DNA of 64,000 nucleotides from Streptomyces sp. NBC_00775 (lineage in GTDB: Bacteria > Actinomycetota > Actinomycetes > Streptomycetales > Streptomycetaceae): positions 3,658,001 through 3,722,000 of the forward strand of contig NZ_CP108938.1 in the NCBI RefSeq assembly GCF_036347135.1, written 5' to 3'. Every line of letters begins with the position of its first letter. Within the stretch, counting starts at the first letter, position 1. The notes under the pieces are model-generated. The model was not told the origin of the DNA, ran no database searches, and worked only from the letters and a program-made list of their open reading frames with translations. The position numbers were made by a program, and so were the translations under genes. Shown here piece after piece: positions 1-64,000 of this stretch.

Positions 1-1002
1 GAAGCGGCCTACTTCAAGGACGCCACCGACTTCGGCAAGGGCTGCGAGAAGGCCGCGGGGAAGCTGCTGTCACACGTCTCGACGACGGACACGGCCCGCG
101 ACATGGACCTGATGCGCCAAGTCCTCGGCGACCAGAAGATGCACTACTTCGGCATCTCGTACGGCACCGAACTCGGCGGGGTGTACGCCCACTTGTTCCC
201 CAGGAACGTGGGACGCCTGGTGCTGGACGCCGTCGTCGACCCGAGCGCCGACACGGTCGGCCACGCCAAGAACCAGACCCTGGGCTTCCAGCGCGCCCTG
301 GACGACTACCTCAAGTCCACGGGCCAGGACCCGAAGCAGGGCTCCCAGAAGATCGTGGACCTGCTGAACCGGATCGACACGAAGCCGCTGCCGACGACCA
401 GCGGGCGCAAGCTCACTCAGACGCTCGCGCTCACCGGTATCGTCCTGCCGCTGTACAGCGAGGAGGGCTGGCCGCGCCTGACCAGCGCCCTCAAGGCGGC
501 CGAGGACGGAGACGGTTCGGAGCTGCTGGATCTCGCCGACGGCTACAACGACCGTGACTCCTCGGGGCACTACGGCACGACGACGCATTCGCAACGGGTC
601 ATATCGTGCTTGGACGACAAGCAGCGGCCGACGCCCGCGGAGACGAAGAAGCTGCTGCCCGAGTTCGAGAAGATCTCGCCCGTGTTCGGGGACTTCATGG
701 GCTGGGACACGGCGGGCTGGTGCCACGACTGGCCGGTGGCCGGTCAGTACGACAACCCGGAGGTCAGCGCCCCGGGAGCCGCACCCGTCCTGGTCGTCGG
801 CAACACCGGGGACCCTGCGACACCGTACGAGGGCGCCCGCAAGATGGCCGACGAGCTGGGCAAGGGCGTCGGCGTGGAGCTCACCTGGAAGGGCGAGGGC
901 CATGGGGCGTACGGAAGTGGGAGCGACTGCGTCGACTCGACCGTGAACAGCTATCTGCTGGACGGGACGGTACCGAAGGACGGCAAGGTCTGCGCGTCGT
1001 AG
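1..1002 (+). CDS. alpha/beta hydrolase with TAP-like C-terminus (5' truncated)
   Basis: The reading frame is open from the first base, so the N-terminus lies outside the window; about 333 codons are visible. The nucleophile elbow GISYGTELGG (GxSxG) is followed by a helical cap and a C-terminal section with PVLVVGNTGDPATPYEGA (acid-residue loop) and GEGHGAY (catalytic His), the order seen in tripeptidyl-aminopeptidase-like hydrolases (TAP C-terminal domain). Family members in Streptomyces are usually secreted or lipid-anchored exopeptidases, but the signal region is not visible here. It converges on moeZ and is separated from it by a hairpin terminator. Peptidase activity is inferred from family only. 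Confidence 0.85.
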   Translation, partial: EAAYFKDATDFGKGCEKAAGKLLSHVSTTDTARDMDLMRQVLGDQKMHYFGISYGTELGGVYAHLFPRNVGRLVLDAVVDPSADTVGHAKNQTLGFQRALDDYLKSTGQDPKQGSQKIVDLLNRIDTKPLPTTSGRKLTQTLALTGIVLPLYSEEGWPRLTSALKAAEDGDGSELLDLADGYNDRDSSGHYGTTTHSQRVISCLDDKQRPTPAETKKLLPEFEKISPVFGDFMGWDTAGWCHDWPVAGQYDNPEVSAPGAAPVLVVGNTGDPATPYEGARKMADELGKGVGVELTWKGEGHGAYGSGSDCVDSTVNSYLLDGTVPKDGKVCAS

Positions 1003-1060
1003 CCCCTGCGGGCCGACGGCACTCGCCCCGGCCCGCGCGGGTCGCGCCGCAGACAGCGGA

Positions 1061-1093
1061 AAGGGGCCCGGCACACCGAGTGCCGAGCCCCTT
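1061..1093. terminator. bidirectional hairpin terminator
   Basis: Arms AAGGGGCCCGGCAC (1061-1074) and GTGCCGAGCCCCTT (1080-1093) pair with one mismatch across a 5-nt loop. It lies between the convergent hydrolase and moeZ genes, so it probably ends both transcripts. Confidence 0.75.
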
Positions 1094-1112
1094 CACCGAA
1101 GAAGGCGTACGC

Positions 1113-2291
1113 CTAGTACACCGGCTTGTCCGGCTCGATCTGGTGGACCCAGCCGATCACGCCGCCGCCGACGTGCACGGCGTCCGAGAAGCCCGCGGAC
1201 TTCAGGACGGCGAGGACCTCCGCACTGCGGACACCCGTCTTGCAGTGCAGGACGATCTTCTTGTCCTGCGGAAGGGTCTCCAGGGCGGTGCCCATGAGGA
1301 ACTCGTTCTTCGGGATCAGCTTGGCGCCGGGGATCGAGACGATCTCGTACTCGTTGATCTCGCGGACGTCGATGATCTCGATGTTCTCGCCGTCGTCGAT
1401 CCACTCCTTGAGCTGCTTGGGAGTGATCGTCGAACCGGCGGCCGCCTCCTGGGCCTCCTCGGACACGACGCCGCAGAAGGCCTCGTAGTCGATGAGCTCG
1501 GTGACGGTGGGGTTCTCGCCGCAGACCGCGCAGTTCGGGTCCTTGCGGACCTTGACCTGGCGGTACTGCATCTCCAGGGCGTCGTAGATCATCAGGCGGC
1601 CGACGAGCGGCTCACCGATGCCCGCGAGGAGCTTGATCGCCTCGTTGACCTGGATGGAGCCGATGGACGCGCAGAGCACACCCAGGACGCCGCCCTCGGC
1701 GCAAGAGGGGACCATGCCCGGCGGCGGGGGCTCCGGGTAGAGGCAGCGGTAGCAGGGGCCGTGCTCGGACCAGAAGACCGAGGCCTGGCCGTCGAAGCGG
1801 TAGATCGAGCCCCAGACGTACGGCTTGTTCAGCAGCACGGCCGCGTCGTTGACCAGGTATCGGGTCGCGAAGTTGTCCGTGCCGTCGACGATCAGGTCGT
1901 ACTGGCTGAAGATGTCCATCACGTTCTCGGCCTCGAGCCGCTCTTCGTGAAGGACAACGTTCACGTACGGGTTGATGCCCAGCACGGAGTCGCGCGCCGA
2001 CTCGGCCTTGGAGCGGCCGATGTCCGCCTGGCTGTGGATGATCTGGCGCTGCAGGTTCGACTCGTCGACCTCGTCGAACTCCACAATGCCGAGCGTGCCC
2101 ACGCCCGCGGCGGCCAGGTACATCAGCGCCGGCGATCCGAGGCCGCCGGCGCCCACACACAGCACCTTGGCGTTCTTCAGCCGCTTCTGCCCGTCCATGC
2201 CCACATCGGGGATGATCAGGTGGCGGGAGTACCTGCGGACCTCGTCTACGGTGAGCTCAGAAGCTGGCTCGACCAGGGGTGGCAGCGACAC
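1113..2291 (-). CDS. moeZ: MoeZ: adenylyltransferase/rhodanese sulfurtransferase
   Basis: This 392-aa protein fuses a ThiF/MoeB-type E1 domain to a C-terminal rhodanese. Visible features are the nucleotide motif GAGGLGSP (47-54), two zinc pairs CYRC (180-183) and CAVC (254-257), the SCAEGG segment with the likely E1 cysteine (about 197), and the persulfide-carrying Cys350 in HCKTGVR. Enzymes of this type adenylate the C-terminal glycine of small sulfur-carrier proteins and then thiocarboxylate it, feeding molybdopterin, thiamine, cysteine and sometimes natural-product sulfur chemistry. The start is GTG with GGAG five bases upstream. It stands alone, followed on the same strand by the exopolysaccharide-like genes upstream of it at a 63-bp gap, so cotranscription is possible but not shown. 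Confidence 0.95.
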   Translation of the reverse strand: MSLPPLVEPASELTVDEVRRYSRHLIIPDVGMDGQKRLKNAKVLCVGAGGLGSPALMYLAAAGVGTLGIVEFDEVDESNLQRQIIHSQADIGRSKAESARDSVLGINPYVNVVLHEERLEAENVMDIFSQYDLIVDGTDNFATRYLVNDAAVLLNKPYVWGSIYRFDGQASVFWSEHGPCYRCLYPEPPPPGMVPSCAEGGVLGVLCASIGSIQVNEAIKLLAGIGEPLVGRLMIYDALEMQYRQVKVRKDPNCAVCGENPTVTELIDYEAFCGVVSEEAQEAAAGSTITPKQLKEWIDDGENIEIIDVREINEYEIVSIPGAKLIPKNEFLMGTALETLPQDKKIVLHCKTGVRSAEVLAVLKSAGFSDAVHVGGGVIGWVHQIEPDKPVY

Positions 2292-2354
2292 GGGGACTCC
2301 GTTGGTCGGTCAATCACTACAGTTGTTCTCCCCGTAACACTGCCACGCCCTTCT

Positions 2355-3104
2355 TCATTCCGAGACACCCGTTCCGATCCGCGAGACGATTTCGTCCCAG
2401 TAGCCGGGCATCGTCGCCCAGGGGTCGGCCCGGCCGCCCTGGTCGGTGCGGTCGGTGAAGTAGATCGTCGAGGCGCCCTGCCAGCGGGCGATGCGCAGCG
2501 CCTCGTCCAGATGGCCGCGCGGCACACTGTGTACGAAGTGGCAGAAGCGCTCGGGCGGATAGTCGGCGGTCCACTCGGCGACCTGCGACCAGCGGTAGTC
2601 GCTCCAGGAGCCGGAGAACGTCACCAACTGGTCGGCGCTCTCGGCGTACCCGGGGTAGGGGTGGCCGCCGTGGCCCAGCACGATGTGCGCGCCGTCGAGG
2701 AGCGCGCGGAGCGTGGTGACCGTGCGGCGGACCTCGGGGAGCGCGGCGCGCTCGGTGGGGCAGCGGTCGAGGAGGAATCCGTCGACCCGGTACCAGTCGA
2801 GATAGCGGTGGGCGTCGGAGATCAGTTCGCCGAAGCTGCGCGCGCCATAGGTGGTGTCCAGGTGCCCGAGGATCCGGACCCCCGCGTTGCGCAGCCGTCC
2901 CGCGGCCTCCAGGCAGTGCGGGTCGGGGCGCGTGCCGGGGCCCTTGGCCACGTTCAGGACGACCCAGTGCAAGGGGGTGCCGGGGCGGGTCAGCTCGCCC
3001 CACTCCACGGGAGCGACAAGGGGGTGCGCATAACCGGGGATGCCGAACCCGAGGCCTAAGTCGGTGCTCGCGGTGCCCGCTGCGGTGCTGGTCAGATACG
3101 GCAT
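2355..3104 (-). CDS. spherulin-4 / GH135-like protein
   Basis: A 249-aa protein without signal peptide. Segments such as NVAKGPG, GHLDTTYGAR, YRVDGFLLDR and a late PWATMPGYW block match the spherulin-4 family. The fungal member Sph3 (GH135) cleaves galactosaminogalactan, and related hydrolases sit in Pel polysaccharide loci. In fungal Sph3 I recall an Asp-Glu pair in the DGIFFDE region; here the equivalent is DGFLLDR, so the Asp is kept and the next residue is Arg, which makes activity uncertain. The start ATG lies inside the 3' end of the epimerase gene (13-bp overlap) with GGAGG just upstream, so the two are translationally coupled. Confidence 0.8.
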   Translation of the reverse strand: MPYLTSTAAGTASTDLGLGFGIPGYAHPLVAPVEWGELTRPGTPLHWVVLNVAKGPGTRPDPHCLEAAGRLRNAGVRILGHLDTTYGARSFGELISDAHRYLDWYRVDGFLLDRCPTERAALPEVRRTVTTLRALLDGAHIVLGHGGHPYPGYAESADQLVTFSGSWSDYRWSQVAEWTADYPPERFCHFVHSVPRGHLDEALRIARWQGASTIYFTDRTDQGGRADPWATMPGYWDEIVSRIGTGVSE

Positions 3105-4051
3105 GCCGCCTCCATCCAGATGTCGGCGAGGGATTCCTCGAGGTTGATCCGGGGCCGCCAGCCGAGCCGGTCGCGCGCGGTGCGCACATCGGCCTGCTGC
3201 CAGCTGCCGCAGCCGTCCGGGTAGGGATAGGCGACCGGGGCCGCGTGGTCCGGTTCGCTGCGGGGGTGGCCGATGGCTGACCTCATGGGTCCGGGCGGGC
3301 CGTCGAGTTCGTGCAGGGCGCCGCCGTAACCGGCCACGCGGGCGAGGACGGCGGCGGCGTCGCGGAGACGCACGGCGCGGCCCGAGCCGATGTTGATCAC
3401 GCCTTGCGCGGCGGAGAGCGAGGCGGCGTGGACGGCGCGGGCGACATCGCGGACGTCGATGAAGTCGCGTTGGACGCCGAGTCCGCCGAGTTTGAGTTCG
3501 CCGTCGCCGGACTGCATGGCACGGCGCAGGGCCTCGGCGAGACGGCCGAGCGGGGATCCGGCGGGGGTTCCGGGACCGGCGGGCGAGAAGACGCGGAGCA
3601 CGACGGCGTCCAGGCCGGAGCCGAGGACCAGTTCGGTGGCGGCGAGCTTGCTCACGCCGTACGGGCCGCCCGGGCGCGGCACGGCGTCCTCGGCTGTGGA
3701 GGAGCCGGGCTGGCTGGGCCCGTACTCGGCGCCGCAGCCGATCTGGACGAGCCGTGCCCCGCAGCCGCTGCGACGCAGGGCCTCGCAGACGGTGGCGACG
3801 GCGACGGTGTTGTGCCGGGTCAGTTCGCGGGCACCGCCGCGGGTGGCGCCCGCGCAGTTGATGACGACTCCGGGATGTACCGCGTCCAGGAAGCGGGTGA
3901 GCGCGCCGGGGCTGCCTGAGGCGAGGTCGAACCGTACGTCGGCGTCGTCGCCCCGGCCGAGCGCGGTGAGCTGCACGGCTGGGTCGGCGAGCAGGCGGTC
4001 GGCGACGAAACGGCCGAGGTATCCGTTGGCTCCGATCAGCAGGACCCTCAT
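3092..4051 (-). CDS. NAD-dependent epimerase/dehydratase (extended SDR)
   Basis: This 319-aa protein is an extended short-chain dehydrogenase. It opens with the dinucleotide motif GANGYLGRF (GxxGxxG, residues 7-15), has NCAGATRGG in the NNAG position, the catalytic YGVSK (YxxxK) near 132-136 and a downstream RVFSPAGPGTP sugar-loop segment. Family members epimerise or dehydrate nucleotide sugars in the cytosol. Overlap with the spherulin-4-like gene and proximity to a PelF-like glycosyltransferase suggest it makes the donor sugar (perhaps UDP-GalNAc-like) for one polymer; this substrate is inference. The ATG start has GGGAG upstream. Confidence 0.85.
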   Translation of the reverse strand: MRVLLIGANGYLGRFVADRLLADPAVQLTALGRGDDADVRFDLASGSPGALTRFLDAVHPGVVINCAGATRGGARELTRHNTVAVATVCEALRRSGCGARLVQIGCGAEYGPSQPGSSTAEDAVPRPGGPYGVSKLAATELVLGSGLDAVVLRVFSPAGPGTPAGSPLGRLAEALRRAMQSGDGELKLGGLGVQRDFIDVRDVARAVHAASLSAAQGVINIGSGRAVRLRDAAAVLARVAGYGGALHELDGPPGPMRSAIGHPRSEPDHAAPVAYPYPDGCGSWQQADVRTARDRLGWRPRINLEESLADIWMEAACRI

Positions 4052-4493
4052 CGGGCGGCTCCCGGGGCGGACTCTCCGGTTCGGGAGGTGATCATCTGGC
4101 GTTCTCCTTCGAGGTGATGCCGTAGGTCGGGGAGAGGGCCCGCGGTGTCGGCCCCGCGGGAGTAAGGGGCCCGTGCCCGGGGTGCTGTCCCGGGCGCCGG
4201 GCGCGGCTCACGGTGGTGGGGGACGCCGTGGGTCGGGTTTCGGGTCGCCGTCCACGGCACCTGAGGCCATGGGTCCGGCACGTCAGGCTGCTCGCCCTGG
4301 AGTTGAAGCGGCTTGCCCTGGACCTGAGGCCGTGCGGCCTCGGTTCGATGGCGTGCGGCCCAGGCGTGAAGCCGTACGGCCTGGACCGGCCGAGCGTGTG
4401 GACCACGGCTCCGGCCGATGGGCGCGCCGAGGCCCTGATCGGTCGGGGAGCCGGCGCTCCGATCGGTCCGTGGGCCAGGGCTCGGTGCGCGGC
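4052..4493. other. 442-bp interval without a convincing gene
   Basis: The stretch between the epimerase and the membrane-protein gene has open frames on both strands, but their Arg/Pro/Gly-rich translations look like none I recognise and lack a good ribosome site. A minus-strand 104-codon frame (4092-4406) cannot be excluded. The main structure is the 21-bp minisatellite listed separately. Confidence 0.5.
4257..4403. repeat. degenerate 21-bp minisatellite, seven units
   Basis: Seven consecutive 21-bp units can be aligned with a core close to CCTGGACGTGAAGCCGTGCG. Read on the plus strand they give heptapeptides such as APEAMGP, GVEAACP, GPEAVRP, RREAVRP, which shows the period clearly although the frame itself is probably not a gene. 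It lies wholly within the gap between two genes of the polysaccharide-like cluster. Confidence 0.6.
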
Positions 4494-6050
4494 TCATGTC
4501 GCCCCGCAGGGCAGGGCGTGGGCCGAGGCCCGGGTCAGGGTGCGTGTCGAGTGGACGAGGAGGACGAGGGTGGCCGCGCCGCACACCAGGGCCGGTACGG
4601 CGCCCGGTCCCCAGGCGTCGACGACGGTCTCGACGGGGGTGGCCAGGAACGAGCAGCCGGGGAGGCGGCCCGCGAAGACCGTGGCGAGGGCGGTCGCCTC
4701 GGCAGCGCCCGCGACGGCCAGCACGACGGCCGGGGCATGGGTGAAGCCCCGCGCTGTCAGCAGCCGGGCGAGCAGGAGCAGCGCGCCGAGGGCACCGGCT
4801 CCGGCGTACGCGGTGGGCTCGCCCAGTGCCGCTCCGCACAGCGCGAGCAGCGCGCCGAGGGAGCACAGGAACAGGCCGAACGCCCCGAGGAGCAGGGGCT
4901 GTACGGAGGAGGCGAACTCCTCCAGGCCACGGCTCGCGGTCAGCCGGCGGCTCGCGCGTACCGCGAAGAGGTGGGCGCACCAGGCTGCCGGGGCGCAGGC
5001 CAGGGCGAGGGCCAGCAGGGGTGCGGTGGCCAGCGGCCAGGGGCCGTCGGGACCGCCGTCGAGGCCGGCGCTCAGCAGTCCGTCGCCGAGGAGGGCGTAC
5101 GCGATGAGCCAACACGTCCACGCGCGCGTGGCGCTCGTGGTGCGGTGGCCGGTGCTCAGAGGGCCGCGGCGGAGGGCGACGCGCAGGCCGAGCGCCACGG
5201 CGAGGGCACCGACCGCGGCGACCGCGAGGCGCGGCTGTCCGTCGGTGAGCCGCAGCCCGGCCACGGCCATCGCGCAGAGGGCGCCCGGCAGCAGAGCGAG
5301 CGCCGCCCAGTCGGCGCGCGCGCCGGGGCGCGCCGAGGTCACCGCGCGGGGCGCGGGCTCCCCGTCGCGGGGCACGCGCGCGTACATCTCCTCGGCGAGC
5401 GAGAACACGTCCCGGTGCCGGAACCGCGTGGCGGTCCGGTCGGTCACCCCGTGTGCCTCCAGGCCCGCCGCGATCTCCAGCGGGTCCACGGCCCGTTCGC
5501 AGAGCTCGCGGTGCCGGTGCATCAGGGCTTTCACGGGGTCCACGGCACCGCGCCGCCCGGTGGCCTTGCGCGCGCCGTCAGCACCTCCCGTGCCACCATC
5601 CGCACCTCCCGTGCCACCGCCCGCGCCCGCGCCACTCCCGGCGCCGAGGCGGTCCCCGGCGCCCAAGCCGCCCGCGCCACTCCCCGCACCCAGGCCGCGC
5701 GCGCCGCTCGTACCGCCCACGCTGTCTCCCGCGCCCAGGCCGCCGTCACCACTCGTGCCGGCGCGCGCCGCGCTCTCGCCCGCCCCACGGGGTGCGAAGA
5801 GCCCCGCACGAGGGCCGGCAGAGCCTCCGGCTGTCTCACCGAAGCCGCCGGAGCCGCCCGCCGTCCCGTCGGCGCCGGCTGCCCCTTCCCGCACACTCCC
5901 CGCCCGTACGTCCGTCTCCCCCACCCCCGAGACGAGCCACTCCTCCGACTGCTGGTCCCAGGCCCCGGGGCTCGCCGGTGTTCCGGGCCGGTCCAGTTCG
6001 CCCAGGTCGTCCAGCCCGTTCAGGCCGCCCGGTGCGCCCGGTTCGCTCAT
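4494..6050 (-). CDS. polytopic membrane protein of the PelF-like cluster
   Basis: A 518-aa protein. Residues 1 to about 165 are Gly/Ala/Ser-rich and probably disordered; then a conserved soluble segment (ALMHRHRELCERAVDPLEI, FRHRDVFSLAEEMYARV) precedes about nine hydrophobic spans to the C-terminus. I do not recognise a named family with certainty. Position next to a PelF-like glycosyltransferase suggests a role like the polytopic PelG/PelE partners in polymer export, but length and topology do not prove this. The ATG at 6050 overlaps the upstream TGA (TGATG) and has GGAGG seven bases away; a GTG three bases earlier is an alternative. Confidence 0.75.
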   Translation of the reverse strand: MSEPGAPGGLNGLDDLGELDRPGTPASPGAWDQQSEEWLVSGVGETDVRAGSVREGAAGADGTAGGSGGFGETAGGSAGPRAGLFAPRGAGESAARAGTSGDGGLGAGDSVGGTSGARGLGAGSGAGGLGAGDRLGAGSGAGAGGGTGGADGGTGGADGARKATGRRGAVDPVKALMHRHRELCERAVDPLEIAAGLEAHGVTDRTATRFRHRDVFSLAEEMYARVPRDGEPAPRAVTSARPGARADWAALALLPGALCAMAVAGLRLTDGQPRLAVAAVGALAVALGLRVALRRGPLSTGHRTTSATRAWTCWLIAYALLGDGLLSAGLDGGPDGPWPLATAPLLALALACAPAAWCAHLFAVRASRRLTASRGLEEFASSVQPLLLGAFGLFLCSLGALLALCGAALGEPTAYAGAGALGALLLLARLLTARGFTHAPAVVLAVAGAAEATALATVFAGRLPGCSFLATPVETVVDAWGPGAVPALVCGAATLVLLVHSTRTLTRASAHALPCGAT

Positions 6051-7783
6051 CACGCGCCCTCCCCCGCGGGCACGGGAACCGTCGCCCGTACCGGCGCACC
6101 GGCCGCCCAGCGCGGACGGCCCGAGGCCATGAGGCGGGTCTCGGCCCAGCGGCCGGGCAGGTGGGCCTCGGCAGGGACTCCGAAGGGCAACGGCTCTCCC
6201 TCGTCGTCGACGACCACCCGCCGTACGGGAGAGTGCGAGACGATCTCCAGGTAAATGCCGTGAAATGCCGCGACGTTCTGCTCGACGGTGAAGAGTTCGA
6301 GGGCGCGTGCGCGGCCGGCCGCGCCCAGGCGCTCACGGCGCTCGGGGTCGCGCAGCAGCGATACGCACGCCTCGGCGAGCGCCCGCGGATTGCGCGGCGG
6401 CACGACGAGGCCCGTACCCCCGATGACTTCGACGACCGCGCCCACGTCCGTGGAGACCGTGGCGCGGCCGCAGAACATGGCCTCGACGAGACTGATGGGG
6501 AAGCCCTCGATGACGCTGGACAGGACGATCACCGCTCCGGAGGCGTATGCCTCCGCGAGGCTGGGGACCTCCGGGCCGCCGATCTCCTCGAAGGACACCG
6601 GGTTGTCGCCGACCGCGTGCACGCCGTCCGCCTCGTCGGGGAAGAGCTGCGCGGCCAACGCCCTGCAGTGGGAGAGGTAGGTCGCGCCCTCCGGCCCGTC
6701 GGCGGGCGCGCCGACGATCCGCAACCGGGTCTTCGGTTCCTCCTTGCGGATCTCCGCGAAGGAGTGCAGCAACGAGATCAGGTCCTTGGCCGGTTCGATG
6801 CGGCCGACCCACACGAGCGTGTCCGGGTCCGCGCACCCGCTGCCCTCCGCGTTCTCCCCCACCTCGGCGAAGCGGGACGCCTCCATGCCGGGATAGACGG
6901 TGCGCAGTTTGGCGCGGTCGGCACCGCAGCGCTCCTGCCAGCGGCGGGCGTGTGTGTTGCCTGGCGTGATGAGGGCGGCCGCGCGGTAGACCTCGGCGGC
7001 GAGCCTGCCATGGAACGCGGCGAGCAGCGCCCGAACGGCGGGGGGCTCCCCGACGGAAGCGGAGGCCAGGTAGTGCGCCCGTAGCTGGACCCCGTACTCC
7101 GTGACCAGCAGCGGCACCCCGGAGAAGTGCCGGGCGAGGAGGCCGGGCAGCGCCGCCGCCCCGCCGGCCGCGGCGTGGCACAGATCGACCGAGTCGAGCC
7201 CGTCGTCCTCGTACCAGTCGAGCGAGAGGGGGCGCAGGGCTCGTTCGATGTGGGCGGCGACTGCCAGCAGGTCGGGCACGCGCGCCGTGCGCGCGGTGCG
7301 GAGTGCGCCGGGCGCGCGACAGGCGCGCTCCAGGGCGCGCACGGCTCCCTCGGAGCGCAGCGCGCCGACCAGGCCGCCCTCGTCCCGGGCGAGTTCGGCA
7401 AGCCCGTACAGCGCGTTGCCGAAACGGTCCGCCTCAACGCCGTCGGAGGCCGCCGAGCCGCCGGCCGTTCCCGAGCCCCCGGTCACCCCCGGCCCCCCGC
7501 ACACCGCCGCGGCCAGTTCCCCGTATGCGTCCGCGAACCGCCGGCGCGCCCGCCGCCCGTAGACCACGCCGTCGTCCTCGGCCGTCCACAACGGTGCCGT
7601 CCGCACCCGGCTGACCTGCGGCGGCAGCTGGATCCAGCCCTCGTCCTCCTGCCGCTCGCTGCGGCTGAGCGCGTAGATGTCGAACTCATGCTGCCCGAGC
7701 CCGCGCACGAGCCGGTCGCACCAGAGCCTGGCGTCACCGCTCACATACGGATAGCCACCCTCCGTCAGCAGTCCGATGCGCAC
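6050..7783 (-). CDS. PelF-like GT4 glycosyltransferase (DUF3492)
   Basis: A 577-aa protein. The N-terminal RIGLLTEGGYPYVSGDARLW is the signature opening of DUF3492/PelF proteins. The C-terminal half is a GT4 domain with VYPGMEASRF, LVWVGRIEPAKDL, the SSVIEGFPISLVEAM donor-binding (E-x7-E) block and STDVGAVVEVIGGTG. PelF polymerises Pel polysaccharide from UDP-GalNAc in the cytoplasm. The central region (about 90-190) is longer and more Ala-rich than I expect. I chose GTG at 7783 because it begins the conserved domain and has a GGGGGTGGA ribosome site, rather than the frame's upstream codon at 7888. Confidence 0.85.
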   Translation of the reverse strand: MRIGLLTEGGYPYVSGDARLWCDRLVRGLGQHEFDIYALSRSERQEDEGWIQLPPQVSRVRTAPLWTAEDDGVVYGRRARRRFADAYGELAAAVCGGPGVTGGSGTAGGSAASDGVEADRFGNALYGLAELARDEGGLVGALRSEGAVRALERACRAPGALRTARTARVPDLLAVAAHIERALRPLSLDWYEDDGLDSVDLCHAAAGGAAALPGLLARHFSGVPLLVTEYGVQLRAHYLASASVGEPPAVRALLAAFHGRLAAEVYRAAALITPGNTHARRWQERCGADRAKLRTVYPGMEASRFAEVGENAEGSGCADPDTLVWVGRIEPAKDLISLLHSFAEIRKEEPKTRLRIVGAPADGPEGATYLSHCRALAAQLFPDEADGVHAVGDNPVSFEEIGGPEVPSLAEAYASGAVIVLSSVIEGFPISLVEAMFCGRATVSTDVGAVVEVIGGTGLVVPPRNPRALAEACVSLLRDPERRERLGAAGRARALELFTVEQNVAAFHGIYLEIVSHSPVRRVVVDDEGEPLPFGVPAEAHLPGRWAETRLMASGRPRWAAGAPVRATVPVPAGEGA

Positions 7784-7995
7784 GAGTCCACCCCCGATCT
7801 CCCGTCTGGGGAGCCGCCGTTGACCCGGCGGCTCGCAGCGGGACGAACGTATGCGGACATGACGGTGGCGCGACGGACGGTTGTCCATCGCGCCACCAAA
7901 AGGGGTGAACGGTCGTAACTTTCCCGTACGGACCGCGTTCCGTCGCGCTAAGGGATCAAGCAGTTACGTTTCGTTAGGCCGAGGCCGACCCTTCC

Positions 7996-9651
7996 TCACG
8001 CCGGGGCCAGCTCCCTGCGGGCGGTGCGGCGCCGTGCCGCGACCTCCGGGTCGAGTGCCGGTACGGCGGCCAGCAGCTGCCTCGTGTACGGGTCCCGCGG
8101 GGACTCGTAGACCTGGTCGGCGGGCCCGTACTCGACGATCCGCCCGCGCCGCATCACGGCCACCCGGTCGCTGACCTGGCGTACGACCGCGAGATCGTGC
8201 GCCACGAACACCAGCGCGAGCCCGAGTTCCCGCTGCAACTCGCCGAGCAGGGCGACCACCTGGGCCTGGGTCGTGACGTCGAGCGCGGAGACCGGCTCGT
8301 CGCACACGATGACGCGCGGTTCGGCGGCCAGTGCCCGCGCGATGCCGACGCGCTGGCGCTGCCCTCCGCTGAACTCGTGCGGGTAGCGGTCGTAGTGCCC
8401 TGCGTCGAGCCCCACGCGCTCCAGCAACTCCCGCACGCGCCCCCTGATCCGCCCCTCGTCCATCCCCCACTCTCGGCTTCGCTCGAGCGGGGGGACCCCC
8501 ATCCTGCGCGCCCGCAACGGGTCGGCGATGGACTCGCCGATGCTGCGACGGGGGTTGAGGGAGGAGACCGGGTCCTGGAAGACCATCTGCACGGAGGGGC
8601 TCACACCGGACTGCGCGCGCCCCTCGTACCGGACCGCGCCGGTCGTGGGCTCCAGGAGCCCCACGAGCATCCGGCCCAGCGTCGTCTTCCCGCTGCCGCT
8701 CTCCCCCACGATGCCGAGGGTCTCGCCCCGGTGAATGGCCAGCGACACGTCGTCCACGGCCACGAGCCGCCGCTTGCCGCGCCCGAATTCACGCCGCAGA
8801 TCCACCGCTTCGAGAACGACCTCGTCCGAGACGGGTGCGTCCCCTTCCGAGCCGCGCGGCGCGTCCACGCGTGGGACCGCACCCAGCAGCTCCTGTGTGT
8901 ACATCTCCCGCGGCGCGCCCAGGACGGCCGCGACCGGCCCGTGTTCGACCGCGCGCCCGTGCCGCATGACGAGGATCTCGCCCACGCTCTCGGCGGCGAC
9001 CCCGACGTCATGTGTGACCAGCAGCAGGCCCATCCCGGTCTCCTCCCGCAGGGTGTGCAGGAGGTCGAGGATCTGGGCCTGGACGGTCACGTCGAGGGCG
9101 GTGGTCGGCTCGTCGGCGATCAGCAGCTCCGGCTCGCAGGCCAGGGCCATGGCAATGAGGGCGCGTTGGCGCATGCCGCCGCTGAACTCGTGCGGGCGGG
9201 AGCGCGCCCTGCGCGCGGCGTCCGGGATGCCGACACGGTCGAGCACCTCGACGGCACGCGCGCGTGCGGCCCGCCGGGACGCCTTCACGTGCACCCGGTA
9301 CACCTCGGCGATCTGGTCGCCGACCGCGTAGTACGGGTCGAGGGACGACAGCGGGTCCTGGAAGACCATGGCGGCCTTCCCGCCGCGCAGCCCCCGCAGC
9401 GCGTCGTCGGAGGCCGCCCGCACGTCCACGCCGGCCACACGCACCGCACCACCCACGCGCGCCCCCGTACCCCGGTGCAGCGCCAGCAGGGCGGACGCCA
9501 CCGTCGACTTGCCCGAGCCGGACTCACCGACCAGACCGAGTGCGGCGCCCTTCTCCAGGGTGAAGGAGAGCCCGTCGACGGCGCGCAGGTCACCGAACTC
9601 GACCGAGAGGTCCGTCACTTCGACCAACGGCGCCGAAGGTGAGTCGCTCAT
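7996..9651 (-). CDS. fused double ATP-binding subunit of a peptide/nickel-type ABC importer
   Basis: This 551-aa protein joins DppD-like and DppF-like halves. The first ATPase has GESGSGKST, QDPLSSLDP, SGGMRQR and LIADEPTTALD; the second has GESGSGKTT, QDPVSSLNP, SGGQRQR and VCDEPVSALD. It powers uptake through the two permeases encoded directly upstream. The ATG at 9651 overlaps the permease TGA (ATGA). The long extension of the frame back to 10269 is antiframe sequence over the permease gene. Oddity: about 14 residues (MGVPPLERSREWGMD) in the second half are encoded by a 40-bp interspersed repeat that recurs in the MFS gene at 28.8 kb. Confidence 0.93.
   Translation of the reverse strand: MSDSPSAPLVEVTDLSVEFGDLRAVDGLSFTLEKGAALGLVGESGSGKSTVASALLALHRGTGARVGGAVRVAGVDVRAASDDALRGLRGGKAAMVFQDPLSSLDPYYAVGDQIAEVYRVHVKASRRAARARAVEVLDRVGIPDAARRARSRPHEFSGGMRQRALIAMALACEPELLIADEPTTALDVTVQAQILDLLHTLREETGMGLLLVTHDVGVAAESVGEILVMRHGRAVEHGPVAAVLGAPREMYTQELLGAVPRVDAPRGSEGDAPVSDEVVLEAVDLRREFGRGKRRLVAVDDVSLAIHRGETLGIVGESGSGKTTLGRMLVGLLEPTTGAVRYEGRAQSGVSPSVQMVFQDPVSSLNPRRSIGESIADPLRARRMGVPPLERSREWGMDEGRIRGRVRELLERVGLDAGHYDRYPHEFSGGQRQRVGIARALAAEPRVIVCDEPVSALDVTTQAQVVALLGELQRELGLALVFVAHDLAVVRQVSDRVAVMRRGRIVEYGPADQVYESPRDPYTRQLLAAVPALDPEVAARRRTARRELAPA
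8464..8503. repeat. 40-bp interspersed repeat, copy 1 (inside ABC ATPase gene)
   Basis: The element runs from CCCCCACTCTCGGCTTCGCT to GAGCGGGGGGACCCCCATC and is identical to 28817-28856. Its C-run and G-run can pair, and GGGGGACCCCC forms an alternative hairpin. Here it lies antisense to the plus strand but in frame inside the second ATPase domain. Confidence 0.85.
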
Positions 9652-10646
9652 GTCAGTACCACCCGTCGGTCGGCCACCGCGTACAGCACGTCCGCGACGG
9701 CATTGGCCAGGACCACGAAGAAGCCGGTGACCAGGACCATGCCGACGACCACCGGCAGGTCGACGACGCTCACCGCGTGCACGAGTTCGCGCCCGAGACC
9801 GGGCAGCCCGAACATCGCCTCCGTGAGGACGGCACCGCCGATCGCCGACCCGAAGTCGTTGGCGTTCAGCGCGATGACCGGCGCGACGGCGCCCCGCAGG
9901 GCGTGCCGCCCGATGATCGCGCGCTCCCCCACGCCGTACGCGCGGAAGGTGCGCACATGGTCCTCGGCGAGCGTCTCCAACATCGAGGCCCTCGTCAGGC
10001 GGGCGTACTTGGCGGCCTCGATCAACGCGAGGGACAGCCAGGGCAGCAGCAGGTTCCATGCCCACTGCTCGGGGTCCTCGGTGAAGGGCACGTACTGCGG
10101 GAACGGCAGCCATTGCAGCTGCCCGCACACGATGATCATCAGCACCAGGCCGATGACGAAGACGGGCGTGGCCGTGCCGGCGAGCGTGATGCCGGTCAGC
10201 ACCCGCTCGCTGATCCGGCCGCGCCGCCAAGCGGACAGCACACCGGTGCCGACGCCGATGACGAGCCACAGCACCATCGCACCGAACACCAGCGACAGGG
10301 TGACCGGCAGCTTCGCCCAGATCAGCTGGGTGACCTGCTGGTCGCCCTGGTACGAGAGGCCGAGGCAGGGTGCGCCGCAGTGCTGCACCGACGTACCCGT
10401 CGAGTAGTCCTGACCGGCGAAGATGCCCTGCAGGAAGTGCCAGTAGCGCAGGTACAGCGGGTCGTCGAGCTTCAGCTGCTCGGTGACCTGGTGCACTTGG
10501 GCGGGCGAGCAGCGCGGGCCGCAGGTGATCTGCGCGACGTTGCCGGGGGCGACGTAGAAGACGAGGTAGATGATCACGGAGATCGCGAGCAGGGTGACGA
10601 CGGCACCGACCAGGCGCCGTACGGCGAAGCCAAGGAAACCGCTCAT
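9648..10646 (-). CDS. ABC transporter permease (DppB-type)
   Basis: A 332-aa inner-membrane subunit with an N-terminal span (VVTLLAISVIIYLVFYVAPG) typical of DppB/OppB permeases, a large loop containing two Cys pairs (about 65-130), then five spans. The EAA-like coupling segment (ARLTRASMLETLAEDHVRTF, then RAYGVGERAIIGRHAL) contacts the ATPase. It is coupled by ATGA overlaps both to the DppC-type gene upstream and to the ATPase downstream, so the four genes form one operon. The cysteine-bearing loop is longer than in E. coli DppB but common in actinobacteria. Confidence 0.92.
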   Translation of the reverse strand: MSGFLGFAVRRLVGAVVTLLAISVIIYLVFYVAPGNVAQITCGPRCSPAQVHQVTEQLKLDDPLYLRYWHFLQGIFAGQDYSTGTSVQHCGAPCLGLSYQGDQQVTQLIWAKLPVTLSLVFGAMVLWLVIGVGTGVLSAWRRGRISERVLTGITLAGTATPVFVIGLVLMIIVCGQLQWLPFPQYVPFTEDPEQWAWNLLLPWLSLALIEAAKYARLTRASMLETLAEDHVRTFRAYGVGERAIIGRHALRGAVAPVIALNANDFGSAIGGAVLTEAMFGLPGLGRELVHAVSVVDLPVVVGMVLVTGFFVVLANAVADVLYAVADRRVVLT

Positions 10647-11638
10647 GCCTTGGCCTCCCGCTTGCGTCCCGTGCCGACCCGCAGCCGTGAGGCCGCGCGC
10701 GGGTCGAGGGCCGTGCGCACTCCGTCCCCGAGGACGGTCAGCGCCAGCACGGTGATGAACAGGGAGCCCGCGGGCAGCAGCAGGTACTGCGGCGCCGCCT
10801 GGTACCAGACGTCGGCCGCGGTGAGCATCTGCCCCCAGGACGGGGTGGGCGGCTTCACGCCGACGCCGAGGAAGCTGAGTGCGGCCTCGACAGTGATGTT
10901 CGTGGGGACGAGCAGGGCCGCGTACGTGATGACGGGCGCGGCGAGCGCGGGCAGCAGTTCGCGGCGGGCGACCCGCCAGGAGCCCCAGCCGCTGAGCCGG
11001 GCGGCGGCCACGTAGTCGAGCTCCTTGAGCGTCAGCGTGTGGGCGCGCACGATCTTCGCGGTCGAGCCCCAGGCCACCAGGCCGATGATGAGCGCGACCA
11101 GGACGGGCCGCGGAAAGCCGCTGGGGACGATCGCGAGCAGCGCGAGGGACATGATCATCAACGGCATGGCGATGATGATGTCCGTGACCCGGCTCAACAG
11201 TTGATCAACCCATCGATTGCCCAGGCCGGCCGCGACACCGACCACGATCCCGATGAGGACCTGCACCAGCGTGGCCGCGAACGCGACTCCCAGGGAGACC
11301 CGGGCGCCGTACACGAGCCGGGCGAAGAGGTCGCGGCCCGTCTGCGGTTCGACGCCGAGCCAGTGGTCCCCGCTGATGCCGCCGAGCGAGCCGACCGGCA
11401 CGCCGCCGCGCGCGGAGTCGACGAGCCCCGGATGGTAGGTGGTCGGATCCTGGCCCTCGATCGCCGTGAACAGCGGTGCGGCGAGCGCGACCAGGACGAG
11501 CAGCGCGACGACGCCCGCCGCGACGAGGGCGGCGCGCTGCGCACGCAGCCGCCGCCAGAACTGACGGGCCCCCGAGGCCCCCGGCACGGACGAGGTGTCC
11601 GTGCCGGGGGCCTGAGAGGCGACGATTGCCTCGCTCAC
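10643..11638 (-). CDS. ABC transporter permease (DppC-type)
   Basis: A 331-aa permease with a cytosolic N-terminus, a first span (ALVAAGVVALLVLVALAAPL), a periplasm-side loop containing GGISGDHWLGVEPQTGRDLF (the DppC family signature region) and five further spans with the EAA-type loop RLSGWGSWRVARRELLP. It pairs with the DppB-type subunit, whose start overlaps its stop by 4 bp. Only four bases separate it from the solute-binding gene upstream. Confidence 0.92.
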   Translation of the reverse strand: MSEAIVASQAPGTDTSSVPGASGARQFWRRLRAQRAALVAAGVVALLVLVALAAPLFTAIEGQDPTTYHPGLVDSARGGVPVGSLGGISGDHWLGVEPQTGRDLFARLVYGARVSLGVAFAATLVQVLIGIVVGVAAGLGNRWVDQLLSRVTDIIIAMPLMIMSLALLAIVPSGFPRPVLVALIIGLVAWGSTAKIVRAHTLTLKELDYVAAARLSGWGSWRVARRELLPALAAPVITYAALLVPTNITVEAALSFLGVGVKPPTPSWGQMLTAADVWYQAAPQYLLLPAGSLFITVLALTVLGDGVRTALDPRAASRLRVGTGRKREAKA

Positions 11639-11642
11639 GGTG

Positions 11643-13361
11643 CTACTTCACCGCGACCTGGGAGATGTCCAGCACGCCGGTCCAGTCGCTGATCACGATG
11701 TTCTTGACGGCGCTGCCGTACAGGCGCTTGTAGACCGGGTGGAACAGGGGCACGGTCAGGGCCTGCTCACCGATCTTCTTGTCCAGTGCACCCCAGCGCT
11801 TGGCGGCCTCGTCAAGATCGGTCAACTTGTTGATCGCGTCAATCTCGGCATTGACCGACTTGTCATTGAGGAAGCCGGTGTTGAAGTTGGCGCCGTCCTT
11901 GACGATCTGCCGTCCGTCGAAGATCGGGGCCAGGAAGGGACCGCCCGAGGGCCAGTCGGCACCCCAGTGGGCGAGGAAGAAGCCCGGCTCGGTCTTGACG
12001 CTGTGGATCTTGTCCTTGTAGTCGTTGATCTCCAGGCCCTGGAGCTTGACGGTGATCCCGGCCTTCTTGAGCGCGTCCTGGATCGCGGTCGCGATCTCCG
12101 GGCTGGTCTCGAAGTCCTTGTCGTTGGAATGCGTGAGCGTGATGGTGAGCCCGTTCTGGTAACCGGCCTCCTTCAGCAGCTCCTTCGCCTTCTCCGCGTT
12201 GCCGGACTTGCCCGCCGGGAAGAGGTCGTACGGCGTGTAGCCGAAGGACTTCTGGTTCGGCAGATAGGTGGTCGCGGCCTCGGCCAGCGACGACCCGCCG
12301 GCCGCGTTGATCACCGACGTACGGTCGATGGCGTACGAGATCGCCTGCCGCACCTTCGGATTGTTGAACGGCTTCACCTTCGGGTTGAAGGCGATGTAGT
12401 TGGTGTAGCCGAAGTGTCCGGTGCCGACGCGTGAGGCGAGTTCCTTGTCACCGGAGACCTTGGCGAGCTCGGCAGGCCCCAGGTTGGTGTCCGTCGTCAC
12501 GGCCGTGGCGTCCGCTCCCTGAGACGCGGACAGCCGCTGGTTGATCACGGACGAGTCCAGACCCGACCGCACGTCGATCTTGTCCGGGTAGGCCTTGCGC
12601 TCGGCGTCGGTCGACGCGGACCAGTACGTGTTGCGCTCCAGGGTGAGCCGCTCACCGTCGTTCTCGTTCTTGACGACCTTGTAGGGGCCCGAGGAGACCG
12701 GGTGCTCCTCGTACTTCGTGCCGTTGTCCTTGGCCTTCGGGACCGGCGCGAACTGCGTCTGCGTGGCGAGGTAGGGGAACTCGCCCTCGGGCTTGTTGAG
12801 ATGGAAGACGATGGTCAGGTCGTCCGGCGTCTCGATCGAGTCGAGGCCCTTCTTGTCCTTGTACGGGCCCTGGTAGTCGGCGCCGCCGATCAGCCAGTCC
12901 CTCAAGTAGGGGGCGCCGCCGGAGAGTTCGGCGGCGAAGGAGCGCTCGATGCCGTACTTGATGTCGGCGGAGGTGATCGCGCTGCCGTCCTCGTACTTGA
13001 GGCCCTTCTTCAGGGTGTACGTCCACACGGTCGCGTTCTTGCTCGGGCGGCCGGTGTCCGTGGCGAGGTCGGGGACGACTTCGGCGCCGGCGGCCCCGCT
13101 CTCGCGGTTGCGCGTGGTGAGCGTACGGAAGACGAGGGAGGGGACGTTGCCGCCGCCGGAGGTGTAGAGGCGCGCCGGGTCGAAGTCCTCCTGCGGGTTG
13201 GCGTTGAGGACCGTCAGCGTGCCTCCCTTCCGCGGCTTGGAGTCGCCACCGGCGCCCTTGGCATCGTTGTCCTTCGGCCCGCAGGCGGCGGCACCCGCTG
13301 CCACGACCAGGCTGACGGACACCGCGGCCACGCGGCGCGCTATGAGGGACGGTTGACGCAT
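11643..13361 (-). CDS. extracellular solute-binding lipoprotein, family 5
   Basis: A 572-aa lipoprotein. The signal peptide ends in the lipobox GAAAC, so Cys27 or thereabouts becomes lipidated and the receptor stays on the outer face of the membrane. Family 5 features include GGTLTVLN, NPQEDFDPARLYTSGG, the VVPDLATDTGRPSKNATVWT block, and VRQAISYAIDRTSVINAAGG. It delivers oligopeptides or another family-5 ligand to the permeases encoded just downstream; the ligand cannot be told from sequence. ATG with GAGAGGTC upstream. It is the first gene of the operon and has a long leader. Confidence 0.93.
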   Translation of the reverse strand: MRQPSLIARRVAAVSVSLVVAAGAAACGPKDNDAKGAGGDSKPRKGGTLTVLNANPQEDFDPARLYTSGGGNVPSLVFRTLTTRNRESGAAGAEVVPDLATDTGRPSKNATVWTYTLKKGLKYEDGSAITSADIKYGIERSFAAELSGGAPYLRDWLIGGADYQGPYKDKKGLDSIETPDDLTIVFHLNKPEGEFPYLATQTQFAPVPKAKDNGTKYEEHPVSSGPYKVVKNENDGERLTLERNTYWSASTDAERKAYPDKIDVRSGLDSSVINQRLSASQGADATAVTTDTNLGPAELAKVSGDKELASRVGTGHFGYTNYIAFNPKVKPFNNPKVRQAISYAIDRTSVINAAGGSSLAEAATTYLPNQKSFGYTPYDLFPAGKSGNAEKAKELLKEAGYQNGLTITLTHSNDKDFETSPEIATAIQDALKKAGITVKLQGLEINDYKDKIHSVKTEPGFFLAHWGADWPSGGPFLAPIFDGRQIVKDGANFNTGFLNDKSVNAEIDAINKLTDLDEAAKRWGALDKKIGEQALTVPLFHPVYKRLYGSAVKNIVISDWTGVLDISQVAVK

Positions 13362-13682
13362 CGGAAGACGACCTCTCGAATGGTGAGACGGATTGACGCA
13401 GAGTGAGACGGAAGAGAGCAGAGCTCGCCCAAGGCGTCAGGCGTCGACATCCGACCGCAGAGAGACCGACGTGATCGGTGACAGAGACCGGCGGAATCCA
13501 CGGGAGATCCGCACGCCGGCACACGGCGAACGGACAACATGGAAGAAATCGAAGACAGCGACGCACTCGCCAGGGGCGGGCGTCAGCAACAGTGAATATC
13601 GGCCACGCAGAGCGCGGTCACGCCGAGCAGCGCCAGCTCAATGGCGGCGCGGGCGGAGACGTGACGAGGCGACATGCGGAGA
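13362..13682 (-). promoter_or_regulatory. about 315-nt leader of the ABC importer operon
   Basis: From the promoter at 13683-13711 to the start codon there is a leader of about 315 nt. It contains two direct GTGAGACGGA blocks (near 13383 and 13403, plus-strand reading) and short open frames, but no coding region I can support. No riboswitch consensus was recognised. Confidence 0.45.
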
Positions 13683-13711
13683 AATATGAACGAACTTTCG
13701 GCGCATGTCAA
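13683..13711 (-). promoter_or_regulatory. vegetative-type promoter for ABC importer operon
   Basis: On the minus strand TTGACA (13711-13706) and CATATT (13688-13683) are separated by exactly 17 bp, close to the HrdB consensus. Transcription would begin near 13677. Confidence 0.65.
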
Positions 13712-13731
13712 CGTGACCTGTGGGGCGTCTG

Positions 13732-15333
13732 TCAACTCCCGGGATACGGCCAGGGGTTGGCCAGGCAGTGGATCCCGTCGTGGTCGAGGAACTTGGTCTG
13801 CTGCTGCATGACGGGGGCGAGTTCGCCGTCCTTGTCGCAGGTGACGTGCCCGTATCCGAGACGGTGGCCGACCTCGTGGTTGATCAGCATCTGCCGGTAC
13901 GCGTGAATCTTGTCACCGTAGGTCTTGGAGCCCTGGGCCCAGCGGTACGCGTTGATCATGACGCGCTCGGTCGACGCCGAGTCGCACGACACGTTGTCCT
14001 CCGTCGTGTCGAGCCCCGACTTGGCGCACCAGGTGGCGGTGGTGCCCGGGCTCGCGAGCGTGATCACGAAGTCGGGCTTGCCGGAAGAGATCCGCTCGAA
14101 GGTGCGGCCGCCGTTGTGGGCCCAACTCCGGTCGTCGTTCAGGGTCTTCTGCACGGCCTGCGCGAAGAGGGCGCCGTCGAGACCGAGGCCCTGCTCCACG
14201 TCGACGCGATAGGTGTACTTGCGGCCCTTGCCCGGCGCCTTGTCGAAGCCGGGGACCGCGTCGAACTTCCCCGACCCCTTGAGCTTCGCGCCGAGCGCGT
14301 ACTTCTTGCCCATCTTCTGGTCGTACGTCAGTGTCGTCGCGGCCTTCGCACTCGGTGTCCCCGACTGGGTCGGCCGGCCGTCCCCGCGCGAGGCGGAGTC
14401 GCCGGTCTCCCGGTCGCTGCCGCCTGCGGACTGCGCACGCACAGCGGCGTCCTCCCGCCCGGTGGCGACCTGTCCGGCCACGACGACGGCCAGCACGGTG
14501 GTGACGGCGGCCGCCGCGATCCCGGTGAACGCCCGCCCCTTGCCGCCCTTGCCCTTCGCCGGCGCCTCGACCTCCGGCAGCGGCTTCTCTCCGGCCTCCG
14601 TGTCCCAGTCGGTGACGGGACCGTAGGGGTCGGCGCGATCCGGTGCGGTGTCGCGGAACGCCGAGTCACGGAGTGCCGTGTCGCGGCGCGCGAAGACGTC
14701 GTCGTCCTCGTCGAGCTCGAAGGCGTCGACGTAGGACTGCCGGGGGCCCGGCACGGTCTCCTGGCGCTGACGCGGGATCCGGGGCCCGGGAGGCGCACCC
14801 GGGGGCGCCCCCTGAGGCACACCACCGGCCCTGAACTCGCCCCAGCCGCCGCCCGGTTCACGCTGCTCGGGATGACCACCACGCACACGAGGGACGCCAT
14901 GGGCGGGAGTCCCGTCGGCGAAACGGGGCACCCCGTGGGCCGGAGTCCCGTCCGGGAAACGCGGCACCCCGCGCGCGGGAGTGCCATCAGCCATACGCGG
15001 GATGCCGTGCGCCGGTGTCCCGTCGGCGAAACGGGGCACCCCATGCGCGGGAGTCCCGTCCGGGAAACGCGGCACCCCATGCGCCGGTGTCCCGTCAGGA
15101 AAGCGCGGCACCCCCCGAGACGGAGCCCCGCTCACCGGCGGATACGGCCCCAGGGCGCTCTGCGGGCCCTGGGGACCCTGCGGGGCCTGGGGGTCCTGCG
15201 CGCCCGCGGGTGGAGTCGCCGCGCGACGCGAGCGAGTGGGTTCCGGCACCGGAGCCGCGCCCGGTGCGGGAACCTTGGGTATCTCCGAGGTGTCGGTCTT
15301 GCCGGCCCGCCCCGGACGACTGTGACGTCCCAC
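13732..15333 (-). CDS. DUF3152 protein, membrane-anchored, metzincin-like motif
   Basis: A 533-aa protein. Residues 1-180 are Pro/Gly-rich and include seven 12-residue repeats (GVPRFPDGTPAH type, about 74-155). A single span (AFTGIAAAAVTTVLAVVVAG) near 280 is followed by an extracytoplasmic DUF3152 domain with NHEVGHRLGYGH, a HExxHxxGxxH zinc-protease signature, near the C-terminus and two Cys nearby. The domain suggests an anchored extracellular protease or a degenerate relative; family function is not established. GTG start with GAGG upstream, eight bases after the hydrolase gene, so the pair is probably one operon. Confidence 0.85.
   Translation of the reverse strand: MGRHSRPGRAGKTDTSEIPKVPAPGAAPVPEPTRSRRAATPPAGAQDPQAPQGPQGPQSALGPYPPVSGAPSRGVPRFPDGTPAHGVPRFPDGTPAHGVPRFADGTPAHGIPRMADGTPARGVPRFPDGTPAHGVPRFADGTPAHGVPRVRGGHPEQREPGGGWGEFRAGGVPQGAPPGAPPGPRIPRQRQETVPGPRQSYVDAFELDEDDDVFARRDTALRDSAFRDTAPDRADPYGPVTDWDTEAGEKPLPEVEAPAKGKGGKGRAFTGIAAAAVTTVLAVVVAGQVATGREDAAVRAQSAGGSDRETGDSASRGDGRPTQSGTPSAKAATTLTYDQKMGKKYALGAKLKGSGKFDAVPGFDKAPGKGRKYTYRVDVEQGLGLDGALFAQAVQKTLNDDRSWAHNGGRTFERISSGKPDFVITLASPGTTATWCAKSGLDTTEDNVSCDSASTERVMINAYRWAQGSKTYGDKIHAYRQMLINHEVGHRLGYGHVTCDKDGELAPVMQQQTKFLDHDGIHCLANPWPYPGS
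14885..15114. repeat. 36-bp tandem repeats encoding 12-residue units
   Basis: About six and a half units of 36 bp inside the DUF3152 gene encode GVPRFxDGTPAH. Units differ by few substitutions, so the array has expanded recently or is being homogenised. Confidence 0.8.
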
Positions 15334-15341
15334 GTCCCGCC

Positions 15342-16331
15342 TCAGCTCCCCGCGCCGACGGCGGCCGATGAGGTCAACTCGTCGGTGTCCGCGAGGAGTT
15401 CACGGAACGCCGCGGCCACCACGTCCGGGTACTCCATCATCGCGACGTGCCCCGCCTCCGGCAGCGACAGCAGCCGGGAGTCACGGAAGGAGCGGGCCGC
15501 GCGCTGCGCCATGCGGTAGCCGACGAGCTGGTCGCGGCCGCCGTAGACGAGGAGCGTCGGCGCGAGCACCCGCTCGGCCTGGCGCCACAGTCCGTGCTGG
15601 CCGCCCAGCGTGTACGCGTCCACGAGGCCGCGCGACGAGCGCGTCATGGCGTCCCAGAAGTAGGGGAGGGCGAGCCGCCGCTCCAGCTCCTCGACCGCGT
15701 CGCGGAACGCCTCGGGCGCCACCCTGTTGGGGTCGCCGTAACAGAGCGCCATGACCCCGCGGACGCGCTGCTCGGCGCTCCAGTCCTTGGTGAGCCTGGT
15801 GAACAGCCGCGCCACGCCGGGCACCGAGAGCAGCGCGGTCGGCCACGCGGTGCGCTGCGCCCGGATCTCCGGCAGCGCGGGCGAGACCAGCGTGAGCGTA
15901 CGGACCAGATCGGGGCGTACGGCCGCGACGCGTGTCGCGACGGCACCGCCCAGCGAGTTGCCAAAGAGGTGCACGGGTCCGCGCGAGGCCGCGTCGAGAT
16001 AACGGATGACCGCGCGCGCGTGCCCCGTGACCGAGTAGTTCCCGTCGTCCGGCGGCGGCGAGTCACCGAAGCCGGGCAGGTCGAGGGCCTCGCTGTCCAC
16101 GAGCCCGTCGAGCTGCGTCATCAGCGCGGACCAGTTCTGCGAGGAACCGCCCAGGCCGTGCACGTACAACGCGGGCGGCAGTCCGGCACGCGCCGGCGGT
16201 CTCGACCGCACCGAAAGTGTGATCCCCGGCAGTCCCACCGATCGCAGCCGCTCCCCCGCCGCGACCCTGACGGCACTGGCCTTCGGCGTGACGGTGGTGG
16301 CCAGCGCGGGCGGCAGCTCGGTCGAAGACAT
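15342..16331 (-). CDS. alpha/beta hydrolase
   Basis: A 329-aa hydrolase with no signal peptide. It has the oxyanion segment YVHGLGGSSQNW (about 54-65), nucleophile elbow FGNSLGGAVA (about 122-131), an acid-residue loop VYGGRDQLVGY and terminal histidine in EAGHVAMMEYPD. The fold includes esterases, lipases and C-C hydrolases; no substrate can be assigned. It precedes the DUF3152 gene by 8 bp on the same strand. A TAACAT -10 box ends six bases before the ATG, consistent with a leaderless transcript. Confidence 0.9.
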   Translation of the reverse strand: MSSTELPPALATTVTPKASAVRVAAGERLRSVGLPGITLSVRSRPPARAGLPPALYVHGLGGSSQNWSALMTQLDGLVDSEALDLPGFGDSPPPDDGNYSVTGHARAVIRYLDAASRGPVHLFGNSLGGAVATRVAAVRPDLVRTLTLVSPALPEIRAQRTAWPTALLSVPGVARLFTRLTKDWSAEQRVRGVMALCYGDPNRVAPEAFRDAVEELERRLALPYFWDAMTRSSRGLVDAYTLGGQHGLWRQAERVLAPTLLVYGGRDQLVGYRMAQRAARSFRDSRLLSLPEAGHVAMMEYPDVVAAAFRELLADTDELTSSAAVGAGS

Positions 16332-16343
16332 GCGGCAATGTTA
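16332..16343 (-). promoter_or_regulatory. leaderless-type -10 box (hydrolase 15342-16331)
   Basis: TAACAT on the minus strand lies six bases before ATG, so transcription would begin at or next to the start codon. Confidence 0.5.
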
Positions 16344-16489
16344 CGAGACGATCACGCAGTGGTTCATGTGTTCGCCGTCACAAGTGGTGACCGGATCGCA
16401 TAGCGCCTGGATCGCGTGTCTCCTAGGCTTCAGACGAGGGCACTCGTCGTACATCAGGAGCGCACTCGCACCGCTCGGGAAGAGGAACC

Positions 16490-16708
16490 ATGACACTCGA
16501 TCCGACAGACCCCGAGACCTTCAACGACCAGTTCCGGGACATCCTCGCCACGGAGGCTCCCGAAGCCGACGCCGCCGAGCAGGTCACCGAGCTGGACCCG
16601 GCCGACGAGGACGATCCGCAGCCCGTCGGCGACCCCTTCAACGCCAACGAGGCGGACATCGCCGAGCAGGCCAGGGTCGTACGCATCAACGAGGACGACT
16701 ACCGGTAA
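16490..16708 (+). CDS. small acidic conserved hypothetical protein
   Basis: A 72-aa protein, very acidic, with no Cys, no membrane span and no domain I recognise. It opens MTLDPTDPETFNDQF and ends RVVRINEDDYR. ATG preceded by GAAGAGGAACC. It lies divergent to the hydrolase gene and upstream of a TetR gene on the same strand. Compact composition with a clear start suggests a real small gene of unknown role. Confidence 0.75.
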   Translation: MTLDPTDPETFNDQFRDILATEAPEADAAEQVTELDPADEDDPQPVGDPFNANEADIAEQARVVRINEDDYR

Positions 16709-16941
16709 TCGACGGGAACGCACACCAGTGACAAACGAGGGCGACTGCCGGTGCCGGGACGCCGCTGACCAGGGCAGTCGGGGCGGCGCAGCGCCCACCT
16801 CGCCCCGTTCGGAATGGTTTGTGCCTCTATCGCCCGCGTCCGGTCCGTGAAATTCTGCGCTCGCACCGCGCACACCAGGGTTACCGAAAAGTACGATGGC
16901 CGCGCGGCGCACACCGCATGTGGACAATTTTGGGAGGCGGC

Positions 16942-17583
16942 GTGACAGCCATCGAGCAGACAGAGGCAGCACGCCCGCGGGGCACTCGCCTGCCGCGCCG
17001 TGCCCGACGCAACCAGCTCCTCGGCGCCGCCCAGGAAGTATTCGTTGCGCAGGGGTATCACTCGGCCGCCATGGACGACATCGCCGAGCGCGCGGGCGTC
17101 AGCAAGCCGGTTCTCTACCAGCACTTCCCGGGCAAGCTCGACCTGTACCTCGCCCTGCTCGACCAGCACTGCGAGTCCCTGCTCCAGGCGGTGCGCACAG
17201 CGCTCGCCTCGACCTCCGACAACAAGCTGCGCGTCCGCGCGACGATGGACGCCTACTTCGCGTACGTCGAGGACGACGGCGGCGCCTTCCGGCTGGTCTT
17301 CGAGTCGGACCTGACCAACGAGCCCGCGGTCCGCGAGCGCGTCGACAAGGTGACGCACCAGTGCGCCGAGGCGATCTGCGAGGTCATCGCGGAGGACACC
17401 GGCCTCTCGCGCGCCGAGTCGATGCTCCTGGCCTCCGGCCTCGGCGGGCTGGCCCAGGTGGTGGCCCGCTCCTGGCTGCACAGCGACCGCAGCGTCCCGC
17501 GCGACCAGGCGGTCCAGCTGCTGACCTCGCTGGCCTGGCGGGGCATCGCGGGCTTCCCGCTGCACGGCACGGACAGCCACTGA
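16942..17583 (+). CDS. TetR/AcrR family transcriptional regulator
   Basis: A 213-aa regulator. The N-terminal helix-turn-helix spans roughly residues 20-66 (LLGAAQEVFVAQGYHSAAMD, then DIAERAGVSKPVLYQHF, the recognition helix). The rest is a helical ligand/dimer domain (FRLVFESDLTNEPAVRERV). I chose GTG at 16942, which follows a GGGAGG ribosome site and begins just before the basic arm RLPRRARRNQ, instead of the in-frame codon at 16819. Target genes are not evident; neighbours are small proteins, so it may act elsewhere or on fatty-acid or efflux genes as family members often do. Confidence 0.9.
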   Translation: MTAIEQTEAARPRGTRLPRRARRNQLLGAAQEVFVAQGYHSAAMDDIAERAGVSKPVLYQHFPGKLDLYLALLDQHCESLLQAVRTALASTSDNKLRVRATMDAYFAYVEDDGGAFRLVFESDLTNEPAVRERVDKVTHQCAEAICEVIAEDTGLSRAESMLLASGLGGLAQVVARSWLHSDRSVPRDQAVQLLTSLAWRGIAGFPLHGTDSH

Positions 17584-17795
17584 CGACGGCACGGACAACC
17601 GCTGCCGACGGCGCGGATCACCGCGGACGTACGAGGGGCAGGTCACCGGCACATCGCTGACCGCCACTTTGTTCCCACCCACTGTTCGCTCCTGGCGTTC
17701 TCGGGCGGAGCGTGTACGTCCCCTCACCGGGCTAATGTGTGCTGCGTACGGCGCGTACGAACGCGCACATGACTGACCGTCGGAGGGACAAAGCC

Positions 17796-18023
17796 GTGGA
17801 GGTCAAGATCGGCGTGCAGCACGCGCCCCGCGAGATCGTTCTGGAGAGCGGTCAGACCCCGGAAGAGGTCGAGCGCGCGGTGTCCGAGGCGCTGGCAGGC
17901 AAGTCGCAGCTGCTGAGCCTCGTGGACGACCACGGCCGCAAGGTCCTGGTTCCGGCCGACCGCCTGGCGTACGTGGAGCTCGGCGAGCCCACGCAGCGCA
18001 AGGTGGGATTCAGCGCGCTGTAG
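17796..18023 (+). CDS. DUF3107 family protein
   Basis: A 75-aa protein beginning MEVKIGVQHAPREIVLES with a central LVDDHGRKVLVPADRLAYVE, matching the short DUF3107 (ATP-binding-annotated) actinobacterial family. The GTG start has CGGAGGGAC upstream; an earlier in-frame codon at 17739 has no ribosome site. A perfect 16-bp hairpin follows. The molecular function is not known to me. Confidence 0.85.
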   Translation: MEVKIGVQHAPREIVLESGQTPEEVERAVSEALAGKSQLLSLVDDHGRKVLVPADRLAYVELGEPTQRKVGFSAL

Positions 18024-18041
18024 TTCGGCGAGCGGAAGCTC

Positions 18042-18076
18042 GAAGGGGCCCGGTGACCATGTCACCGGGCCCCTTC
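18042..18076 (+). terminator. strong hairpin terminator
   Basis: Perfect 16-bp stem GAAGGGGCCCGGTGAC / GTCACCGGGCCCCTTC with a 3-nt loop, 19 bp after the DUF3107 stop. Confidence 0.85.
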
Positions 18077-18256
18077 GCATGCCTGCCGCCCGGCCGGCCG
18101 GACGCCTGCCGGATGCCTGGCCGGACGCCTGGCCGGACACCGCGCTCGTACACAGATGGAGTACAGATCAGGCACAGAGGAGGATTGCATTCCGCACGTC
18201 ACGGGTAAGACCGGCTACGACCGATTTGCACCGGCCGTGCGGGAGGGACCCCCACT

Positions 18257-18526
18257 ATGTTCTTGGAAGCTCTCGGCTCCGCGATGCTCGGTCTCGCGCT
18301 GGCGTGGGCGGCGGCGTACCGCCTCCCCCACCGGCTTCCGGCCCGCAACCTGGTCCTGTCGACCGGTGTGGCCGGAGGCCTGTTCGGCGCCTTCCTGACC
18401 CACACCGCGCTGGGATCCGGCCACTTCCTGGTGATCATGCTCGGCGCGGCGGCGGTCGCCGCGGCGCTGCTGTCGCTGCTGCTCCGCCCGGCGGAGCGAT
18501 TTCGCCGCCGCTCGGCGACGGCGTAG
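18257..18526 (+). CDS. small integral membrane protein
   Basis: An 89-aa protein with about three hydrophobic segments (EALGSAMLGLALAWAAAY, VLSTGVAGGLFGAFLTHTAL, VIMLGAAAVAAALLSLLL) and a basic C-terminus. The ATG follows GGGAGGGACC with good spacing. No domain recognised; the even spacing of helices and short loops resemble DoxX-unrelated small Streptomyces membrane proteins. It is followed by tandem repeats. Confidence 0.75.
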   Translation: MFLEALGSAMLGLALAWAAAYRLPHRLPARNLVLSTGVAGGLFGAFLTHTALGSGHFLVIMLGAAAVAAALLSLLLRPAERFRRRSATA

Positions 18527-18539
18527 CCCGTTCCGCAAG

Positions 18540-18601
18540 CCCCGTGACTCAGAGCCCCGTGACTCAGAGCCCCGTGACTGAGGCGCCCCGTGACTGAGGC
18601 G
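18540..18601. repeat. short tandem repeats (15 bp x2, 16 bp x2)
   Basis: Two identical units CCCCGTGACTCAGAG (18540-18569) are followed by two identical units CCCCGTGACTGAGGCG (18570-18601). They abut a GGGGCGCGGGGAACTGCGC element, whose first bases continue the same CCCCGT phase. Confidence 0.85.
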
Positions 18602-18608
18602 CCCCGTA

Positions 18609-18630
18609 AGGGGCGCGGGGAACTGCGCGA
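18609..18630. repeat. REP-like GGGGCGCGGGGAACTGCGC element
   Basis: One copy of the interspersed core that recurs at about 22.3-22.5, 26.7, 35.9, 45.9 and 53.7-53.8 kb, always in gene 3' flanks. Confidence 0.8.
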
Positions 18631-18672
18631 TCAGCCCACCACGACCTGCACGTACGAACTCCCCGCGGGAGC

Positions 18673-19434
18673 TCAGGCCGCCAAGCCCAGCGCAGCCATC
18701 CGCTTGGTGTGCGCCTCGGTGATCCGCGAGAACATCCGGCCGACCTCGGCGAGGTCGAAGCCGTCCGCGACGCCGCCCACGAGCATCGTCGACAGGGCGT
18801 CGCGGTCGGCGACCACGCGCTGCGACTGGGACAGGGCCTCGCCCATCAGACGGCGCGCCCACAGCGCGAGCCGGCCGCCCACACGCGGGTCCGCGTCGAT
18901 CGCGGCGCGCACCTTCTCGATGGCGAAGCCGGCGTGCCCGGTGTCGTCGAGGACCGCGAGGACGAGCCCGCGGGTGTCCGAGTCGAGCCGCGCGGCGACC
19001 TCGCGGTAGAAGTCACTGGCGATGGAGTCGCCGACGTACGCCTTGACGAGCCCTTCCAGCCAGTCCGAGGGGGCCGTCTGCCGGTGGAAGCCGTCGAGCG
19101 CGGCGACGAACGGCTCCATCGCCTGCGTCGGCTCCGCGCCGACCGCCGCGAGCCGGTCCCGCAGCCGCTCGAAGTGGTGGAACTCGGCCGACGCCATCTT
19201 GGCCAGCTCCGCCTTGTCGCTGAGCGTGGGCGCCAGCTTGGCGTCCTCCGCAAGGCGCTCGAACGCCGCGAGCTCGCCGTACGCGAGCGCTCCGAGCAGG
19301 TCCACGACCGCGGCGCGGTACTGGGGGTCCGCGGAGGCCGTGTCCCAGTCCTGGGCGGCTACTCCGGTGGCCGCGGGAGCGGTGTCGTCGGGGGCCTCGG
19401 CGGGGGTGTCAGCGGCGTTGTCAGGCGTCGTCAT
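18673..19434 (-). CDS. ferritin-like fold protein (MiaE-like)
   Basis: A 253-aa protein. After an Ala/Asp/Pro-rich N-terminus of about 30 residues it is helical, with YGELAAFERLAEDAK, EFHHFERLRDRLA and a later FYREVAARLD / DTGHAGFAIEKV, giving the E...ExxH pattern of a ferritin-like di-iron helical bundle related to tRNA hydroxylase MiaE-type proteins. Substrate unknown. I place the start at ATG 19434 because a TATTGT -10 box ends seven bases upstream, which implies a leaderless mRNA; the frame extends further to 19497 without a better signal. Confidence 0.8.
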   Translation of the reverse strand: MTTPDNAADTPAEAPDDTAPAATGVAAQDWDTASADPQYRAAVVDLLGALAYGELAAFERLAEDAKLAPTLSDKAELAKMASAEFHHFERLRDRLAAVGAEPTQAMEPFVAALDGFHRQTAPSDWLEGLVKAYVGDSIASDFYREVAARLDSDTRGLVLAVLDDTGHAGFAIEKVRAAIDADPRVGGRLALWARRLMGEALSQSQRVVADRDALSTMLVGGVADGFDLAEVGRMFSRITEAHTKRMAALGLAA

Positions 19435-19447
19435 GAAGCGCACAATA
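19435..19447 (-). promoter_or_regulatory. leaderless-type -10 box (ferritin-like gene)
   Basis: TATTGT on the minus strand, seven bases before the ATG at 19434. Confidence 0.55.
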
Positions 19448-19497
19448 GCCCGCTCACCGCAACAGGGAAGTCCCTGGTCAATCAGTGTGACGACCAC

Positions 19498-19815
19498 TAC
19501 GTGACCAAATCGGCCATCGCATATGCGCGATTCCGGGGTATGGTGGTAATGCGCCCGGCGAGTATTCGACGGGCCGCACGAATGAGGATGCCCGGTCGGT
19601 GGCCCGATCGGCTCCGACCCGACAGCCCTCCTCGTCCATACGGCACATTGCGTACGGACGATACGGAGGGACCCTCAGCGGTACGAGCGCTCGAGCGTCG
19701 GCAGTGGTCCCATGCCACCCGGCCCGCTGGTCAAGAGCGGCCGACGTCCCCCCGGCACGGTCCCGACACGACCCCCGCGCTCGCCTCGCACCGCGTACAC
19801 AGAAGAGGCAGCACC
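19498..19815 (+). promoter_or_regulatory. upstream region of DEAD-box helicase with inverted repeat
   Basis: About 320 bp with no gene. At 19633-19660 the arms CGTCCATACG and CGTACGGACG pair with one mismatch across eight bases. Plus-strand TATGGT (19540s) could serve as a -10, which would leave a leader of over 200 nt containing the hairpin. DEAD-box cold-shock helicase genes often have long regulatory leaders, so this is a plausible control element, not a proven one. Confidence 0.4.
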
Positions 19816-22215
19816 CTGACTACGACTTTCCGCGATCTCGGCATCCTTCCCGAGACGGCCGAGGCCCTTGAGGCCGTCGGCATCATCAGTCCCTTCCCCA
19901 TCCAGGAGATGACGCTCCCCGTTGCCCTGTCGGGCACCGACGTCATCGGCCAGGCCAAGACCGGCACCGGCAAGACGCTGGGCTTCGGCCTCCCGCTCCT
20001 TGAGCGCGTCACCGTTCCCGCGGACGTCGAGGCGGGCCGGGCCCAGCCCGAGCAGCTCACCGACGCCCCGCAGGCCCTCGTCGTCGTCCCGACGCGCGAG
20101 CTGTGCACCCAGGTGACGAACGACCTGCTGACCGCGGGCAAGGTCCGCAACGTACGCGTTCTCGCCATTTACGGCGGCCGGGCGTACGAGCCGCAGGTCG
20201 AGGCCCTCAAGAAGGGCGTCGACGTCATCGTCGGCACCCCGGGCCGACTGCTGGACCTCGCGGGCCAGAAGAAGCTCAACCTCAAGCACATCAAGGCACT
20301 TGTCCTCGACGAGGCCGACGAGATGCTCGACCTGGGCTTCCTGCCCGACGTCGAGAAGATCATGAACATGCTGCCGGCCCGCCGTCAGACGATGCTGTTC
20401 TCGGCGACCATGCCGGGCGCGGTCATCGGTCTCGCGCGCCGCTACATGTCGCAGCCCACGCACATCCGCGCCACCGCGCCGGACGACGAGGGCGTGACGG
20501 TCGCCAACACCGCGCAGTTCGTCTACCGCGCGCACAACATGGACAAGCCCGAGATGGTCGCGCGCATACTGCAGGCCGACGGCCGTGGCCTGGCCATGGT
20601 CTTCTGCCGCACCAAGCGCACGGCCGCCGACCTCGCCGACCAGCTCCAGCAGCGCGGCTTCGCCTCCGGCGCGGTCCACGGCGACCTCGGCCAGGGCGCC
20701 CGCGAGCAGGCGCTGCGCGCCTTCCGCAACGGCAAGGTCGACGTCCTCGTCTGCACCGACGTCGCCGCCCGCGGCATCGACGTCGAGGGTGTCACCCACG
20801 TCATCAACTACCAGTCCCCCGAGGACGAGAAGACGTACCTGCACCGCATCGGCCGTACGGGCCGCGCGGGCGCCAAGGGCATCGCGATCACCCTCGTCGA
20901 CTGGGACGACATCCCGCGCTGGCAGCTCATCAACAAGGCGCTGGAGCTCAACTTCAACGACCCGCCGGAGACGTACTCCACGTCCCCGCACCTCTTCGAA
21001 GAGCTGAGCATTCCCGCCGGCACCAAGGGCGTCCTCCCGCGTTCCGAGCGCACCCGCGCCGGGCTCGCGGCCGAGGAGGTCGAGGACCTCGGCGAGACCG
21101 GTGGCCGTGGCGCTCCGCGTGGTCGCGGTGGCCGTTCGTCGGCGCCGTCCGCGCCGTCCGCCGAGCGTGAGCGCGAGCGTGAGCGCCCGGCGCGTACGCC
21201 GCGTCGCCGCCGCCGTACGCGCAACGGGGCGCCGATGGACGAGACGTCCGGGTCCCCGGCTCCGGAGGCGACGACCGAGTCCGCCTCCGCCGAGGGCAAC
21301 GAGACCGTCGAGGCCCGTACGCCGCGGCGTCGTCGCCGTACGCGCAACGGGGCGGCGGACGCTGTCGCGAGCGCGGCGGTCGTCGAGCCGGCGGTGACTC
21401 CGGTGGTCGAGGCCACTGAGGCCTCCGTGGCGACGGCCGAGGGTGTCACCGACGAGCCCGCCAAGCCGCGCCGTCGGCGGACGCGCAAGGCTGCCGAGGC
21501 CGTCGTCGAGACGGTCGAGACGGTGGCTGCCGCCCCCGTGGAGACCGCCGAGGCCGTGGTTGAGGCTCCGGCCAAGCCGCGTCGCCGTACCCGTAAGGCA
21601 GCGGAGGCCGTCGTCGAGGCTGTCGAGGCTGTCGAGGCCGAGGTGGAGGCCAAGCCGCGTCGTACGCGGGCCAAGGCCACGACCGCCGCCGTTGCCGCTG
21701 TGGACACCGCCGAGGCCGTCGAGGCTGAGGCCGCGGAAGCCAAGCCTGTGCGACGCCGGACCCGCAAGGCCGCCGTCGCCGCCGAGCCCGAGATTCCGGC
21801 GCAGGCCGTCGCCGAGGAGGCCGAGGTCAAGCCGGTGCGTCGTCGCACCCGCAAGGCCGCCGAGGCTGTCGTCGACGCGGCCGAGGGTGTCGCTGAGGCT
21901 CCGGTCAAGGCGCGGCGTACTCGTAAGGCTGCGGTGGCTGTTGCCGACGTGGCTGAGGAGGCCGCTGAGGCTCCGGCCAAGCCGCGACGCACTCGGGCCA
22001 AGGCCGCCGCCGTTGCCGCTGTGGACACCGCCGAGGCCGTCGAGGCTGAGGCCGCGGAAGCCAAGCCTGTGCGGCGCCGGACCACCCGCAAGGCCGTCGC
22101 CGCCGCCGAGCCGGAGATTCCGGCGCAGGCCGTCGCCGAGGAGGCCGAGGCCAAGCCGGTGCGTCGCCGGACCCGCAAGGCTGTGGCGGCTGCCGCGGAG
22201 CCTGCGGAGAGCTGA
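19816..22215 (+). CDS. DEAD-box ATP-dependent RNA helicase with repetitive basic tail
   Basis: A 799-aa RNA helicase. The core (1 to about 400) contains the Q-motif region PFPIQEMTLP, AKTGTGKT, PTRELC, TPGRLLD, DEAD in LVLDEADEMLDLGF, SATMPG, DVAARGID and HRIGRTGRAG. It unwinds RNA in ribosome assembly or decay. The tail (about 405-799) holds eleven RRRTRKA-type basic modules separated by Ala/Glu/Val-rich linkers, much longer than tails of E. coli DeaD. The conserved sequence starts at LTTTFRDLGI, whose first codon is CTG at 19816 with AGAGG seven bases upstream and no ATG/GTG nearby, so a CTG start is likely; an upstream ATG about 90 codons earlier is the alternative. Confidence 0.9.
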   Translation: MTTTFRDLGILPETAEALEAVGIISPFPIQEMTLPVALSGTDVIGQAKTGTGKTLGFGLPLLERVTVPADVEAGRAQPEQLTDAPQALVVVPTRELCTQVTNDLLTAGKVRNVRVLAIYGGRAYEPQVEALKKGVDVIVGTPGRLLDLAGQKKLNLKHIKALVLDEADEMLDLGFLPDVEKIMNMLPARRQTMLFSATMPGAVIGLARRYMSQPTHIRATAPDDEGVTVANTAQFVYRAHNMDKPEMVARILQADGRGLAMVFCRTKRTAADLADQLQQRGFASGAVHGDLGQGAREQALRAFRNGKVDVLVCTDVAARGIDVEGVTHVINYQSPEDEKTYLHRIGRTGRAGAKGIAITLVDWDDIPRWQLINKALELNFNDPPETYSTSPHLFEELSIPAGTKGVLPRSERTRAGLAAEEVEDLGETGGRGAPRGRGGRSSAPSAPSAERERERERPARTPRRRRRTRNGAPMDETSGSPAPEATTESASAEGNETVEARTPRRRRRTRNGAADAVASAAVVEPAVTPVVEATEASVATAEGVTDEPAKPRRRRTRKAAEAVVETVETVAAAPVETAEAVVEAPAKPRRRTRKAAEAVVEAVEAVEAEVEAKPRRTRAKATTAAVAAVDTAEAVEAEAAEAKPVRRRTRKAAVAAEPEIPAQAVAEEAEVKPVRRRTRKAAEAVVDAAEGVAEAPVKARRTRKAAVAVADVAEEAAEAPAKPRRTRAKAAAVAAVDTAEAVEAEAAEAKPVRRRTTRKAVAAAEPEIPAQAVAEEAEAKPVRRRTRKAVAAAAEPAES
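21687..22165. repeat. about 155-bp internal duplication in helicase tail
   Basis: The segment 21687-21840 (from GCCGCCGTTGCCGCTGTGGA through AGGCCGTCGCCGAGGAGGCC) recurs almost unchanged at 22006-22165. The copies encode VAAVDTAEAVEAEAAEAKPV and the following basic module. Confidence 0.8.
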
Positions 22216-22337
22216 TCTCCCTGCCTGACCCTGATGGCCCGGTCCCACTTTCCGTGGGGCCGGGCCATTGGTTTTCGCCCCCGCCGCCCCTTCGACCCCG
22301 TTCGGTCGTGTTTTGGCTGCGGGCCGGTGGGGGCTGG

Positions 22338-22546
22338 TCGCGCAGTTCCCCGCGCCCCTTAAAAGCACCTGGGGCGGGCCGGCGGTTGTTCAGGGGCGCG
22401 GGGAACTGCGCGCCCAGCCCCCACCCACCCGCAGACGACGAACCACCCCCGTCTTTCAGGGGCGCGGGGAACTGCGCAATCTCTTGGGGGTCTGGGGGCG
22501 AAGCCCCCAGGAACGGGATGGGACGGGTAGGGGCGGCGGGGGCGAG
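22338..22546. repeat. cluster of REP-like elements and one composite repeat
   Basis: The 360-bp gap between helicase and hydrolase holds a reverse core at 22338-22360, direct cores at 22391-22411 and 22454-22478, and then a composite element (22458-22546, reverse orientation) with a GGGGGCGAAGCCCCC hairpin and a GGGATGGGACGGGTAGGGGC block. The same composite occurs at 45814-45904 and 53659-53744. Confidence 0.8.
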
Positions 22547-22562
22547 AAAACGCTCCGCCCTA

Positions 22563-22575
22563 TAGCCTCTGGGAC
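22563..22575 (+). promoter_or_regulatory. leaderless-type -10 box (hydrolase 22576)
   Basis: TAGCCT (22563-22568) is followed by seven bases and then ATG. Confidence 0.55.
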
Positions 22576-23445
22576 ATGAGTAGGCCCCCTACCTTCGTCC
22601 CGCCCGCCGGAGTCCGTGCTCATCGGCTGTCGACCGCCCGTGGCGAGTTCGCCGTGCTGGACGCGGACCCGAAGGGACCGCCGAAGGGCACCGCGTTGTT
22701 GCTGCCGGGGTTCACCGGGAGCAAGGAGGACTTCATCGCGCTGCACGAACCGTTGGCGGCGGCGGGATATCGGACGGTGGCCGTGGACGGACGCGGCCAG
22801 TTCGAGACCGAGGGGCCGAAGGACGACGAAGCGGCGTACGCGCAGGACGAGTTGGCGCGGGACGTGCTGGCACAGGCCGCCGCCATCGGCACGCCCGTGC
22901 ACCTCGTGGGGCACTCCCTCGGCGGCCTGATCTCCCGCGCCGCCGTGCTGATCGACCCGTCGCCCTTCCTCTCACTCACTCTGATGGCCTCGGGCCCCGC
23001 CCAGATCTCCAGCACCCAGCAGCAGCGCGTCAAGCTGCTGCGGGACGCGCTCGCCGTGATGAGCATGGCCGAGGTGTGGGAGGCGATCCAGGCGATGGAG
23101 ACGCCGGAGGAGACCGAGACCGGCGGGCTCGACTCGGGGCTCGACGACCGCGCCGACCTGCGGCGCCGCTGGCTGGGCAACAGCCCCGCCCAGCTCATCG
23201 CCACGGGCCGCCAGTTGTGCACCGAACCCGACCGCGTCGCCGAACTGGCCGCCGTCCCGCTGCCGAAGCACGTGCTCTCCGGCGAACACGACGACACCTG
23301 GCCGGTGACCCTGCTGGACGAGATGGCCGTACGGCTGGAGGCCCGGCGCACGCTCGTAGCGCGAGCCGAGCACTCTCCCAACACGGATCAGCCGCTGGAG
23401 ACGGCCCGCGCCTTCGCCGACTTCTGGGACGGCGTGGCCGGCTAG
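22576..23445 (+). CDS. alpha/beta hydrolase
   Basis: A 289-aa soluble hydrolase with oxyanion segment LLLPGFTGSKEDF (about 43-55), nucleophile elbow LVGHSLGGLIS (about 112-122), a cap domain of about 100 residues, the acid loop VLSGEHDDTWP and final histidine in RAEHSPNTDQP. Activity class cannot be fixed beyond serine hydrolase. A TAGCCT box seven bases upstream of ATG implies a leaderless mRNA. It converges with the NYN-domain gene only 41 bp away. Confidence 0.9.
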   Translation: MSRPPTFVPPAGVRAHRLSTARGEFAVLDADPKGPPKGTALLLPGFTGSKEDFIALHEPLAAAGYRTVAVDGRGQFETEGPKDDEAAYAQDELARDVLAQAAAIGTPVHLVGHSLGGLISRAAVLIDPSPFLSLTLMASGPAQISSTQQQRVKLLRDALAVMSMAEVWEAIQAMETPEETETGGLDSGLDDRADLRRRWLGNSPAQLIATGRQLCTEPDRVAELAAVPLPKHVLSGEHDDTWPVTLLDEMAVRLEARRTLVARAEHSPNTDQPLETARAFADFWDGVAG

Positions 23446-23486
23446 GCGACCGGGCGATCAGGCGCCCAGGCAGCTCAAGCGACCAG

Positions 23487-24383
23487 CTAGTACTGCGCCT
23501 GCAAGTGCTCCCAGAAGCCGTCCCGGAGCGCGCGGCGCAGATCCGCCTGTCCCCGCAGGGAGTACTGGAGCAGCCCCTCGGCCTCGACCAGCAGATCCTG
23601 GTCGACCGAGCCGGGGAGGTAGGGGTGCCCGGGCAGCAGTTCCACGAGCGATTCGCGCCCCCGTGCGGCCAGCCACTTCGCGGCGATCTGTGCGCCCACG
23701 AAGCGCACGTCCTCCCGTGTGGGCCGGGCCGCGGCCGTCGCGTCGTAGGAGAGGCCAGTCCGCCGTGACACGTACGGCTTGAAGAAGTCGAGGTCGAAGG
23801 TCCGCTGGCTGTCGACCTCCCAGAGCAGCGGCTCGGCCTGATTGCGGCCCTCGGGCGCCTCGATGCCCCACAGGTGGACCCGCGCCCCGTACCCTTGCGC
23901 CGCCTCGACCGCCGACACCAGGTCCTCGTCGCCGCCGAGCAGCGCGGCGTCGCTGATGGCGCGGTGCCGGGCGAGGGACTCCAGGTCGGAGCGGATGAGT
24001 GAATCGACGCCTTTTTGCTGGTTGTTGGCGTTGAGGTTGCCCAACCGGACCTTCACGTCGGGGAGTTCGGCGATCGCCTGCTGTTCCGCGGTGTGGATGC
24101 GGCGCCGTGCGCCGTCGTACCAGTAGACGCGCAGCAGCCGGCTGTCCGCGAAGATCGTGCGGGCCCGGTCGATGAGCGCCTCGATGAGGCCTTCGGTGTC
24201 CAGGTCGAAGGAGCGGCGGTCCTCCGTCCCGGCGACCAGCCGCCCCGCCGCCGCGTACAGATATCCGGCGTCGACGAAGATCGCATGGGTCGAGGGCGTC
24301 TTCGCCACCTCGGCGAGCATGCGCTGCAGCAGCTCGTTCGTGCGGTCGATGCGGGCGCCGAGCGCCGCGAGGTCGTCGTTCAT
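23487..24383 (-). CDS. NYN-domain (LabA/DUF88-like) protein
   Basis: A 298-aa protein. The N-terminal half shows the NYN/PIN-like nuclease order: AIFVDAGYLYAAAGRLV with the first Asp, then GNLNANNQQKGVDSLIRSDL, and GGDEDLVSAVEAAQGYGARV with two further acidic residues. NYN proteins are RNA-directed ribonucleases using a metal-binding Asp cluster. The C-terminal 120 residues (RPTREDVRFVGAQIAAKWL onward) form a helical extension I do not recognise. ATG at 24383 has GGAAG upstream; ATG 24392 is an alternative. Confidence 0.85.
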   Translation of the reverse strand: MNDDLAALGARIDRTNELLQRMLAEVAKTPSTHAIFVDAGYLYAAAGRLVAGTEDRRSFDLDTEGLIEALIDRARTIFADSRLLRVYWYDGARRRIHTAEQQAIAELPDVKVRLGNLNANNQQKGVDSLIRSDLESLARHRAISDAALLGGDEDLVSAVEAAQGYGARVHLWGIEAPEGRNQAEPLLWEVDSQRTFDLDFFKPYVSRRTGLSYDATAAARPTREDVRFVGAQIAAKWLAARGRESLVELLPGHPYLPGSVDQDLLVEAEGLLQYSLRGQADLRRALRDGFWEHLQAQY

Positions 24384-24480
24384 CACTTCCATTGTCCCGG
24401 CGGTCACGCTGCGAACACAACTGGCCCCGTTCAGTCTCCGCCACATCGCTTACCAGTGGGTAATTAGGTTCTCGAAAAAT

Positions 24481-24497
24481 TTCCTTAGCGTAGGGAA
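24481..24497. promoter_or_regulatory. AT-rich imperfect palindrome in divergent promoter region
   Basis: TTCCTTA-GCG-TAGGGAA (one mismatch) lies in an unusually AT-rich stretch (about 24460-24515) between the NYN gene and the divergent 50-aa gene. It resembles a dimer binding site. Confidence 0.4.
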
Positions 24498-24609
24498 TGT
24501 TTGTAACACGCACCCCGTTGACTACCTATGGAAGCGCAGGCACCGACGCCTCGCGCGGCCACCACCAGTAGTTCTCCTCAGGAGGATGACCAGACGAAGG
24601 GAGAAGCCC

Positions 24610-24762
24610 ATGCGCTTCGAAATCATGCGACTCGACGATGTCGACGGCACGCCCGTGGACAGCACTGTCGTAGACGCCGCCTCCGTCAACCGGATCGTTC
24701 AGCAGGCCGCCGCCATCGGGCAGCGACTGTGGATCCGCCCGGCCGACTCGTCCGCCTCATAA
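24610..24762 (+). CDS. 50-aa conserved-type small protein
   Basis: MRFEIMRLDDVDGTPVDSTV begins a 50-residue protein ending RLWIRPADSSAS. The ATG has AAGGGAGAAG upstream at good spacing, and a double hairpin follows its stop, so it looks like a complete transcription unit. It has no membrane span and no recognised domain. It is divergent from the NYN gene across an AT-rich regulatory-looking region. Confidence 0.75.
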   Translation: MRFEIMRLDDVDGTPVDSTVVDAASVNRIVQQAAAIGQRLWIRPADSSAS

Positions 24763-24791
24763 CAGCGCGGACTTATACGCAGACTTCGGAC

Positions 24792-24875
24792 CGACTCTGG
24801 CTCTGACTTCCAGAGTCCGACTCCGGATTCACACTTCAGAGCCCCGCACGGCTACGGATGCCGTGCGGGGCTCTG
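24792..24875. terminator. two consecutive hairpins between convergent genes
   Basis: GACTCTGG / CCAGAGTC (24792-24817 region) is followed by a perfect 16-bp stem CAGAGCCCCGCACGGC (24837-24852) / GCCGTGCGGGGCTCTG (24860-24875) with a 7-nt loop. The second hairpin serves both the 50-aa gene and marC. Confidence 0.85.
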
Positions 24876-24894
24876 CGTGTGTGCAAGGGGGCGG

Positions 24895-25500
24895 TCAGCT
24901 GCTCTGGATCACCTGCGTGACCCCGTTGATGATCTGCTGCACGGCGATCGCAGAGAGCATCATGCCCGCGAGGCGGGTCACCAGCACGACGCCACCGTCC
25001 TTGATGACGCGGATGATCAGCAGCGAGTAGCGCATGACCACCCACAGCACGACATGGATGGCGAGGATCGCGGTCCACACCGACACCTGGGTGGCGACCG
25101 TGTCGGCCTTCTGCACCGCCAGGATCACGGACACGATCGCGCCCGGACCCGCGAGCAGCGGCATGCCCAGCGGCACGAGGGCGACGTTGACGTCCTTGGT
25201 CTGCTTCGGCTCGTCCGTCTTGCCGGTCAGCAGGTCGAGGGCGATCAGCAGGAGCAGCAGCCCGCCCGCGATCATCAGCGCGGGCACGGAGACATGCAGG
25301 TAGTTCAGGATCTGGTGCCCGAGCAGTCCGAAGACGACGATCACGCCACCCGCCACGCAGACGGCCTGGAAGGCCATCCGCTTCTGCACCTTGGCGGGGC
25401 GTCCGGCGGTGAGGGCGAGGAAGATCGGGGTGATCCCGGGGGGATCCATGATGACGAAAAGGGTGAGGAACAGGGAGCCGAAGACGGCGACGTCGAACAC
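24895..25500 (-). CDS. MarC family integral membrane protein
   Basis: A 201-aa protein with six predicted spans. The N-terminal FGSLFLTLFVIMDPPGITPI and the central VPLGMPLLAGPGAIVSVILA are the duplicated MDPxGxxP / PLxxGPGxI signatures of the MarC family. Despite the name, family members are not reliably linked to multidrug resistance, and transport substrate is unknown. GTG start; the ribosome site is weak (AAGG eleven bases upstream). It lies downstream of the PHP gene on the same strand, separated by 208 bp containing a 24-bp palindrome. Confidence 0.9.
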   Translation of the reverse strand: MFDVAVFGSLFLTLFVIMDPPGITPIFLALTAGRPAKVQKRMAFQAVCVAGGVIVVFGLLGHQILNYLHVSVPALMIAGGLLLLLIALDLLTGKTDEPKQTKDVNVALVPLGMPLLAGPGAIVSVILAVQKADTVATQVSVWTAILAIHVVLWVVMRYSLLIIRVIKDGGVVLVTRLAGMMLSAIAVQQIINGVTQVIQSS

Positions 25501-25644
25501 GGTGAATGGCCTTGCGGAGGGTGGTGAAAGCGGTGGTTACCGCTGTGGGCAGGCGGTCGGCGCGCGCGGCGGGACCGGACGCGGCAGAACGCGGGAGAAG
25601 CCGCGGACCAGGGTGGAGCATGGCGGAACGCGGCGGAACGAAGG

Positions 25645-25668
25645 GCACGTCCCGGATCCGGGACGTGC
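25645..25668. repeat. perfect 24-bp palindrome
   Basis: GCACGTCCCGGA and its exact reverse complement meet at a central GGATCC with no loop. It sits 40 bp after the PHP gene stop and 145 bp before the marC start, so it could be an operator or part of a terminator. Confidence 0.7.
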
Positions 25669-25708
25669 GCGGCAGAAGTAAGTACGCGGTAGCGGTACGG
25701 GGTACCGG

Positions 25709-26578
25709 CTACTGGGCGCGCGGGGCTCCGCCGGCGCCCGGAACCGGGAACGCCCCGGTGGCCCGCCGGGTGATCTCCCCGTACACCTCGGGGTCGGTCG
25801 TGTACTCCCCGAGCACGCACGTCTTGCGGCTGCCGTGGTAGTCGGAGGATCCCGTGGTGAGCAGCCCCAGGTCGGCCGCGAGTCCGCGCAGCCGCGCCCG
25901 GGTGGCCGGCTCGTGGTCCATGTGGTCGACCTCGATGCCGTCGAGCCCGGCGGCAAACAGCTCCGCTATCACGGACTCCGGCACGGTCTGGCCCCGCTTG
26001 GCGGCGGCCGGGTGCGCGAAGACGGCGACGCCGCCCGCGCCCTTGATCAGCCGGATGGCCTCGAACGGGTCGGTCTCGTGCTTGGGGACATAGGCGCGGC
26101 CGCCGTCGGCCAGCCACTCCTCGGTGAACGCGTCGGAGACGCTGTCCACGACGCCCAGCTCGACCAGCGCGGACGCGACATGCGGCCGCCCCACGGATCC
26201 GTCGCCCGCGATACGCGCCACCTGCTCCCAGGTGATCGGCACGCCGAGTTCCCGGAGCTTGGCGATCATGCCCCGGGCGCGCGGCACACGGTCGTCCCGT
26301 ACCAGCTCGCGCTCGGCGAGCAGCGTGGGCTCGTCGGGGTCGAACAGGTAGGCCAGCATGTGCATGCTGATGCCGTCGATACGGCAGGAGAGCTCGGCGC
26401 CGGTGACGAGGGTGAGCCCCTCGGGCAGCGCGTCGATCGCCTCGGCGTATCCGCGGGTGGTGTCGTGGTCGGTCAGCGCGACGACGTCCAGACCGGCGGC
26501 GGCAGCGTTCCGCACCAGCTCGGCCGGGGTGTCCGTACCGTCGGAAGCGGTGGAGTGGGCGTGCAGATCGATGCGCAC
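25709..26578 (-). CDS. PHP-domain metal-dependent phosphoesterase
   Basis: A 289-aa enzyme. IDLHAHSTASDGTDTP (HxH motif, residues 3-18), LTDHDTTRGY, the GAELSC segment, FAHPAAAKRG, then SSDYHGSRK supply the clustered His/Asp metal ligands of the PHP family. Members hydrolyse phosphoesters such as AMP, pAp or nucleoside 3',5'-bisphosphates (YciV/RnaM type). Start chosen at GTG 26578, which directly precedes the motif and has TGGAG eight bases upstream; a longer frame to 26617 lacks a ribosome site. Confidence 0.9.
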   Translation of the reverse strand: MRIDLHAHSTASDGTDTPAELVRNAAAAGLDVVALTDHDTTRGYAEAIDALPEGLTLVTGAELSCRIDGISMHMLAYLFDPDEPTLLAERELVRDDRVPRARGMIAKLRELGVPITWEQVARIAGDGSVGRPHVASALVELGVVDSVSDAFTEEWLADGGRAYVPKHETDPFEAIRLIKGAGGVAVFAHPAAAKRGQTVPESVIAELFAAGLDGIEVDHMDHEPATRARLRGLAADLGLLTTGSSDYHGSRKTCVLGEYTTDPEVYGEITRRATGAFPVPGAGGAPRAQ

Positions 26579-26710
26579 TACGCGGACTCCAGGCGGTGAC
26601 GGAACGGAAGGGGACACCCAAGGATAACGGGAATTCCGCCCTTCCCTGTCACACCCGAAAGACCCAAGCGCCCCCTACGAACTCTCTACGAGCTCCCTGT
26701 GAGCGCCCCC

Positions 26711-26742
26711 GCAAGGGGCGCGGGGAACTGCGCGCCCAGCCC
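26711..26742. repeat. REP-like element
   Basis: GGGGCGCGGGGAACTGCGC core followed by CCAGCCCA, in the 190-bp gap between the DUF6758-like and PHP genes. Confidence 0.8.
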
Positions 26743-26810
26743 ACAACAACCCGCGCACGCCCACCGCCCCCAGGCACCCCAACGCCGACACCGCCCAACC
26801 CAGCGGAGCG

Positions 26811-27452
26811 CTACGGCTCAAGAATCCGCGGCGACAACGCCCCGCACGGCAGCAGATCCACCTCCGCCCCCGCGTCCCGCAGATCCGTCAGCACCAGCTC
26901 GTCGTACATCAGCAGCCCGGACTGCTCGGGCCACACGACCGCCCACAGCCACAGCCCGAGCGCCTCGCCCGCGAAGACGGCACGGTCGTCGGGGGTACCG
27001 GCGACATGCCAGAGCGGGGTCGGCCGGCCGGCCGCGAGGACCTTCGCCTGGGGCGGCTTCTCGACACTCATGTACGGGCCGGGGTCGGGCCCGTCGAGGC
27101 CCGCGTACCGCGCGCCGAGGCCGACGCCGAGCTCCTCGGCGACGAGGATCAGCTCCCCTATGCCGCCGAGCGGGCCGGGACCCGAGCAGGCGACGGCGGT
27201 CGCGCGCCCGCCGCTGCGGTCGTCACCGGCGAACGTCGCACCGGTGAACAGCCAGCCGACCGGCAGCGGCCACGGCATCCACACCGGCACCCGGGCGTGA
27301 TGCACGACCACACCGAGGGCCTCGACGCTGGGCGGGATCACGGGCTGCAGTGGATGCACGGTCCCGTGCACGTCGCACTGCCAGGAGTCGGCAAAGAGGC
27401 CGGGAGCCCTGACCCGGCCACCACACTTCGGGCAACTGGGTTCGCCCCTCAT
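26811..27452 (-). CDS. zinc-ribbon DUF6758-like protein
   Basis: A 213-aa protein opening with CPKCGGRV and, further on, WQCDVHG, a CxxC...CxxH zinc-ribbon. The body contains PVWMPWPLPVGWLFTGATFA and a C-terminal LLMYDELVLTDLRDAGAEVD, matching an uncharacterised actinobacterial family (DUF6758 by recall). No catalytic residues recognised. GGAGG lies four bases before a TTG at 27461 and thirteen before the ATG at 27452; I use the ATG because the conserved part starts there. Confidence 0.8.
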   Translation of the reverse strand: MRGEPSCPKCGGRVRAPGLFADSWQCDVHGTVHPLQPVIPPSVEALGVVVHHARVPVWMPWPLPVGWLFTGATFAGDDRSGGRATAVACSGPGPLGGIGELILVAEELGVGLGARYAGLDGPDPGPYMSVEKPPQAKVLAAGRPTPLWHVAGTPDDRAVFAGEALGLWLWAVVWPEQSGLLMYDELVLTDLRDAGAEVDLLPCGALSPRILEP

Positions 27453-27541
27453 AGGGCTCAACGGTCCTCCCCGTCCTTCGCCGCGTCAAGGACGATCACC
27501 CGTCCGGCGTGTGCCTGTCACACCGAAGAACTAGATGGTAC

Positions 27542-27571
27542 TTGCATTAATTAGGTCAGCTAACTTATTAT
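27542..27571 (+). promoter_or_regulatory. promoter with embedded operator for MFS gene
   Basis: TTGCAT (27542-27547) and TATTAT (27566-27571) are 18 bp apart. Within the spacer TTAG-GTCAG-CTAA (27551-27563) is an inverted repeat, placed where a repressor would block RNA polymerase. The area is strikingly AT-rich for this genome. Confidence 0.6.
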
Positions 27572-27614
27572 GTGTATACGTCAACGATCTCGTCGAGGAC
27601 TGCGAGGACCACGT

Positions 27615-28916
27615 ATGCGCACCACCACAGGAGCCAGTACAGGAGGGCCGACCGAAGCCGACCCGTTCGACGCCGGATCCGGCGGCCTCCTGCGTCAGCC
27701 GAAGGCCGTCTGGGCGACCGCGGGCGCGTCCGTCGTCGCCTTCATGGGCATCGGGCTCGTCGACCCGATCCTGCCGTCCATCGCCAAGGGCCTGGACGCC
27801 ACGCCGAGCCAGGTCTCGCTGCTCTTCACCTCGTATTTCCTGATCACCGCCGTCGCGATGCTGGTGACCGGCTTCGTCTCCAGCCGCATCGGCGGCAAGA
27901 AGACTTTGCTGCTCGGCCTCGCGCTCGTCGTGGTCTTCGCGGGGCTCGCGGGCACCTCTGGCTCGGTCGGCGAACTCGTCGGCTTCCGGGCCGGCTGGGG
28001 CCTCGGCAACGCCCTCTTCGTCTCGACCGCCCTCGCGGTCATCGTCGGCGCGGCGGCCGGCGGCAGCGCCGCGGCGATCCTGCTGTACGAGTCGGCGCTC
28101 GGCCTCGGCATGGCGTGCGGGCCACTGCTGGGCGCACTGCTCGGTGACGCCAGCTGGCGCTACCCGTTCTTCGGCACCGCGTTCCTGATGGCGGTCGGCT
28201 TCCTGTGCATCACGGCGTTCCTGAAGGAGCAGCCGAGGCCCGCGAAGAAGACGTCCCTGCTCGACCCGGTCAGGGCGCTCGGCCACGGCGGACTCGCCTC
28301 GGCGGCCGTCTCGTCGTTCTTCTACAACTACACGTTCTTCACCGTGCTGGCCTTCACCCCGTTCGTGCTGAACATGACCCCGTACAAGTCGGGTGCCGTG
28401 TTCTTCGCGTGGGGTGTGCTCCTGGCGGTCTTCTCGGTGCTCGTGGCCCCGCGTCTGCAAGCGCGGTTCGGCTCGCTCAAGGTGCTCGGCGGCTCGCTGG
28501 TGCTGCTCGCCGCCGACGTCCTCGTGCTCGGGTACGGCAGCCACACCACCGCCGTCGTCTGCACGATCCTGTCCGGTGCGTTCATCGGCGTGAACAACAC
28601 GGTCTACACCGAGCTGGCGCTGGGCGTGTCGGACGCACCGCGTCCGGTGGCGAGCGCCGGCTACAACTTCGTGCGGTGGTTCGCGGCCGCGGCGGCGCCG
28701 TACTTCGCGCCGAAGATCGAGGAGTGGAGCAACATCCACGTCCCGTTCGTGGTCGCGGCGGTCACGGCCGTCCTCGGTGCGGTGGTGGTCTTCGTACGAC
28801 GGAACGCGCTCGCTCTCCCCCACTCTCGGCTTCGCTCGAGCGGGGGGACCCCCATCGCCGAGGAGCTTCAGCCCCGGCACGCCACCGAGGACAGTGTCGC
28901 CGTGTTCGCCAACTGA
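27615..28916 (+). CDS. MFS transporter (drug exporter type)
   Basis: A 433-aa major-facilitator protein with about twelve to thirteen spans. GFVSSRIGGKKTLLLG is the loop 2-3 motif A region, and FRAGWGLGNALFVSTALAVI resembles the DHA1 drug-exporter motif B. An efflux role is inferred. ATG at 27615 has GAGGA upstream; earlier in-frame ATG at 27570 overlaps the promoter. The C-terminal residues ALPHSRLRSSGGTPI are encoded by the 40-bp repeat that also interrupts the ABC ATPase gene. The promoter carries an operator-like repeat, but no regulator is adjacent. Confidence 0.9.
   Translation: MRTTTGASTGGPTEADPFDAGSGGLLRQPKAVWATAGASVVAFMGIGLVDPILPSIAKGLDATPSQVSLLFTSYFLITAVAMLVTGFVSSRIGGKKTLLLGLALVVVFAGLAGTSGSVGELVGFRAGWGLGNALFVSTALAVIVGAAAGGSAAAILLYESALGLGMACGPLLGALLGDASWRYPFFGTAFLMAVGFLCITAFLKEQPRPAKKTSLLDPVRALGHGGLASAAVSSFFYNYTFFTVLAFTPFVLNMTPYKSGAVFFAWGVLLAVFSVLVAPRLQARFGSLKVLGGSLVLLAADVLVLGYGSHTTAVVCTILSGAFIGVNNTVYTELALGVSDAPRPVASAGYNFVRWFAAAAAPYFAPKIEEWSNIHVPFVVAAVTAVLGAVVVFVRRNALALPHSRLRSSGGTPIAEELQPRHATEDSVAVFAN
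28817..28856. repeat. 40-bp interspersed repeat, copy 2 (inside MFS gene)
   Basis: Identical over 40 bp to 8464-8503, here in the sense orientation near the 3' end of the MFS gene and without breaking the frame. Confidence 0.85.
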
Positions 28917-28945
28917 CCGGTTGCGGCCGGGGTTCTGAGCCCGGC

Positions 28946-29530
28946 TCAGTCCAGGGGAACGGACTTGCGCAAGGGATCGCGCAGGTCCGTTCCGCCGTTC
29001 AGCCAGCGCTCCTGGAGGGCGTTCGCGCCGTGCACGCGTTTCCACGCCGCCTCGTTGGGCGTCATCGGGAGCAGCGGCAGGAAACGTACGGGATCGGCGG
29101 GGGCGTCCAGCTCCAGGTCCTCCACCAGGCCGCCGGACTCCGCGACCAGGACGGAGGTGAACGGCGCGCCGGGCCACAGGGGTTCGCCCACGTCCAGCGA
29201 GGCACCCGAAGCCACCACCAGGCCCTCGACCTGCGGGGACGCGCCGAGCACGGCGAGCGGCCTGAGCACCTTGTCGGTGTCGACGACGCCCGCGCGGACC
29301 GAGAGGATCAGCTCGGCGCGCGGTCCCTTCACCGGGTCGGCGAGGACCACCGTGGGGTCCGCCATCGGCTGGGCGGACATACCGAGCGTCGCGTAGCGGA
29401 CGATGTCGCCCTCTGTGAAGCGCAACACTTCGATGCGGTCGGTGCCGAGAAAGGTGACCGCGGCCCGTGCGTCGGGTTCGCCCAGCGCGGAGCGCAAACG
29501 GGCCTCGACCAGAGGAAGAACATCAGCCAT
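28946..29530 (-). CDS. suppressor-of-fused (SUFU) domain protein
   Basis: A 194-aa protein of the bacterial SUFU-like family: VTFLGTDRIEVLRF, a central RYATLGMSAQPM, and the characteristic late block FLPLLPMTPNEAAWKRVHGA. In bacteria such proteins often act as immunity-like or binding modules; no toxin gene is adjacent, so a specific role is not claimed. ATG at 29530 is preceded at six bases by TATGCT, pointing to a leaderless mRNA, and it fits the domain start better than the upstream codon at 29587. Confidence 0.85.
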   Translation of the reverse strand: MADVLPLVEARLRSALGEPDARAAVTFLGTDRIEVLRFTEGDIVRYATLGMSAQPMADPTVVLADPVKGPRAELILSVRAGVVDTDKVLRPLAVLGASPQVEGLVVASGASLDVGEPLWPGAPFTSVLVAESGGLVEDLELDAPADPVRFLPLLPMTPNEAAWKRVHGANALQERWLNGGTDLRDPLRKSVPLD

Positions 29531-29542
29531 GCGCCGAGCATA
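29531..29542 (-). promoter_or_regulatory. leaderless-type -10 box (SUFU gene)
   Basis: TATGCT on the minus strand, six bases before the ATG at 29530. Confidence 0.5.
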
Positions 29543-29603
29543 GGCCGCGTCAATTCCCAAGGAGCGCACCGGACCCCGCGTCAACAACGGGCAAAGCGGC
29601 GGC

Positions 29604-30125
29604 TTGACGCTTCAGTGCGCTGATAGTCTTGGCCGCTGGTCGGGGCAGCGTGCAGATGGGGGCACCACCCAGGCCCTTAAGGCGCTGGGGGAGTCGCTCT
29701 CAAGCTCCGACGCACTGAGACTGATCTGGCTCCCCTTTGGAGGGAGACGGACTCCCCTTCGGGGGATGGCTCGTCCCTCACGGGGGACCGACCGGAGGAG
29801 GTGGGGCTGCAATGGACCGAAGTCGACCGTGCAGTACCACCCGCTCTTCCGGTCGCTGAGTTCTGTAGCTGGTTCCGCTTCTTGGGTCTTGCTGGCTACT
29901 GCCTCCCGCAAACGTGTGCATACGTGTCAGCGTTGTCCCGGTGCACCACGGAAGAGCGCTTCGTTTCCGCCTGATCTGTCTGATCTGAATCAGTAGCGAA
30001 GCTGCCACCGCGACGGTGCGGTGCTCCCCGCTTTGTGGACGTACCAAACATCCGCAGTCAGGACGTCCCCATTCCGGGTAGTTTCAACCGTCGCCGGCCG
30101 CCTCCGTTGCGAGAAGGAGCCTGCC
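29604..30125 (+). promoter_or_regulatory. long structured 5' leader of corA
   Basis: TTGACG (29604-29609) and TAGTCT (29624-29629), with a short 14-bp spacer, could start a transcript near 29636, leaving a leader of about 490 nt before corA. Three small hairpins follow one another (29730-29746, 29752-29766, 29773-29788, with CCCC-TTC-GGGG in the middle), then a perfect ribosome site and a 15-codon ORF at 29812. CTGATCTG occurs twice near 29970-29990. This is the architecture of a Mg-responsive attenuator or riboswitch leader. I could not match the M-box consensus, so the class is open. Confidence 0.55.
29812..29859 (+). CDS. putative 15-codon leader peptide upstream of corA
   Basis: ATG at 29812 follows GGAGGAGGT (29794-29802), an almost perfect anti-SD match at nine bases. 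It encodes MDRSRPCSTTRSSGR and stops at TGA 29857. Such a strong ribosome site on a mini-ORF inside a structured leader suggests translation-dependent control of the downstream transporter gene. It is too short for conservation to be judged here; expression is inferred. Confidence 0.45.
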   Translation: MDRSRPCSTTRSSGR

Positions 30126-31241
30126 ATGTCGATGATCCGTGACCTGCGTGCCGCGGTCCGCCCCCGCCCCTCGCTGCGCAGCAAGGACAGCGGCTCGTAC
30201 GACACCACCCGTGACCCCGGGACCCCGTCGGCCGTGGTCGACTGCGCGGTCTACCGGGACGGCGCCCGCGTCGAGACCCGCGAGCCGCTGACGCCGCACG
30301 AGGCGATGCGTCAGGTGCACCGCGACGGCGGCTTCGTGTGGATCGGCCTGCATGAGCCGACCGAGGCCGAATTCGCCGGTATCGCCCGGGAGTTCGGGCT
30401 GCACCCGCTGGCCGTCGAGGACGCCGTCCAGGCCCACCAGCGGCCCAAGCTGGAGCGCTACGACGACTCCCTGTTCACCGTCTTCAAGACCATCCACTAC
30501 GTGGAGCACGACCAGCTGACCGCCACCAGCGAGGTGGTGGAGACCGGCGAGGTCATGTGCTTCACCGGACGGGACTTCTTCATCACCGTCCGGCACGGCG
30601 GGCAGGGCTCGCTGCGGGCGCTGCGCCACCGGCTCCAGGACGACCCGGAGCTGCTCGCCAAGGGCCCCTCCGCCGTGCTGCACGCGATCGCCGACCACGT
30701 CGTCGACGGGTACATCGCGGTCGCGGACGCCGTGCAGGACGACATCGACGAGGTCGAGACCGAGGTGTTCTCGCCGGGCCGCAAGGGCACGCCGCGCGGC
30801 ACCGACGCCGGACAGATCTACCAACTCAAGCGTGAGGTACTGGAGTTCAAGCGGGCGGTGTCGCCGCTGCTGCGCCCCATGCAGCTGCTGAGCGAGCGGC
30901 CGATGCGGCTGATCGACCCCGACATCCAGAAGTACTTCCGGGATGTCGCCGACCACCTCGCCCGGGTGCAGGAGCAGGTCCTCGGCTTCGACGAGCTGCT
31001 CAACTCCATCCTCCAGGCCAACCTCGCCCAGGCCTCCGTCGCGCAGAACGAGGACATGCGCAAGATCACGTCCTGGGCCGCGATCATCGCCGTACCGACG
31101 ATGGTCTGTGGCGTCTACGGCATGAACTTCAAGTACATGCCCGAGCTGCACGCGCGCTACGGCTACCCGGTCGTCATGGGCATCACGGTCGGCCTCTGCC
31201 TCTCGATCCACCGCATCCTCAAGCGCAACGGCTGGCTGTGA
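30126..31241 (+). CDS. corA: CorA family magnesium/cobalt transporter
   Basis: A 371-aa inner-membrane protein. The large N-terminal cytosolic domain includes WIGLHEPTEAEFAGIAREF, the HPLAVEDAVQAHQRPKLERY segment and a long coiled stalk helix (LLNSILQANLAQASVAQNED). Two C-terminal spans flank the selectivity motif YGMNF near residue 334, and the C-terminus is basic (HRILKRNGWL). It forms a pentameric Mg2+ channel in this family. GAGAAGGAG precedes the ATG. The MgtE-like and DUF1003 genes follow 1.5 kb downstream, and a long structured leader lies upstream. Confidence 0.95.
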   Translation: MSMIRDLRAAVRPRPSLRSKDSGSYDTTRDPGTPSAVVDCAVYRDGARVETREPLTPHEAMRQVHRDGGFVWIGLHEPTEAEFAGIAREFGLHPLAVEDAVQAHQRPKLERYDDSLFTVFKTIHYVEHDQLTATSEVVETGEVMCFTGRDFFITVRHGGQGSLRALRHRLQDDPELLAKGPSAVLHAIADHVVDGYIAVADAVQDDIDEVETEVFSPGRKGTPRGTDAGQIYQLKREVLEFKRAVSPLLRPMQLLSERPMRLIDPDIQKYFRDVADHLARVQEQVLGFDELLNSILQANLAQASVAQNEDMRKITSWAAIIAVPTMVCGVYGMNFKYMPELHARYGYPVVMGITVGLCLSIHRILKRNGWL

Positions 31242-31253
31242 ACACGGGCTGGA

Positions 31254-31266
31254 TAGTCTTGGCCGT
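31254..31266 (+). promoter_or_regulatory. leaderless-type -10 box (gene 31267)
   Basis: TAGTCT (31254-31259) then seven bases then ATG. The 14-mer GATAGTCTTGGCCG here is identical to the putative -10 region of the corA leader at 29622-29635. Confidence 0.6.
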
Positions 31267-31812
31267 ATGACGGAAGAGCTGCTCGACCAGGCCCTCGTCG
31301 AGGAGGCCACGAAGAAGTCCGGGCTGATCTGGGTACGGGATGCCGGGGAACCGGCGGCCGGGGCCCAGGGGCGGGAGCTGCCCTCGCGCGCCCTGTGGCA
31401 CGTGTGGCACGACGGCGCGGCCTGTCTGGTCGGCGACGGGCCCGGCGAACAGCCGCTGCCCGGTCTGGTCGACGGGGGCGGCGCGGTCGTCACCGTACGC
31501 AGCAAGGACAAGGGCGGGCGTCTCGTCTCCTGGTCCGCGAAGGTCGTGGAGCTGACCCCCGCCTCCCCGGAGTGGGAGGCCGCCGTCGCCGAGCTCAAGG
31601 GCAAGCGGCTGAACGCCCCCGACGGCGAGGCCATGCCCGAGCGCTGGGCCCGTGAGTGCCGGGTGCTGCGCCTGGAGCCGTCGGGCGCCATCGCCGAACT
31701 GCCCGACGGTTCGCTCTCCGAGCCGCCGCTGCCGACCCCGGCGACGACCCGGCAGCCGATCCCGGCGGCCCTGCCCCGCCTGCTCCTCAGGAAGAAGCGC
31801 AAGCGCCACTGA
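31267..31812 (+). CDS. conserved hypothetical protein
   Basis: A 181-aa soluble protein. Segments LWHVWHDGAACLVGDGPGEQ, VVTVRSKDKGGRLVSWSAKV and WARECRVLRLEP suggest a small beta-barrel-like domain, followed by a Pro-rich linker and a basic tail LLLRKKRKRH. I cannot name the family. It begins 25 bp after corA but seems to have its own leaderless promoter (TAGTCT seven bases before ATG). Confidence 0.8.
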   Translation: MTEELLDQALVEEATKKSGLIWVRDAGEPAAGAQGRELPSRALWHVWHDGAACLVGDGPGEQPLPGLVDGGGAVVTVRSKDKGGRLVSWSAKVVELTPASPEWEAAVAELKGKRLNAPDGEAMPERWARECRVLRLEPSGAIAELPDGSLSEPPLPTPATTRQPIPAALPRLLLRKKRKRH

Positions 31813-31827
31813 GATGGCTACGGCCGT

Positions 31828-32589
31828 CTAGGACGCGGGCAGCTGCTTGCCGTAGTCCACCGTCTCCTTCTTGCCGGGCTCCTCCAGGGCGAAGTCCTTG
31901 CCCCAGTCGGTGAGCCGGAGGGTTCCGGCGTTGCCCGCGCGGACCAGCAGGAGGGGGTACGGCGTTCCCTTCAGGGAGACGTCGAGGGAGCCGCCAGAGC
32001 CCTTGCCGGCGGTGATGCGGATGGTGCGGACGCCGGACTGCGCGTGATGGCCGTCCGTGGCGAGGCTGCCGTGCAGGGTCAGCAGGCCGTCCAGGAGGAC
32101 GTCCTTGTCGGTGAAGCCGCTGAAACGCTTGTAGGCGGGGTCGCCGGTCGGGACCTTCACGTACATGCCCTCCAGCTTCTTGGCGGCGGCGGTGTCCGCC
32201 GAGCTGCTGTCGCTCTTGCCGTCCTGGTGCGTCCAGAACTCGGCGTCGGCCTTCAGGAAAAGGTGCTTGCCGACCCGCAGCAGCCGGAACGTCGCCCCCT
32301 TCGAGGTGACCGAGCCGGAGCCGCCGTCGGCTTTGAGGCGCATGTCGAGGGTGTACGTGGTCCCGTTGGTCACGACGGTTCCGGAGAGCCGTACCGTGTC
32401 CGCGGCCTCGGCCGCCTTCTTCGTCTTCGCCTGGATGGTGGCGGCGGGCAGCTTCCCCACCCCGTTCGTGCCCGCGTCCGGATCCTCGCTACTACTGCAC
32501 CCCGTCAGCCCCGTTCCCGTCACGACCAGTGCGCACATGGCGCTCACCAGTGCGGCCCTGTGGGTTCGGCCCTGGGGAATTGCAGTCAC
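31828..32589 (-). CDS. lipoprotein (LppX/LprAFG-like)
   Basis: A 253-aa lipoprotein with a signal peptide ending at lipobox LTGC (Cys31). The mature part has TVRLSGTVVTNGTTYTLDMR, GKHLFLKADAEFW and late beta segments, resembling the LppX/LprG-type fold that binds lipids in mycobacteria; similarity is by pattern only. GTG start with a weak AAAGG site. It is divergent from the MgtE-like gene. Confidence 0.8.
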   Translation of the reverse strand: MTAIPQGRTHRAALVSAMCALVVTGTGLTGCSSSEDPDAGTNGVGKLPAATIQAKTKKAAEAADTVRLSGTVVTNGTTYTLDMRLKADGGSGSVTSKGATFRLLRVGKHLFLKADAEFWTHQDGKSDSSSADTAAAKKLEGMYVKVPTGDPAYKRFSGFTDKDVLLDGLLTLHGSLATDGHHAQSGVRTIRITAGKGSGGSLDVSLKGTPYPLLLVRAGNAGTLRLTDWGKDFALEEPGKKETVDYGKQLPAS

Positions 32590-32778
32590 AGGTGGGGCTG
32601 CCTTTCATGTGGGGGTCCATGGCGGCGTACGGCAGCGTACCGGTGCCGCCCGCGCCCGGCGGAGGCAGTCCGTCCGGACCGCTCACCAGGGCGTATCCGA
32701 CCGGGACGGGCTAGCCTGAAGCCCACCCGAGCGGACAGGTCAGGACACGGCAGGACAGAACGGAACGGAGGCGCGGGC

Positions 32779-34059
32779 ATGGCCGCAAGCGCCCCCCGGA
32801 TCTTCGTCTCGCACCTCGCCGGTGTCGCCGTCTTCGACCCTAACGGCGACCAGGTGGGCCGCGTGCGGGACCTCGTCGCCATGCTGCGCGTCCGGCGGCA
32901 GCCGCCCCGGCTGCTCGGCCTCGTCGTCGAGCTGTCCACGCGCCGCCGGATCTTCCTGCCCATGACCCGGGTGACCGGCATCGAGTCCGGCCAGGTCATC
33001 ACCACCGGCGTACTGAACGTGCGCCGGTTCGAGCAGCGGCCCACCGAACGGCTCGTCTTCGGCGAACTGCTCGACCGGCGCGTACACCTCGTCGAGACGA
33101 ACGAGGAGGTGACCGTGCTCGACGTGTCGGTCCAGCAGCTGCCGGCCCGCAGGGACTGGGAGATCGGCAAGGTCTTCGTGCGCAAGGGGCGCGGCGGGGC
33201 CTTCCGGCGCGCCAAGGGCGAGACCCTGACCGTCAGCTGGTCCGCCGTCACCGGGTTCTCGCTGGAGGAGCACGGACAGGGCGCCGAGAGCCTCCTCGCC
33301 ACCTTCGAGCAGCTGCGCCCGGCCGACCTCGCGAACGTGCTGCACCACCTGTCTCCGAAACGGCGCGGAGAGGTCGCCGCCGCGCTCGACGACGACCGTC
33401 TCGCCGACGTCCTCGAAGAACTCCCCGAGGACGATCAGATCGAGATCCTCGGCAAGCTCAAGGAGGAGCGCGCGGCCGACGTCCTGGAGGCGATGGACCC
33501 GGACGACGCGGCCGACCTGCTCGCCGAACTGCCCGCCGAGGACGTGGAGCGGCTGCTGACGCTGATGCAGCCCGACGAGGCGGCCGACGTACGGCGGCTG
33601 ATGGCGTACGAGGAGAAGACCGCCGGCGGTCTCATGACCACCGAGCCGATCGTGCTGCGGCCCGACGCGACGGTCGCCGACGCGCTCGCCCGGGTCCGCA
33701 ACCCCGACCTCTCCCCCGCGCTCGCCGCCCAGGTGTACGTGTGCCGCCCGCCGGACGAGACACCGACCGGCAAGTACCTGGGCACCGTCCACTTCCAGCG
33801 GCTCCTGCGCGACCCGCCGTTCACGCTGGTCGGCGCGCTCGTCGACGACGACCTCCAGCCGCTGGACCCGGAGGCCGCGCTGCCCGTCGTCGCCGGGTTC
33901 TTCGCGACGTACGACATGGTCGCGGCGCCGGTCGTCGACGAGAGCGGCTCGCTGCTCGGCGCGGTGACCGTGGACGACGTACTGGACCACATGCTGCCCG
34001 AGGACTGGCGCGAGACGGAGTTCCACCTCGAAGAGGAGGAGGCTCCCCATGGCGCCTGA
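32779..34059 (+). CDS. MgtE-like cytosolic protein: PRC barrel, MgtE-N and CBS domains
   Basis: A 426-aa protein. The N-terminal part (FVSHLAGVAVFDPNGDQVGR) resembles a PRC barrel with a second copy near 110-160. MgtE N-terminal superhelix repeats follow (LADVLEELPEDDQIEILGKL, AADLLAELPAEDVERLLTLM), then two CBS motifs (GGLMTTEPIVL; VDDDLQPLDPEAALPVVAGF). No MgtE membrane domain is present, so it cannot be the channel itself; it may sense Mg2+ or nucleotides and act on a partner. ATG with GGAGG upstream. Its last codons overlap the DUF1003 start by 11 bp. Confidence 0.88.
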   Translation: MAASAPRIFVSHLAGVAVFDPNGDQVGRVRDLVAMLRVRRQPPRLLGLVVELSTRRRIFLPMTRVTGIESGQVITTGVLNVRRFEQRPTERLVFGELLDRRVHLVETNEEVTVLDVSVQQLPARRDWEIGKVFVRKGRGGAFRRAKGETLTVSWSAVTGFSLEEHGQGAESLLATFEQLRPADLANVLHHLSPKRRGEVAAALDDDRLADVLEELPEDDQIEILGKLKEERAADVLEAMDPDDAADLLAELPAEDVERLLTLMQPDEAADVRRLMAYEEKTAGGLMTTEPIVLRPDATVADALARVRNPDLSPALAAQVYVCRPPDETPTGKYLGTVHFQRLLRDPPFTLVGALVDDDLQPLDPEAALPVVAGFFATYDMVAAPVVDESGSLLGAVTVDDVLDHMLPEDWRETEFHLEEEEAPHGA

Positions 34060-34690
34060 GCGCGACGGGCGGGAGGGGCGGGACGGCCGCGAGCGGGTGG
34101 GCGGACGCGCCGACGCCCGCGAACGGGCCGCCACCGGGGCCACCGCGACCACCCGGCCCCGCACCCGGCTCGACCAGCCGATGCCGCCCCGGCGCAGACT
34201 GGTGCCCGAGTGGGACCCGGAGGCCTTCGGGCGGCTGTCGGAGCGGATCGCCCGCTTCCTGGGCACCGGACGGTTCATCGTCTGGATGACGGTCGTCATC
34301 ATCCTGTGGGTGGTGTGGAACATCTTCGCGCCGGGCGACCTGCGCTTCGACAACTACCCGTTCATCTTCCTGACGCTGATGCTGTCGCTCCAGGCCTCCT
34401 ACGCCGCCCCGCTGATCCTGCTCGCGCAGAACCGCCAGGACGACCGTGACCGGGTCAACCTCGAACAGGACCGGAAGCAGAACGAGCGGTCCATCGCGGA
34501 CACCGAGTACCTCACCCGCGAGATCGCCGCGCTGCGCGTCGGCCTCGGCGAGGTCGCCACCCGCGACTGGATCCGCTCCGAATTGCAGGATCTGGTCAAG
34601 GAGATGGAGGAGCACCGCCGCGACGGTCAGGTCGTATTCCCGACAGTTCCGGCAGATCGCCCGCGCGGACGTGACGTAGAAGACCGCTGA
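34049..34690 (+). CDS. DUF1003 membrane protein
   Basis: A 213-aa protein. After a basic, disordered 60-residue start come two spans (FIVWMTVVIILWVVWNIFA and YPFIFLTLMLSLQASYAAPL) joined by the GDLRFDNYPF loop, then the LILLAQNRQDDRDRVNLEQD block diagnostic of DUF1003 and a helical tail. Function unknown. Overlap with the MgtE-like gene suggests a joint role at the membrane, with DUF1003 as the anchored partner of the cytosolic sensor; this is inference. Confidence 0.9.
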   Translation: MAPERDGREGRDGRERVGGRADARERAATGATATTRPRTRLDQPMPPRRRLVPEWDPEAFGRLSERIARFLGTGRFIVWMTVVIILWVVWNIFAPGDLRFDNYPFIFLTLMLSLQASYAAPLILLAQNRQDDRDRVNLEQDRKQNERSIADTEYLTREIAALRVGLGEVATRDWIRSELQDLVKEMEEHRRDGQVVFPTVPADRPRGRDVEDR

Positions 34691-34721
34691 CGGGGCTTTC
34701 CGGGCCCCCCGCCGGGCGCCG

Positions 34722-34734
34722 TACCATCGTCCTT
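34722..34734 (+). promoter_or_regulatory. leaderless-type -10 box (mrp)
   Basis: TACCAT (34722-34727) then seven bases then ATG of mrp. Confidence 0.6.
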
Positions 34735-35868
34735 ATGGCTACGGAAGACGCGGTGCGCGAAGCACTGGCGACGGTGAACGACCCCGAGATCCAGCGACCC
34801 ATCACCGAGCTGGGGATGGTCAAATCGGTGGAGATCGGTGCGGATGGTGCGGTCGCGGTCACCGTGTATCTGACCGTCTCCGGCTGCCCGATGCGCGAGA
34901 CCATCACGAAGAACGTGACGGAGGCGGTCTCGAAGGTCGAGGGTGTCACGCGCGTCGACGTGACCCTGGACGTGATGAGCGACGAGCAGCGCAAGGAGCT
35001 GGCGACCGCGCTGCGCGGCGGCCAGACGGAGCGCGAGGTGCCCTTCGCCAAGCCGGGCTCCCTCACGCGCGTGTACGCGGTCGCCTCCGGCAAGGGCGGC
35101 GTCGGCAAGTCCTCGGTGACCGTGAACCTGGCGGCGGCGATGGCGGCCGACGGCCTGAAGGTCGGTGTCGTCGACGCCGACATCTACGGCCACTCGGTGC
35201 CCCGCATGCTCGGCGCGGACGGCCGTCCGACCCAGGTCGAGAACATGATCATGCCGCCGTCCGCGCACGGCGTGAAGGTCATCTCCATCGGCATGTTCAC
35301 CCCGGGCAACGCCCCGGTGGTCTGGCGCGGCCCGATGTTGCACCGCGCCCTCCAGCAGTTCCTGGCGGACGTGTTCTGGGGCGACCTGGACGTGCTCCTG
35401 CTCGACCTTCCGCCGGGCACGGGCGACATCGCGATCTCGGTGGCCCAGCTGGTCCCGAACGCGGAGATCCTGGTGGTCACGACCCCCCAGCAGGCCGCCG
35501 CGGAGGTCGCCGAGCGCGCGGGCTCCATCGCCGTCCAGACCCACCAGAAGATCGTCGGCGTGGTCGAGAACATGTCCGGCCTGCCCTGCCCGCACTGCGA
35601 CGAGATGGTCGACGTGTTCGGCACGGGCGGCGGCCAGAGCGTCGCCGACGGCCTCACCCGCACCACCGGCGCCACCGTCCCGGTCCTCGGCTCCATCCCC
35701 ATCGACGTCCGCCTCCGCGAGGGCGGCGACGAGGGCAAGCCGGTCGTCCTGACGGACCCGGACTCCCCGGCCGGCACCGCCCTCCGCGCCATCGCCGGCA
35801 AGCTGGGCGGCCGCGCCCGGGGCCTGTCGGGCATGTCGCTGGGCATCACCCCGAGGAACAAGTTCTAG
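34735..35868 (+). CDS. mrp: Mrp/ApbC Fe-S cluster carrier ATPase
   Basis: A 377-aa P-loop protein. The first 90 residues are a DUF59/MIP18 domain (LTVSGCPMRETITKNVTEAV), followed by a MinD/ParA-type ATPase with deviant Walker A GKGGVGKSS (about 118-126), LDLPPGTGDIA and a C-terminal CPHC that bridges Fe-S clusters between monomers. It delivers clusters to apo-proteins in the cytosol. The TACCAT box seven bases before ATG implies a leaderless mRNA. In M. tuberculosis mrp lies in the same neighbourhood of tatB and htrA. Confidence 0.95.
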   Translation: MATEDAVREALATVNDPEIQRPITELGMVKSVEIGADGAVAVTVYLTVSGCPMRETITKNVTEAVSKVEGVTRVDVTLDVMSDEQRKELATALRGGQTEREVPFAKPGSLTRVYAVASGKGGVGKSSVTVNLAAAMAADGLKVGVVDADIYGHSVPRMLGADGRPTQVENMIMPPSAHGVKVISIGMFTPGNAPVVWRGPMLHRALQQFLADVFWGDLDVLLLDLPPGTGDIAISVAQLVPNAEILVVTTPQQAAAEVAERAGSIAVQTHQKIVGVVENMSGLPCPHCDEMVDVFGTGGGQSVADGLTRTTGATVPVLGSIPIDVRLREGGDEGKPVVLTDPDSPAGTALRAIAGKLGGRARGLSGMSLGITPRNKF

Positions 35869-35884
35869 ACGCCGGATAAATGCC

Positions 35885-35970
35885 GCGCCCCGAAAGGGGC
35901 GCGGGGAACGGCGCATCTTTCAGGGGCGCGGGGAACTGCGCGACCAGCCCCCACCGGCCCGCAGCCGACA
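35885..35970. repeat. two REP-like elements after mrp
   Basis: A hairpin copy CGCCCCGAAAGGGGCG leading into GCGGGGAACGGCGC (35885-35915) is followed by a standard core with CCAGCCCCCACCGGCCCGCA (to 35970). Confidence 0.8.
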
Positions 35971-36003
35971 AACGACCCGCAGCTCAACGGCCTCGCACAA
36001 CGA

Positions 36004-36035
36004 AGGGGGCGCCATCCACCAAGACGGCGCCCCCT
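36004..36035. terminator. hairpin between convergent genes
   Basis: AGGGGGCGCC / GGCGCCCCCT with a 12-nt loop, located between the 3' ends of mrp and the minus-strand gene at 36053. Confidence 0.7.
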
Positions 36036-36052
36036 CCCTCGTTGCCCGCCGC

Positions 36053-36709
36053 CTAGGCGTACGCGCCGATGTCCTTGATCATGGCGAACCCCAGCCCATA
36101 AGCACTCATCCCCCGCCCATAAGCGCCCACATGGACACCCTCCTGCGTGGACCCCGCGAGAACCCACCCGAACTCGGACTCGCGGTAGTGGAAGGGCGTG
36201 GGGACACCGTCCACGGGAAGGGACAGCGAGGACCAGTCCGCGCCGTCCAGGTCGTCCGCCAGGACCCACGCGGTCTCGGTCTGCTGGTCCAGCCAGTCGT
36301 CCCGCAGGGTGTGGTCCATCTGGCCGGGCCAGGTGAAGGCCAGCAGCCCCACACCGGCCAGCCAGGCCGCGGAGGACACCGAGGTGGCCTCCAGCAGACC
36401 CGTACCGTCCGCGCTGCGGCGTACGGGGCTGGCCGCGACGGTGACGACCACCGCGAAGCGTTCCTTGTCCTCGGTCGACTCACCGCGCACCGAGGGCTCG
36501 TCGCCGTGCCCGATCGAACCGTGCTCGACGGCACCGTCCGCCGAGGTACCGACCTGCATCAGCCAGCGCGGCCCCGTGAAGGCCTCGTCAAGGCCGTACC
36601 AAGGGAAGGGCGCCAGCAGGTAGCCGTCGACCGTGCGCCGGGCGGAGGGGACCTGTTGTCCGCCCTCCGCGGCCGGCGCCTGCGCGCCTACCCGACTTGT
36701 CGTCTCCAT
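36053..36709 (-). CDS. conserved hypothetical protein
   Basis: A 218-aa soluble protein with no recognised domain. Segments include DGYLLAPFPWYGLDEAFTGP, a Trp-rich centre (TWPGQMDHTLRDDWLD) and a late HYRESEFGWVLAG. Start placed at ATG 36709 with AGGAGG eleven bases upstream; the frame continues to 36805 without a better site. It sits between mrp and tatB in a region where gene order is otherwise conserved in actinobacteria. Confidence 0.7.
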   Translation of the reverse strand: METTSRVGAQAPAAEGGQQVPSARRTVDGYLLAPFPWYGLDEAFTGPRWLMQVGTSADGAVEHGSIGHGDEPSVRGESTEDKERFAVVVTVAASPVRRSADGTGLLEATSVSSAAWLAGVGLLAFTWPGQMDHTLRDDWLDQQTETAWVLADDLDGADWSSLSLPVDGVPTPFHYRESEFGWVLAGSTQEGVHVGAYGRGMSAYGLGFAMIKDIGAYA

Positions 36710-36884
36710 CTGCCCGGACGCCTCCTCGCTCTCGTCGGACCGGGCGGCCCGCCCCCCTCGGGCGTCCTTATCGGTCCGCACAACAACTGGGCAGCATAGC
36801 CACACCGATCCGAGCAGCAGCGAAACCGCCCGGCGCGTGGGACGCGAACGTGCCGGATTCAGGCCGCGGGGGGCAGCGAGAGGC

Positions 36885-36966
36885 GCGGCATCCGTACGGC
36901 GTACGGCTCAGATGACGTCGTACGGCTTCGGAGGCGCCGTACGACGGAGAGAGAGCGCCGTACGGC
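36885..36966. repeat. cluster of GCCGTACGGC-type palindromes
   Basis: At least five CGTACGG/CCGTACG blocks fall within 80 bp just downstream of the tatB stop, forming alternative inverted pairs around CTCAGATGACGTCGTACGGC and CTCAGGTGGCGTC. Confidence 0.6.
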
Positions 36967-37422
36967 TCAGGTGGCGTCGGCGTCGTAGGGCGGGCGCTCG
37001 TCCGGGTCGAGCTTCTCGCGCTTCTTCGTCATGTCGACGGAGCCGCCGGTCGAACCCGTGGTGGAGGAGGACGACGAAGACGACGACGAACTGTCGGACT
37101 CGCGGCCGTGGACCGCGTCCGTGACGTCGGCCATCTCCTTCTTCAGGTCGAAGCCGTTGCGGATCTCCTTGAGCCCCAGCTCGTCGTTGTCCAGCTGCTT
37201 GCGGATGAACGTCTTGGGGTTGAGGTCCTCGAACTCGAAGTCCTTGAACCCCGGGCCGAGTTCGTCGCGGATGTCCGCCTTGGCGCTCTCCGAGAACTCG
37301 CGGATCTTGCGGATGGTGCGCGTGACGTCCTGGATCATCTTCGGGAGCTTCTCCGGGCCGAAGACGAGCACGGCGAGGACAACGAGCGTCACCAGCTCGA
37401 GTGGTCCTATGTCATTGAACAC
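36967..37422 (-). CDS. tatB: Sec-independent translocase subunit TatB
   Basis: A 151-aa protein. MFNDIGPLELVTLVVLAVLV then FGPEKLPKM is the TatA/B signature: one N-terminal span, a Gly-Pro hinge and an amphipathic helix (TRTIRKIREFSESAKADI). TatB with TatC recognises twin-arginine signal peptides at the inner membrane. The tail is acidic with a run of Ser (about 110-120). GTG start at 37422 with AAGGAG eight bases upstream; the frame's earlier codon at 37491 would bury the span. htrA lies upstream on the same strand, as in M. tuberculosis (Rv1223-Rv1224). Confidence 0.93.
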   Translation of the reverse strand: MFNDIGPLELVTLVVLAVLVFGPEKLPKMIQDVTRTIRKIREFSESAKADIRDELGPGFKDFEFEDLNPKTFIRKQLDNDELGLKEIRNGFDLKKEMADVTDAVHGRESDSSSSSSSSSSTTGSTGGSVDMTKKREKLDPDERPPYDADAT

Positions 37423-37580
37423 CTGGTAGCTCCTTGCGATGTCCTCGGTCCGCGGCCCTCGGGAGTCTTCCGTGGTCCGGGCCGGGTCCAACGGTACCCG
37501 CCGATCCTGTCCGTCCGGAACTGTCCAGAGGCTTCCGAGTTCATGTACGTGGGTGGTTTTCCGTGATGTTTGCCGTCCGG

Positions 37581-37602
37581 AGCTGGGAGATTGCGCCCAG
37601 CT
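37581..37602 (-). terminator. hairpin after htrA-like gene
   Basis: AGCTGGG / CCCAGCT with an 8-nt loop, 13 bp past the protease stop. Short stem, so attenuation rather than full termination before tatB is possible. Confidence 0.5.
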
Positions 37603-37614
37603 GTGAAGTTCATG

Positions 37615-39510
37615 TCAGTCGCCGTCGGCGGAGCCGAGGACCAGGGTGACCTTCTTTTCCGTGCCGCCGCGCCGGAGGGTCAGCTGGAGCCGGTCGCCGG
37701 GGCGGTGGGCGCGGGTCTTCACGATGAGTTCCTCGCCCGAGTGGACGCGCTCGCCGTCGACCTCGGTGATGATGTCGCCCGCCTTGATGCCCGCCTCGGC
37801 GCCGGGACCGCCGGCGGTGACCGGCGGACCGCCGCCGTTGCCCTTGGCGCCCACCCGGGCGCCGTCGCCCGTGTACTCCATGTCGAGTGTGACCCCGATC
37901 ACGGGGTGGGTGGCCTTGCCGGTGTTGATGAGCTCCTCGGCGACGCGCTTGCCCTGGTTGATGGGGATGGCGAAGCCCAGCCCGATGGAGCCGGCCTGCC
38001 CGCTCTCCAGATCCGAGCCGCTGTCGGCGGAGCGGATGGCGCTGTTGATGCCGATGACACGGGCCTTGGAGTCCAGGAGGGGCCCGCCGGAGTTGCCGGG
38101 GTTGATGGGCGCGTCGGTCTGCAGGGCGTCGACGTACGAGACGTCGCTCCCGTCGCCCTTCTCCCCGCCCGCCGTGATGGGCCGCTCCTTGGCGCTGATG
38201 ATGCCGGAGGTGACCGTGTTGGCCAGGTCGAAGGGGGCGCCGATGGCGACGACGGGGTCGCCCACCTGGACGTTGTCGGAGTTGCCGAGCGGCATGGGTT
38301 CGAGCCCGCTGACACCCGACACCTTCACGACGGCGAGGTCGTACCCGCTGTCGTGCCCGACGACCGAGGCCTTGGCGGTCTCGCCGCCGCTGAACGTCAC
38401 GGATATCTCGCCGCCGCTTCCGGCCGGTTCGATCACGTGGTTGTTGGTGAGGATGTGCCCCTGGCTGTCGAGCACGAAGCCGGTGCCGGTGCCTTCCTCC
38501 TGGGACCCGCGCACATGCAGGGTGACGACGCTGGGCAGCGCGTGCGCGGCGATCCCGGCCACGCTGTCCGGAGCCCGCCCCGGCGCCTCCTTGGCGGCCT
38601 GCGGCAGCTCGACGTCGCCCATCCCCCCGTTCCGCTCCAGATACGCCCCTACGGCGCCCCCCACGCCCCCGGACACCAGCGCCAGCACCACGGCCCCCAG
38701 CACCAGCCCCTTCCTCGCCCGCGTACGCCGCTGCGCCACGCTCGCCACGACCGCGCCGTTCTGCTGGAGGGGGCCCGGGGTGGCCCAGGGGTCGTAGTTC
38801 TGCCAGGGGTTGCGGGGCTGGGGGCTGTGTACGGGGGTTTCGTGGGGGGTGGCCGCGTACGGGGCCGGGGCCGGAGGCACATGGGTGCCGTGTCCGGCGG
38901 GCGCCGGTGGCACGGGGGTGGCCTGGGCCGGGGCTTCGAAGGGCGGGGCCTGGGCCGGTGTGCCTGCCGGGACGTGCGTCCCGTGCGCGGGCGTGGCCGC
39001 CGGGTGCTGGACCGGCGGGGCGGGCGCCCAGGGGCCGGGCTGACCGTACGGCGGGGTGCTGTAGGGGTCGGGGTCGTGCAGGGGCTTGGGGCGGTCGGAG
39101 CGGTCAGCGGGGGCGTCGGCGTACGCGCTCGCGTCCTCCGCGACCTGCGCGGGGACCGAGAGCGCACTCCCCGACCGAACCGTCGCGGGGCGCTCCAGCT
39201 CGAAGTCGCCGTCGGTACCCGGGGCAGTGCCGGAGCCGGTGCCAGCGCCACCGCCAGCGCTGTACGTACCGGTGCCCGTGCGGGCGTCGGCGCCTTCGGC
39301 GCCAGGGGTGGTGCGACGGCCGTTGGCCTCGCCCGAAGCCGGGCCCGTCGCGGGGCGCGCCAGCTCGAAGTCGCCCGCGGACGCACCCTCGGGTGCGCCC
39401 ACGCCCGGGGTGCCCGGTTCCCTGAGGTGATCCGTGGTGGTATCGGGCCCCGTGCCCTGCGCACGGGGCCGGCTCCACCACTTCGCCTTCGTGGGCTTCC
39501 CCTCGTTCAT
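37615..39510 (-). CDS. HtrA/DegP-like membrane-anchored serine protease with PDZ domain
   Basis: A 631-aa protein. A Pro/Ala/Gly-rich cytosolic region of about 290 residues precedes one span (GLVLGAVVLALVSGGVGGAV). The extracytoplasmic trypsin-like domain has the triad in TNNHVIEP (His), GYDLAVVKVSG (Asp) and NPGNSGGPL (Ser). A C-terminal PDZ domain (AGIKAGDIITEVDGERVHSG) recognises substrate ends. It degrades misfolded envelope proteins. ATG at 39510 follows GGGGAGAGC. It lies downstream of the sigma/anti-sigma pair, likely as regulon member and possible anti-sigma protease. Confidence 0.93.
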   Translation of the reverse strand: MNEGKPTKAKWWSRPRAQGTGPDTTTDHLREPGTPGVGAPEGASAGDFELARPATGPASGEANGRRTTPGAEGADARTGTGTYSAGGGAGTGSGTAPGTDGDFELERPATVRSGSALSVPAQVAEDASAYADAPADRSDRPKPLHDPDPYSTPPYGQPGPWAPAPPVQHPAATPAHGTHVPAGTPAQAPPFEAPAQATPVPPAPAGHGTHVPPAPAPYAATPHETPVHSPQPRNPWQNYDPWATPGPLQQNGAVVASVAQRRTRARKGLVLGAVVLALVSGGVGGAVGAYLERNGGMGDVELPQAAKEAPGRAPDSVAGIAAHALPSVVTLHVRGSQEEGTGTGFVLDSQGHILTNNHVIEPAGSGGEISVTFSGGETAKASVVGHDSGYDLAVVKVSGVSGLEPMPLGNSDNVQVGDPVVAIGAPFDLANTVTSGIISAKERPITAGGEKGDGSDVSYVDALQTDAPINPGNSGGPLLDSKARVIGINSAIRSADSGSDLESGQAGSIGLGFAIPINQGKRVAEELINTGKATHPVIGVTLDMEYTGDGARVGAKGNGGGPPVTAGGPGAEAGIKAGDIITEVDGERVHSGEELIVKTRAHRPGDRLQLTLRRGGTEKKVTLVLGSADGD

Positions 39511-39569
39511 GCTCTCCCCACACCTGGCCCGCGGCACAACTCGCCGACGGTTGTTGCAGATTGTCGACT

Positions 39570-39629
39570 CCGCGTCCGGGATTCCTCTCGCGGACGCGGC
39601 CCACCCTGGATTCAACCAGGTTCACGGGC
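39570..39629 (-). promoter_or_regulatory. two hairpins between anti-sigma and htrA-like genes
   Basis: CCGCGTCCG / CGGACGCGG (39570-39578 and 39591-39599) and CCTGG-TTGAAT-CCAGG on the minus strand (about 39614-39629) fill the 138-bp gap. They may end the sigma operon or shape the htrA leader. No clear ECF-type GGAAC promoter was found. Confidence 0.45.
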
Positions 39630-39648
39630 CGCCGCGCAGAGGGCGGGG

Positions 39649-40647
39649 TCAGCGGACGGTACGGGAGGAGGGGGAGGTGGGGGACGGGGAGGAAGAGGGG
39701 GACGGGGTGGCGGCGGGGGCGGCCAGCAGGCCCGGAGTCGTGACATCCGGGGCCTCGGACCACGAGGTCAGCGCGAGCGGCTGGGCATCGGTGAGCGGAC
39801 GTATGAGCGGGGACATCGCGGCGGCACCGGCGACCACCGGTGTCGTCAGCGTGTGCATGGCGTCCTGGACGCCGCCCACCGGAGCGGGGACTCCGGGCAG
39901 CAGCGGCGCGGACACCTCGGTCGGCGCCACGGGACCGTCGCCGAGCGCGCGCTCGCCCTGGGCCAGCAGCGGCCCGACGGACCGGCGACGCTGCGACTCG
40001 GGGGATGTGGAGGCCCCTGTGCCCTGCGAACGCATCGGCGTCACATTGCTTCCGGTGCCGGAACCGCCGCGCGCGTCCGCGGTGTCGCCCGGCACTCCGG
40101 TCGACACCCCGCCGAGCGCGACCGCGGCCAGCGACACCGCGCCGGCGGCGGCGAAGGCGAACCGCAGCCCGCGCGAGGCCGATCGCTCGGCCTCGTGACG
40201 GCTGACGTCATGGATGCGGAAGCCCCTCCCCGGGGAGGGGGGCAGTACGTTGGCGTGCGGTCCGGCGGGGACGTACCCGAAGGGTTCGCCTCTCACTCCG
40301 AAGATTCCGGTGACGCCGGAGCCGGCCGAGCCGCCGGGGAGTGCGCCGCCGAATCCTCCCCCGCCCAGCGGCGAGCCACCGCCGTCGGAGTCGCCTCCCC
40401 CGGGAAGCCCCTGGAGGCGGGCCAGGAAGCTCTCCGAGGGCGGCGGAGGGGCCATTTCCGCGAACACGTTCTTCAGTCGGCGCTGGGCGTTCGCCTCGGC
40501 CTTGCACTTCGCACAGGTGGCGAGGTGGGCCAGGACGCGTTCGCGCGACTCATGACCGAGCTCGCCGTCCACGAGGGCGGAGAGTCGGTCGCCGAGGTGC
40601 TGCTCAGTGATGGGCCGCTCGGCAGAGTTGGGCCGGGATCCACTCAC
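39649..40647 (-). CDS. zinc-finger anti-sigma factor (RseA-like)
   Basis: A 332-aa anti-sigma protein. The N-terminal anti-sigma domain has [20 protein letters not shown] and the zinc site [11 protein letters not shown] (HxxxCxxC). A Gly/Pro-rich linker leads to a single span ([19 protein letters not shown], about 180-200), then a Ser/Pro-rich external tail. It should hold the ECF sigma factor inactive at the membrane or in response to redox change. GTG at 40647 overlaps the sigma stop (GTGA), so the two are made in step. M. tuberculosis RseA (Rv1222) is the positional counterpart. Confidence 0.88.
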
Positions 40648-41414
40648 GCGGTCGCGCCCCCTCCCCCCAGCACGGGTACACGGACCGCGAACGAGCGGCG
40701 CTCGGCGCGGGCCTCGGGAGACCGGTGGGCCAGGGCCTTGCGCAGCTGGGAGCGGCCGCGGTGGATCCGGCTGCGGACCGTGCCGAGCTTGACGCCCAGG
40801 GTCGCGGCGATCTCCTCGTACGACAGTCCTTCGATGTCGCACAGGACGACGGCGGCGCGGAACTCGGGCGCGAGGGTGTCCAGCGCCTGCTGGACGTCCG
40901 CGTCGAAGTGCGCGTCGTTGAAGACCTGCTGCGGGGACGGCTCGCGGCTGGGCAGGCGCTCGGCCGCGTCGTCACCGAGGGCGTCGAAGCGGATGCGCTG
41001 CTTGCGGCGCACCATGTCCAGGAAGAGGTTCGTGGTGATGCGGTGCAGCCAGCCCTCGAAGGTACCGGGCGTGTACGTGGACAGCGAGCGGAAGACGCGG
41101 ACGAAGACTTCCTGGGTGAGGTCCTCGGCGTCGTGCTGGTTGCCCGTCAGGCGGTAGGCGAGACGGTAGACCCGGCCGCTGTGCGTGCTGACGATCTCCT
41201 CCCAGGTGGGCGGAGTCCACGCCTGCGACTCCGCGTCGGTGGTGAACGTCGCGGTCTGCGCTGGGGCAGCAGCATGGAACTTGTCAGCGATCTCGGTCAC
41301 GGATTTCGGCTCACCCGCCGATCTGAGCAGGCGCTTCAGCACCCCGCCTCGATCCACAGGCGCAGCCGCACCTCCCCTGTCGGCTCTGGTGGTGTCCAGT
41401 GGAGCCCCTACCAT
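40644..41414 (-). CDS. ECF sigma factor (M. tuberculosis SigE-like)
   Basis: A 256-aa sigma-70 family protein. Region 2 is at [20 protein letters not shown] followed by [20 protein letters not shown]; region 4 is [20 protein letters not shown] plus [12 protein letters not shown]. Region 3 is missing, as in ECF sigmas. The N-terminal 75 residues ([19 protein letters not shown]) are an extension like that of mycobacterial SigE. ATG 41414 has GCGAGGTGG upstream; the frame runs on to 41534. Order sigma, anti-sigma, HtrA, TatB matches Rv1221-Rv1224. Streptomyces sigE is a different gene, so I leave the symbol blank. Confidence 0.92.
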
Positions 41415-41646
41415 AGCCACCTCGCCCGTTAGCTCCGGATAAGCGGTTTTACGAGAATTTGATACGCGCTCATATGGTCGCGTCAGCACGTGCTCACCGC
41501 CTCGCACCGCGCCCTGCCCCACGTACTGATCCATCCTCTTCCCCCGCTCTGTTTCCCCACCCCTCTAAACGCCTGGTCCCATCTGCGGGTTCCCGGCACC
41601 AACGGATACAGTCACGCCCAGGCAACCGCGGGGACAGGAGAGGGTC

Positions 41647-42279
41647 ATTACCGGCAACCGGCAGACGAGCTGGGCGTTCGCCGACGCCTTTGTCGCCGAG
41701 GACGAAGCACTGCGCTGGGCCCGGGACCGGGCCCGGGAGGCAGGGCTGCGCTCGGTGTCGCCCGGCACGGGCGCCGCGCTGCGGTTGCTCGCCGCCACCG
41801 TGGACGCGAAATCGGTCGCGGAGATCGGGACCGGGACCGGCGTCTCCGGGATTCATCTGCTGCACGGCATGCGGCCGGACGGGGTACTGACCACCGTGGA
41901 TCCGGAGCCGGAGCGCCAGCAGTTCGCCCGCCAGGCCTTCCGCGCGGCCGGTTTCGCCAGCAACCGCGCCCGTTTCATCCCCGGTCGCGCGCTGGACGTC
42001 CTGCCCCGGCTCGCGGACGCCGGCTACGACCTCGTCTTCTGCGACGGCGACCGTCTGGAGTGCCTGGACTATCTCGCTGAATCGTTGCGCCTGCTGCGAC
42101 CGGGCGGGCTCGTGGTCTTCGAGGGCGTCTTCGCGGACGGCCGCACCGTGGACTCGGGCCCGCAGCCCGCGGAGGTCGGCCGGCTGCGCGAACTGCTGCG
42201 CGCGGTGCGCGAGAGCCAGGAGCTGGTGCCCTCGCTGCTGCCGGTGGGCGACGGTCTGCTGTGCGCGGTCAAGCGCTGA
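41647..42279 (+). CDS. SAM-dependent O-methyltransferase, probable ATT start
   Basis: A 210-aa class-I methyltransferase of the O-methyltransferase family 3 type: VAEIGTGTGVSGIHLLHG (SAM motif I), VLTTVDPEPERQQFARQAF, then YDLVFCDGDRLECLDYL and LLRPGGLVVFEGV. The homologous region begins at ITGNRQTSWAFADAFVAEDE, 36 codons before the first GTG (41755). In this frame there is no ATG, GTG or TTG upstream, and ATT at 41647 follows AGGAGAGGG at good spacing. The gene is divergent to the ECF sigma gene, as is Rv1220c in M. tuberculosis. Confidence 0.85.
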   Translation: MTGNRQTSWAFADAFVAEDEALRWARDRAREAGLRSVSPGTGAALRLLAATVDAKSVAEIGTGTGVSGIHLLHGMRPDGVLTTVDPEPERQQFARQAFRAAGFASNRARFIPGRALDVLPRLADAGYDLVFCDGDRLECLDYLAESLRLLRPGGLVVFEGVFADGRTVDSGPQPAEVGRLRELLRAVRESQELVPSLLPVGDGLLCAVKR

Positions 42280-42354
42280 CCCAGGCCGCCGCACATGGGG
42301 CCTGACCTGTACCGATGATGCGGGGTACGTCGATGGCGCACCCCTGACACACCA

Positions 42355-42386
42355 CTGCCCCGGCACCGAATACGATGCCGGGGCAG
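42355..42386. terminator. hairpin between convergent genes
   Basis: Perfect 11-bp stem CTGCCCCGGCA / TGCCGGGGCAG with a 10-nt loop between the methyltransferase and DUF3117 genes. Confidence 0.8.
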
Positions 42387-42411
42387 CCGAAAGGTATGGT
42401 CGCGTTCCGCG

Positions 42412-42579
42412 TCAGCCGACGACCTTCTTGAGGGCGTCGCCGAGCGCGTCAGCCTCGTCAGGGGTCAGCTCGACGACGAGCCGACCGCCGCCTTCGAGCG
42501 GAACGCGCATGACGATGCCCCGCCCCTCCTTGGTCACCTCGAGCGGGCCATCGCCCGTCCGCGGCTTCATGGCCGCCAT
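42412..42579 (-). CDS. DUF3117 family protein
   Basis: A 55-aa protein, MAAMKPRTGDGPLEVTKEGR onward, nearly the same as the mycobacterial Rv1211 sequence as I recall it. The body (VMRVPLEGGGRLVVELTPDE) looks like a small beta unit followed by a helix. Function unknown but strongly conserved in actinobacteria. ATG at 42579 follows GGAAGGGGAACG; the second ATG three codons on is possible. Confidence 0.9.
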   Translation of the reverse strand: MAAMKPRTGDGPLEVTKEGRGIVMRVPLEGGGRLVVELTPDEADALGDALKKVVG

Positions 42580-42940
42580 GCTCGTTCCCCTTCCTGAAAC
42601 CAGCTCATCGTCGCCGACGGCCCCTTGAAGGGCACGCACGTCCCCTCATAGGACACACGTCACCGGCATCGAACACATTGCTTCCAGGCCATTATCCCGC
42701 ATCTCAGGACCCGATGACCAACATCAGTCGGCATCGCTTGCGCAACGCGCTTGAGCAAAACCACTCAATTCGGCGATGTGACTGCGATACTGCGCCGCCG
42801 CATCGACCTCCCCGGCACGGAATTCTTTGACGCAGGTCACATGTGGGGCCCGCGCGACCGCCGGTGATCTCCGCCATGCTGTCATCGGACACAGACGTAC
42901 CGGCCGGTACGACGGAGCCGCACACCGGAGGGGACCCACC
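42580..42940. other. 361-bp divergent intergenic region
   Basis: It holds the upstream regions of DUF3117 and the enoyl-CoA hydratase gene. A palindrome TTGCGCAA sits at 42738-42745, followed by CGCGCTTGAGC. A 75-codon minus-strand frame (42724-42951) runs into the hydratase start and looks like a shadow. No other gene seen. Confidence 0.5.
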
Positions 42941-43744
42941 ATGGCCGACACCGTGCTCTACGAGGTGAGCGACGGACTCGCGACGATCACGCTGAACCGC
43001 CCCGAGGCGATGAACGCGATGAACGTCGCGACCAAGGTCGCCTTCCGGGACGCGGCACAGGCGGCCGCCGCGGACGGGGACGTACGGGCGATCCTGCTGA
43101 CCGCCGCCGGTGACCGGGCGTTCTGTGTCGGACAGGACCTCAAGGAGCACATCGGGCTGCTGGCCGCCGACAAGCAGTCGGGGTCGGGCCACACGATGAG
43201 CACCGTGCGCGAGCACTACAACCCCATCGTGCGGGCCCTGACCGGGGCCGCGAAGCCCGTGGTCGCCGCGGTGAACGGCGTCGCGGCCGGAGCGGGCTTC
43301 GGCTTCGCGCTCGCCGCCGATTACCGGATCGTGGCGGATACGGCTGCCTTCAACACGTCGTTCGCCGGGGTGGCGCTGACCGCCGACTCGGGGATCTCGT
43401 GGACGCTGCCGCGGGTCATCGGCCCGAGCCGGGCCGCCGATCTGCTGCTGTTTCCGCGCAGCATCACCGCGCAGGAGGCGTACGACCTCGGCATCGCGAA
43501 CCGGCTCGTTCCCTCGGCCGAGCTGCGCGGGGAGGCGGAGAAGGTGGCGCGGGCGCTGGCCTCGGGGCCGACGGTCGCGTATGCCGCGCTGAAGGAGTCC
43601 TTGGCGTACGGGATTACTCATTCTCTGGACGAGGCGCTGGAGAAGGAGGACGAGTTGCAGGCGCGGGCCGGTGCCTCCGAGGACCACACGATCGCTGTGC
43701 AGGCGTTCGTCAACAAGGAGAAGCCGAAGTATCTGGGTCGGTGA
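42941..43744 (+). CDS. enoyl-CoA hydratase/isomerase family protein (PaaG-like)
   Basis: A 267-aa crotonase-fold enzyme. TITLNRPEAMNAMN, then GDRAFCVGQDLKEH forming the CoA/oxyanion pocket, VAAVNGVAAGAGFGFALAAD (second oxyanion Gly) and AGVALTADSGISWTLPR. At the positions of the two hydratase Glu residues I see Ala/Asp-type residues, as in isomerase-type members such as PaaG, so isomerisation of an acyl-CoA or epoxyphenylacetyl-CoA is likelier than hydration. ATG with GGAGGGGAC upstream. No phenylacetate cluster is adjacent. Confidence 0.88.
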   Translation: MADTVLYEVSDGLATITLNRPEAMNAMNVATKVAFRDAAQAAAADGDVRAILLTAAGDRAFCVGQDLKEHIGLLAADKQSGSGHTMSTVREHYNPIVRALTGAAKPVVAAVNGVAAGAGFGFALAADYRIVADTAAFNTSFAGVALTADSGISWTLPRVIGPSRAADLLLFPRSITAQEAYDLGIANRLVPSAELRGEAEKVARALASGPTVAYAALKESLAYGITHSLDEALEKEDELQARAGASEDHTIAVQAFVNKEKPKYLGR

Positions 43745-43760
43745 CGGACGGCGGGAAGCT

Positions 43761-43826
43761 GCGGGCCGGTGGGGGCTGGTCGCGCCCACGCGGCGGAGCC
43801 GCATGGTGTCACAGCCTCGCGCCCCT
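43761..43826. repeat. REP-like element with 33-bp replacement module, copy 1
   Basis: The usual flanks GGGCCGGTGGGGGCTGGTCG and CGCGCCCCT are present, but the central CAGTTCCC is replaced by a module from CCCACGCGGCGGAGCCGCAT to GTGTCACAGCC. The last bases provide the stop codon of tag. Confidence 0.75.
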
Positions 43827-44403
43827 AAAGACTGCGCGCGGCGCAGTCTTCCAAGTGGTCGTTCACCAGGCCGCAGGCCTGCATCAAGGCGTAGGCCGTT
43901 GTCGGGCCCACGAAGCGGATGCCGCGCTTCTTCAGTGCCTTGGAGAGGGCGGTCGACTCGTCGGTGACGGCCGGTACGTCGGAGAGGTGCTTCGGGGCCG
44001 GGCGGCTGGAGGGGGCCGGGGCGAAGGACCAGATCAGTTCGTCCAGCTCGCCCGGGGTCCAGTCGGCCAGCACGCGTGCGTTGGCGACGGTCGCCTCGAT
44101 CTTGGCCCGGTTGCGGATGATGCCCGGGTCGGTGAGCAGGCGCTCCTTGTCGGCGTCCGTGAAGGTCGCGACCTTGGCGATCTCGAAGCCGGCGAAGGCG
44201 GTGCGGAAGCCCGAACGGCGGCGCAGGATGGTGATCCAGGACAGGCCCGACTGGAAGGCCTCCAGGCAGAGCCGCTCGTACAGCGCGTCGTCGCCGTGGA
44301 CCGGGCGGCCCCACTCCTCGTCGTGGTACGCCACGTAGTCCTCGGTCGACAGCGCCCAGGGGCAGCGCAGCGCGCCGTCCGGGCCGGCGAGCGCGTCGCT
44401 CAC
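43825..44403 (-). CDS. tag: DNA-3-methyladenine glycosylase I
   Basis: A 192-aa base-excision repair enzyme. RCPWALSTEDYVAYHDEEWG opens the Tag family domain; Glu and Trp of this segment line the 3-methyladenine pocket. SGLSWITILRRRSGFRTAF follows. The zinc snap uses the early Cys and the late HLEDC. It removes 3-methyladenine from DNA. GTG start overlaps the stop of the upstream DivIVA-like gene (GTGA). The same pair stands as Rv1209-Rv1210 in M. tuberculosis. Confidence 0.94.
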   Translation of the reverse strand: MSDALAGPDGALRCPWALSTEDYVAYHDEEWGRPVHGDDALYERLCLEAFQSGLSWITILRRRSGFRTAFAGFEIAKVATFTDADKERLLTDPGIIRNRAKIEATVANARVLADWTPGELDELIWSFAPAPSSRPAPKHLSDVPAVTDESTALSKALKKRGIRFVGPTTAYALMQACGLVNDHLEDCAARSL

Positions 44404-44753
44404 TGGTGGTCCTCCTCGGCGTGCTTCCGCAGCGAGGTGGTGGCCGCGGCCGCCCTGGCGCCGGCGAGCGCGGTCTCCAGGTCGACGATGCGGGCGTCGC
44501 GCTCGGCGATCTCGGCGCCGAGACGGCCGAGCGCGTCGTCGACGTCCGCCATGCGGTAGCCGCGCAGGGTGAGGGGGAAGCGCAGCGCCTCCACGTCTCC
44601 CCGGTTCACCGGCCGGTCGTAGGGCAGGGGGTCCGCCAGCCGCTCGGGCACGGCCTCGGGAAGGGGCGCGCTCTCGCCGCCGCCCACCACGGACAGTGTC
44701 ACCGCGGCGACCACGACGGCGAGCGCGACGACCAGGAACAAGAACATGAACAT
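44400..44753 (-). CDS. DivIVA-domain small membrane protein
   Basis: A 117-aa protein with an N-terminal span (MFMFLFLVVALAVVVAAVTL), a Pro-rich linker, and FPLTLRGYRMADVDDALGRL plus a coiled-coil segment, which is the DivIVA N-terminal lipid-binding/coiled-coil signature. It may mark the membrane or partner cell-wall growth factors; this specific member is uncharacterised as far as I know. ATG at 44753 chosen at the span start. It overlaps tag by 4 bp and is divergent from folP2. Confidence 0.85.
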   Translation of the reverse strand: MFMFLFLVVALAVVVAAVTLSVVGGGESAPLPEAVPERLADPLPYDRPVNRGDVEALRFPLTLRGYRMADVDDALGRLGAEIAERDARIVDLETALAGARAAAATTSLRKHAEEDHQ

Positions 44754-44776
44754 CGCTGAGGTCCCCACGCTCTGGT

Positions 44777-44848
44777 GCCGGCGCGTTTCACGCCGGCGCG
44801 AAAGTACTGAAGCTACTGAAGCTGTCTGACGGGTACTGAAGCTGTCTG
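44777..44848. promoter_or_regulatory. inverted and direct repeats in the folP2/DivIVA divergent region
   Basis: GCCGGCG-CGTTTCA-CGCCGGC (44777-44797) is followed by TACTGAAGC (44805) and two exact TACTGAAGCTGTCTG copies (44814-44828, 44834-44848). Spacing of about 20 bp between copies fits binding on one helix face. Confidence 0.5.
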
Positions 44849-44945
44849 GCTCTGAAGGTGCCAGGGTCCGATCGTGCCATGCGAGTCTGACAGTTAAGGT
44901 CGCAGGCGGCTTATCAGCGGGATTTACTGGGAGAGGTCACAGGGG

Positions 44946-45806
44946 ATGCTCAGGCTGGGCAGGCACGAATTCGACCCGCGCGAGCCGGTGATCATGGCGA
45001 TCGTGAACCGGACCCCGGACTCCTTCTACGACCAGGGGGCCACCTTCCGCGACGAGCCCGCCCTCGCCCGTGTGGAGCAGGCGGTGTCGGAGGGTGCCGC
45101 CATCATCGACATCGGTGGGGTCAAGGCCGGGCCGGGGGAAGAGGTGTCCGCCGAGGAGGAGGCGCGGCGGACGGTCGGTTTCGTCGCCGAGGTGCGGCGG
45201 CGCTTCCCCGACGTGATCATCAGCGTCGACACCTGGCGGCACGAGGTCGGTGAGGCGGTCTGCGAGGCCGGGGCGGATCTGCTCAACGACGCGTGGGGCG
45301 GGGTCGATCCGCGGCTCGCGGAGGTGGCCGCGCGGTATGGGGTGGGGCTGGTGTGCACCCACGCCGGTGAGTCCGAGCCGCGGACGCGTCCGCATCGGGT
45401 CGCGTACGACGATGTCATGGCCGACATCTTGCGGGTGACGCTCGGGCTGGCCGAGCGGGCGGTGTCGCTGGGCGTGCCCCGGGAGTCCGTGTTGATCGAC
45501 CCCGGGCACGACTTCGGGAAGAACACCCGGCACAGTCTGGAGGCGACGCGGCGGCTGGGGGAGATGGTGGCTACGGGGTGGCCCGTGCTGGTCTCCCTCT
45601 CCAACAAGGACTTCGTCGGCGAGACGCTCGACAAGCCGGTGAAGGAACGGGTGGTGGGGACTCTGGCGACGACCGCCGTCTCCGCGTGGCTCGGGGCCCA
45701 GGTCTACCGCGTCCACGAGGTCGCGGAGACCCGTCAGGTCCTCGACATGGTGACGTCCATCGCGGGCCACCGCCCACCTGCGGTAGCCCGCCGGGGCCTG
45801 GCGTAG
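44946..45806 (+). CDS. folP2: dihydropteroate synthase-like protein (FolP2 type)
   Basis: A 286-aa TIM-barrel protein of the DHPS family. IMAIVNRTPDSFYDQG matches loop 1 and LIDPGHDFGKNTRHSLEATR the pterin-binding region. Key loops differ from true DHPS: IIDIGGVKAGPG replaces the usual GGESTRPG, LNDAWGG replaces INDVSG, and SLSNKDFVG replaces GxSRKSFIG. M. tuberculosis FolP2 (Rv1207), in the same gene context, has been reported to lack DHPS activity, so a different or lost function is likely. ATG with GGGAGAGG upstream, preceded by direct repeats. Confidence 0.88.
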   Translation: MLRLGRHEFDPREPVIMAIVNRTPDSFYDQGATFRDEPALARVEQAVSEGAAIIDIGGVKAGPGEEVSAEEEARRTVGFVAEVRRRFPDVIISVDTWRHEVGEAVCEAGADLLNDAWGGVDPRLAEVAARYGVGLVCTHAGESEPRTRPHRVAYDDVMADILRVTLGLAERAVSLGVPRESVLIDPGHDFGKNTRHSLEATRRLGEMVATGWPVLVSLSNKDFVGETLDKPVKERVVGTLATTAVSAWLGAQVYRVHEVAETRQVLDMVTSIAGHRPPAVARRGLA

Positions 45807-45813
45807 CGAGTCT

Positions 45814-45927
45814 CTCGCCCCCGCCGCCCCTACCCGTCCCATCCGTTCCTGGGGGCTGCGCCCCCAGACCCCCGCTAAAAGATTGCGCAGTTCCCCGCGC
45901 CCCTTTTAGGGGCGCGGGGAACTGCGC
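45814..45927. repeat. composite intergenic repeat with perfect 20-bp hairpin
   Basis: A composite unit (CTCGCCCCCGCCGCCCCTAC, a GGGGGCTGCGCCCCC hairpin, AAAAGATTG) ends in GCGCAGTTCCCCGCGCCCCT (45885-45904), a 3-nt loop and the exact complement (45908-45927). It lies between convergent folP2 and LOG genes and probably terminates both. Confidence 0.85.
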
Positions 45928-45961
45928 GATCACCCGCAGCCGACAGGGGCGTCCTGTTCGG

Positions 45962-46720
45962 TTAGCGGCCCGCCTCCTTCGAGACCAGGGCCACCGCCTC
46001 CTCCACCTCGTCGGTGAGGTGGAACAGGAGCAGGTCCTTCTCGGAGGCCTTGCCCTGGGCGATGAGGGTGTTCTTGAGCCACTCGACGAGGCCGCCCCAG
46101 TACGCCGTGCCGAAGAGGACGATCGGGAAGCGGGTGACCTTCTGGGTCTGGACGAGGGTGAGGGCCTCGAAGAGTTCGTCGAGGGTTCCGAGGCCGCCGG
46201 GCAGAACCACGAAACCCTGCGCGTACTTCACGAACATCATCTTCCGGACGAAGAAGTAGCGGAAGTTGAGGCCGATGTCGACGTACTGGTTGAGGCCTTG
46301 CTCGAAGGGCAGCTCGATGCCGAGGCCGACGGAGATGCCCTTCGCCTCGCAGGCACCCTTGTTGGCGGCCTCCATGGCGCCGGGACCACCGCCGGTGATG
46401 ACGGCGAAGCCGGCTTCGACCAGGCCTCGGCCGAGGGCGACTCCGGCCTCGTACTCGGGCGAGTCCACCGGCGTACGCGCCGAGCCGAACACACTGATCG
46501 CGGGCGGGAGTTCGGCCAGCGTGCCGAAGCCCTCGATGAACTCCGACTGGATGCGCAGGACCCGCCAGGGGTCGGTGTGCACCCAGTCGGAAGGCCCGCC
46601 CGCGTCCAGCAACCGCTGATCCGTGGTGCTCGACTGCACCTGGTTCCGCCTGCGCAGCACGGGCCCCAGTCGCTGCTCCTCCGGTGGCCGCTTCTTGCCC
46701 TCGGGGTTGCCAGTAGCCAT
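45962..46720 (-). CDS. LOG family protein (TIGR00730)
   Basis: A 252-aa protein with a Rossmann-like nucleotide phosphoribohydrolase fold. ISVFGSARTPVDSPEYEAG, VITGGGPGAMEAANKGA and the catalytic motif LPGGLGTLDELFEALT (PGGxGTxxE) are clear. Family members release the base from cytokinin-type or AMP ribosides; Rv1205 is the positional counterpart and makes cytokinins in M. tuberculosis. An extra N-terminal 65 residues precede the domain. ATG at 46720 has GGAGGGAGC upstream. Confidence 0.92.
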   Translation of the reverse strand: MATGNPEGKKRPPEEQRLGPVLRRRNQVQSSTTDQRLLDAGGPSDWVHTDPWRVLRIQSEFIEGFGTLAELPPAISVFGSARTPVDSPEYEAGVALGRGLVEAGFAVITGGGPGAMEAANKGACEAKGISVGLGIELPFEQGLNQYVDIGLNFRYFFVRKMMFVKYAQGFVVLPGGLGTLDELFEALTLVQTQKVTRFPIVLFGTAYWGGLVEWLKNTLIAQGKASEKDLLLFHLTDEVEEAVALVSKEAGR

Positions 46721-46823
46721 GTGCGCTCCCTCCGCTTGCGGTCGTTCCACCCCAGCGTAGATCTACGCGGGTTACGGAGGGGGGACGCGAGGATGTCCGC
46801 CGTGAACCGCCCGGAGATACGGC

Positions 46824-47903
46824 TCAGTCGGTCAGCCAGCCGCGCAGCCGCTCCTCGGCCTCCGGGATCAGCGACGCCTTGACCCGCTCGTCCACCTTGT
46901 GGGCCAGAATCGGGTTGCCGGGGCTGTAGTTCACCGCGGGCACTCCGAGCGCGCTGAAGCGGGCGACGTCCGTCCAGCCGAACTTGGGGCGGGCCTCGCC
47001 GCCGACGGCGGCCAGGAAGGCCGCGGCGGCGGGGTGGGTCAGGCCGGGGCGGGCCCCGCCGGAATGGTCGTCGACGACGATCTCGTCCACACCGCAGTCC
47101 GCGAAGTAGTCGCGGACGAAGGCCTCCGCCTCCTCCTCGCTACGGTCCGGCGCGTAACGGAAGTTGACGACGACCGTGCAGGCGTCGGGGATGACGTTGG
47201 TGGCCACGCCGCCCTCGATGCGGACGGCGTTGAGGCCTTCGTGGAACTGGAGGCCGTCGACGACCGGCGTGCGCGGCTCGTAGGCGGCGAGCTTGGCCAG
47301 GATCGGGGCGGCCGCGTGGATCGCGTTGGAGCCCATCCACGCGCGCGCGGAGTGCGCGCGCTCCCCCTTGGTCTTCAGGAACACCCGGAGCGTGCCCTGG
47401 CAGCCGCCCTCGACCTGGCCGTCCGTCGGCTCCAGGAGGATCGCGAAGTCGCCCTCCAGCCAGTCGGGGTGGGCCTCGGCCACATGCTTCAGGCCGTTCA
47501 GATGGGCCGCCACCTCTTCGTTGTCGTAGAAGACGAAGGTGAGGTCGCGGTTGGGTTCGCGGACCGTGGCCGCGATGCGCAGCTGCACGGCGACGCCGGA
47601 CTTCATGTCGCAGGTGCCGCAGCCCCACAGCACGCCGTCCTCGTCGAGGCGGGAGGGGACGTTGTCGGCGATCGGGACCGTGTCGATGTGGCCGGCGAGG
47701 ATGACGCGCTCGGCGCGGCCCAGGTTCGTACGCGCCACGACGTTGTTGCCGTACCGGTCGACCGTCAGGTGCGGCAGGGCGCGCAGGGCGGTCTCGATGG
47801 CGTCCGCGAGCGGCTTCTCGTTGCCGCTCTCGGAGGGGAAGTCGACGAGCCGCGCGGTCAGCTCGGCAGCGTCGAGGGCGAGGTCAAGCGGGGTGTCGGC
47901 CAT
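46824..47903 (-). CDS. dapE: succinyl-diaminopimelate desuccinylase
   Basis: A 359-aa M20-type zinc amidohydrolase. LAGHIDTVP (first metal His/Asp), GCGTCDMKSGVAVQ (bridging Asp region), YDNEEVAAHLNG (catalytic Glu pair), and HKVDERVK with the last His are in order, with the dimerisation domain between. It removes succinate from N-succinyl-LL-DAP to give LL-DAP for peptidoglycan and lysine. ATG at 47903 is preceded by TAGGGT at seven bases, so the mRNA is likely leaderless; the codon at 47930 would overlap that promoter. Confidence 0.93.
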   Translation of the reverse strand: MADTPLDLALDAAELTARLVDFPSESGNEKPLADAIETALRALPHLTVDRYGNNVVARTNLGRAERVILAGHIDTVPIADNVPSRLDEDGVLWGCGTCDMKSGVAVQLRIAATVREPNRDLTFVFYDNEEVAAHLNGLKHVAEAHPDWLEGDFAILLEPTDGQVEGGCQGTLRVFLKTKGERAHSARAWMGSNAIHAAAPILAKLAAYEPRTPVVDGLQFHEGLNAVRIEGGVATNVIPDACTVVVNFRYAPDRSEEEAEAFVRDYFADCGVDEIVVDDHSGGARPGLTHPAAAAFLAAVGGEARPKFGWTDVARFSALGVPAVNYSPGNPILAHKVDERVKASLIPEAEERLRGWLTD

Positions 47904-48023
47904 GCTGTCGACCCTAGCGCCCCGGGCCATCTCGTCTCATCCGTGGCCGGACGCCCCGGGCCGCCCTCCCGTTGTCCACAGCCCCACAGATCGCCGACAG
48001 AGGCCTCCAGTACCTTGTACGAC
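47904..48023. promoter_or_regulatory. divergent leaderless promoters (dapE and gene 48024)
   Basis: Minus-strand TAGGGT (47916-47911) lies seven bases before dapE ATG. Plus-strand TACCTT (48011-48016) lies seven bases before the GTG at 48024. Confidence 0.6.
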
Positions 48024-49013
48024 GTGTCAGAGCCGTCCCCCACTCCCGTCCGGCGTGGCCGCCTCCTGCGTTTCGGAGCGGCCGTCGTAGTCCTGCTCGC
48101 GGTCGCGGGCTATCTCACCGTGCAGTACCTCACGGGAGGCACAGGCGCACCGAGATGCGAGGTCGTCTCCGGCAAGGGCGACGGTGCGTCGTACGAGTTC
48201 ACGCCGGAGCAGGCGGTGAACGCGGCGACGATCTCGGCGGTCGGCACCTCCCGCGACCTGCCCGAGCGCGCCGTCACCATCGCCCTCGCGACCGCGCTCC
48301 AGGAGTCGGGGCTGCGCAACATCCAGCACGGCGACCGTGACTCGCTCGGCCTCTTCCAGCAGCGGCCGTCGCAGGGCTGGGGCACGAAGAAGCAGATCAT
48401 GGACCCGACGTACGCGGCGGGCATCTTCTACGAGCACTTGGCCAAGGTGTCCGGCTATACGAAGCTGCCGCTGACCGTCGCTGCGCAGCGCGTGCAGCGC
48501 AGCGGCTATCCGGAGGCGTACGCGAAGCACGAGCCGGACGCCACGCTGCTCGCCGCCGCCCTGACCGGCCGCGCGGCGGCCACGCTGACCTGTGAGGGGC
48601 GCCCGGACGCGACCCCGGCCGGCGGAGCGGACTCGGTGCGCGCGGCGCTCGTACGGGACTTCGGGCGTGACGTGCTCCAGGACGCCGGGGCCGCCGTGAG
48701 CGCCGAGGGCACCTCCGCCTCTCCGTCCGCCGCCTCTTCGGCCTCCTCGGCTTCCTCCAGCGGCGGGAGCGGCACGGTGACCGTCCCCGTGCGCAAGGAG
48801 GCCACCGCCAAGCGCGGTGTGCGGCAGCGCGGCTGGGAGCTGGCGCACTGGGCCGTGGCCAACTCGTCCGCGCTGCACATCGAGCGGGTGTCGTACGCGG
48901 GGCGGGAGTGGACCGCCGGGAGCACCGACAGCGAGTGGCGTACGTCCGACGCGAAGGCGGGCTCGGCCGCGGGGAAGTCCGCCGCCGAGGTCCGAATCGT
49001 CACTGGGCAGTAG
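48024..49013 (+). CDS. membrane-anchored extracytoplasmic protein, unknown family
   Basis: A 329-aa protein with one N-terminal span (FGAAVVVLLAVAGYLTVQYL) and a large external part: EFTPEQAVNAATISAVG, ALQESGLRNIQHGDRDSLGL then FQQRPSQGWG, which resembles lytic transglycosylase/resuscitation-type catalytic neighbourhoods (E-S-G-L-x-N and FQQRPSQGWG). Streptomyces copies are often labelled heavy-metal transporter without evidence. The Ser-rich tail (about 225-265) is a linker. A cell-wall role is plausible from the motif but not proven. GTG start with a leaderless -10. Confidence 0.75.
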   Translation: MSEPSPTPVRRGRLLRFGAAVVVLLAVAGYLTVQYLTGGTGAPRCEVVSGKGDGASYEFTPEQAVNAATISAVGTSRDLPERAVTIALATALQESGLRNIQHGDRDSLGLFQQRPSQGWGTKKQIMDPTYAAGIFYEHLAKVSGYTKLPLTVAAQRVQRSGYPEAYAKHEPDATLLAAALTGRAAATLTCEGRPDATPAGGADSVRAALVRDFGRDVLQDAGAAVSAEGTSASPSAASSASSASSSGGSGTVTVPVRKEATAKRGVRQRGWELAHWAVANSSALHIERVSYAGREWTAGSTDSEWRTSDAKAGSAAGKSAAEVRIVTGQ

Positions 49014-49355
49014 TACGGGTCCTCACCCTTTGGGGGGAGCCGCGTCACGCGGAGTCGACGATGTGCGCACGTTTTCGCGCACTCACTCCCGCATCCGCCG
49101 ATTCCCTTGAAAACAAAGGGCCATAAGGATTCGGCAGACTTTCCGACCGGGTGTCTTTTGCCCGTTTTCATCCGCAGATGATAATGCGACGCATTGCCAA
49201 CTCTTTACGTTGGGCCACCGCAACCTTCGTGGGCTTCGAGCGGTAGTCACTGCGTCCGAGCCCGGAACGATCAACCATCGGACGGTCGGCAGCCAGCCGG
49301 TCAACTCCCGGGCGCGGTCGAATACTTCACCGTTCTCTCCCGTCTAAGGAGCATC
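49014..49355. other. 342-bp intergenic region
   Basis: It is AT-richer than its surroundings from about 49100 to 49220 (AAAACAAAGGGCCATAAGG, GATGATAATGCGACGCATTG). CCAAC-TCTTTAC-GTTGG forms a small hairpin near 49197-49213. It probably carries the promoter of the secreted protein gene at 49356. No gene seen. Confidence 0.5.
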
Positions 49356-49874
49356 ATGTCCCTCCCCCTGACCCGCCGGATCGCCCGTGCCGCGCTGCTC
49401 GTCGCAGCGGGAGCGGCTGCCGGGGTCGGTGCGGCCGGCTCCGCCAGCGCGGCGGCCGAACTGCCGGCCACCCCCAACCTCGGCGGACTGACCGCCCTGG
49501 ACGGGGCGCAGGTCGGCAACACGGTCGACGGTGCGACGCAGCACGCCACCGGACTCGCGGGCACAGCCGGTGGCAACGCGGTCAAGAAGGCGGTGCCGGC
49601 CGCGGGCAAGACCGGTGGCAAGGTCGCCAAGACGGCGACGCCGGCCGCGCAGAAGGTGGCCGGGGACACGGCGGGGCAGGCCGGGGGTCTGCTCGGTGAC
49701 ACCGCGAAGACGGCGGGTGGCGGTCTTCCGACGGACGCGGTGACCAAGGGGGCTCTGCCCACCGACCGGGTGACCAAGGGGGGCCTCCCCACTGACCAGG
49801 TGACCAAGGGCGGTCTGCCTACGGACGCGGTCACCAAGGGCGGGCTGCCGCTGAAGGGGCTGCCGCTCGGCTAG
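49356..49874 (+). CDS. small secreted protein with GGLPTDxVTK repeats
   Basis: A 172-aa exported protein. A Sec signal (RAALLVAAGAAAGVGAAG then ASA) precedes a mature part rich in Ala, Gly, Thr and Lys without Cys. The C-terminal 50 residues are five near-identical 10-residue units GGLPTDxVTK. Low complexity and charge pattern suggest a cell-surface or matrix protein; no domain recognised. ATG with TAAGGAG upstream, perfect 15-bp terminator downstream. Confidence 0.8.
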   Translation: MSLPLTRRIARAALLVAAGAAAGVGAAGSASAAAELPATPNLGGLTALDGAQVGNTVDGATQHATGLAGTAGGNAVKKAVPAAGKTGGKVAKTATPAAQKVAGDTAGQAGGLLGDTAKTAGGGLPTDAVTKGALPTDRVTKGGLPTDQVTKGGLPTDAVTKGGLPLKGLPLG

Positions 49875-49903
49875 GCGCCGGGGCCGTATGGCTGTTTCAC
49901 GGC

Positions 49904-49936
49904 GAAGGGGTCCAGGGAGTTTCCCTGGACCCCTTC
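49904..49936 (+). terminator. strong hairpin terminator
   Basis: Perfect 15-bp stem GAAGGGGTCCAGGGA / TCCCTGGACCCCTTC with a 3-nt loop, 29 bp after the secreted-protein stop. Confidence 0.85.
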
Positions 49937-49970
49937 GTTCATGTCGGTTCGTACGCGCGGGTCGTCCTGG

Positions 49971-50022
49971 GCTGGGCGCGCCCACGCGGCGGAGCCGCAT
50001 AGTGTCACAGCCCCGCGCCCCT
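49971..50022. repeat. REP-like element with replacement module, copy 2
   Basis: GCTGGGCGCG, then the module CCCACGCGGCGGAGCCGCAT to GTGTCACAGCC, then CCGCGCCCCT. The module matches 43785-43816 except ATAGTG for ATGGTG and the junction base. Confidence 0.75.
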
Positions 50023-50034
50023 TACGGGACGCTC

Positions 50035-51144
50035 CTAGGCCAGGCGTTGCACCGCCGCCGCCACGCGCTCGTCCGTTGCCGTCAGGGCTACGCGGACGAA
50101 GTTCTCGCCCGCCTCCCCGTAGAAGTCGCCCGGAGCGACGAGGATGCCGAGGTCCGCGAGGTGGGACACCGTGGCCCAGCAGGACTCGTCGCGGGTGGCC
50201 CACAGGTAGAGGCTGGCCTCGCTGTGTTCGATGCGGAAGCCGTGCTTCAGGAGGGCGTCGCGGAGGGCGGTGCGGCGGGCGGCGTAGCGCTCGCGCTGTT
50301 CGCGGACGTGGGTGTCGTCCGAGAGGGCGGCGACCGCGGCGGCCTGGGTCGGCGCGGACGTCATCATGCCGCCGTGCTTGCGGATCTGGAGGAGGTCGCC
50401 GAGGACGGCGGGGTCGCCGGCGAGGAACGCGGCGCGGTAGCCGGCCAGGTTCGAGCGCTTGGAGAGCGAGTGGACCGAGACGATGCCGTCGTACGAGCCG
50501 CCGTTCACGTCCGGGTGCATGACCGAGACCGGGTCGGCCTCCCAGCCCAGCTCGATGTAGCACTCGTCGGAGAAGAGCAGGATGCCGTGCTCGCGGGCCC
50601 ACGCCACGGTCCGGGTGAGCTCGTCCTTCGAGAGGACCCGGCCCGTCGGGTTGGACGGGGAGTTCAGCCACAGGAGCTTCACGTCCGTCGGGTCCAGCTC
50701 CGTCGGGTCGTCGTAGGCGATGTAGTCCGCGCGGGCCAGGCGTGCGCCGACCTCGTACGTCGGGTACGCCAGACGCGGGTAGGCCACCACGTCTTTGGAT
50801 GTCGCAGTGCCGGGGCCGAGGCCCAGCTGGGTGGGCAGCCAGGCGACGAGTTCCTTGGAGCCGACGATCGGGAGTACGTGACGGTGGGTGATGTCCCGTG
50901 CGCCGAGCCGTCGCTCCACCCAGCCCGTGATCGCGTCCCGCAGCGCGGGCGTGCCCCACACCGTGGGATAGCCCGGCGAGTCCGCGGCCGCGACCAGAGC
51001 TTTCTGGATCAGCTCGGGCACCGGGTCGACCGGGGTGCCGACGGACAGGTCGACGATGCCACCCGGGTGAGCGGCGGCCGTCGCCTTGTAGGGCTCCAGC
51101 TTGTCCCAGGGGAAGGTGGGAAGCCGGTCGGAGACTGCGGACAC
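50035..51144 (-). CDS. dapC: succinyldiaminopimelate transaminase
   Basis: A 369-aa class I/II PLP aminotransferase. VDLSVGTPVDPVPELIQKAL, GSKELVAWLPTQLGLG, NSPSNPTGRVLS and the PLP lysine region VHSLSKRSNLAGYR (Lys about 226) are present. It forms N-succinyl-LL-DAP from the keto acid and glutamate, one step before DapE. The link to ferredoxin 115 bp upstream is conserved in M. tuberculosis (Rv1177-Rv1178). GTG start with a weak AGAGAAAG site. Other amino-acid transaminations are possible. Confidence 0.9.
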   Translation of the reverse strand: MSAVSDRLPTFPWDKLEPYKATAAAHPGGIVDLSVGTPVDPVPELIQKALVAAADSPGYPTVWGTPALRDAITGWVERRLGARDITHRHVLPIVGSKELVAWLPTQLGLGPGTATSKDVVAYPRLAYPTYEVGARLARADYIAYDDPTELDPTDVKLLWLNSPSNPTGRVLSKDELTRTVAWAREHGILLFSDECYIELGWEADPVSVMHPDVNGGSYDGIVSVHSLSKRSNLAGYRAAFLAGDPAVLGDLLQIRKHGGMMTSAPTQAAAVAALSDDTHVREQRERYAARRTALRDALLKHGFRIEHSEASLYLWATRDESCWATVSHLADLGILVAPGDFYGEAGENFVRVALTATDERVAAAVQRLA

Positions 51145-51259
51145 GGGATCTGGCTCACTTTCTCTGTACTCGCCGGTACGGCAAACGCCTCGGTCCCGTA
51201 AGCCGATCGGAGCGATCAGGCCGTACGGGACCGAGGCGGCGCGTGTGTGTGCGGGCCGC

Positions 51260-51580
51260 TTACTGGTTCTGCGGCGGCAGCGCTGCGATGAAGGGGTGGT
51301 CGCGCTCGATCAGGCCGAGCTTGCTGGCGCCGCCGGGCGAGCCGAGCTCGTCGAAGAACTCGACGTTCGCCTTGTAGTAGTCCTTCCACTCTTCCGGAGT
51401 GTCGTCTTCATAGAAGATCGCCTCGACCGGGCACACCGGCTCACAGGCTCCACAGTCGACGCATTCGTCCGGGTGGATGTACAAGGACCGGGAGCCCTCG
51501 TAGATGCAGTCGACCGGGCACTCCTCGATGCACGCCTTGTCCTTGACGTCGACACAAGGCTGCGCGATGACGTAGGTCAC
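51260..51580 (-). CDS. fdxC: 7Fe ferredoxin (FdxC/FdxA type)
   Basis: A 106-aa electron carrier. QPCVDVKDKACIEECPVDCI binds a [3Fe-4S] cluster with its spaced Cys, and CVDCGACEPVCPVEAI binds a [4Fe-4S] cluster. The C-terminal 50 residues (EWKDYYKANVEFFDELG) are the extension typical of actinobacterial 7Fe ferredoxins. It supplies electrons to P450s or other oxidoreductases; no such partner is adjacent. ATG start. Same strand as dapC, probably cotranscribed. Confidence 0.94.
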   Translation of the reverse strand: MTYVIAQPCVDVKDKACIEECPVDCIYEGSRSLYIHPDECVDCGACEPVCPVEAIFYEDDTPEEWKDYYKANVEFFDELGSPGGASKLGLIERDHPFIAALPPQNQ

Positions 51581-51721
51581 GCTGTCGTTCCTCCTCGATA
51601 GGGCGCTGGCGGGCCTTCGTAGGCTCCCGCCGCCTGGCGCGCGGGAGCGCGGCGTCGTCGATGCCCGCCCCTAGTATCTCCGTTCTTGGGCATGATCCGA
51701 ACAGGAGGGGTGAACTGACCT

Positions 51722-52780
51722 GTGGAAATCTCTGCTTCCGGCCGCCTTGAGGTCCGTATCACCAGTGCTGACGTGGGCAAACGTGTCTCTGTTCGGCGGA
51801 TGATCGATGATGTCGCCGAGGGTGAGAAGTTCACCGACACGGTCGGTGTTCTCACATCATGGGACAACGGCGTGTTGCAGATCACACGGCGGACCGGTGA
51901 GCGTGTCCAGATCGCGGAATCGTTGCTGGTCGCGGGCAAGGTCGTACCGTCCGCTCCGGCGCGTCGGCGGGGCCCGGCAGCCTCGTACGAGGAGCTGGCG
52001 CGGGTCTCGGAGCGGGCCTGGCGGCCGGTGGAGAGCGAGCGGCTCGGCGAGTGGGAGCTGCGGGCTGCCTCCGGCTTCACCCGGCGCGCCAACTCCGTCC
52101 TGCCGATCGGCGACCCCGGCGTGCCGCTGGACGAGGCGCTGACCCGCGTACGGGACTGGTACGCCGCCCGTGGCCTGCCCGCGTACATCCAGACCGCGAC
52201 CGGGGCGGAGGGCACGCAGGAGCTGCTGTGCGCGGAGCTGGAGGCGCGCGGCTGGGTACGTGAGGTGACGGCCGAGCTGTGGATCGGCTCGCTCGCGCCG
52301 GTCGGGGACCGGGAGGCGCCGGGGGTCGTGCTCTCCCGCGAGGCGGACGACGCGTGGCTGGGCCGGTACCAGCGGAAGGGGCTGAGCCATGTGGCCCTGA
52401 AGGTGCTGGGCAGTGGGCCCTCGGTGTGGTTCGCGACGGTGCCCGGTGCGGAGGGGGAGCCTCCGGCCGCGATCGGACGCTGCGTGGTGGACGGCCGCTG
52501 GGCCGGTTTCGCCGCCGTCGAGGTCGACCCCGCCCACCGCCGCCGGGGCCTCGCCACCACTGTCATGGCCGCCCTGGCCCGCCGGGCCCTGGACGAGGGC
52601 GCCTCGGCCGGCTGGCTCCAGGTGGAGGAGGACAACACGGGGGCGCGGGCGCTGTACGCGGAGATGGGCTTCTGGGCTCATCACGCGTACCACCACTACC
52701 GGTGGGTCCCGGACGCCGGCGCCGCCCCCGGGACGGCGGATGGCGGTTTCGGGGCCGGCGACCCGTATCGATCGGTGTGA
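51722..52780 (+). CDS. GNAT N-acetyltransferase with N-terminal domain
   Basis: A 352-aa protein. The first 80 residues (VEISASGRLEVRITSADVGK region and WDNGVLQITRRTGERVQIA) look like an SH3-like small beta domain. The C-terminal GNAT domain contains VEVDPAHRRRGLATTVMAAL (acetyl-CoA motif A, Q/RxxGxG/A) and LQVEEDNTGARALYAEMGF (motif B). It acetylates an unknown amine. GTG at 51722 has AGGAGGGG eleven bases upstream. The SirB1-like gene starts 17 bp downstream, suggesting an operon. Confidence 0.88.
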   Translation: MEISASGRLEVRITSADVGKRVSVRRMIDDVAEGEKFTDTVGVLTSWDNGVLQITRRTGERVQIAESLLVAGKVVPSAPARRRGPAASYEELARVSERAWRPVESERLGEWELRAASGFTRRANSVLPIGDPGVPLDEALTRVRDWYAARGLPAYIQTATGAEGTQELLCAELEARGWVREVTAELWIGSLAPVGDREAPGVVLSREADDAWLGRYQRKGLSHVALKVLGSGPSVWFATVPGAEGEPPAAIGRCVVDGRWAGFAAVEVDPAHRRRGLATTVMAALARRALDEGASAGWLQVEEDNTGARALYAEMGFWAHHAYHHYRWVPDAGAAPGTADGGFGAGDPYRSV

Positions 52781-52797
52781 AGGGGCACAGGCCAGCT

Positions 52798-53649
52798 ATG
52801 CGTGTCCCTCAGCCACCGGAGCCCGAGCGCGCCGCCGAGGTGCGGCAGCGTTTCGCCGACGAGGCGCGGGCCGAGCGGCCCGATCTGGCGGTGCTGTGTC
52901 TGCTGGTCGGCGCCGCGGCGGACGGCACGCTGGACGAGGCCGGGATGGACGCGGCGCAGATCGAGCTGGACCGGCTGGCCGGGCAGTTGCCGTTCCGGCC
53001 GGGCGGGCCGCGGTCCTGGGCGACCGCGCTCGCCGAACTGCTCGGCGGGCGCTGCGGTTTCCGGGGGACGCCCGGCGACTACCAGCGGCTGGAGTCCTCT
53101 CTCCTGCACGGGGTGCTGCGGCGGCGGCGCGGGCTGCCCATCCTGCTCTCCGTGGTGTGGATGGAGGTCGCCCGGCGGGCCGGTGCGCCGGTGTACGGGG
53201 TCGCTCTGCCCGGGCACTTCGTCGTCGGCTTCGGGCCCACCGAGCAGCAGGTGCTCGCCGATCCCTTCGACGGGGGGCGCGTGCTCAGTGGCTCCGACGC
53301 GGAGCTGCTGGTCGCGGGGGCGACCGGTGCTCCGCTCGACCCGTCGATGCTCTCCCCCGCCGATCCGCTCGATGTCGTGCTGCGCATCCTGAACAACATC
53401 CGTGCCTGGGCCGCCACCCGTCCCGAGCGGTCGGATGTGGCGCTGTGGGCCGTCGAGTTGTCCCTGCTGCTGCCGTCGCACCCGGCGCGGCTGCGCTACG
53501 AACGCGCCCAACTGCTCGTCCAGCGCGGTGACTTTCTCTCCGGTGCCGCCGAACTCGACGCGTACGCCGACATAGTGGCCGCCGTCGACGAACCGGCCGC
53601 CACCCGAGTACGCCAACAGGCCCACGCCGCCCGAGCGATGCTCAACTGA
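52798..53649 (+). CDS. SirB1 / transglutaminase-like family protein
   Basis: A 283-aa protein with the SirB1-type transglutaminase-like domain: GFRGTPGDYQRLESSLLHGV, RRGLPILLSVVWMEVARRAG, and VALPGHFVVGF (the conserved His-containing strand). A C-terminal helical repeat (SLLLPSHPARLRYERAQLLV) resembles TPR. The catalytic Cys of true transglutaminases is replaced here, so it may be a scaffold. Function unknown in actinobacteria. ATG follows AGGGG; 17 bp after the GNAT gene. Confidence 0.85.
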   Translation: MRVPQPPEPERAAEVRQRFADEARAERPDLAVLCLLVGAAADGTLDEAGMDAAQIELDRLAGQLPFRPGGPRSWATALAELLGGRCGFRGTPGDYQRLESSLLHGVLRRRRGLPILLSVVWMEVARRAGAPVYGVALPGHFVVGFGPTEQQVLADPFDGGRVLSGSDAELLVAGATGAPLDPSMLSPADPLDVVLRILNNIRAWAATRPERSDVALWAVELSLLLPSHPARLRYERAQLLVQRGDFLSGAAELDAYADIVAAVDEPAATRVRQQAHAARAMLN

Positions 53650-53658
53650 CAACCTCTT

Positions 53659-53910
53659 CTCGCCCCCGCCGCCCCTACCCGTCCCATCCCTGGGGGCTGC
53701 GCCCCCAGACCCCCCTAAAAGATTGCGCAGTTCCCCGCGCCCCTAAAGAACTGGGGGCGGGCGGGGGGATCGCGGGGCGAAGCCCCGCGCCGTTAGGGAC
53801 GCGGGGAACTGCGCGAACGGCCCCCACCGGCCCGCAGCCGACGAACCACCTACGGGGTTGAAGGGGCGGAGCCCCTGGAGGATGGGACGGGTAGGGGCGG
53901 CGGGGGCGAG
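53659..53910. repeat. inverted pair of composite repeats plus REP element
   Basis: A composite copy (53659-53744) and a partial reverse copy (53861-53910) flank a REP element (53792-53850). The two composites share CGCCCCCGCCGCCCCTACCC GTCCC in opposite orientation. They fill the gap between the convergent SirB1-like and response-regulator genes. Confidence 0.8.
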
Positions 53911-53923
53911 GAACGTTCGGCGG

Positions 53924-54538
53924 TTACAGCCAGCCCTTTTCCCTGGCCGTGCGGACCGCTTCCGCTCGGTTGCGGACGGCCAGTTTCTGGATCGCGGTGG
54001 AGAGGTAATTGCGGACGGTGCCCTGGGAGAGGTGGAGGGCGGTGGCCAGTTCGGCGTTGGTGGAGCCGTCGGCCGCCGCGCGGAGGACCTCGCGTTCGCG
54101 GTCGGTGAGGGGGTTGGCCCCCTCGGCCAGGGCGGCGGCCGCCAAGGTGGGGTCGATGACCCGCTCGCCGGCCAGTACCTTCCGTACGGCTTCGGCGAGT
54201 TGGGCGGCCGGCGCGTCCTTGACGAGGAAGGCGGCGGCGCCGGCCTCCATCGCGCTGCGCAGATAACCGGGACGGCCGAAGGTCGTGAGGATGACCAGCT
54301 TGAGGCCGGGGAACTCCTTGTGGAGTTCGGCCGCCGCCTCGATACCCGTCTGCCCCGGCATCTCGATGTCGAGGAGCGCGACGTCGACGTCGTGCTCGCG
54401 CGCCGCGGCCAGCACCTCGTCCCCGCGCGCCACCTGGGCGACCACCTCGATGTCCGGTTCGAGGCCGAGCAGCGCGGCCAGCGCCTCGCGGACCATCGAC
54501 TGGTCCTCGGCGAGCAGGACCTTGATCGTGGGGCTCAT
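53924..54538 (-). CDS. NarL/LuxR-type response regulator
   Basis: A 204-aa response regulator. The receiver has acidic LLAEDQSMVRE, phospho-acceptor Asp in DVALLDIEMPG (about residue 54), conserved Thr/Lys (ILTTFGR; FLVKDAPAAQL). The C-terminal LuxR helix-turn-helix is LTDREREVLRAAADGSTNAE followed by LSQGTVRNYLSTAIQKLAV. It overlaps the kinase gene by 4 bp (ATGA), so both form one pair and likely control the ABC exporter encoded in the same operon. TAGGAT seven bases before ATG may add an internal leaderless promoter. Confidence 0.95.
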   Translation of the reverse strand: MSPTIKVLLAEDQSMVREALAALLGLEPDIEVVAQVARGDEVLAAAREHDVDVALLDIEMPGQTGIEAAAELHKEFPGLKLVILTTFGRPGYLRSAMEAGAAAFLVKDAPAAQLAEAVRKVLAGERVIDPTLAAAALAEGANPLTDREREVLRAAADGSTNAELATALHLSQGTVRNYLSTAIQKLAVRNRAEAVRTAREKGWL

Positions 54539-55743
54539 GCCCCGGATCCTACGGGGTGGCCGGACGACTGGGCCGGGGCTCCCGTCGGTACTCGGGCGAC
54601 GAGGCGGAATCCGTGCCGCACCTTCCCCGCCTCCAGCGAACCGCCCGCCTTCTCCAGTCGTTCGGTCAGCCCGGTCAGGCCGTTCCCCGGGGTGCCGGAG
54701 CCGCCCGAGCCGTCGTCCTCCACGGACAGTTCGAGCACGGGCCCGTCGAGCGTCTGGCGTCGGACGAGCTCCACCGCGCAGCGCCGGGCCCCGCTGTGCC
54801 GTACGACATTGGTGATCGCCTCGCGCAGCGCCCAGGCCAGCGCGGACTCGCTCTCCTCGGGGACGCCGTCGAGGTCCGGTTCGGCCGGCAGGTCGGCGGT
54901 GACGCCCGCAGCGGTCAACGCGACCTGGGCGCCGGCGAGTTCGCCGGCCAGTCGGGGCCGCCGGTAGCCGGTGACCGCCTCGCGGACGTCGACGAGGGCC
55001 TGGCGGCTGACCTGTTCGATGTCGGCGACCTGCTGGGCCGCCTTGTCGGGGTGGTCGGGGAGCATCCGGCCGGCCAGTTCGCTCTTCAGCGTGATCAGCG
55101 AGAGGGAGTGGCCGAGGAGGTCGTGCAGGTCCCTGGCCAGGCGCAAGCGCTCCTCGTTCGCGGCGAGTTGGGCGACGGTCGCCCGCGCCTTGCGCAACTC
55201 CACCGTCGTACGCACGAGTTGCCGTACGCCCGTCATCGCGTAACCGATGAGGACGACGAGGAGGATGAGGTTGCGCGCGTCCTCCTTGCCGCCGTGCAGG
55301 CCGACGAGCAGCATCACGACGGCGGTCAGCGGGATCGTCCAGTACGCCACGCGGAGCGAGAACGACGTCCCGCAGGCGACGGAGACGTACACGAACAGGC
55401 CCAGCCAGGACGGGCCGAGGGTGAGGCAGAGCACGGCGGCGAGGGCGCCGAGGCCGATGACCAGGCCGGCGACGACCGGGGTGGCGGTGAACGCCCTGCC
55501 CATGTTCCGGAAGACCAGCGTCAGATAGATCCCGACGAAGGCCGTCAGGCCCAGCCAGCCGGCCACCGTGGCGGTGGTCGTGTGGTGACCGGAGACCAGG
55601 TCGTGGACCGGCGAGCTGAGGAACACCAGCCAGATGACGATCCAGATCCCCTTGCGCAGTGCCTCGCGGATGTTGCGGGGGGACTCCCCCATCCGCATCA
55701 GCGGCACCGGCCGGGTCTCGTCGGGCAGCGGGGCTTCCGTCAT
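54535..55743 (-). CDS. sensor histidine kinase (DesK/LiaS-type)
   Basis: A 402-aa membrane kinase. About five to six spans occupy residues 35-185 with short loops, so it probably senses the membrane itself. The HisKA_3 dimerisation segment ERLRLARDLHDLLGHSLSLI carries the phosphorylated His; the HATPase domain has the N box LREAITNVVRHSGARRC and the G box DGSGGSGTPGNGLTGLTERL. ATG at 55743 is five bases after the permease stop; the frame reaches back to 55950 over the permease gene. Confidence 0.93.
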   Translation of the reverse strand: MTEAPLPDETRPVPLMRMGESPRNIREALRKGIWIVIWLVFLSSPVHDLVSGHHTTTATVAGWLGLTAFVGIYLTLVFRNMGRAFTATPVVAGLVIGLGALAAVLCLTLGPSWLGLFVYVSVACGTSFSLRVAYWTIPLTAVVMLLVGLHGGKEDARNLILLVVLIGYAMTGVRQLVRTTVELRKARATVAQLAANEERLRLARDLHDLLGHSLSLITLKSELAGRMLPDHPDKAAQQVADIEQVSRQALVDVREAVTGYRRPRLAGELAGAQVALTAAGVTADLPAEPDLDGVPEESESALAWALREAITNVVRHSGARRCAVELVRRQTLDGPVLELSVEDDGSGGSGTPGNGLTGLTERLEKAGGSLEAGKVRHGFRLVARVPTGAPAQSSGHPVGSGA

Positions 55744-55748
55744 GGCGT

Positions 55749-56489
55749 TCACGCCTTCAGCGTGTCCTTCCGGTACAGCCAGGCCGCGCCGCCCGCGAAG
55801 AGAGCGAAGTAGACGGCGAGGATGGCGAGGTCCTTCGCGTGCGGGGCGTCGCCCAGTTCGATGGCCTGCCCGAGGGCAGCGTACGCGTGCGTGGGCAGCC
55901 ACTTCGCGATGTTCTGCAACCAGTCGGGGAAGGTCGTGCTGGGCATCCACAGGCCGCCGAGCATCGACAGACCGAAGTACGTGATCATCGTGATGGGGCG
56001 GACCGCGTCACCGGTGGCGAGGTAGCCGATGGCCACGCCGAGCGCGGCGAAGATGAGGGATCCCGCCCAGATGGCGCCGGTGAGCGCGAGCCACTGCCAG
56101 GCGTCCAGGTGGACGTCCTTCACGGTCGCGGCGACCACGAAGACGATGACGATGGAGGGGAGGCTGACCACTGCGGCGCTGGCCGTCTTCGCGAGGACGT
56201 AGCCGCGCCCGGGGAGCGTGGTGAGCCTCAACTGCCGTACCCAGCCGCTCTCGCGCTCCTTGGCGATGCGCTCGCTGTTGCCCATCAGGACGGCGGTCAG
56301 GGCGCCGAAGGAGGCCATCGAGACCATCATGTACGTCGGGACGGTGAGGCCGGTGCCGTCGACCTTGGTGGTGCTGTCGGCGTTGCCCGCGATCAGCAGG
56401 AACAGGGCCGAGGGGTAGATCACCGAGAAGAACAGGAACTTGCGGTTGCGCAGGGCGCGGGTGAGTTCCAGCTTGATCAAACTGTTCAT
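55749..56489 (-). CDS. ABC-2 type transporter permease
   Basis: A 246-aa membrane subunit with six spans. LELTRALRNRKFLFFSVIYP opens the ABC-2 family, and GLSMLGGLWMPSTTFPDWLQ is the late conserved block before the last spans. It pairs with the ATPase encoded upstream, whose stop overlaps its ATG by 4 bp. Such pairs export lipids, antibiotics or polysaccharides; control by the downstream two-component system suggests defence against an envelope stressor. Substrate not identifiable. Confidence 0.93.
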   Translation of the reverse strand: MNSLIKLELTRALRNRKFLFFSVIYPSALFLLIAGNADSTTKVDGTGLTVPTYMMVSMASFGALTAVLMGNSERIAKERESGWVRQLRLTTLPGRGYVLAKTASAAVVSLPSIVIVFVVAATVKDVHLDAWQWLALTGAIWAGSLIFAALGVAIGYLATGDAVRPITMITYFGLSMLGGLWMPSTTFPDWLQNIAKWLPTHAYAALGQAIELGDAPHAKDLAILAVYFALFAGGAAWLYRKDTLKA

Positions 56490-57451
56490 GACTGCTTGGC
56501 CTCCTCGGCCTCCGTGATGGCGACGAAGGCCTGCTCCAGGCCGAGTCCGGCCACTTCGAGATTGCGCGGGTAGACACCGAGCCCGTACACCGCGTGGACG
56601 GTCGCGTCGGCGTCGGAGGACTGGATGCGGACCGTCTGGCCGGACCCCGCGGCGGAGCCGCTGTTGGACACCGTGACGGACGTCAGGAAGGGCAGTGCGC
56701 GCAGCGCGGCCTCGTCGATCGGGCCCTCCAGGTCGAAGGCGATGCGGCGGGCGCCGGCCTTCGCCTTGATCTCGGCGGCGGTGCCGTCGGCCAGCAGGCG
56801 TCCCCGGTGCAGGACCAGCACGCGGTCCGCGATCGCGTCGGCCTCCTCCAGGTAGTGCGTGGCGAACAGGACCGTGCGGCCCTGGTCGGCCTGCTCGCGC
56901 ATGGTGGCCCAGAAGGCCTGGCGGGCGGAGACGTCCATGCCCGTGGTGGGCTCGTCGAGGACGATCAGATCGCTGTCGCCGGCCGTGGCGAGGGCGAAGC
57001 GGACGCGCTGTTCCTGGCCGCCGGAGAGCTTGTTGACCTTGCGGTCGGCGATCTGGGTGATGCCGGCGCGGGCCAGCACGTCGGTGGCGCGGTACGGCTT
57101 GGGGTGCAGGTCGCAGGCGAGCTTCACCAGCTCGGCGACCGTGACCTCGTCCATCAGGCCGCCGCTCTGCAGCATGGCGCCCACCCGGCCGCGGACGATC
57201 GCCTCGCGCGGGCTGGTTCCGAAGACGCTGACCGTGCCGCTGTCGGCGTGCTTGAGGCCGAGGAGCAGGTCCAGCGTGGTCGACTTGCCCGCGCCGTTGG
57301 GACCCAGCAGGGCGACCGTCTCGCCCGGGTGCAGGTCGAGCGTCAGCCCGTCCACGGCCCGGACGCTCCCGTAGCTCTTGGTCACCGAGGCGAACCCGAC
57401 CACCGAGGTGGTGGCCCCCGTGGTCCCCGTGGTCCGTGTAGTCGTTGTCAT
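56486..57451 (-). CDS. ABC transporter ATP-binding protein (drug exporter type)
   Basis: A 321-aa ATPase with Walker A LLGPNGAGKST, SGGQEQRVRFALA (signature), and LIVLDEPTTGMDVSARQAFW (Walker B). A C-terminal extension of about 90 residues (AEIKAKAGARRIAFDLEGP onward) is typical of DrrA-type exporters. It drives the ABC-2 permease. ATG at 57451 is chosen with GGAG five bases upstream; another ATG is three codons earlier. First gene of a four-gene operon with permease, kinase and regulator, all overlapping. Confidence 0.94.
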   Translation of the reverse strand: MTTTTRTTGTTGATTSVVGFASVTKSYGSVRAVDGLTLDLHPGETVALLGPNGAGKSTTLDLLLGLKHADSGTVSVFGTSPREAIVRGRVGAMLQSGGLMDEVTVAELVKLACDLHPKPYRATDVLARAGITQIADRKVNKLSGGQEQRVRFALATAGDSDLIVLDEPTTGMDVSARQAFWATMREQADQGRTVLFATHYLEEADAIADRVLVLHRGRLLADGTAAEIKAKAGARRIAFDLEGPIDEAALRALPFLTSVTVSNSGSAAGSGQTVRIQSSDADATVHAVYGLGVYPRNLEVAGLGLEQAFVAITEAEEAKQS

Positions 57452-57571
57452 GTGCTCCATCGTGGCGGCGGAGGGGGTGCGCCCGGCAGTGCGGCGTGTC
57501 CTGACTCCTGGATGACAGATGTCATATGCCGACGCCTCCCCCTGCCATACGCCGGCGCCCCCGACGCGCGG

Positions 57572-58418
57572 CTACCCCTTCGCCCGCAGCAGCTCCAGCG
57601 CGTCCGCCACCGACCGCAGAAAGGCCGCGGCCGCGGCGCCGCTGCACGGGAGTTCCGGGTTCCACGGCTCCACCACCGCCGTGGCGGTGAGCGCGCGCCA
57701 GCCCGGCAGGGCCTCCAACTCCCGCCCGGTCACGGCGTTCCCGCAGTTGTCGGCCAGGACGAGATCGGGCGCGAACCCGGCGGCAGCCTCCCACGTGGTC
57801 GTGCACCAGTTCACCCCGCCCGCACCCGGGTCGGTCAACTCCACGCCCAGGCCCGCAAGATGGCGCAGTTCCGGCCAGGTCCGGGGGCGCGCGAGATGCA
57901 CCTGTGCGGGCCCTGCGGCCGACAGGGCCTAGCACCCGCAGCGGGCTCGCGGCGGCTCGTACGGCCTCTTCGGCGGCTGCCAACTCGCCCTGCTGCGCTG
58001 CTGGTTCGCCGTCCAGCGCCTGGGCCAGTTCGGCGAAGCGGGCGAGGATACGCGGGAGGCCGGTGTCGCCGCCCACCGCGAGGGTCAGCACGGGAACGCC
58101 CACCGCCGCGGCGACATCGGCGGCGACGGCGTACGGATGCTCGCGGTCGTACGTGACGTCGACGATCAGGTCGGGCCGCACCGACCGCAGCGCCATCTCG
58201 TCGAGTGCCTTGCCCGCGCCCAGGTAGGGCACGTCGGCCAGCGCCCCCGACTTGGCCGGGTCGGGCCGGTCCCCGTCGTGGCCGGATCCGTACACCCCTG
58301 CGGGCCGCACCCCGAGGTCCCAGAGCCCGGCGCCCGCCCGTACGTAGGCCGCGACCCGCTCGGGCCGCCCGTCGGCCCGTACGGTGACTCAGCGATCGTC
58401 CGTGAACTCCCACCCCAT
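57572..58418 (-). pseudogene. broken TroA-like metal/siderophore receptor
   Basis: The ORF starts MGWEFTDDR and then hits TGA (58391-58389) where tryptophan (TGG) would fit. Beyond it the frame continues VTVRADGRPERVAAYVRAGA, then VYGSGHDGDRPDPAKSG and PDLIVDVTYDREHPYAV. Near 57930 a single extra A (GTGCTAGGCCCTG for GTGCTGGCCCTG) shifts the frame; the next frame continues VHLARPRTWPELRHLAG, GGVNWCTTTWEAAAGF and PDLVLADNCGNAV to TAG. Together it resembles the helical-backbone substrate-binding proteins of siderophore/cobalamin importers. No transporter genes are adjacent. Two independent lesions make it a pseudogene unless the assembly is wrong. Confidence 0.85.
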
Positions 58419-58497
58419 GCGGCCCACCCGCCCCTTCGACACCCGCTCGCCCTGGCTCGCTCGATGCCACGCTCCATCGGATCTTGGCGTACGACAA

Positions 58498-58536
58498 GAG
58501 GGCGCCCGGCCATGGAATCCATGGCCGGGCGCCCTC
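58498..58536 (-). terminator. perfect 18-bp hairpin terminator
   Basis: GAGGGCGCCCGGCCATGG and its exact complement flank a 3-nt loop, 16 bp after the stop of the peptidoglycan-binding protein gene. Confidence 0.85.
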
Positions 58537-58551
58537 CCGGAAGCGCGTTCG

Positions 58552-60828
58552 CTAGCTGGGGTTGGTGGAGATGGTCACGATGCGGTCGGCGGCCGTCTTG
58601 CCGAGCAGTGCCTGGCCGAGGGCCGAGGCCACGTCCTGCGGGCTCACGGCCTTCTTGCTGCCGTCGCCCTTGGTGATCGTGACGCCGGTGAAGGCGCCGC
58701 CGTACAGCTTCTTGAGGGTGACGAGGTCGTAGTGCTGGACGAGCTTGCCGTCGACCGCGCGCACGCTCAGGAACTGCCAGATGGAGTTCTGCGGGCTGAA
58801 GGAGATCGTGTGCACCGCGTCCGTGCGGACCGTGACGTTCGCGGACATCGCCGGCTTGGCGAAGGCCTTCATCATCCGGTCGACCTCGGTCTTCGAGATC
58901 GTCGGCTGACGGGTCGTGGTGGCGACCTTCACCGGCGTGGTCGTACCGGACTCCACCTGGGCGCGGTACGCGTCCTCGACGGCCTGCGTCGAGGCGCTGA
59001 CGTCGATGCCCTTGCCCGCCTTGCCGTACACGGCGACGGCCTTGCCCGCCACGAACTTGATCGTGCCGTCGCTCGCCGAACCGGAGCCACTCGCGACGCC
59101 CTCAAGGGCCGCCTGGAGCTTCTCCTCGTCGACCGGCATCTCGGGCTCGACGACGCGTTCCTGGCCGAACAGCGAGCCGATCACCGACACGGGGTTGTAG
59201 TCGCTGCCCGCGGCGGCGCGGACGGTGGCCTGGGTGTCGAACTGGAGCCCGGCCTGGTCCGGCTTGAGCGAGACGGTGTCGCCGTCGACCGACAGCTTGA
59301 GCGCCTTGTTCGTACTGCTGCTGAAGGCGTCGTCGAGCTTCTTGACGGCCTCGTCGCGGGTGCCGCCGCCGATGTCGACGCCGAGCACGGTGGTGCCCTT
59401 GGGCACGTCCGAGTGGTTCATCAGGAGCCCGGCGCCGTAGGCACCGCCGCCGATGACGACCACGCCGACGACCAGCAGCGTCAGCTTGCTGCGGCCCTTC
59501 TTCTTCTTGGCCGGCTTCGACGAGGCCGCGGGCTGCTGGACCGGCTCGGGCAGCTTCGGCGGGGTGTGCGGCAGCGGGCCGTCGGTGTGCGCGCCCGGCC
59601 CGAACGGAGAGTTCTGGGCGGGCGGTACGACGGGGATACCGCTGGTCAGGGTGTGCCCGGAGACATTGTCCCCGGGGCCGCCGTAGCCGCCCGAGCCCGG
59701 CTCGGGCGCGGGCTTCTGCGGCGTGAGGATCGCGGTGTCGTCGCTGAGACCGCCGCTGAGGCCGCCCCGCGGGGTGACATGGGTGCCCGGACCGCCAGGA
59801 CCACTCATGCCGCCCGGACCACCGGGACCGCCGCCGGGATACCCGGCGCCCGGGCCCGGTCCCGCGGCCAGGCTGCCGGGTGCCACGCCCGGACCGGCCG
59901 GCGGGACCAGCGGGCCGTCCCCGGTGACCGGGCCGCCCGTCGGGCCCGCGGGCCCGCCCTCGGAGAAGTACGGCAGGTCGTCACGGCGCCGTTCGCCGCC
60001 GTTGCCGGAGCCGGCGGGCGACCCGGCGGACGATCCCACGGCGGGGAAGGAGCCCGTGCTGCTCAGCGCCGCGGAGACGTCGAAGGAGCCGGTGCCGCCG
60101 CCATGGCCCGGGGCCACGGGTCCGGCGCCGGTGGCACCGGGCAGCCCGGCACCGTTCGTACCGCCGCCGCCGGGGCGGGGACCGTTCGCGCCACCGGGCC
60201 GGGCACCACCGGGGGCGCCCAGCGGACCGGCACCGTTCGCGGAGCTCGGGTGCGCACCGCCCGGGGCACCAGGACGTCCGCCCTGTGTCCCCGGGGAGCC
60301 GGCCGCGCCCGCGGGGCCCGAACCGCCCGGCAGGCCCGCACCGTTGGTGGACCCGCCTCCCGGCCCGCCCTTGGGCGCACCGGACTTGCGCGGCGCGAAC
60401 CAGTCGCTCGTCTTCTCCTCGGCCGTGGCGGGCGCCCCGGCGGGGCCGTCCGCGGACGGGGCCATGGAGGGTGCGGGGGCCGTCGCGGTGGACGCGCCTA
60501 TGGGCGAACTCACGCCCGGCGGCGCCTCCGCGCCGGAGCCCGGGCCGTCGGCACCCTCGGCGGACACAGCGGACCCGTCCGCGTCTGCGACCGGCGTGCG
60601 GACGACGACGGGCGGGATGGGCCGCGACCCGGGGATGTTGATCCGGATCCGGGTCGTCAGCGTGGTCTCGGTCTTGCGCTCCTCCGGCGGGTTGCCGGTG
60701 GCCGAACGGCCCGCGTCGGCGCCGCTTTCGGAAGCCATGGGGGTCCCGTACGGCGGCGTCCCCGACGGGTACGCGGCTCCACCGCGCCCGTTGGGCCCGG
60801 AGGACGAACTGTCAGTTTCACGACTCAA
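58552..60828 (-). CDS. membrane protein with peptidoglycan-binding-4 domains (YoaR-like)
   Basis: A 758-aa protein. Residues 1-430 are Gly/Pro/Ala-rich and disordered. One span (LTLLVVGVVVIGGGAYGAGL) near 445 is preceded by the basic stop KPAKKKKGRSK. The external part holds VLGVDIGGGTRDEAVKKLDD and a second similar module, matching peptidoglycan-binding-4 domains found before VanW in YoaR/VanW proteins; no VanW domain follows, and the chain ends DRIVTISTNPS. It probably binds cell wall. ATG-type start at 60828. A perfect terminator follows. Confidence 0.85.
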   Translation of the reverse strand: MSRETDSSSSGPNGRGGAAYPSGTPPYGTPMASESGADAGRSATGNPPEERKTETTLTTRIRINIPGSRPIPPVVVRTPVADADGSAVSAEGADGPGSGAEAPPGVSSPIGASTATAPAPSMAPSADGPAGAPATAEEKTSDWFAPRKSGAPKGGPGGGSTNGAGLPGGSGPAGAAGSPGTQGGRPGAPGGAHPSSANGAGPLGAPGGARPGGANGPRPGGGGTNGAGLPGATGAGPVAPGHGGGTGSFDVSAALSSTGSFPAVGSSAGSPAGSGNGGERRRDDLPYFSEGGPAGPTGGPVTGDGPLVPPAGPGVAPGSLAAGPGPGAGYPGGGPGGPGGMSGPGGPGTHVTPRGGLSGGLSDDTAILTPQKPAPEPGSGGYGGPGDNVSGHTLTSGIPVVPPAQNSPFGPGAHTDGPLPHTPPKLPEPVQQPAASSKPAKKKKGRSKLTLLVVGVVVIGGGAYGAGLLMNHSDVPKGTTVLGVDIGGGTRDEAVKKLDDAFSSSTNKALKLSVDGDTVSLKPDQAGLQFDTQATVRAAAGSDYNPVSVIGSLFGQERVVEPEMPVDEEKLQAALEGVASGSGSASDGTIKFVAGKAVAVYGKAGKGIDVSASTQAVEDAYRAQVESGTTTPVKVATTTRQPTISKTEVDRMMKAFAKPAMSANVTVRTDAVHTISFSPQNSIWQFLSVRAVDGKLVQHYDLVTLKKLYGGAFTGVTITKGDGSKKAVSPQDVASALGQALLGKTAADRIVTISTNPS

Positions 60829-60988
60829 GGCAGGTTCTCCCGGTTGGCTCCGCCGCCCGTTTACTCGACCTCATCTCGGGCAGCTCGGCGGCGCGCACCA
60901 CCATACTGGCCGTGTCCGGCGCGCAAACCTCGCCCGCCAAGGAAACCCCCACGGGACCCGCACCTGTCGGATACGGCGAAGTGGTACG

Positions 60989-61408
60989 TCACTTGCCAAG
61001 TCGGACGTCGGAACGGTCCGGTTGCCGCCCCTGCCCAAGGGTGGCGCACATCACAGCGACTGCCATCCCGCCGAGCAGGAAGAGGTAGGAGACGACTCCC
61101 GCGCCGAAGAGGAAGTCTCCCTCCGGGCGGCTGGCGGTGAGCAGCACGACGGCGACCATCCAGCCGGCCGCGGGCGCGACGGCCCCGGCCCGCGTGCCGG
61201 TCGCCCGCGCACCGCCCAGGAAGAGCCCGGCCGCACCCGCGAGCGCGAGCAGCAACCCGCCCGGGAACCAGCCGGATTGCACCAGCGCCCCGGCGGTCCC
61301 GACCACCACGCCGAGTACGAAGAGCCCCAGGTAGGCGGCGATCCGCCCGCCCGAGGGCCGGGTCAGGGGCTGGGCGAGCATGCTCCCGCCGCCGTTCGTG
61401 CTCATCAC
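60989..61408 (-). CDS. DUF6113 small membrane protein
   Basis: A 139-aa protein with four spans ([64 protein letters not shown]), consistent with DUF6113. It follows mshB directly: the GTG/ATG start region overlaps the mshB TGA (GTGATGA), so it is coupled to mycothiol synthesis gene expression, as in many Streptomyces. I use GTG 61408 with AAGGG eight bases upstream. Function unknown. Confidence 0.8.
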
Positions 61409-62286
61409 AGGGACATCCCTTCGAACAGGTCCGTCTCGGGCGCCGCCCCGCCGCGCTCGCCGCTCTCGCCTCGGTCCCCGCGTACCAACTCGTAGTACTC
61501 GGTGGTGAAGATCGGCTGCGCGAGCTCGTTGGAGAGCGCGAAGTACGGCTCGGCCACCTCGATCTGCGTGGCGTGCGCGCGCATCGCGGCGGTCTTGGCG
61601 GCGGCGTACGCGGTGCCGTCGATCTCGGTGGTGATGACCGACTCGTCGACCACGCCGGGTACGTCGTCGATGGCGGCGGCTTCGCCGAAGGGCAGGTCGG
61701 GAAGGGCCTCACGCAGGCGCGCGAACGCTTCCTCGGCGACCGTGCGCGGCACCCGGTTCCAGTAGATCTTGGCGATCGGCTGCCCCGCGTCGGCGGCCAG
61801 CTCGGCGGCGCGCATGGCGACGCGGTGGGCCTGGATGTGGTCGGGGTGGCCGTAGCCGCCGTCCGGGTCGTAGGTGACGAGGACCTGGGGGCGCACCTCG
61901 CGGATCACCGCCACGAGGTCCGCGGCGGCCGCGTCGACGTCGGCGGCCCAGAAGGCGCCCGCGCGGTGGTTCTGCTCCAGGCCCATCATCCCGGAGTCGC
62001 GGTAGCGCCCGGGGCCGCCGAGGAACCGGTGGTCGGTGACGCCCAGCTCCTTCATGGCGGCGCTCAGCTCACCGGTCCGGTACGGGCCGAGCCCGCCCTC
62101 GCGGTGGGGCTCCAGATGCGCGAGCTCGGGCGGGATGACCTCGCCCTCCTCGCCGAGGGTGCAGGTCACCAGCGTCACATGGGCGCCCTCGGCCGCGTAC
62201 TTGGCCATGGTCGCGCCGTTGTTGATCGACTCGTCGTCCGGGTGCGCGTGCACCAGGAGCAGACGCCGGTCGGGCAGTTCCGTCAT
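61405..62286 (-). CDS. mshB: MshB: GlcNAc-Ins deacetylase of mycothiol biosynthesis
   Basis: A 293-aa zinc deacetylase. [15 protein letters not shown] supplies the first His and Asp ligands, and [16 protein letters not shown] the GHPDH ligand. It removes acetate from N-acetylglucosaminyl-inositol to give GlcN-Ins, step two of mycothiol synthesis in the cytosol. The sequence is the MshB rather than the Mca branch by length and by [21 protein letters not shown] six bases before ATG implies a leaderless mRNA. Confidence 0.93.
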
Positions 62287-62298
62287 GGAACCACCCTA
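62287..62298 (-). promoter_or_regulatory. leaderless-type -10 box (mshB)
   Basis: TAGGGT on the minus strand, six bases before the mshB ATG. Confidence 0.55.
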
Positions 62299-62310
62299 CG
62301 AGGCCGCCGC

Positions 62311-62505
62311 TCAGAACTTGATGCTGCCGATCATCCCCGCGATGTTGGTGGTCAGCTCGCTGATGGTGGGAGCGACCGTCGAGGAGGCGAGATAGAAGCC
62401 CAGCAGGACACACACGACCGCGTGACCGCCCTTCAGTCCTGACTTCTTGACCAGGAGAAAGACGATGATCGCCAGCAGCACCACCGCCGAAATCGAGAGT
62501 GCCAC
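62311..62505 (-). CDS. small two-span membrane protein
   Basis: A 64-aa protein with two hydrophobic segments (ISAVVLLAIIVFLLVKKSGL and GHAVVCVLLGFYLASSTVA) joined by a short basic loop, and a polar tail. GTG start with GGAGGTGA six bases upstream, a strong site. It is read toward mshB with a 24-bp gap but mshB has its own promoter. No domain recognised. Confidence 0.8.
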   Translation of the reverse strand: MALSISAVVLLAIIVFLLVKKSGLKGGHAVVCVLLGFYLASSTVAPTISELTTNIAGMIGSIKF

Positions 62506-62679
62506 GGCGGCTCACCTCCAAAGGTCCCAGGGACTCGGGGTCCGGTATGGGGGGTTGGACACGGGTCGGTAAATCCATACAACAGCCAGCAGGTTGATAC
62601 CCACACAGCGCTAGTGATCATAACTATCCGTACGCGCGCATCGATCGGCGCACGGCCGCACAAGGGGGCGCATGGCCAA

Positions 62680-62691
62680 TATGGTCGGGGC
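62680..62691 (+). promoter_or_regulatory. leaderless-type -10 box (S9 peptidase)
   Basis: TATGGT (62680-62685) then six bases then ATG. Confidence 0.55.
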
Positions 62692-64000
62692 ATGACGACC
62701 GAGCCCCTCTCCTTCCCGCGCCGGTACGCCCGCACGCAGCGGTTCACCTCCGGCGCGCCGCGTGCGTTCACCGTGTCTCCCGACGGTTCCCGAGTCGTGT
62801 TCCTGCGGTCCGGCTCCGGTACGGACCGCGCCCATCAGCTGTGGGTTCTCGATGTGGCTCAGGGCGCGGAGCGTGTCGCGGCCGACCCGGCGGCGCTGCT
62901 CGGCGGCGCCACCGAGCATCTGCCACCGGAGGAGCGGGCGCGCCGCGAGCGCAGCCGCGAGGGCGGTGCCGGGATCGTCGGCTACGCCACCGACACGGCG
63001 GTCGAGTTGGCCTCTTTCGCCTTGTCAGGGCGGCTTTTCACGGCGGAGCTGCGGGCCGGCACGGCACGTGAACTCCGCGTCCCTGGACCGGTGATCGACC
63101 CGCGCCCCGCGCCCGACGGACGGCTCGTCGCGTACGTCGCCGGGGGCGCCCTGCGGGTCGTCGGCGCCGAGGGCGGGGACGACCGGGCGCTCGCGGAGCC
63201 GGAGCCCGCGGCGGATCCGGCGTCGGTTTCCTATGGATTGGCTGAGTTCATCGCGGCCGAGGAGATGGGGCGTTCACGCGGCTTCTGGTGGTCGCCGGAG
63301 AGCGACCGGCTGCTCGTCGCGCGGGTCGACGACACGCCCGTACAGCGTTGGTGGATCTCCGACCCGGCGCGTCCGGAGAGCGATCCGCAGCGGGTCGCGT
63401 ACCCGGTGGCGGGCAGCGCCAACGCGGACGTACGGCTCTTCGTCATCACCCTCGACGGGGTGCGCACGGAGGTCGTGTGGGACCGCGCGCGCTACCCGTA
63501 CCTGGCGCATGTGCACTGGTCAGCGGCGGGTGCGCCGCTGATCCTGGTGCAGGCGCGGGACCAGCGCAGCCAGCTGTTCCTGGCGGTGAACCCGGACACC
63601 GGGGCGACCCGGATGGTGCACGCGGACGAAGATCCACAATGGCTGGATCTTTTCGCTGGTGTGCCGTGCTGGAGCCCGGGCGGGCAGCTTGTGCGGATCG
63701 CCGACGAGGGCGGCGCCCGGGTGCTTGCCTTCGGTGAACGTCCGCTGACGGGACCGCAGTTGCATGTGCGCGCGGTGCTCGATGTCTCGGACGACGATGT
63801 GCTGATCGCGGCGTCGGCCGGCGAGGCCGCGGCGACCCCGGAGACCGGCGAGGTGCATGTGTACCGCGTCAACGAGCTCGGCATGGAGCGCGTCTCGCAC
63901 GAGCCCGGCGTGCACTCGGCGGTGCGCGCCGGGGGCGTGACCGTGCTCGTCTCGTCGGTGCTCGACCGGCCGGGCGCCCAGGTGCAGGTGCTGCGGGAGG
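62692..64000 (+). CDS. S9 family peptidase (DPP4-like), N-terminal part
   Basis: The frame is open to the window end, giving 436 codons. MTTEPLSFPRRYARTQRFTS starts the chain; WSPESDRLLVARVDDTPVQR with WWISDP and VHWSAAGAPLILVQARDQRS are beta-propeller blades of the dipeptidyl peptidase IV N-terminal domain, and the EEMGRSRGFWW segment carries the Glu pair that anchors the peptide N-terminus. The alpha/beta hydrolase domain lies beyond the edge. No signal peptide is visible, so it is probably cytosolic. Leaderless -10 six bases upstream. Confidence 0.88.
   Translation, partial: MTTEPLSFPRRYARTQRFTSGAPRAFTVSPDGSRVVFLRSGSGTDRAHQLWVLDVAQGAERVAADPAALLGGATEHLPPEERARRERSREGGAGIVGYATDTAVELASFALSGRLFTAELRAGTARELRVPGPVIDPRPAPDGRLVAYVAGGALRVVGAEGGDDRALAEPEPAADPASVSYGLAEFIAAEEMGRSRGFWWSPESDRLLVARVDDTPVQRWWISDPARPESDPQRVAYPVAGSANADVRLFVITLDGVRTEVVWDRARYPYLAHVHWSAAGAPLILVQARDQRSQLFLAVNPDTGATRMVHADEDPQWLDLFAGVPCWSPGGQLVRIADEGGARVLAFGERPLTGPQLHVRAVLDVSDDDVLIAASAGEAAATPETGEVHVYRVNELGMERVSHEPGVHSAVRAGGVTVLVSSVLDRPGAQVQVLRE

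Follow-up and report, generated by a model that had tools for sequence, protein, structure and literature searches.

A conserved leader with a mini-ORF and competing helices upstream of one corA paralogue in Streptomyces, probably a ribosome-operated switch

Within the window, as we call the whole 64,000-nt stretch of DNA analysed here, from a Streptomyces genome of 11.1 Mb in a single contig, a corA gene occupies positions 30126-31241 of the + strand (stop codon included), behind the SD sequence GAAGGAG at 30113-30119, read from the sequence. Domain and structure matches identify the product, which begins MSMIRDLR, as CorA: PF01544 is matched at E 5.8e-57, the best solved relatives are CorA proteins and the GMN motif is present as YGMNF, with a score below the equivalog cut-off of TIGR00383 (188 vs 200.75 bits). 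Roughly 490 nt of leader precede the gene, and beyond them a SUFU-domain gene, recognised by domain search (28946-29587), runs divergently from corA. Some 1.5 kb 3' of corA lies a gene whose product combines an MgtE N-terminal domain with CBS and PRC-barrel domains (32794-34056), so two Mg2+-related genes are neighbours here. The initial annotation had drawn attention to a long leader holding a 15-codon ORF with a strong SD, and the SD, the ORF and the ATG of corA at 30126 are all as it described them.

The putative leader promoter, read from the sequence and from an alignment of 30 leaders, consists of TTGACG (29604-29609) and TAGTCT (29624-29629) on the + strand. Both elements are present where they had been claimed, about 500 nt before corA, but a consensus promoter scan returned no promoter at this site; their spacing of 14 nt is short for a sigma-70 site, as 16-18 nt is usual between such elements. 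In other Streptomyces leaders TTGAC and TA(G/C)TCT recur, likewise about 14 nt apart. Further downstream the window's leader has received a dispersed repeat (29657-29693, without assigned strand) that lies outside the conserved element and has six matches elsewhere in its own genome and many more across Streptomyces genomes. The three successive hairpins that had been proposed can all be read by eye (29730-29746, 29751-29767 and 29773-29788), but only the last, P0, which lies on the + strand directly 5' of the leader SD, is generally conserved (89.9% of cells paired and one compensatory cell in 48 sequences). The first two (29730-29767, + strand) are lineage-specific: by eye, similar sequence is found in about 6 of the 30 aligned leaders for the first and about 10 for the second, and they were excluded as parts of the element. 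Folding energy alone gives no support to a structured leader, because the whole leader folds no better than its shuffles (z -1.25, with 13 of 100 shuffles equally good).

Conservation is concentrated in a block of 81 nt (29771-29851) that takes in the P0 hairpin, the strong SD and the 15-codon ORF. A first search found it in 37 of 61 genomes, which were every genome of the same genus, while the remaining 24 gave no match; a wider sample had 285 positives among 295 Streptomyces genomes, 284 of them with a single copy, and at the level of sequence the leader holds as more than a chance observation. Among the ten negative genomes three had no match to this CorA and seven had best matches of 62-66% identity. 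R1, a sequence-only model built from 48 sequences, found no block at ten CorA loci of block-negative genomes (L037-L046, 10 of 11) and none at the five other CorA loci of the window's own genome; the block and this particular CorA are therefore inherited together. The neighbourhood travels with them, with corA downstream in 110/110 Streptomyces leaders and in 38 of 40 distant loci (the exceptions being L192 and L193), a SUFU match in the same stretch in 110/110 and in 37 of the 38 distant corA loci, and, the window's own locus apart, no SUFU match at any of the 16 CorA loci compared. The divergent orientation of SUFU was seen in the 30 leaders read and in 78 of 80 among the named matches listed. 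One genome outside the family (G037, locus L199) has leader and corA beside a divergent MaoC-like neighbour with no SUFU match, and the leader therefore belongs to corA; its association with one corA orthologue is supported.

Beyond the genus, R1 matched 127 of 150 Streptomycetaceae genomes in 15 of 17 genera at E <= 1.4e-5, and 133 of the 150 in 16 genera at E <= 0.01. The six weak matches that make up the difference (E 4.8e-4 to 0.009), including all four of genus g16, were not counted; one of them, L193, lacks the codon core as well as any corA match and was set aside as chance. At the level of the order 103 of 119 genomes matched at E <= 1e-4, among them G037 of a second family (f2), and at the level of the class 22 of 246, with a single one of the 22 from outside Streptomyces. 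The exception (G517) lies inside a reading frame that we take from its sequence to be sufB-like and was rejected as a coding coincidence. In a sufB-like frame of a distant actinobacterium (L198:1485-1520) about 20 bases are identical to the mini-ORF core, which was judged coincidental. A codon-pattern scan of named genomes returned at least 119 records, of which the 80 listed come from Streptomyces, Kitasatospora, Actinacidiphila and one further actinobacterium; among these listed matches corA follows within 700 nt in 78 loci, the other two being cut by the edge of the locus. No match to the element was found in the viral collection.

The mini-ORF at the centre of the block (29812-29859, + strand) reads MDRSRPCSTTRSSGR* in the window, with codons 1-9 conserved. 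Its core, MD[R/P/T]SRPCST, was recognised in 178 of 179 leaders, a set that includes some genomes twice. MDPSRPCST and MDRSRPCST are the commonest forms, with MDTSRPCST and MHTSTPCST in other genera and MNTSQPCST in G037. The start codon is ATG or GTG at near-constant spacing from the SD, and the mini-ORF conservation that the initial annotation had proposed to check is present, with changes that fit a coding sequence: synonymous substitutions at codons 2 (GAT/GAC), 4 and 6 (mostly CCN) and CCN at codon 3, and in-frame inserts of 3 nt (L025, L051) or 6 nt (L029, L077) within the conserved part, the 6-nt inserts encoding D-P and E-P with an exchange of D for E. Codon 3 is mostly CGA, CCN or ACC, the CGA type of the window (MDR) being present in 89 of the 173 leaders counted. 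On this pattern of substitution the mini-ORF is most likely translated. Three codons, CGA at position 5, TGC at 7 and AGT at 8, are more conserved than the peptide requires; CGA at codon 5 is kept in 161 of 173 leaders almost without synonyms, while the 173/173 for AGT arises by construction, since the search pattern demands it. Streptomyces uses both AGT and CGA rarely. Past codon 10 neither the peptide nor the stop codon is conserved, and in five leaders (L007, L011, L116, L122 and L127, probably one lineage) a one-base shift of frame precedes the final codons, whose letters are nearly unchanged. These letters, which we call arm 2, are therefore kept for RNA pairing.

Arm 2 (29842-29855, + strand; CGCTCTTCCGGTCG, the final ORF codons) has two potential partners. 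Upstream, arm 1 (29789-29804, + strand), delimited from alignments and holding the leader SD (GGAGGAGG, 29794-29801), pairs with arm 2 and with CCACC just 5' of it; downstream, an island of conserved sequence (CGGAAGAGCG, 29949-29958, + strand) forms 10 pairs with 29842-29851. As arm 2 can pair with either arm 1 or the island, the two helices exclude each other, and the structured RNA suspected in the initial annotation would take the form of these alternative pairings. In the window the arm 1/arm 2 duplex is predicted at -30.5 kcal/mol (z -3.9) and the arm 2/island duplex, the weaker of the two, at -26.2 kcal/mol (z -2.5).

The island, CGGAAGAGC, is an exact complement of arm 2 in otherwise variable surroundings. 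When changes were placed on the corA tree for 163 leaders, pairs 1-8 were formed in 1258 of 1304 cells, a figure biased by eight leaders whose islands were recognised by their complementarity and added to the other 155. Pair 2 went through 11 or more changes among C-G, U-G and U-A without ever being broken (163/163), and pair 6 changed between U-A and C-G and is broken in 27 leaders. Observed pairing in the row-shuffle set (155 of 178 leaders; 6 without an arm-2 anchor and 17 without a patterned island, from which the eight just mentioned came, were left out) was 79.6% against 78.4 +/- 0.6% after shuffling (maximum of 2000: 80.4), a null that is barely exceeded because most positions do not vary; slid versions of the pairing reach 42-50%. 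By pattern the island is present in 102 of the 110 Streptomyces leaders; among the other eight, L067, L081 and L082 carry a GAAGAAC form and were later included. When arm 2 was allowed to choose its duplex partner freely, the best one overlapped the island in 82 of the 110. Mean z values are modest, at -1.15 in Streptomyces and -1.02 at the distant loci. In L168, L169 and L174 arm 2 meets a different but complementary partner (z -4.2 to -5.0), and in L176 the complementarity is likewise kept with other letters. No convincing island was found in genera g15 and g18 (L158-L160, L162-L164), and by the patterns used L085 has neither the island nor the domain beside corA described below.

The pairing of arm 1 with arm 2 is weakly supported by such comparison, especially in distant genera. 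Within Streptomyces its covariation is 0.077 against 0.071 +/- 0.002, with 9 of 500 shuffles as good and two pairs changed on both sides, a weak signal because arm 1 hardly varies there. The mean z of the duplex is -0.90 over 110 Streptomyces leaders, and at the 38 distant loci it did not surpass shuffled sequence in strength (mean z -0.21, no locus below -2). Two distant leaders have rebuilt the helix with other letters, L158 as CGAGGGAGGU with ACCUCCCUCG and L199 with 16 of 18 pairs by our count, and both rebuilt helices appear in the minimum-energy folds. The covariation that the initial annotation had proposed to look for is thus present in the arm 2/island helix and in the domain beside corA, but weak in the SD hairpin within Streptomyces.

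That domain (30001-30101, + strand), delineated in Streptomyces by covariation and cluster-wise folding, is built of P1 (30001-30006 with 30096-30101, GCCGUC/GACGGC, of whose 6 pairs the window keeps 5), CCCG/CGGG (30027-30030 with 30075-30078) and GGACGU/ACGUCC (30037-30042 with 30063-30068), which form one long hairpin system in most Streptomyces leaders. In 40 sequences 90.1% of cells are paired, and covariation reaches 0.138 against 0.094 +/- 0.009 after shuffling (0/500), slid versions remaining at or below 0.075. The structures scored here and for the SD hairpin were named from single sequences or from our own reading of the alignments, so that they are favoured over the slid versions; RNAalifold on the whole block and on a MAFFT alignment of the domain gave a poor consensus, and cluster-wise folding with named structures was used in their place. 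By its anchor pattern the domain is present in 120 of 178 leaders and absent in all 38 distant-locus leaders and in 20 others, which include a Streptomyces clade (L024, L051, L078-L080, L114, L118) and L085; the pattern probably misses variants in L052, L063 and L071. In that clade the mini-ORF is kept and the island mostly so, and a different conserved sequence, ACCUCCCACCCGUACGG..., replaces the domain. Just 3' of the domain a possible SD-masking pair, CUCC/GGAG (30102-30119, + strand), is suggested by eye and by the folding of one leader cluster, a weak indication; in Streptomyces the domain, being next to this SD, probably also regulates how corA is translated. The idea that arm 2 itself masks the corA SD was rejected, the complementarity being short and, by eye, not kept.

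A U-rich stretch (29959-29968, + strand), enriched in Streptomyces and not in other genera, comes directly behind the island. In Streptomyces the 18-nt segment that follows it averages 37% T against 19% for the leader as a whole, and in 65% of 102 Streptomyces leaders this segment belongs to the top 10% of windows; among 22 leaders of other genera there was no T enrichment at this place (mean T 0.21, median rank 0.32). A simple consensus scan for terminators found none on the + strand. An intrinsic terminator is plausible in Streptomyces, but it would not be general to the other genera. The island was also considered as a second promoter and rejected, since to the eye only a few leaders have TTGAC in front of it and none shows a -10 behind. 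Near the end of an MFS gene of the window a palindromic, pyrimidine-rich stretch (28814-28855) resembles, by eye, one that follows the island in L049.

Taken as regulation, the conserved element is well supported, its structure fairly so and its signal weakly. We think it probable that the leader acts in cis as a ribosome-operated switch for one CorA paralogue, through translation of the conserved mini-ORF. As the RNA emerges with no ribosome on it, the arm 1/arm 2 hairpin would form first, hiding the leader SD and at the same time withholding arm 2 from the island. A ribosome loading on the leader SD would open this hairpin and, once it had read the ORF and left, arm 2 would be free to pair with the island; in Streptomyces the resulting helix, together with the U-rich tract, would cause premature termination. 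Efficient translation of the leader would thus turn corA off and poor translation would turn it on. The arm 2/island state is the likely OFF state in Streptomyces because the U-rich tract follows it. The most likely input is Mg2+ in the cytoplasm, which would influence how the short peptide is translated, a choice drawn from the nature of the gene and from the analogy with corL and mgtL. We infer, then, the Mg2+ signal, the direction of control and the termination.

A leader-ORF switch of a Mg2+-transporter gene is a known kind of device, and we found no such description for this phylum. Leader ORFs in Mg2+ control have been described in enterobacteria: in E. coli and Salmonella, by the rule proposed above for the present leader, efficient translation of corL or mgtL lowers transporter expression, according to the accessible parts of two reports (PMC11552253, PMC11282234). 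As far as those parts describe them, corL/corA and mgtL/mgtA share with the present leader a Mg2+-transporter gene, a leader ORF inside the first stem and what appear to be mutually exclusive stems; the present leader differs in its phylum, in having no sequence relation detectable by Rfam and, in Streptomyces, in the extra domain beside the corA SD. Its consensus peptide, MD[R/P/T]SRPCST, also differs from the EPDP type of MgtL. Acidic and proline traits like those of MgtL do occur, as MDP in many leaders and as MDRDP or MDREP in L029 and L077, with MDR in the window and MDT elsewhere; Asp-Pro at the N-terminus in many leaders, like the inserts that read D-P or E-P, may recall the destabilising motif of MgtL, and the case for proline and acidic runs of the enterobacterial type is weak here. 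More tentatively, and with some doubt, the leader may be a Mg2+ sensor that evolved independently in the streptomycete order. The ribosome translating the nine-codon core MD[R/P/T]SRPCST would do the sensing, and its peptide- or codon-specific destabilisation or arrest at low Mg2+ would pick the helix and so set corA expression, convergent with mgtL and corL by way of a different peptide and, in Streptomyces, a second domain for control of translation.

At gathering score no Rfam family matches the leader. Rfam holds an M-box model, and with no covariance-model match to the M-box among the results the initial annotation was right that its signature is missing. The absence of a corL/corA-leader or corA-motif match is meaningful only if Rfam 15 includes such a model. 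In E-value mode two weak microRNA-precursor matches to a hairpin appeared below their gathering scores and were judged chance. The gammaproteobacterial corA motif RNA, a structured element that likewise lies directly 5' of corA, has 325 representatives, all from Gammaproteobacteria or metagenomic sequence in the part of the report available (Stav et al. 2019, PMC6429828). Closer in phylogeny is the mycobacterial pe20 M-box with its uORF, described in the accessible text as an actinobacterial Mg2+ leader (PMC12810186); it shares with the present leader a small ORF and Mg2+ control, which is here a proposal, and differs in that no M-box model matches ours and in that our ORF sits inside the switch. 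The leader-peptide attenuators of S. lividans (trpL, leuL, ilvL and others; eight are listed in the part available, corA not among them; PMC8079986) resemble it in a short ORF, competing hairpins and coupling of translation to transcription, but MD[R/P/T]SRPCST lacks a run of codons for a regulatory amino acid. S. clavuligerus Term-seq reports 96 novel premature transcripts and a further survey covers 50 genomes, neither mentioning corA in the main text (PMC8269248, PMC11109978), nor does the accessible text of a uORF review (PMC11550727). Our literature search, whose scope excluded most subscription papers, found no description of the Streptomyces corA leader. If the proposed switch is real, control of Mg2+ uptake through the ribosome has more than one origin, and one particular CorA out of the several that a Streptomyces genome encodes becomes open to regulatory manipulation; the compact peptide core and the defined competing helices make the proposal testable in a single strain.

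The alternative that survives best leaves the switch as it is and moves its output, to Rho-dependent termination or to corA translation only, so that the arm 2/island helix would not be an intrinsic terminator. We regard this as a real possibility, short of probable: the other genera have no U-rich tract after the island, the Streptomyces domain offers covarying helices and a possible SD-masking pair for control of translation, and Rho has been reported, in the parts of the papers available, for the E. coli corA leader and for Salmonella corA and mgtA (PMC11552253, PMC11282234). The T content behind the island in Streptomyces (37% vs 19%, and the top 10% in 65% of 102 leaders) stands against it.

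It is unlikely, in our judgement, that the same two-state leader is triggered by ribosome stalling on the SRPCST codons, whether caused by an arrest peptide, by the AGT and CGA codons through their rarity, or by a shortage of charged tRNA or an inhibitor. A ribosome stalled early would cover arm 1 only, and the arm 2/island helix would then be the ON state, against which the U-rich tract of Streptomyces argues. The strong conservation of the peptide at codons 4-9, the retention of CGA at codon 5 (161/173) and of the pattern-required AGT at codon 8, and the position of arm 2 at about codons 11-15, within reach of the ribosome footprint, would all suit stalling. Yet the core has no single-amino-acid run such as attenuators have, its C, its P and even its R are replaced in some leaders, and CorA is not known to be linked to any amino acid.

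Sensing by a protein-free metal riboswitch in the corA-proximal domain, with the mini-ORF a passenger, seems very improbable; the domain does covary above all 500 shuffles, but no other part of the leader is conserved as widely as the mini-ORF block, and the domain anchor is missing by pattern in 38/38 distant leaders and in the 20 others, some of them Streptomyces. Compared with the ribosome-operated switch, an independent small RNA or small protein acting elsewhere is scarcely credible as an explanation of the block, for all its very high conservation over 81 nt and its survival at L192 beside SUFU, in an intact-looking leader and with no corA match in the stretch examined, given that it stands directly 5' of corA in 110/110 Streptomyces leaders and 38/40 distant loci, has one match per genome in 284 of 285 positive Streptomyces, conserves neither the end of its ORF nor the stop codon, and is carried by 0/10 CorA loci of block-negative genomes. 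At the place where corA would be expected in L192 (L192:1-1000) there is a frame on the other strand that is presumably transposase-like.
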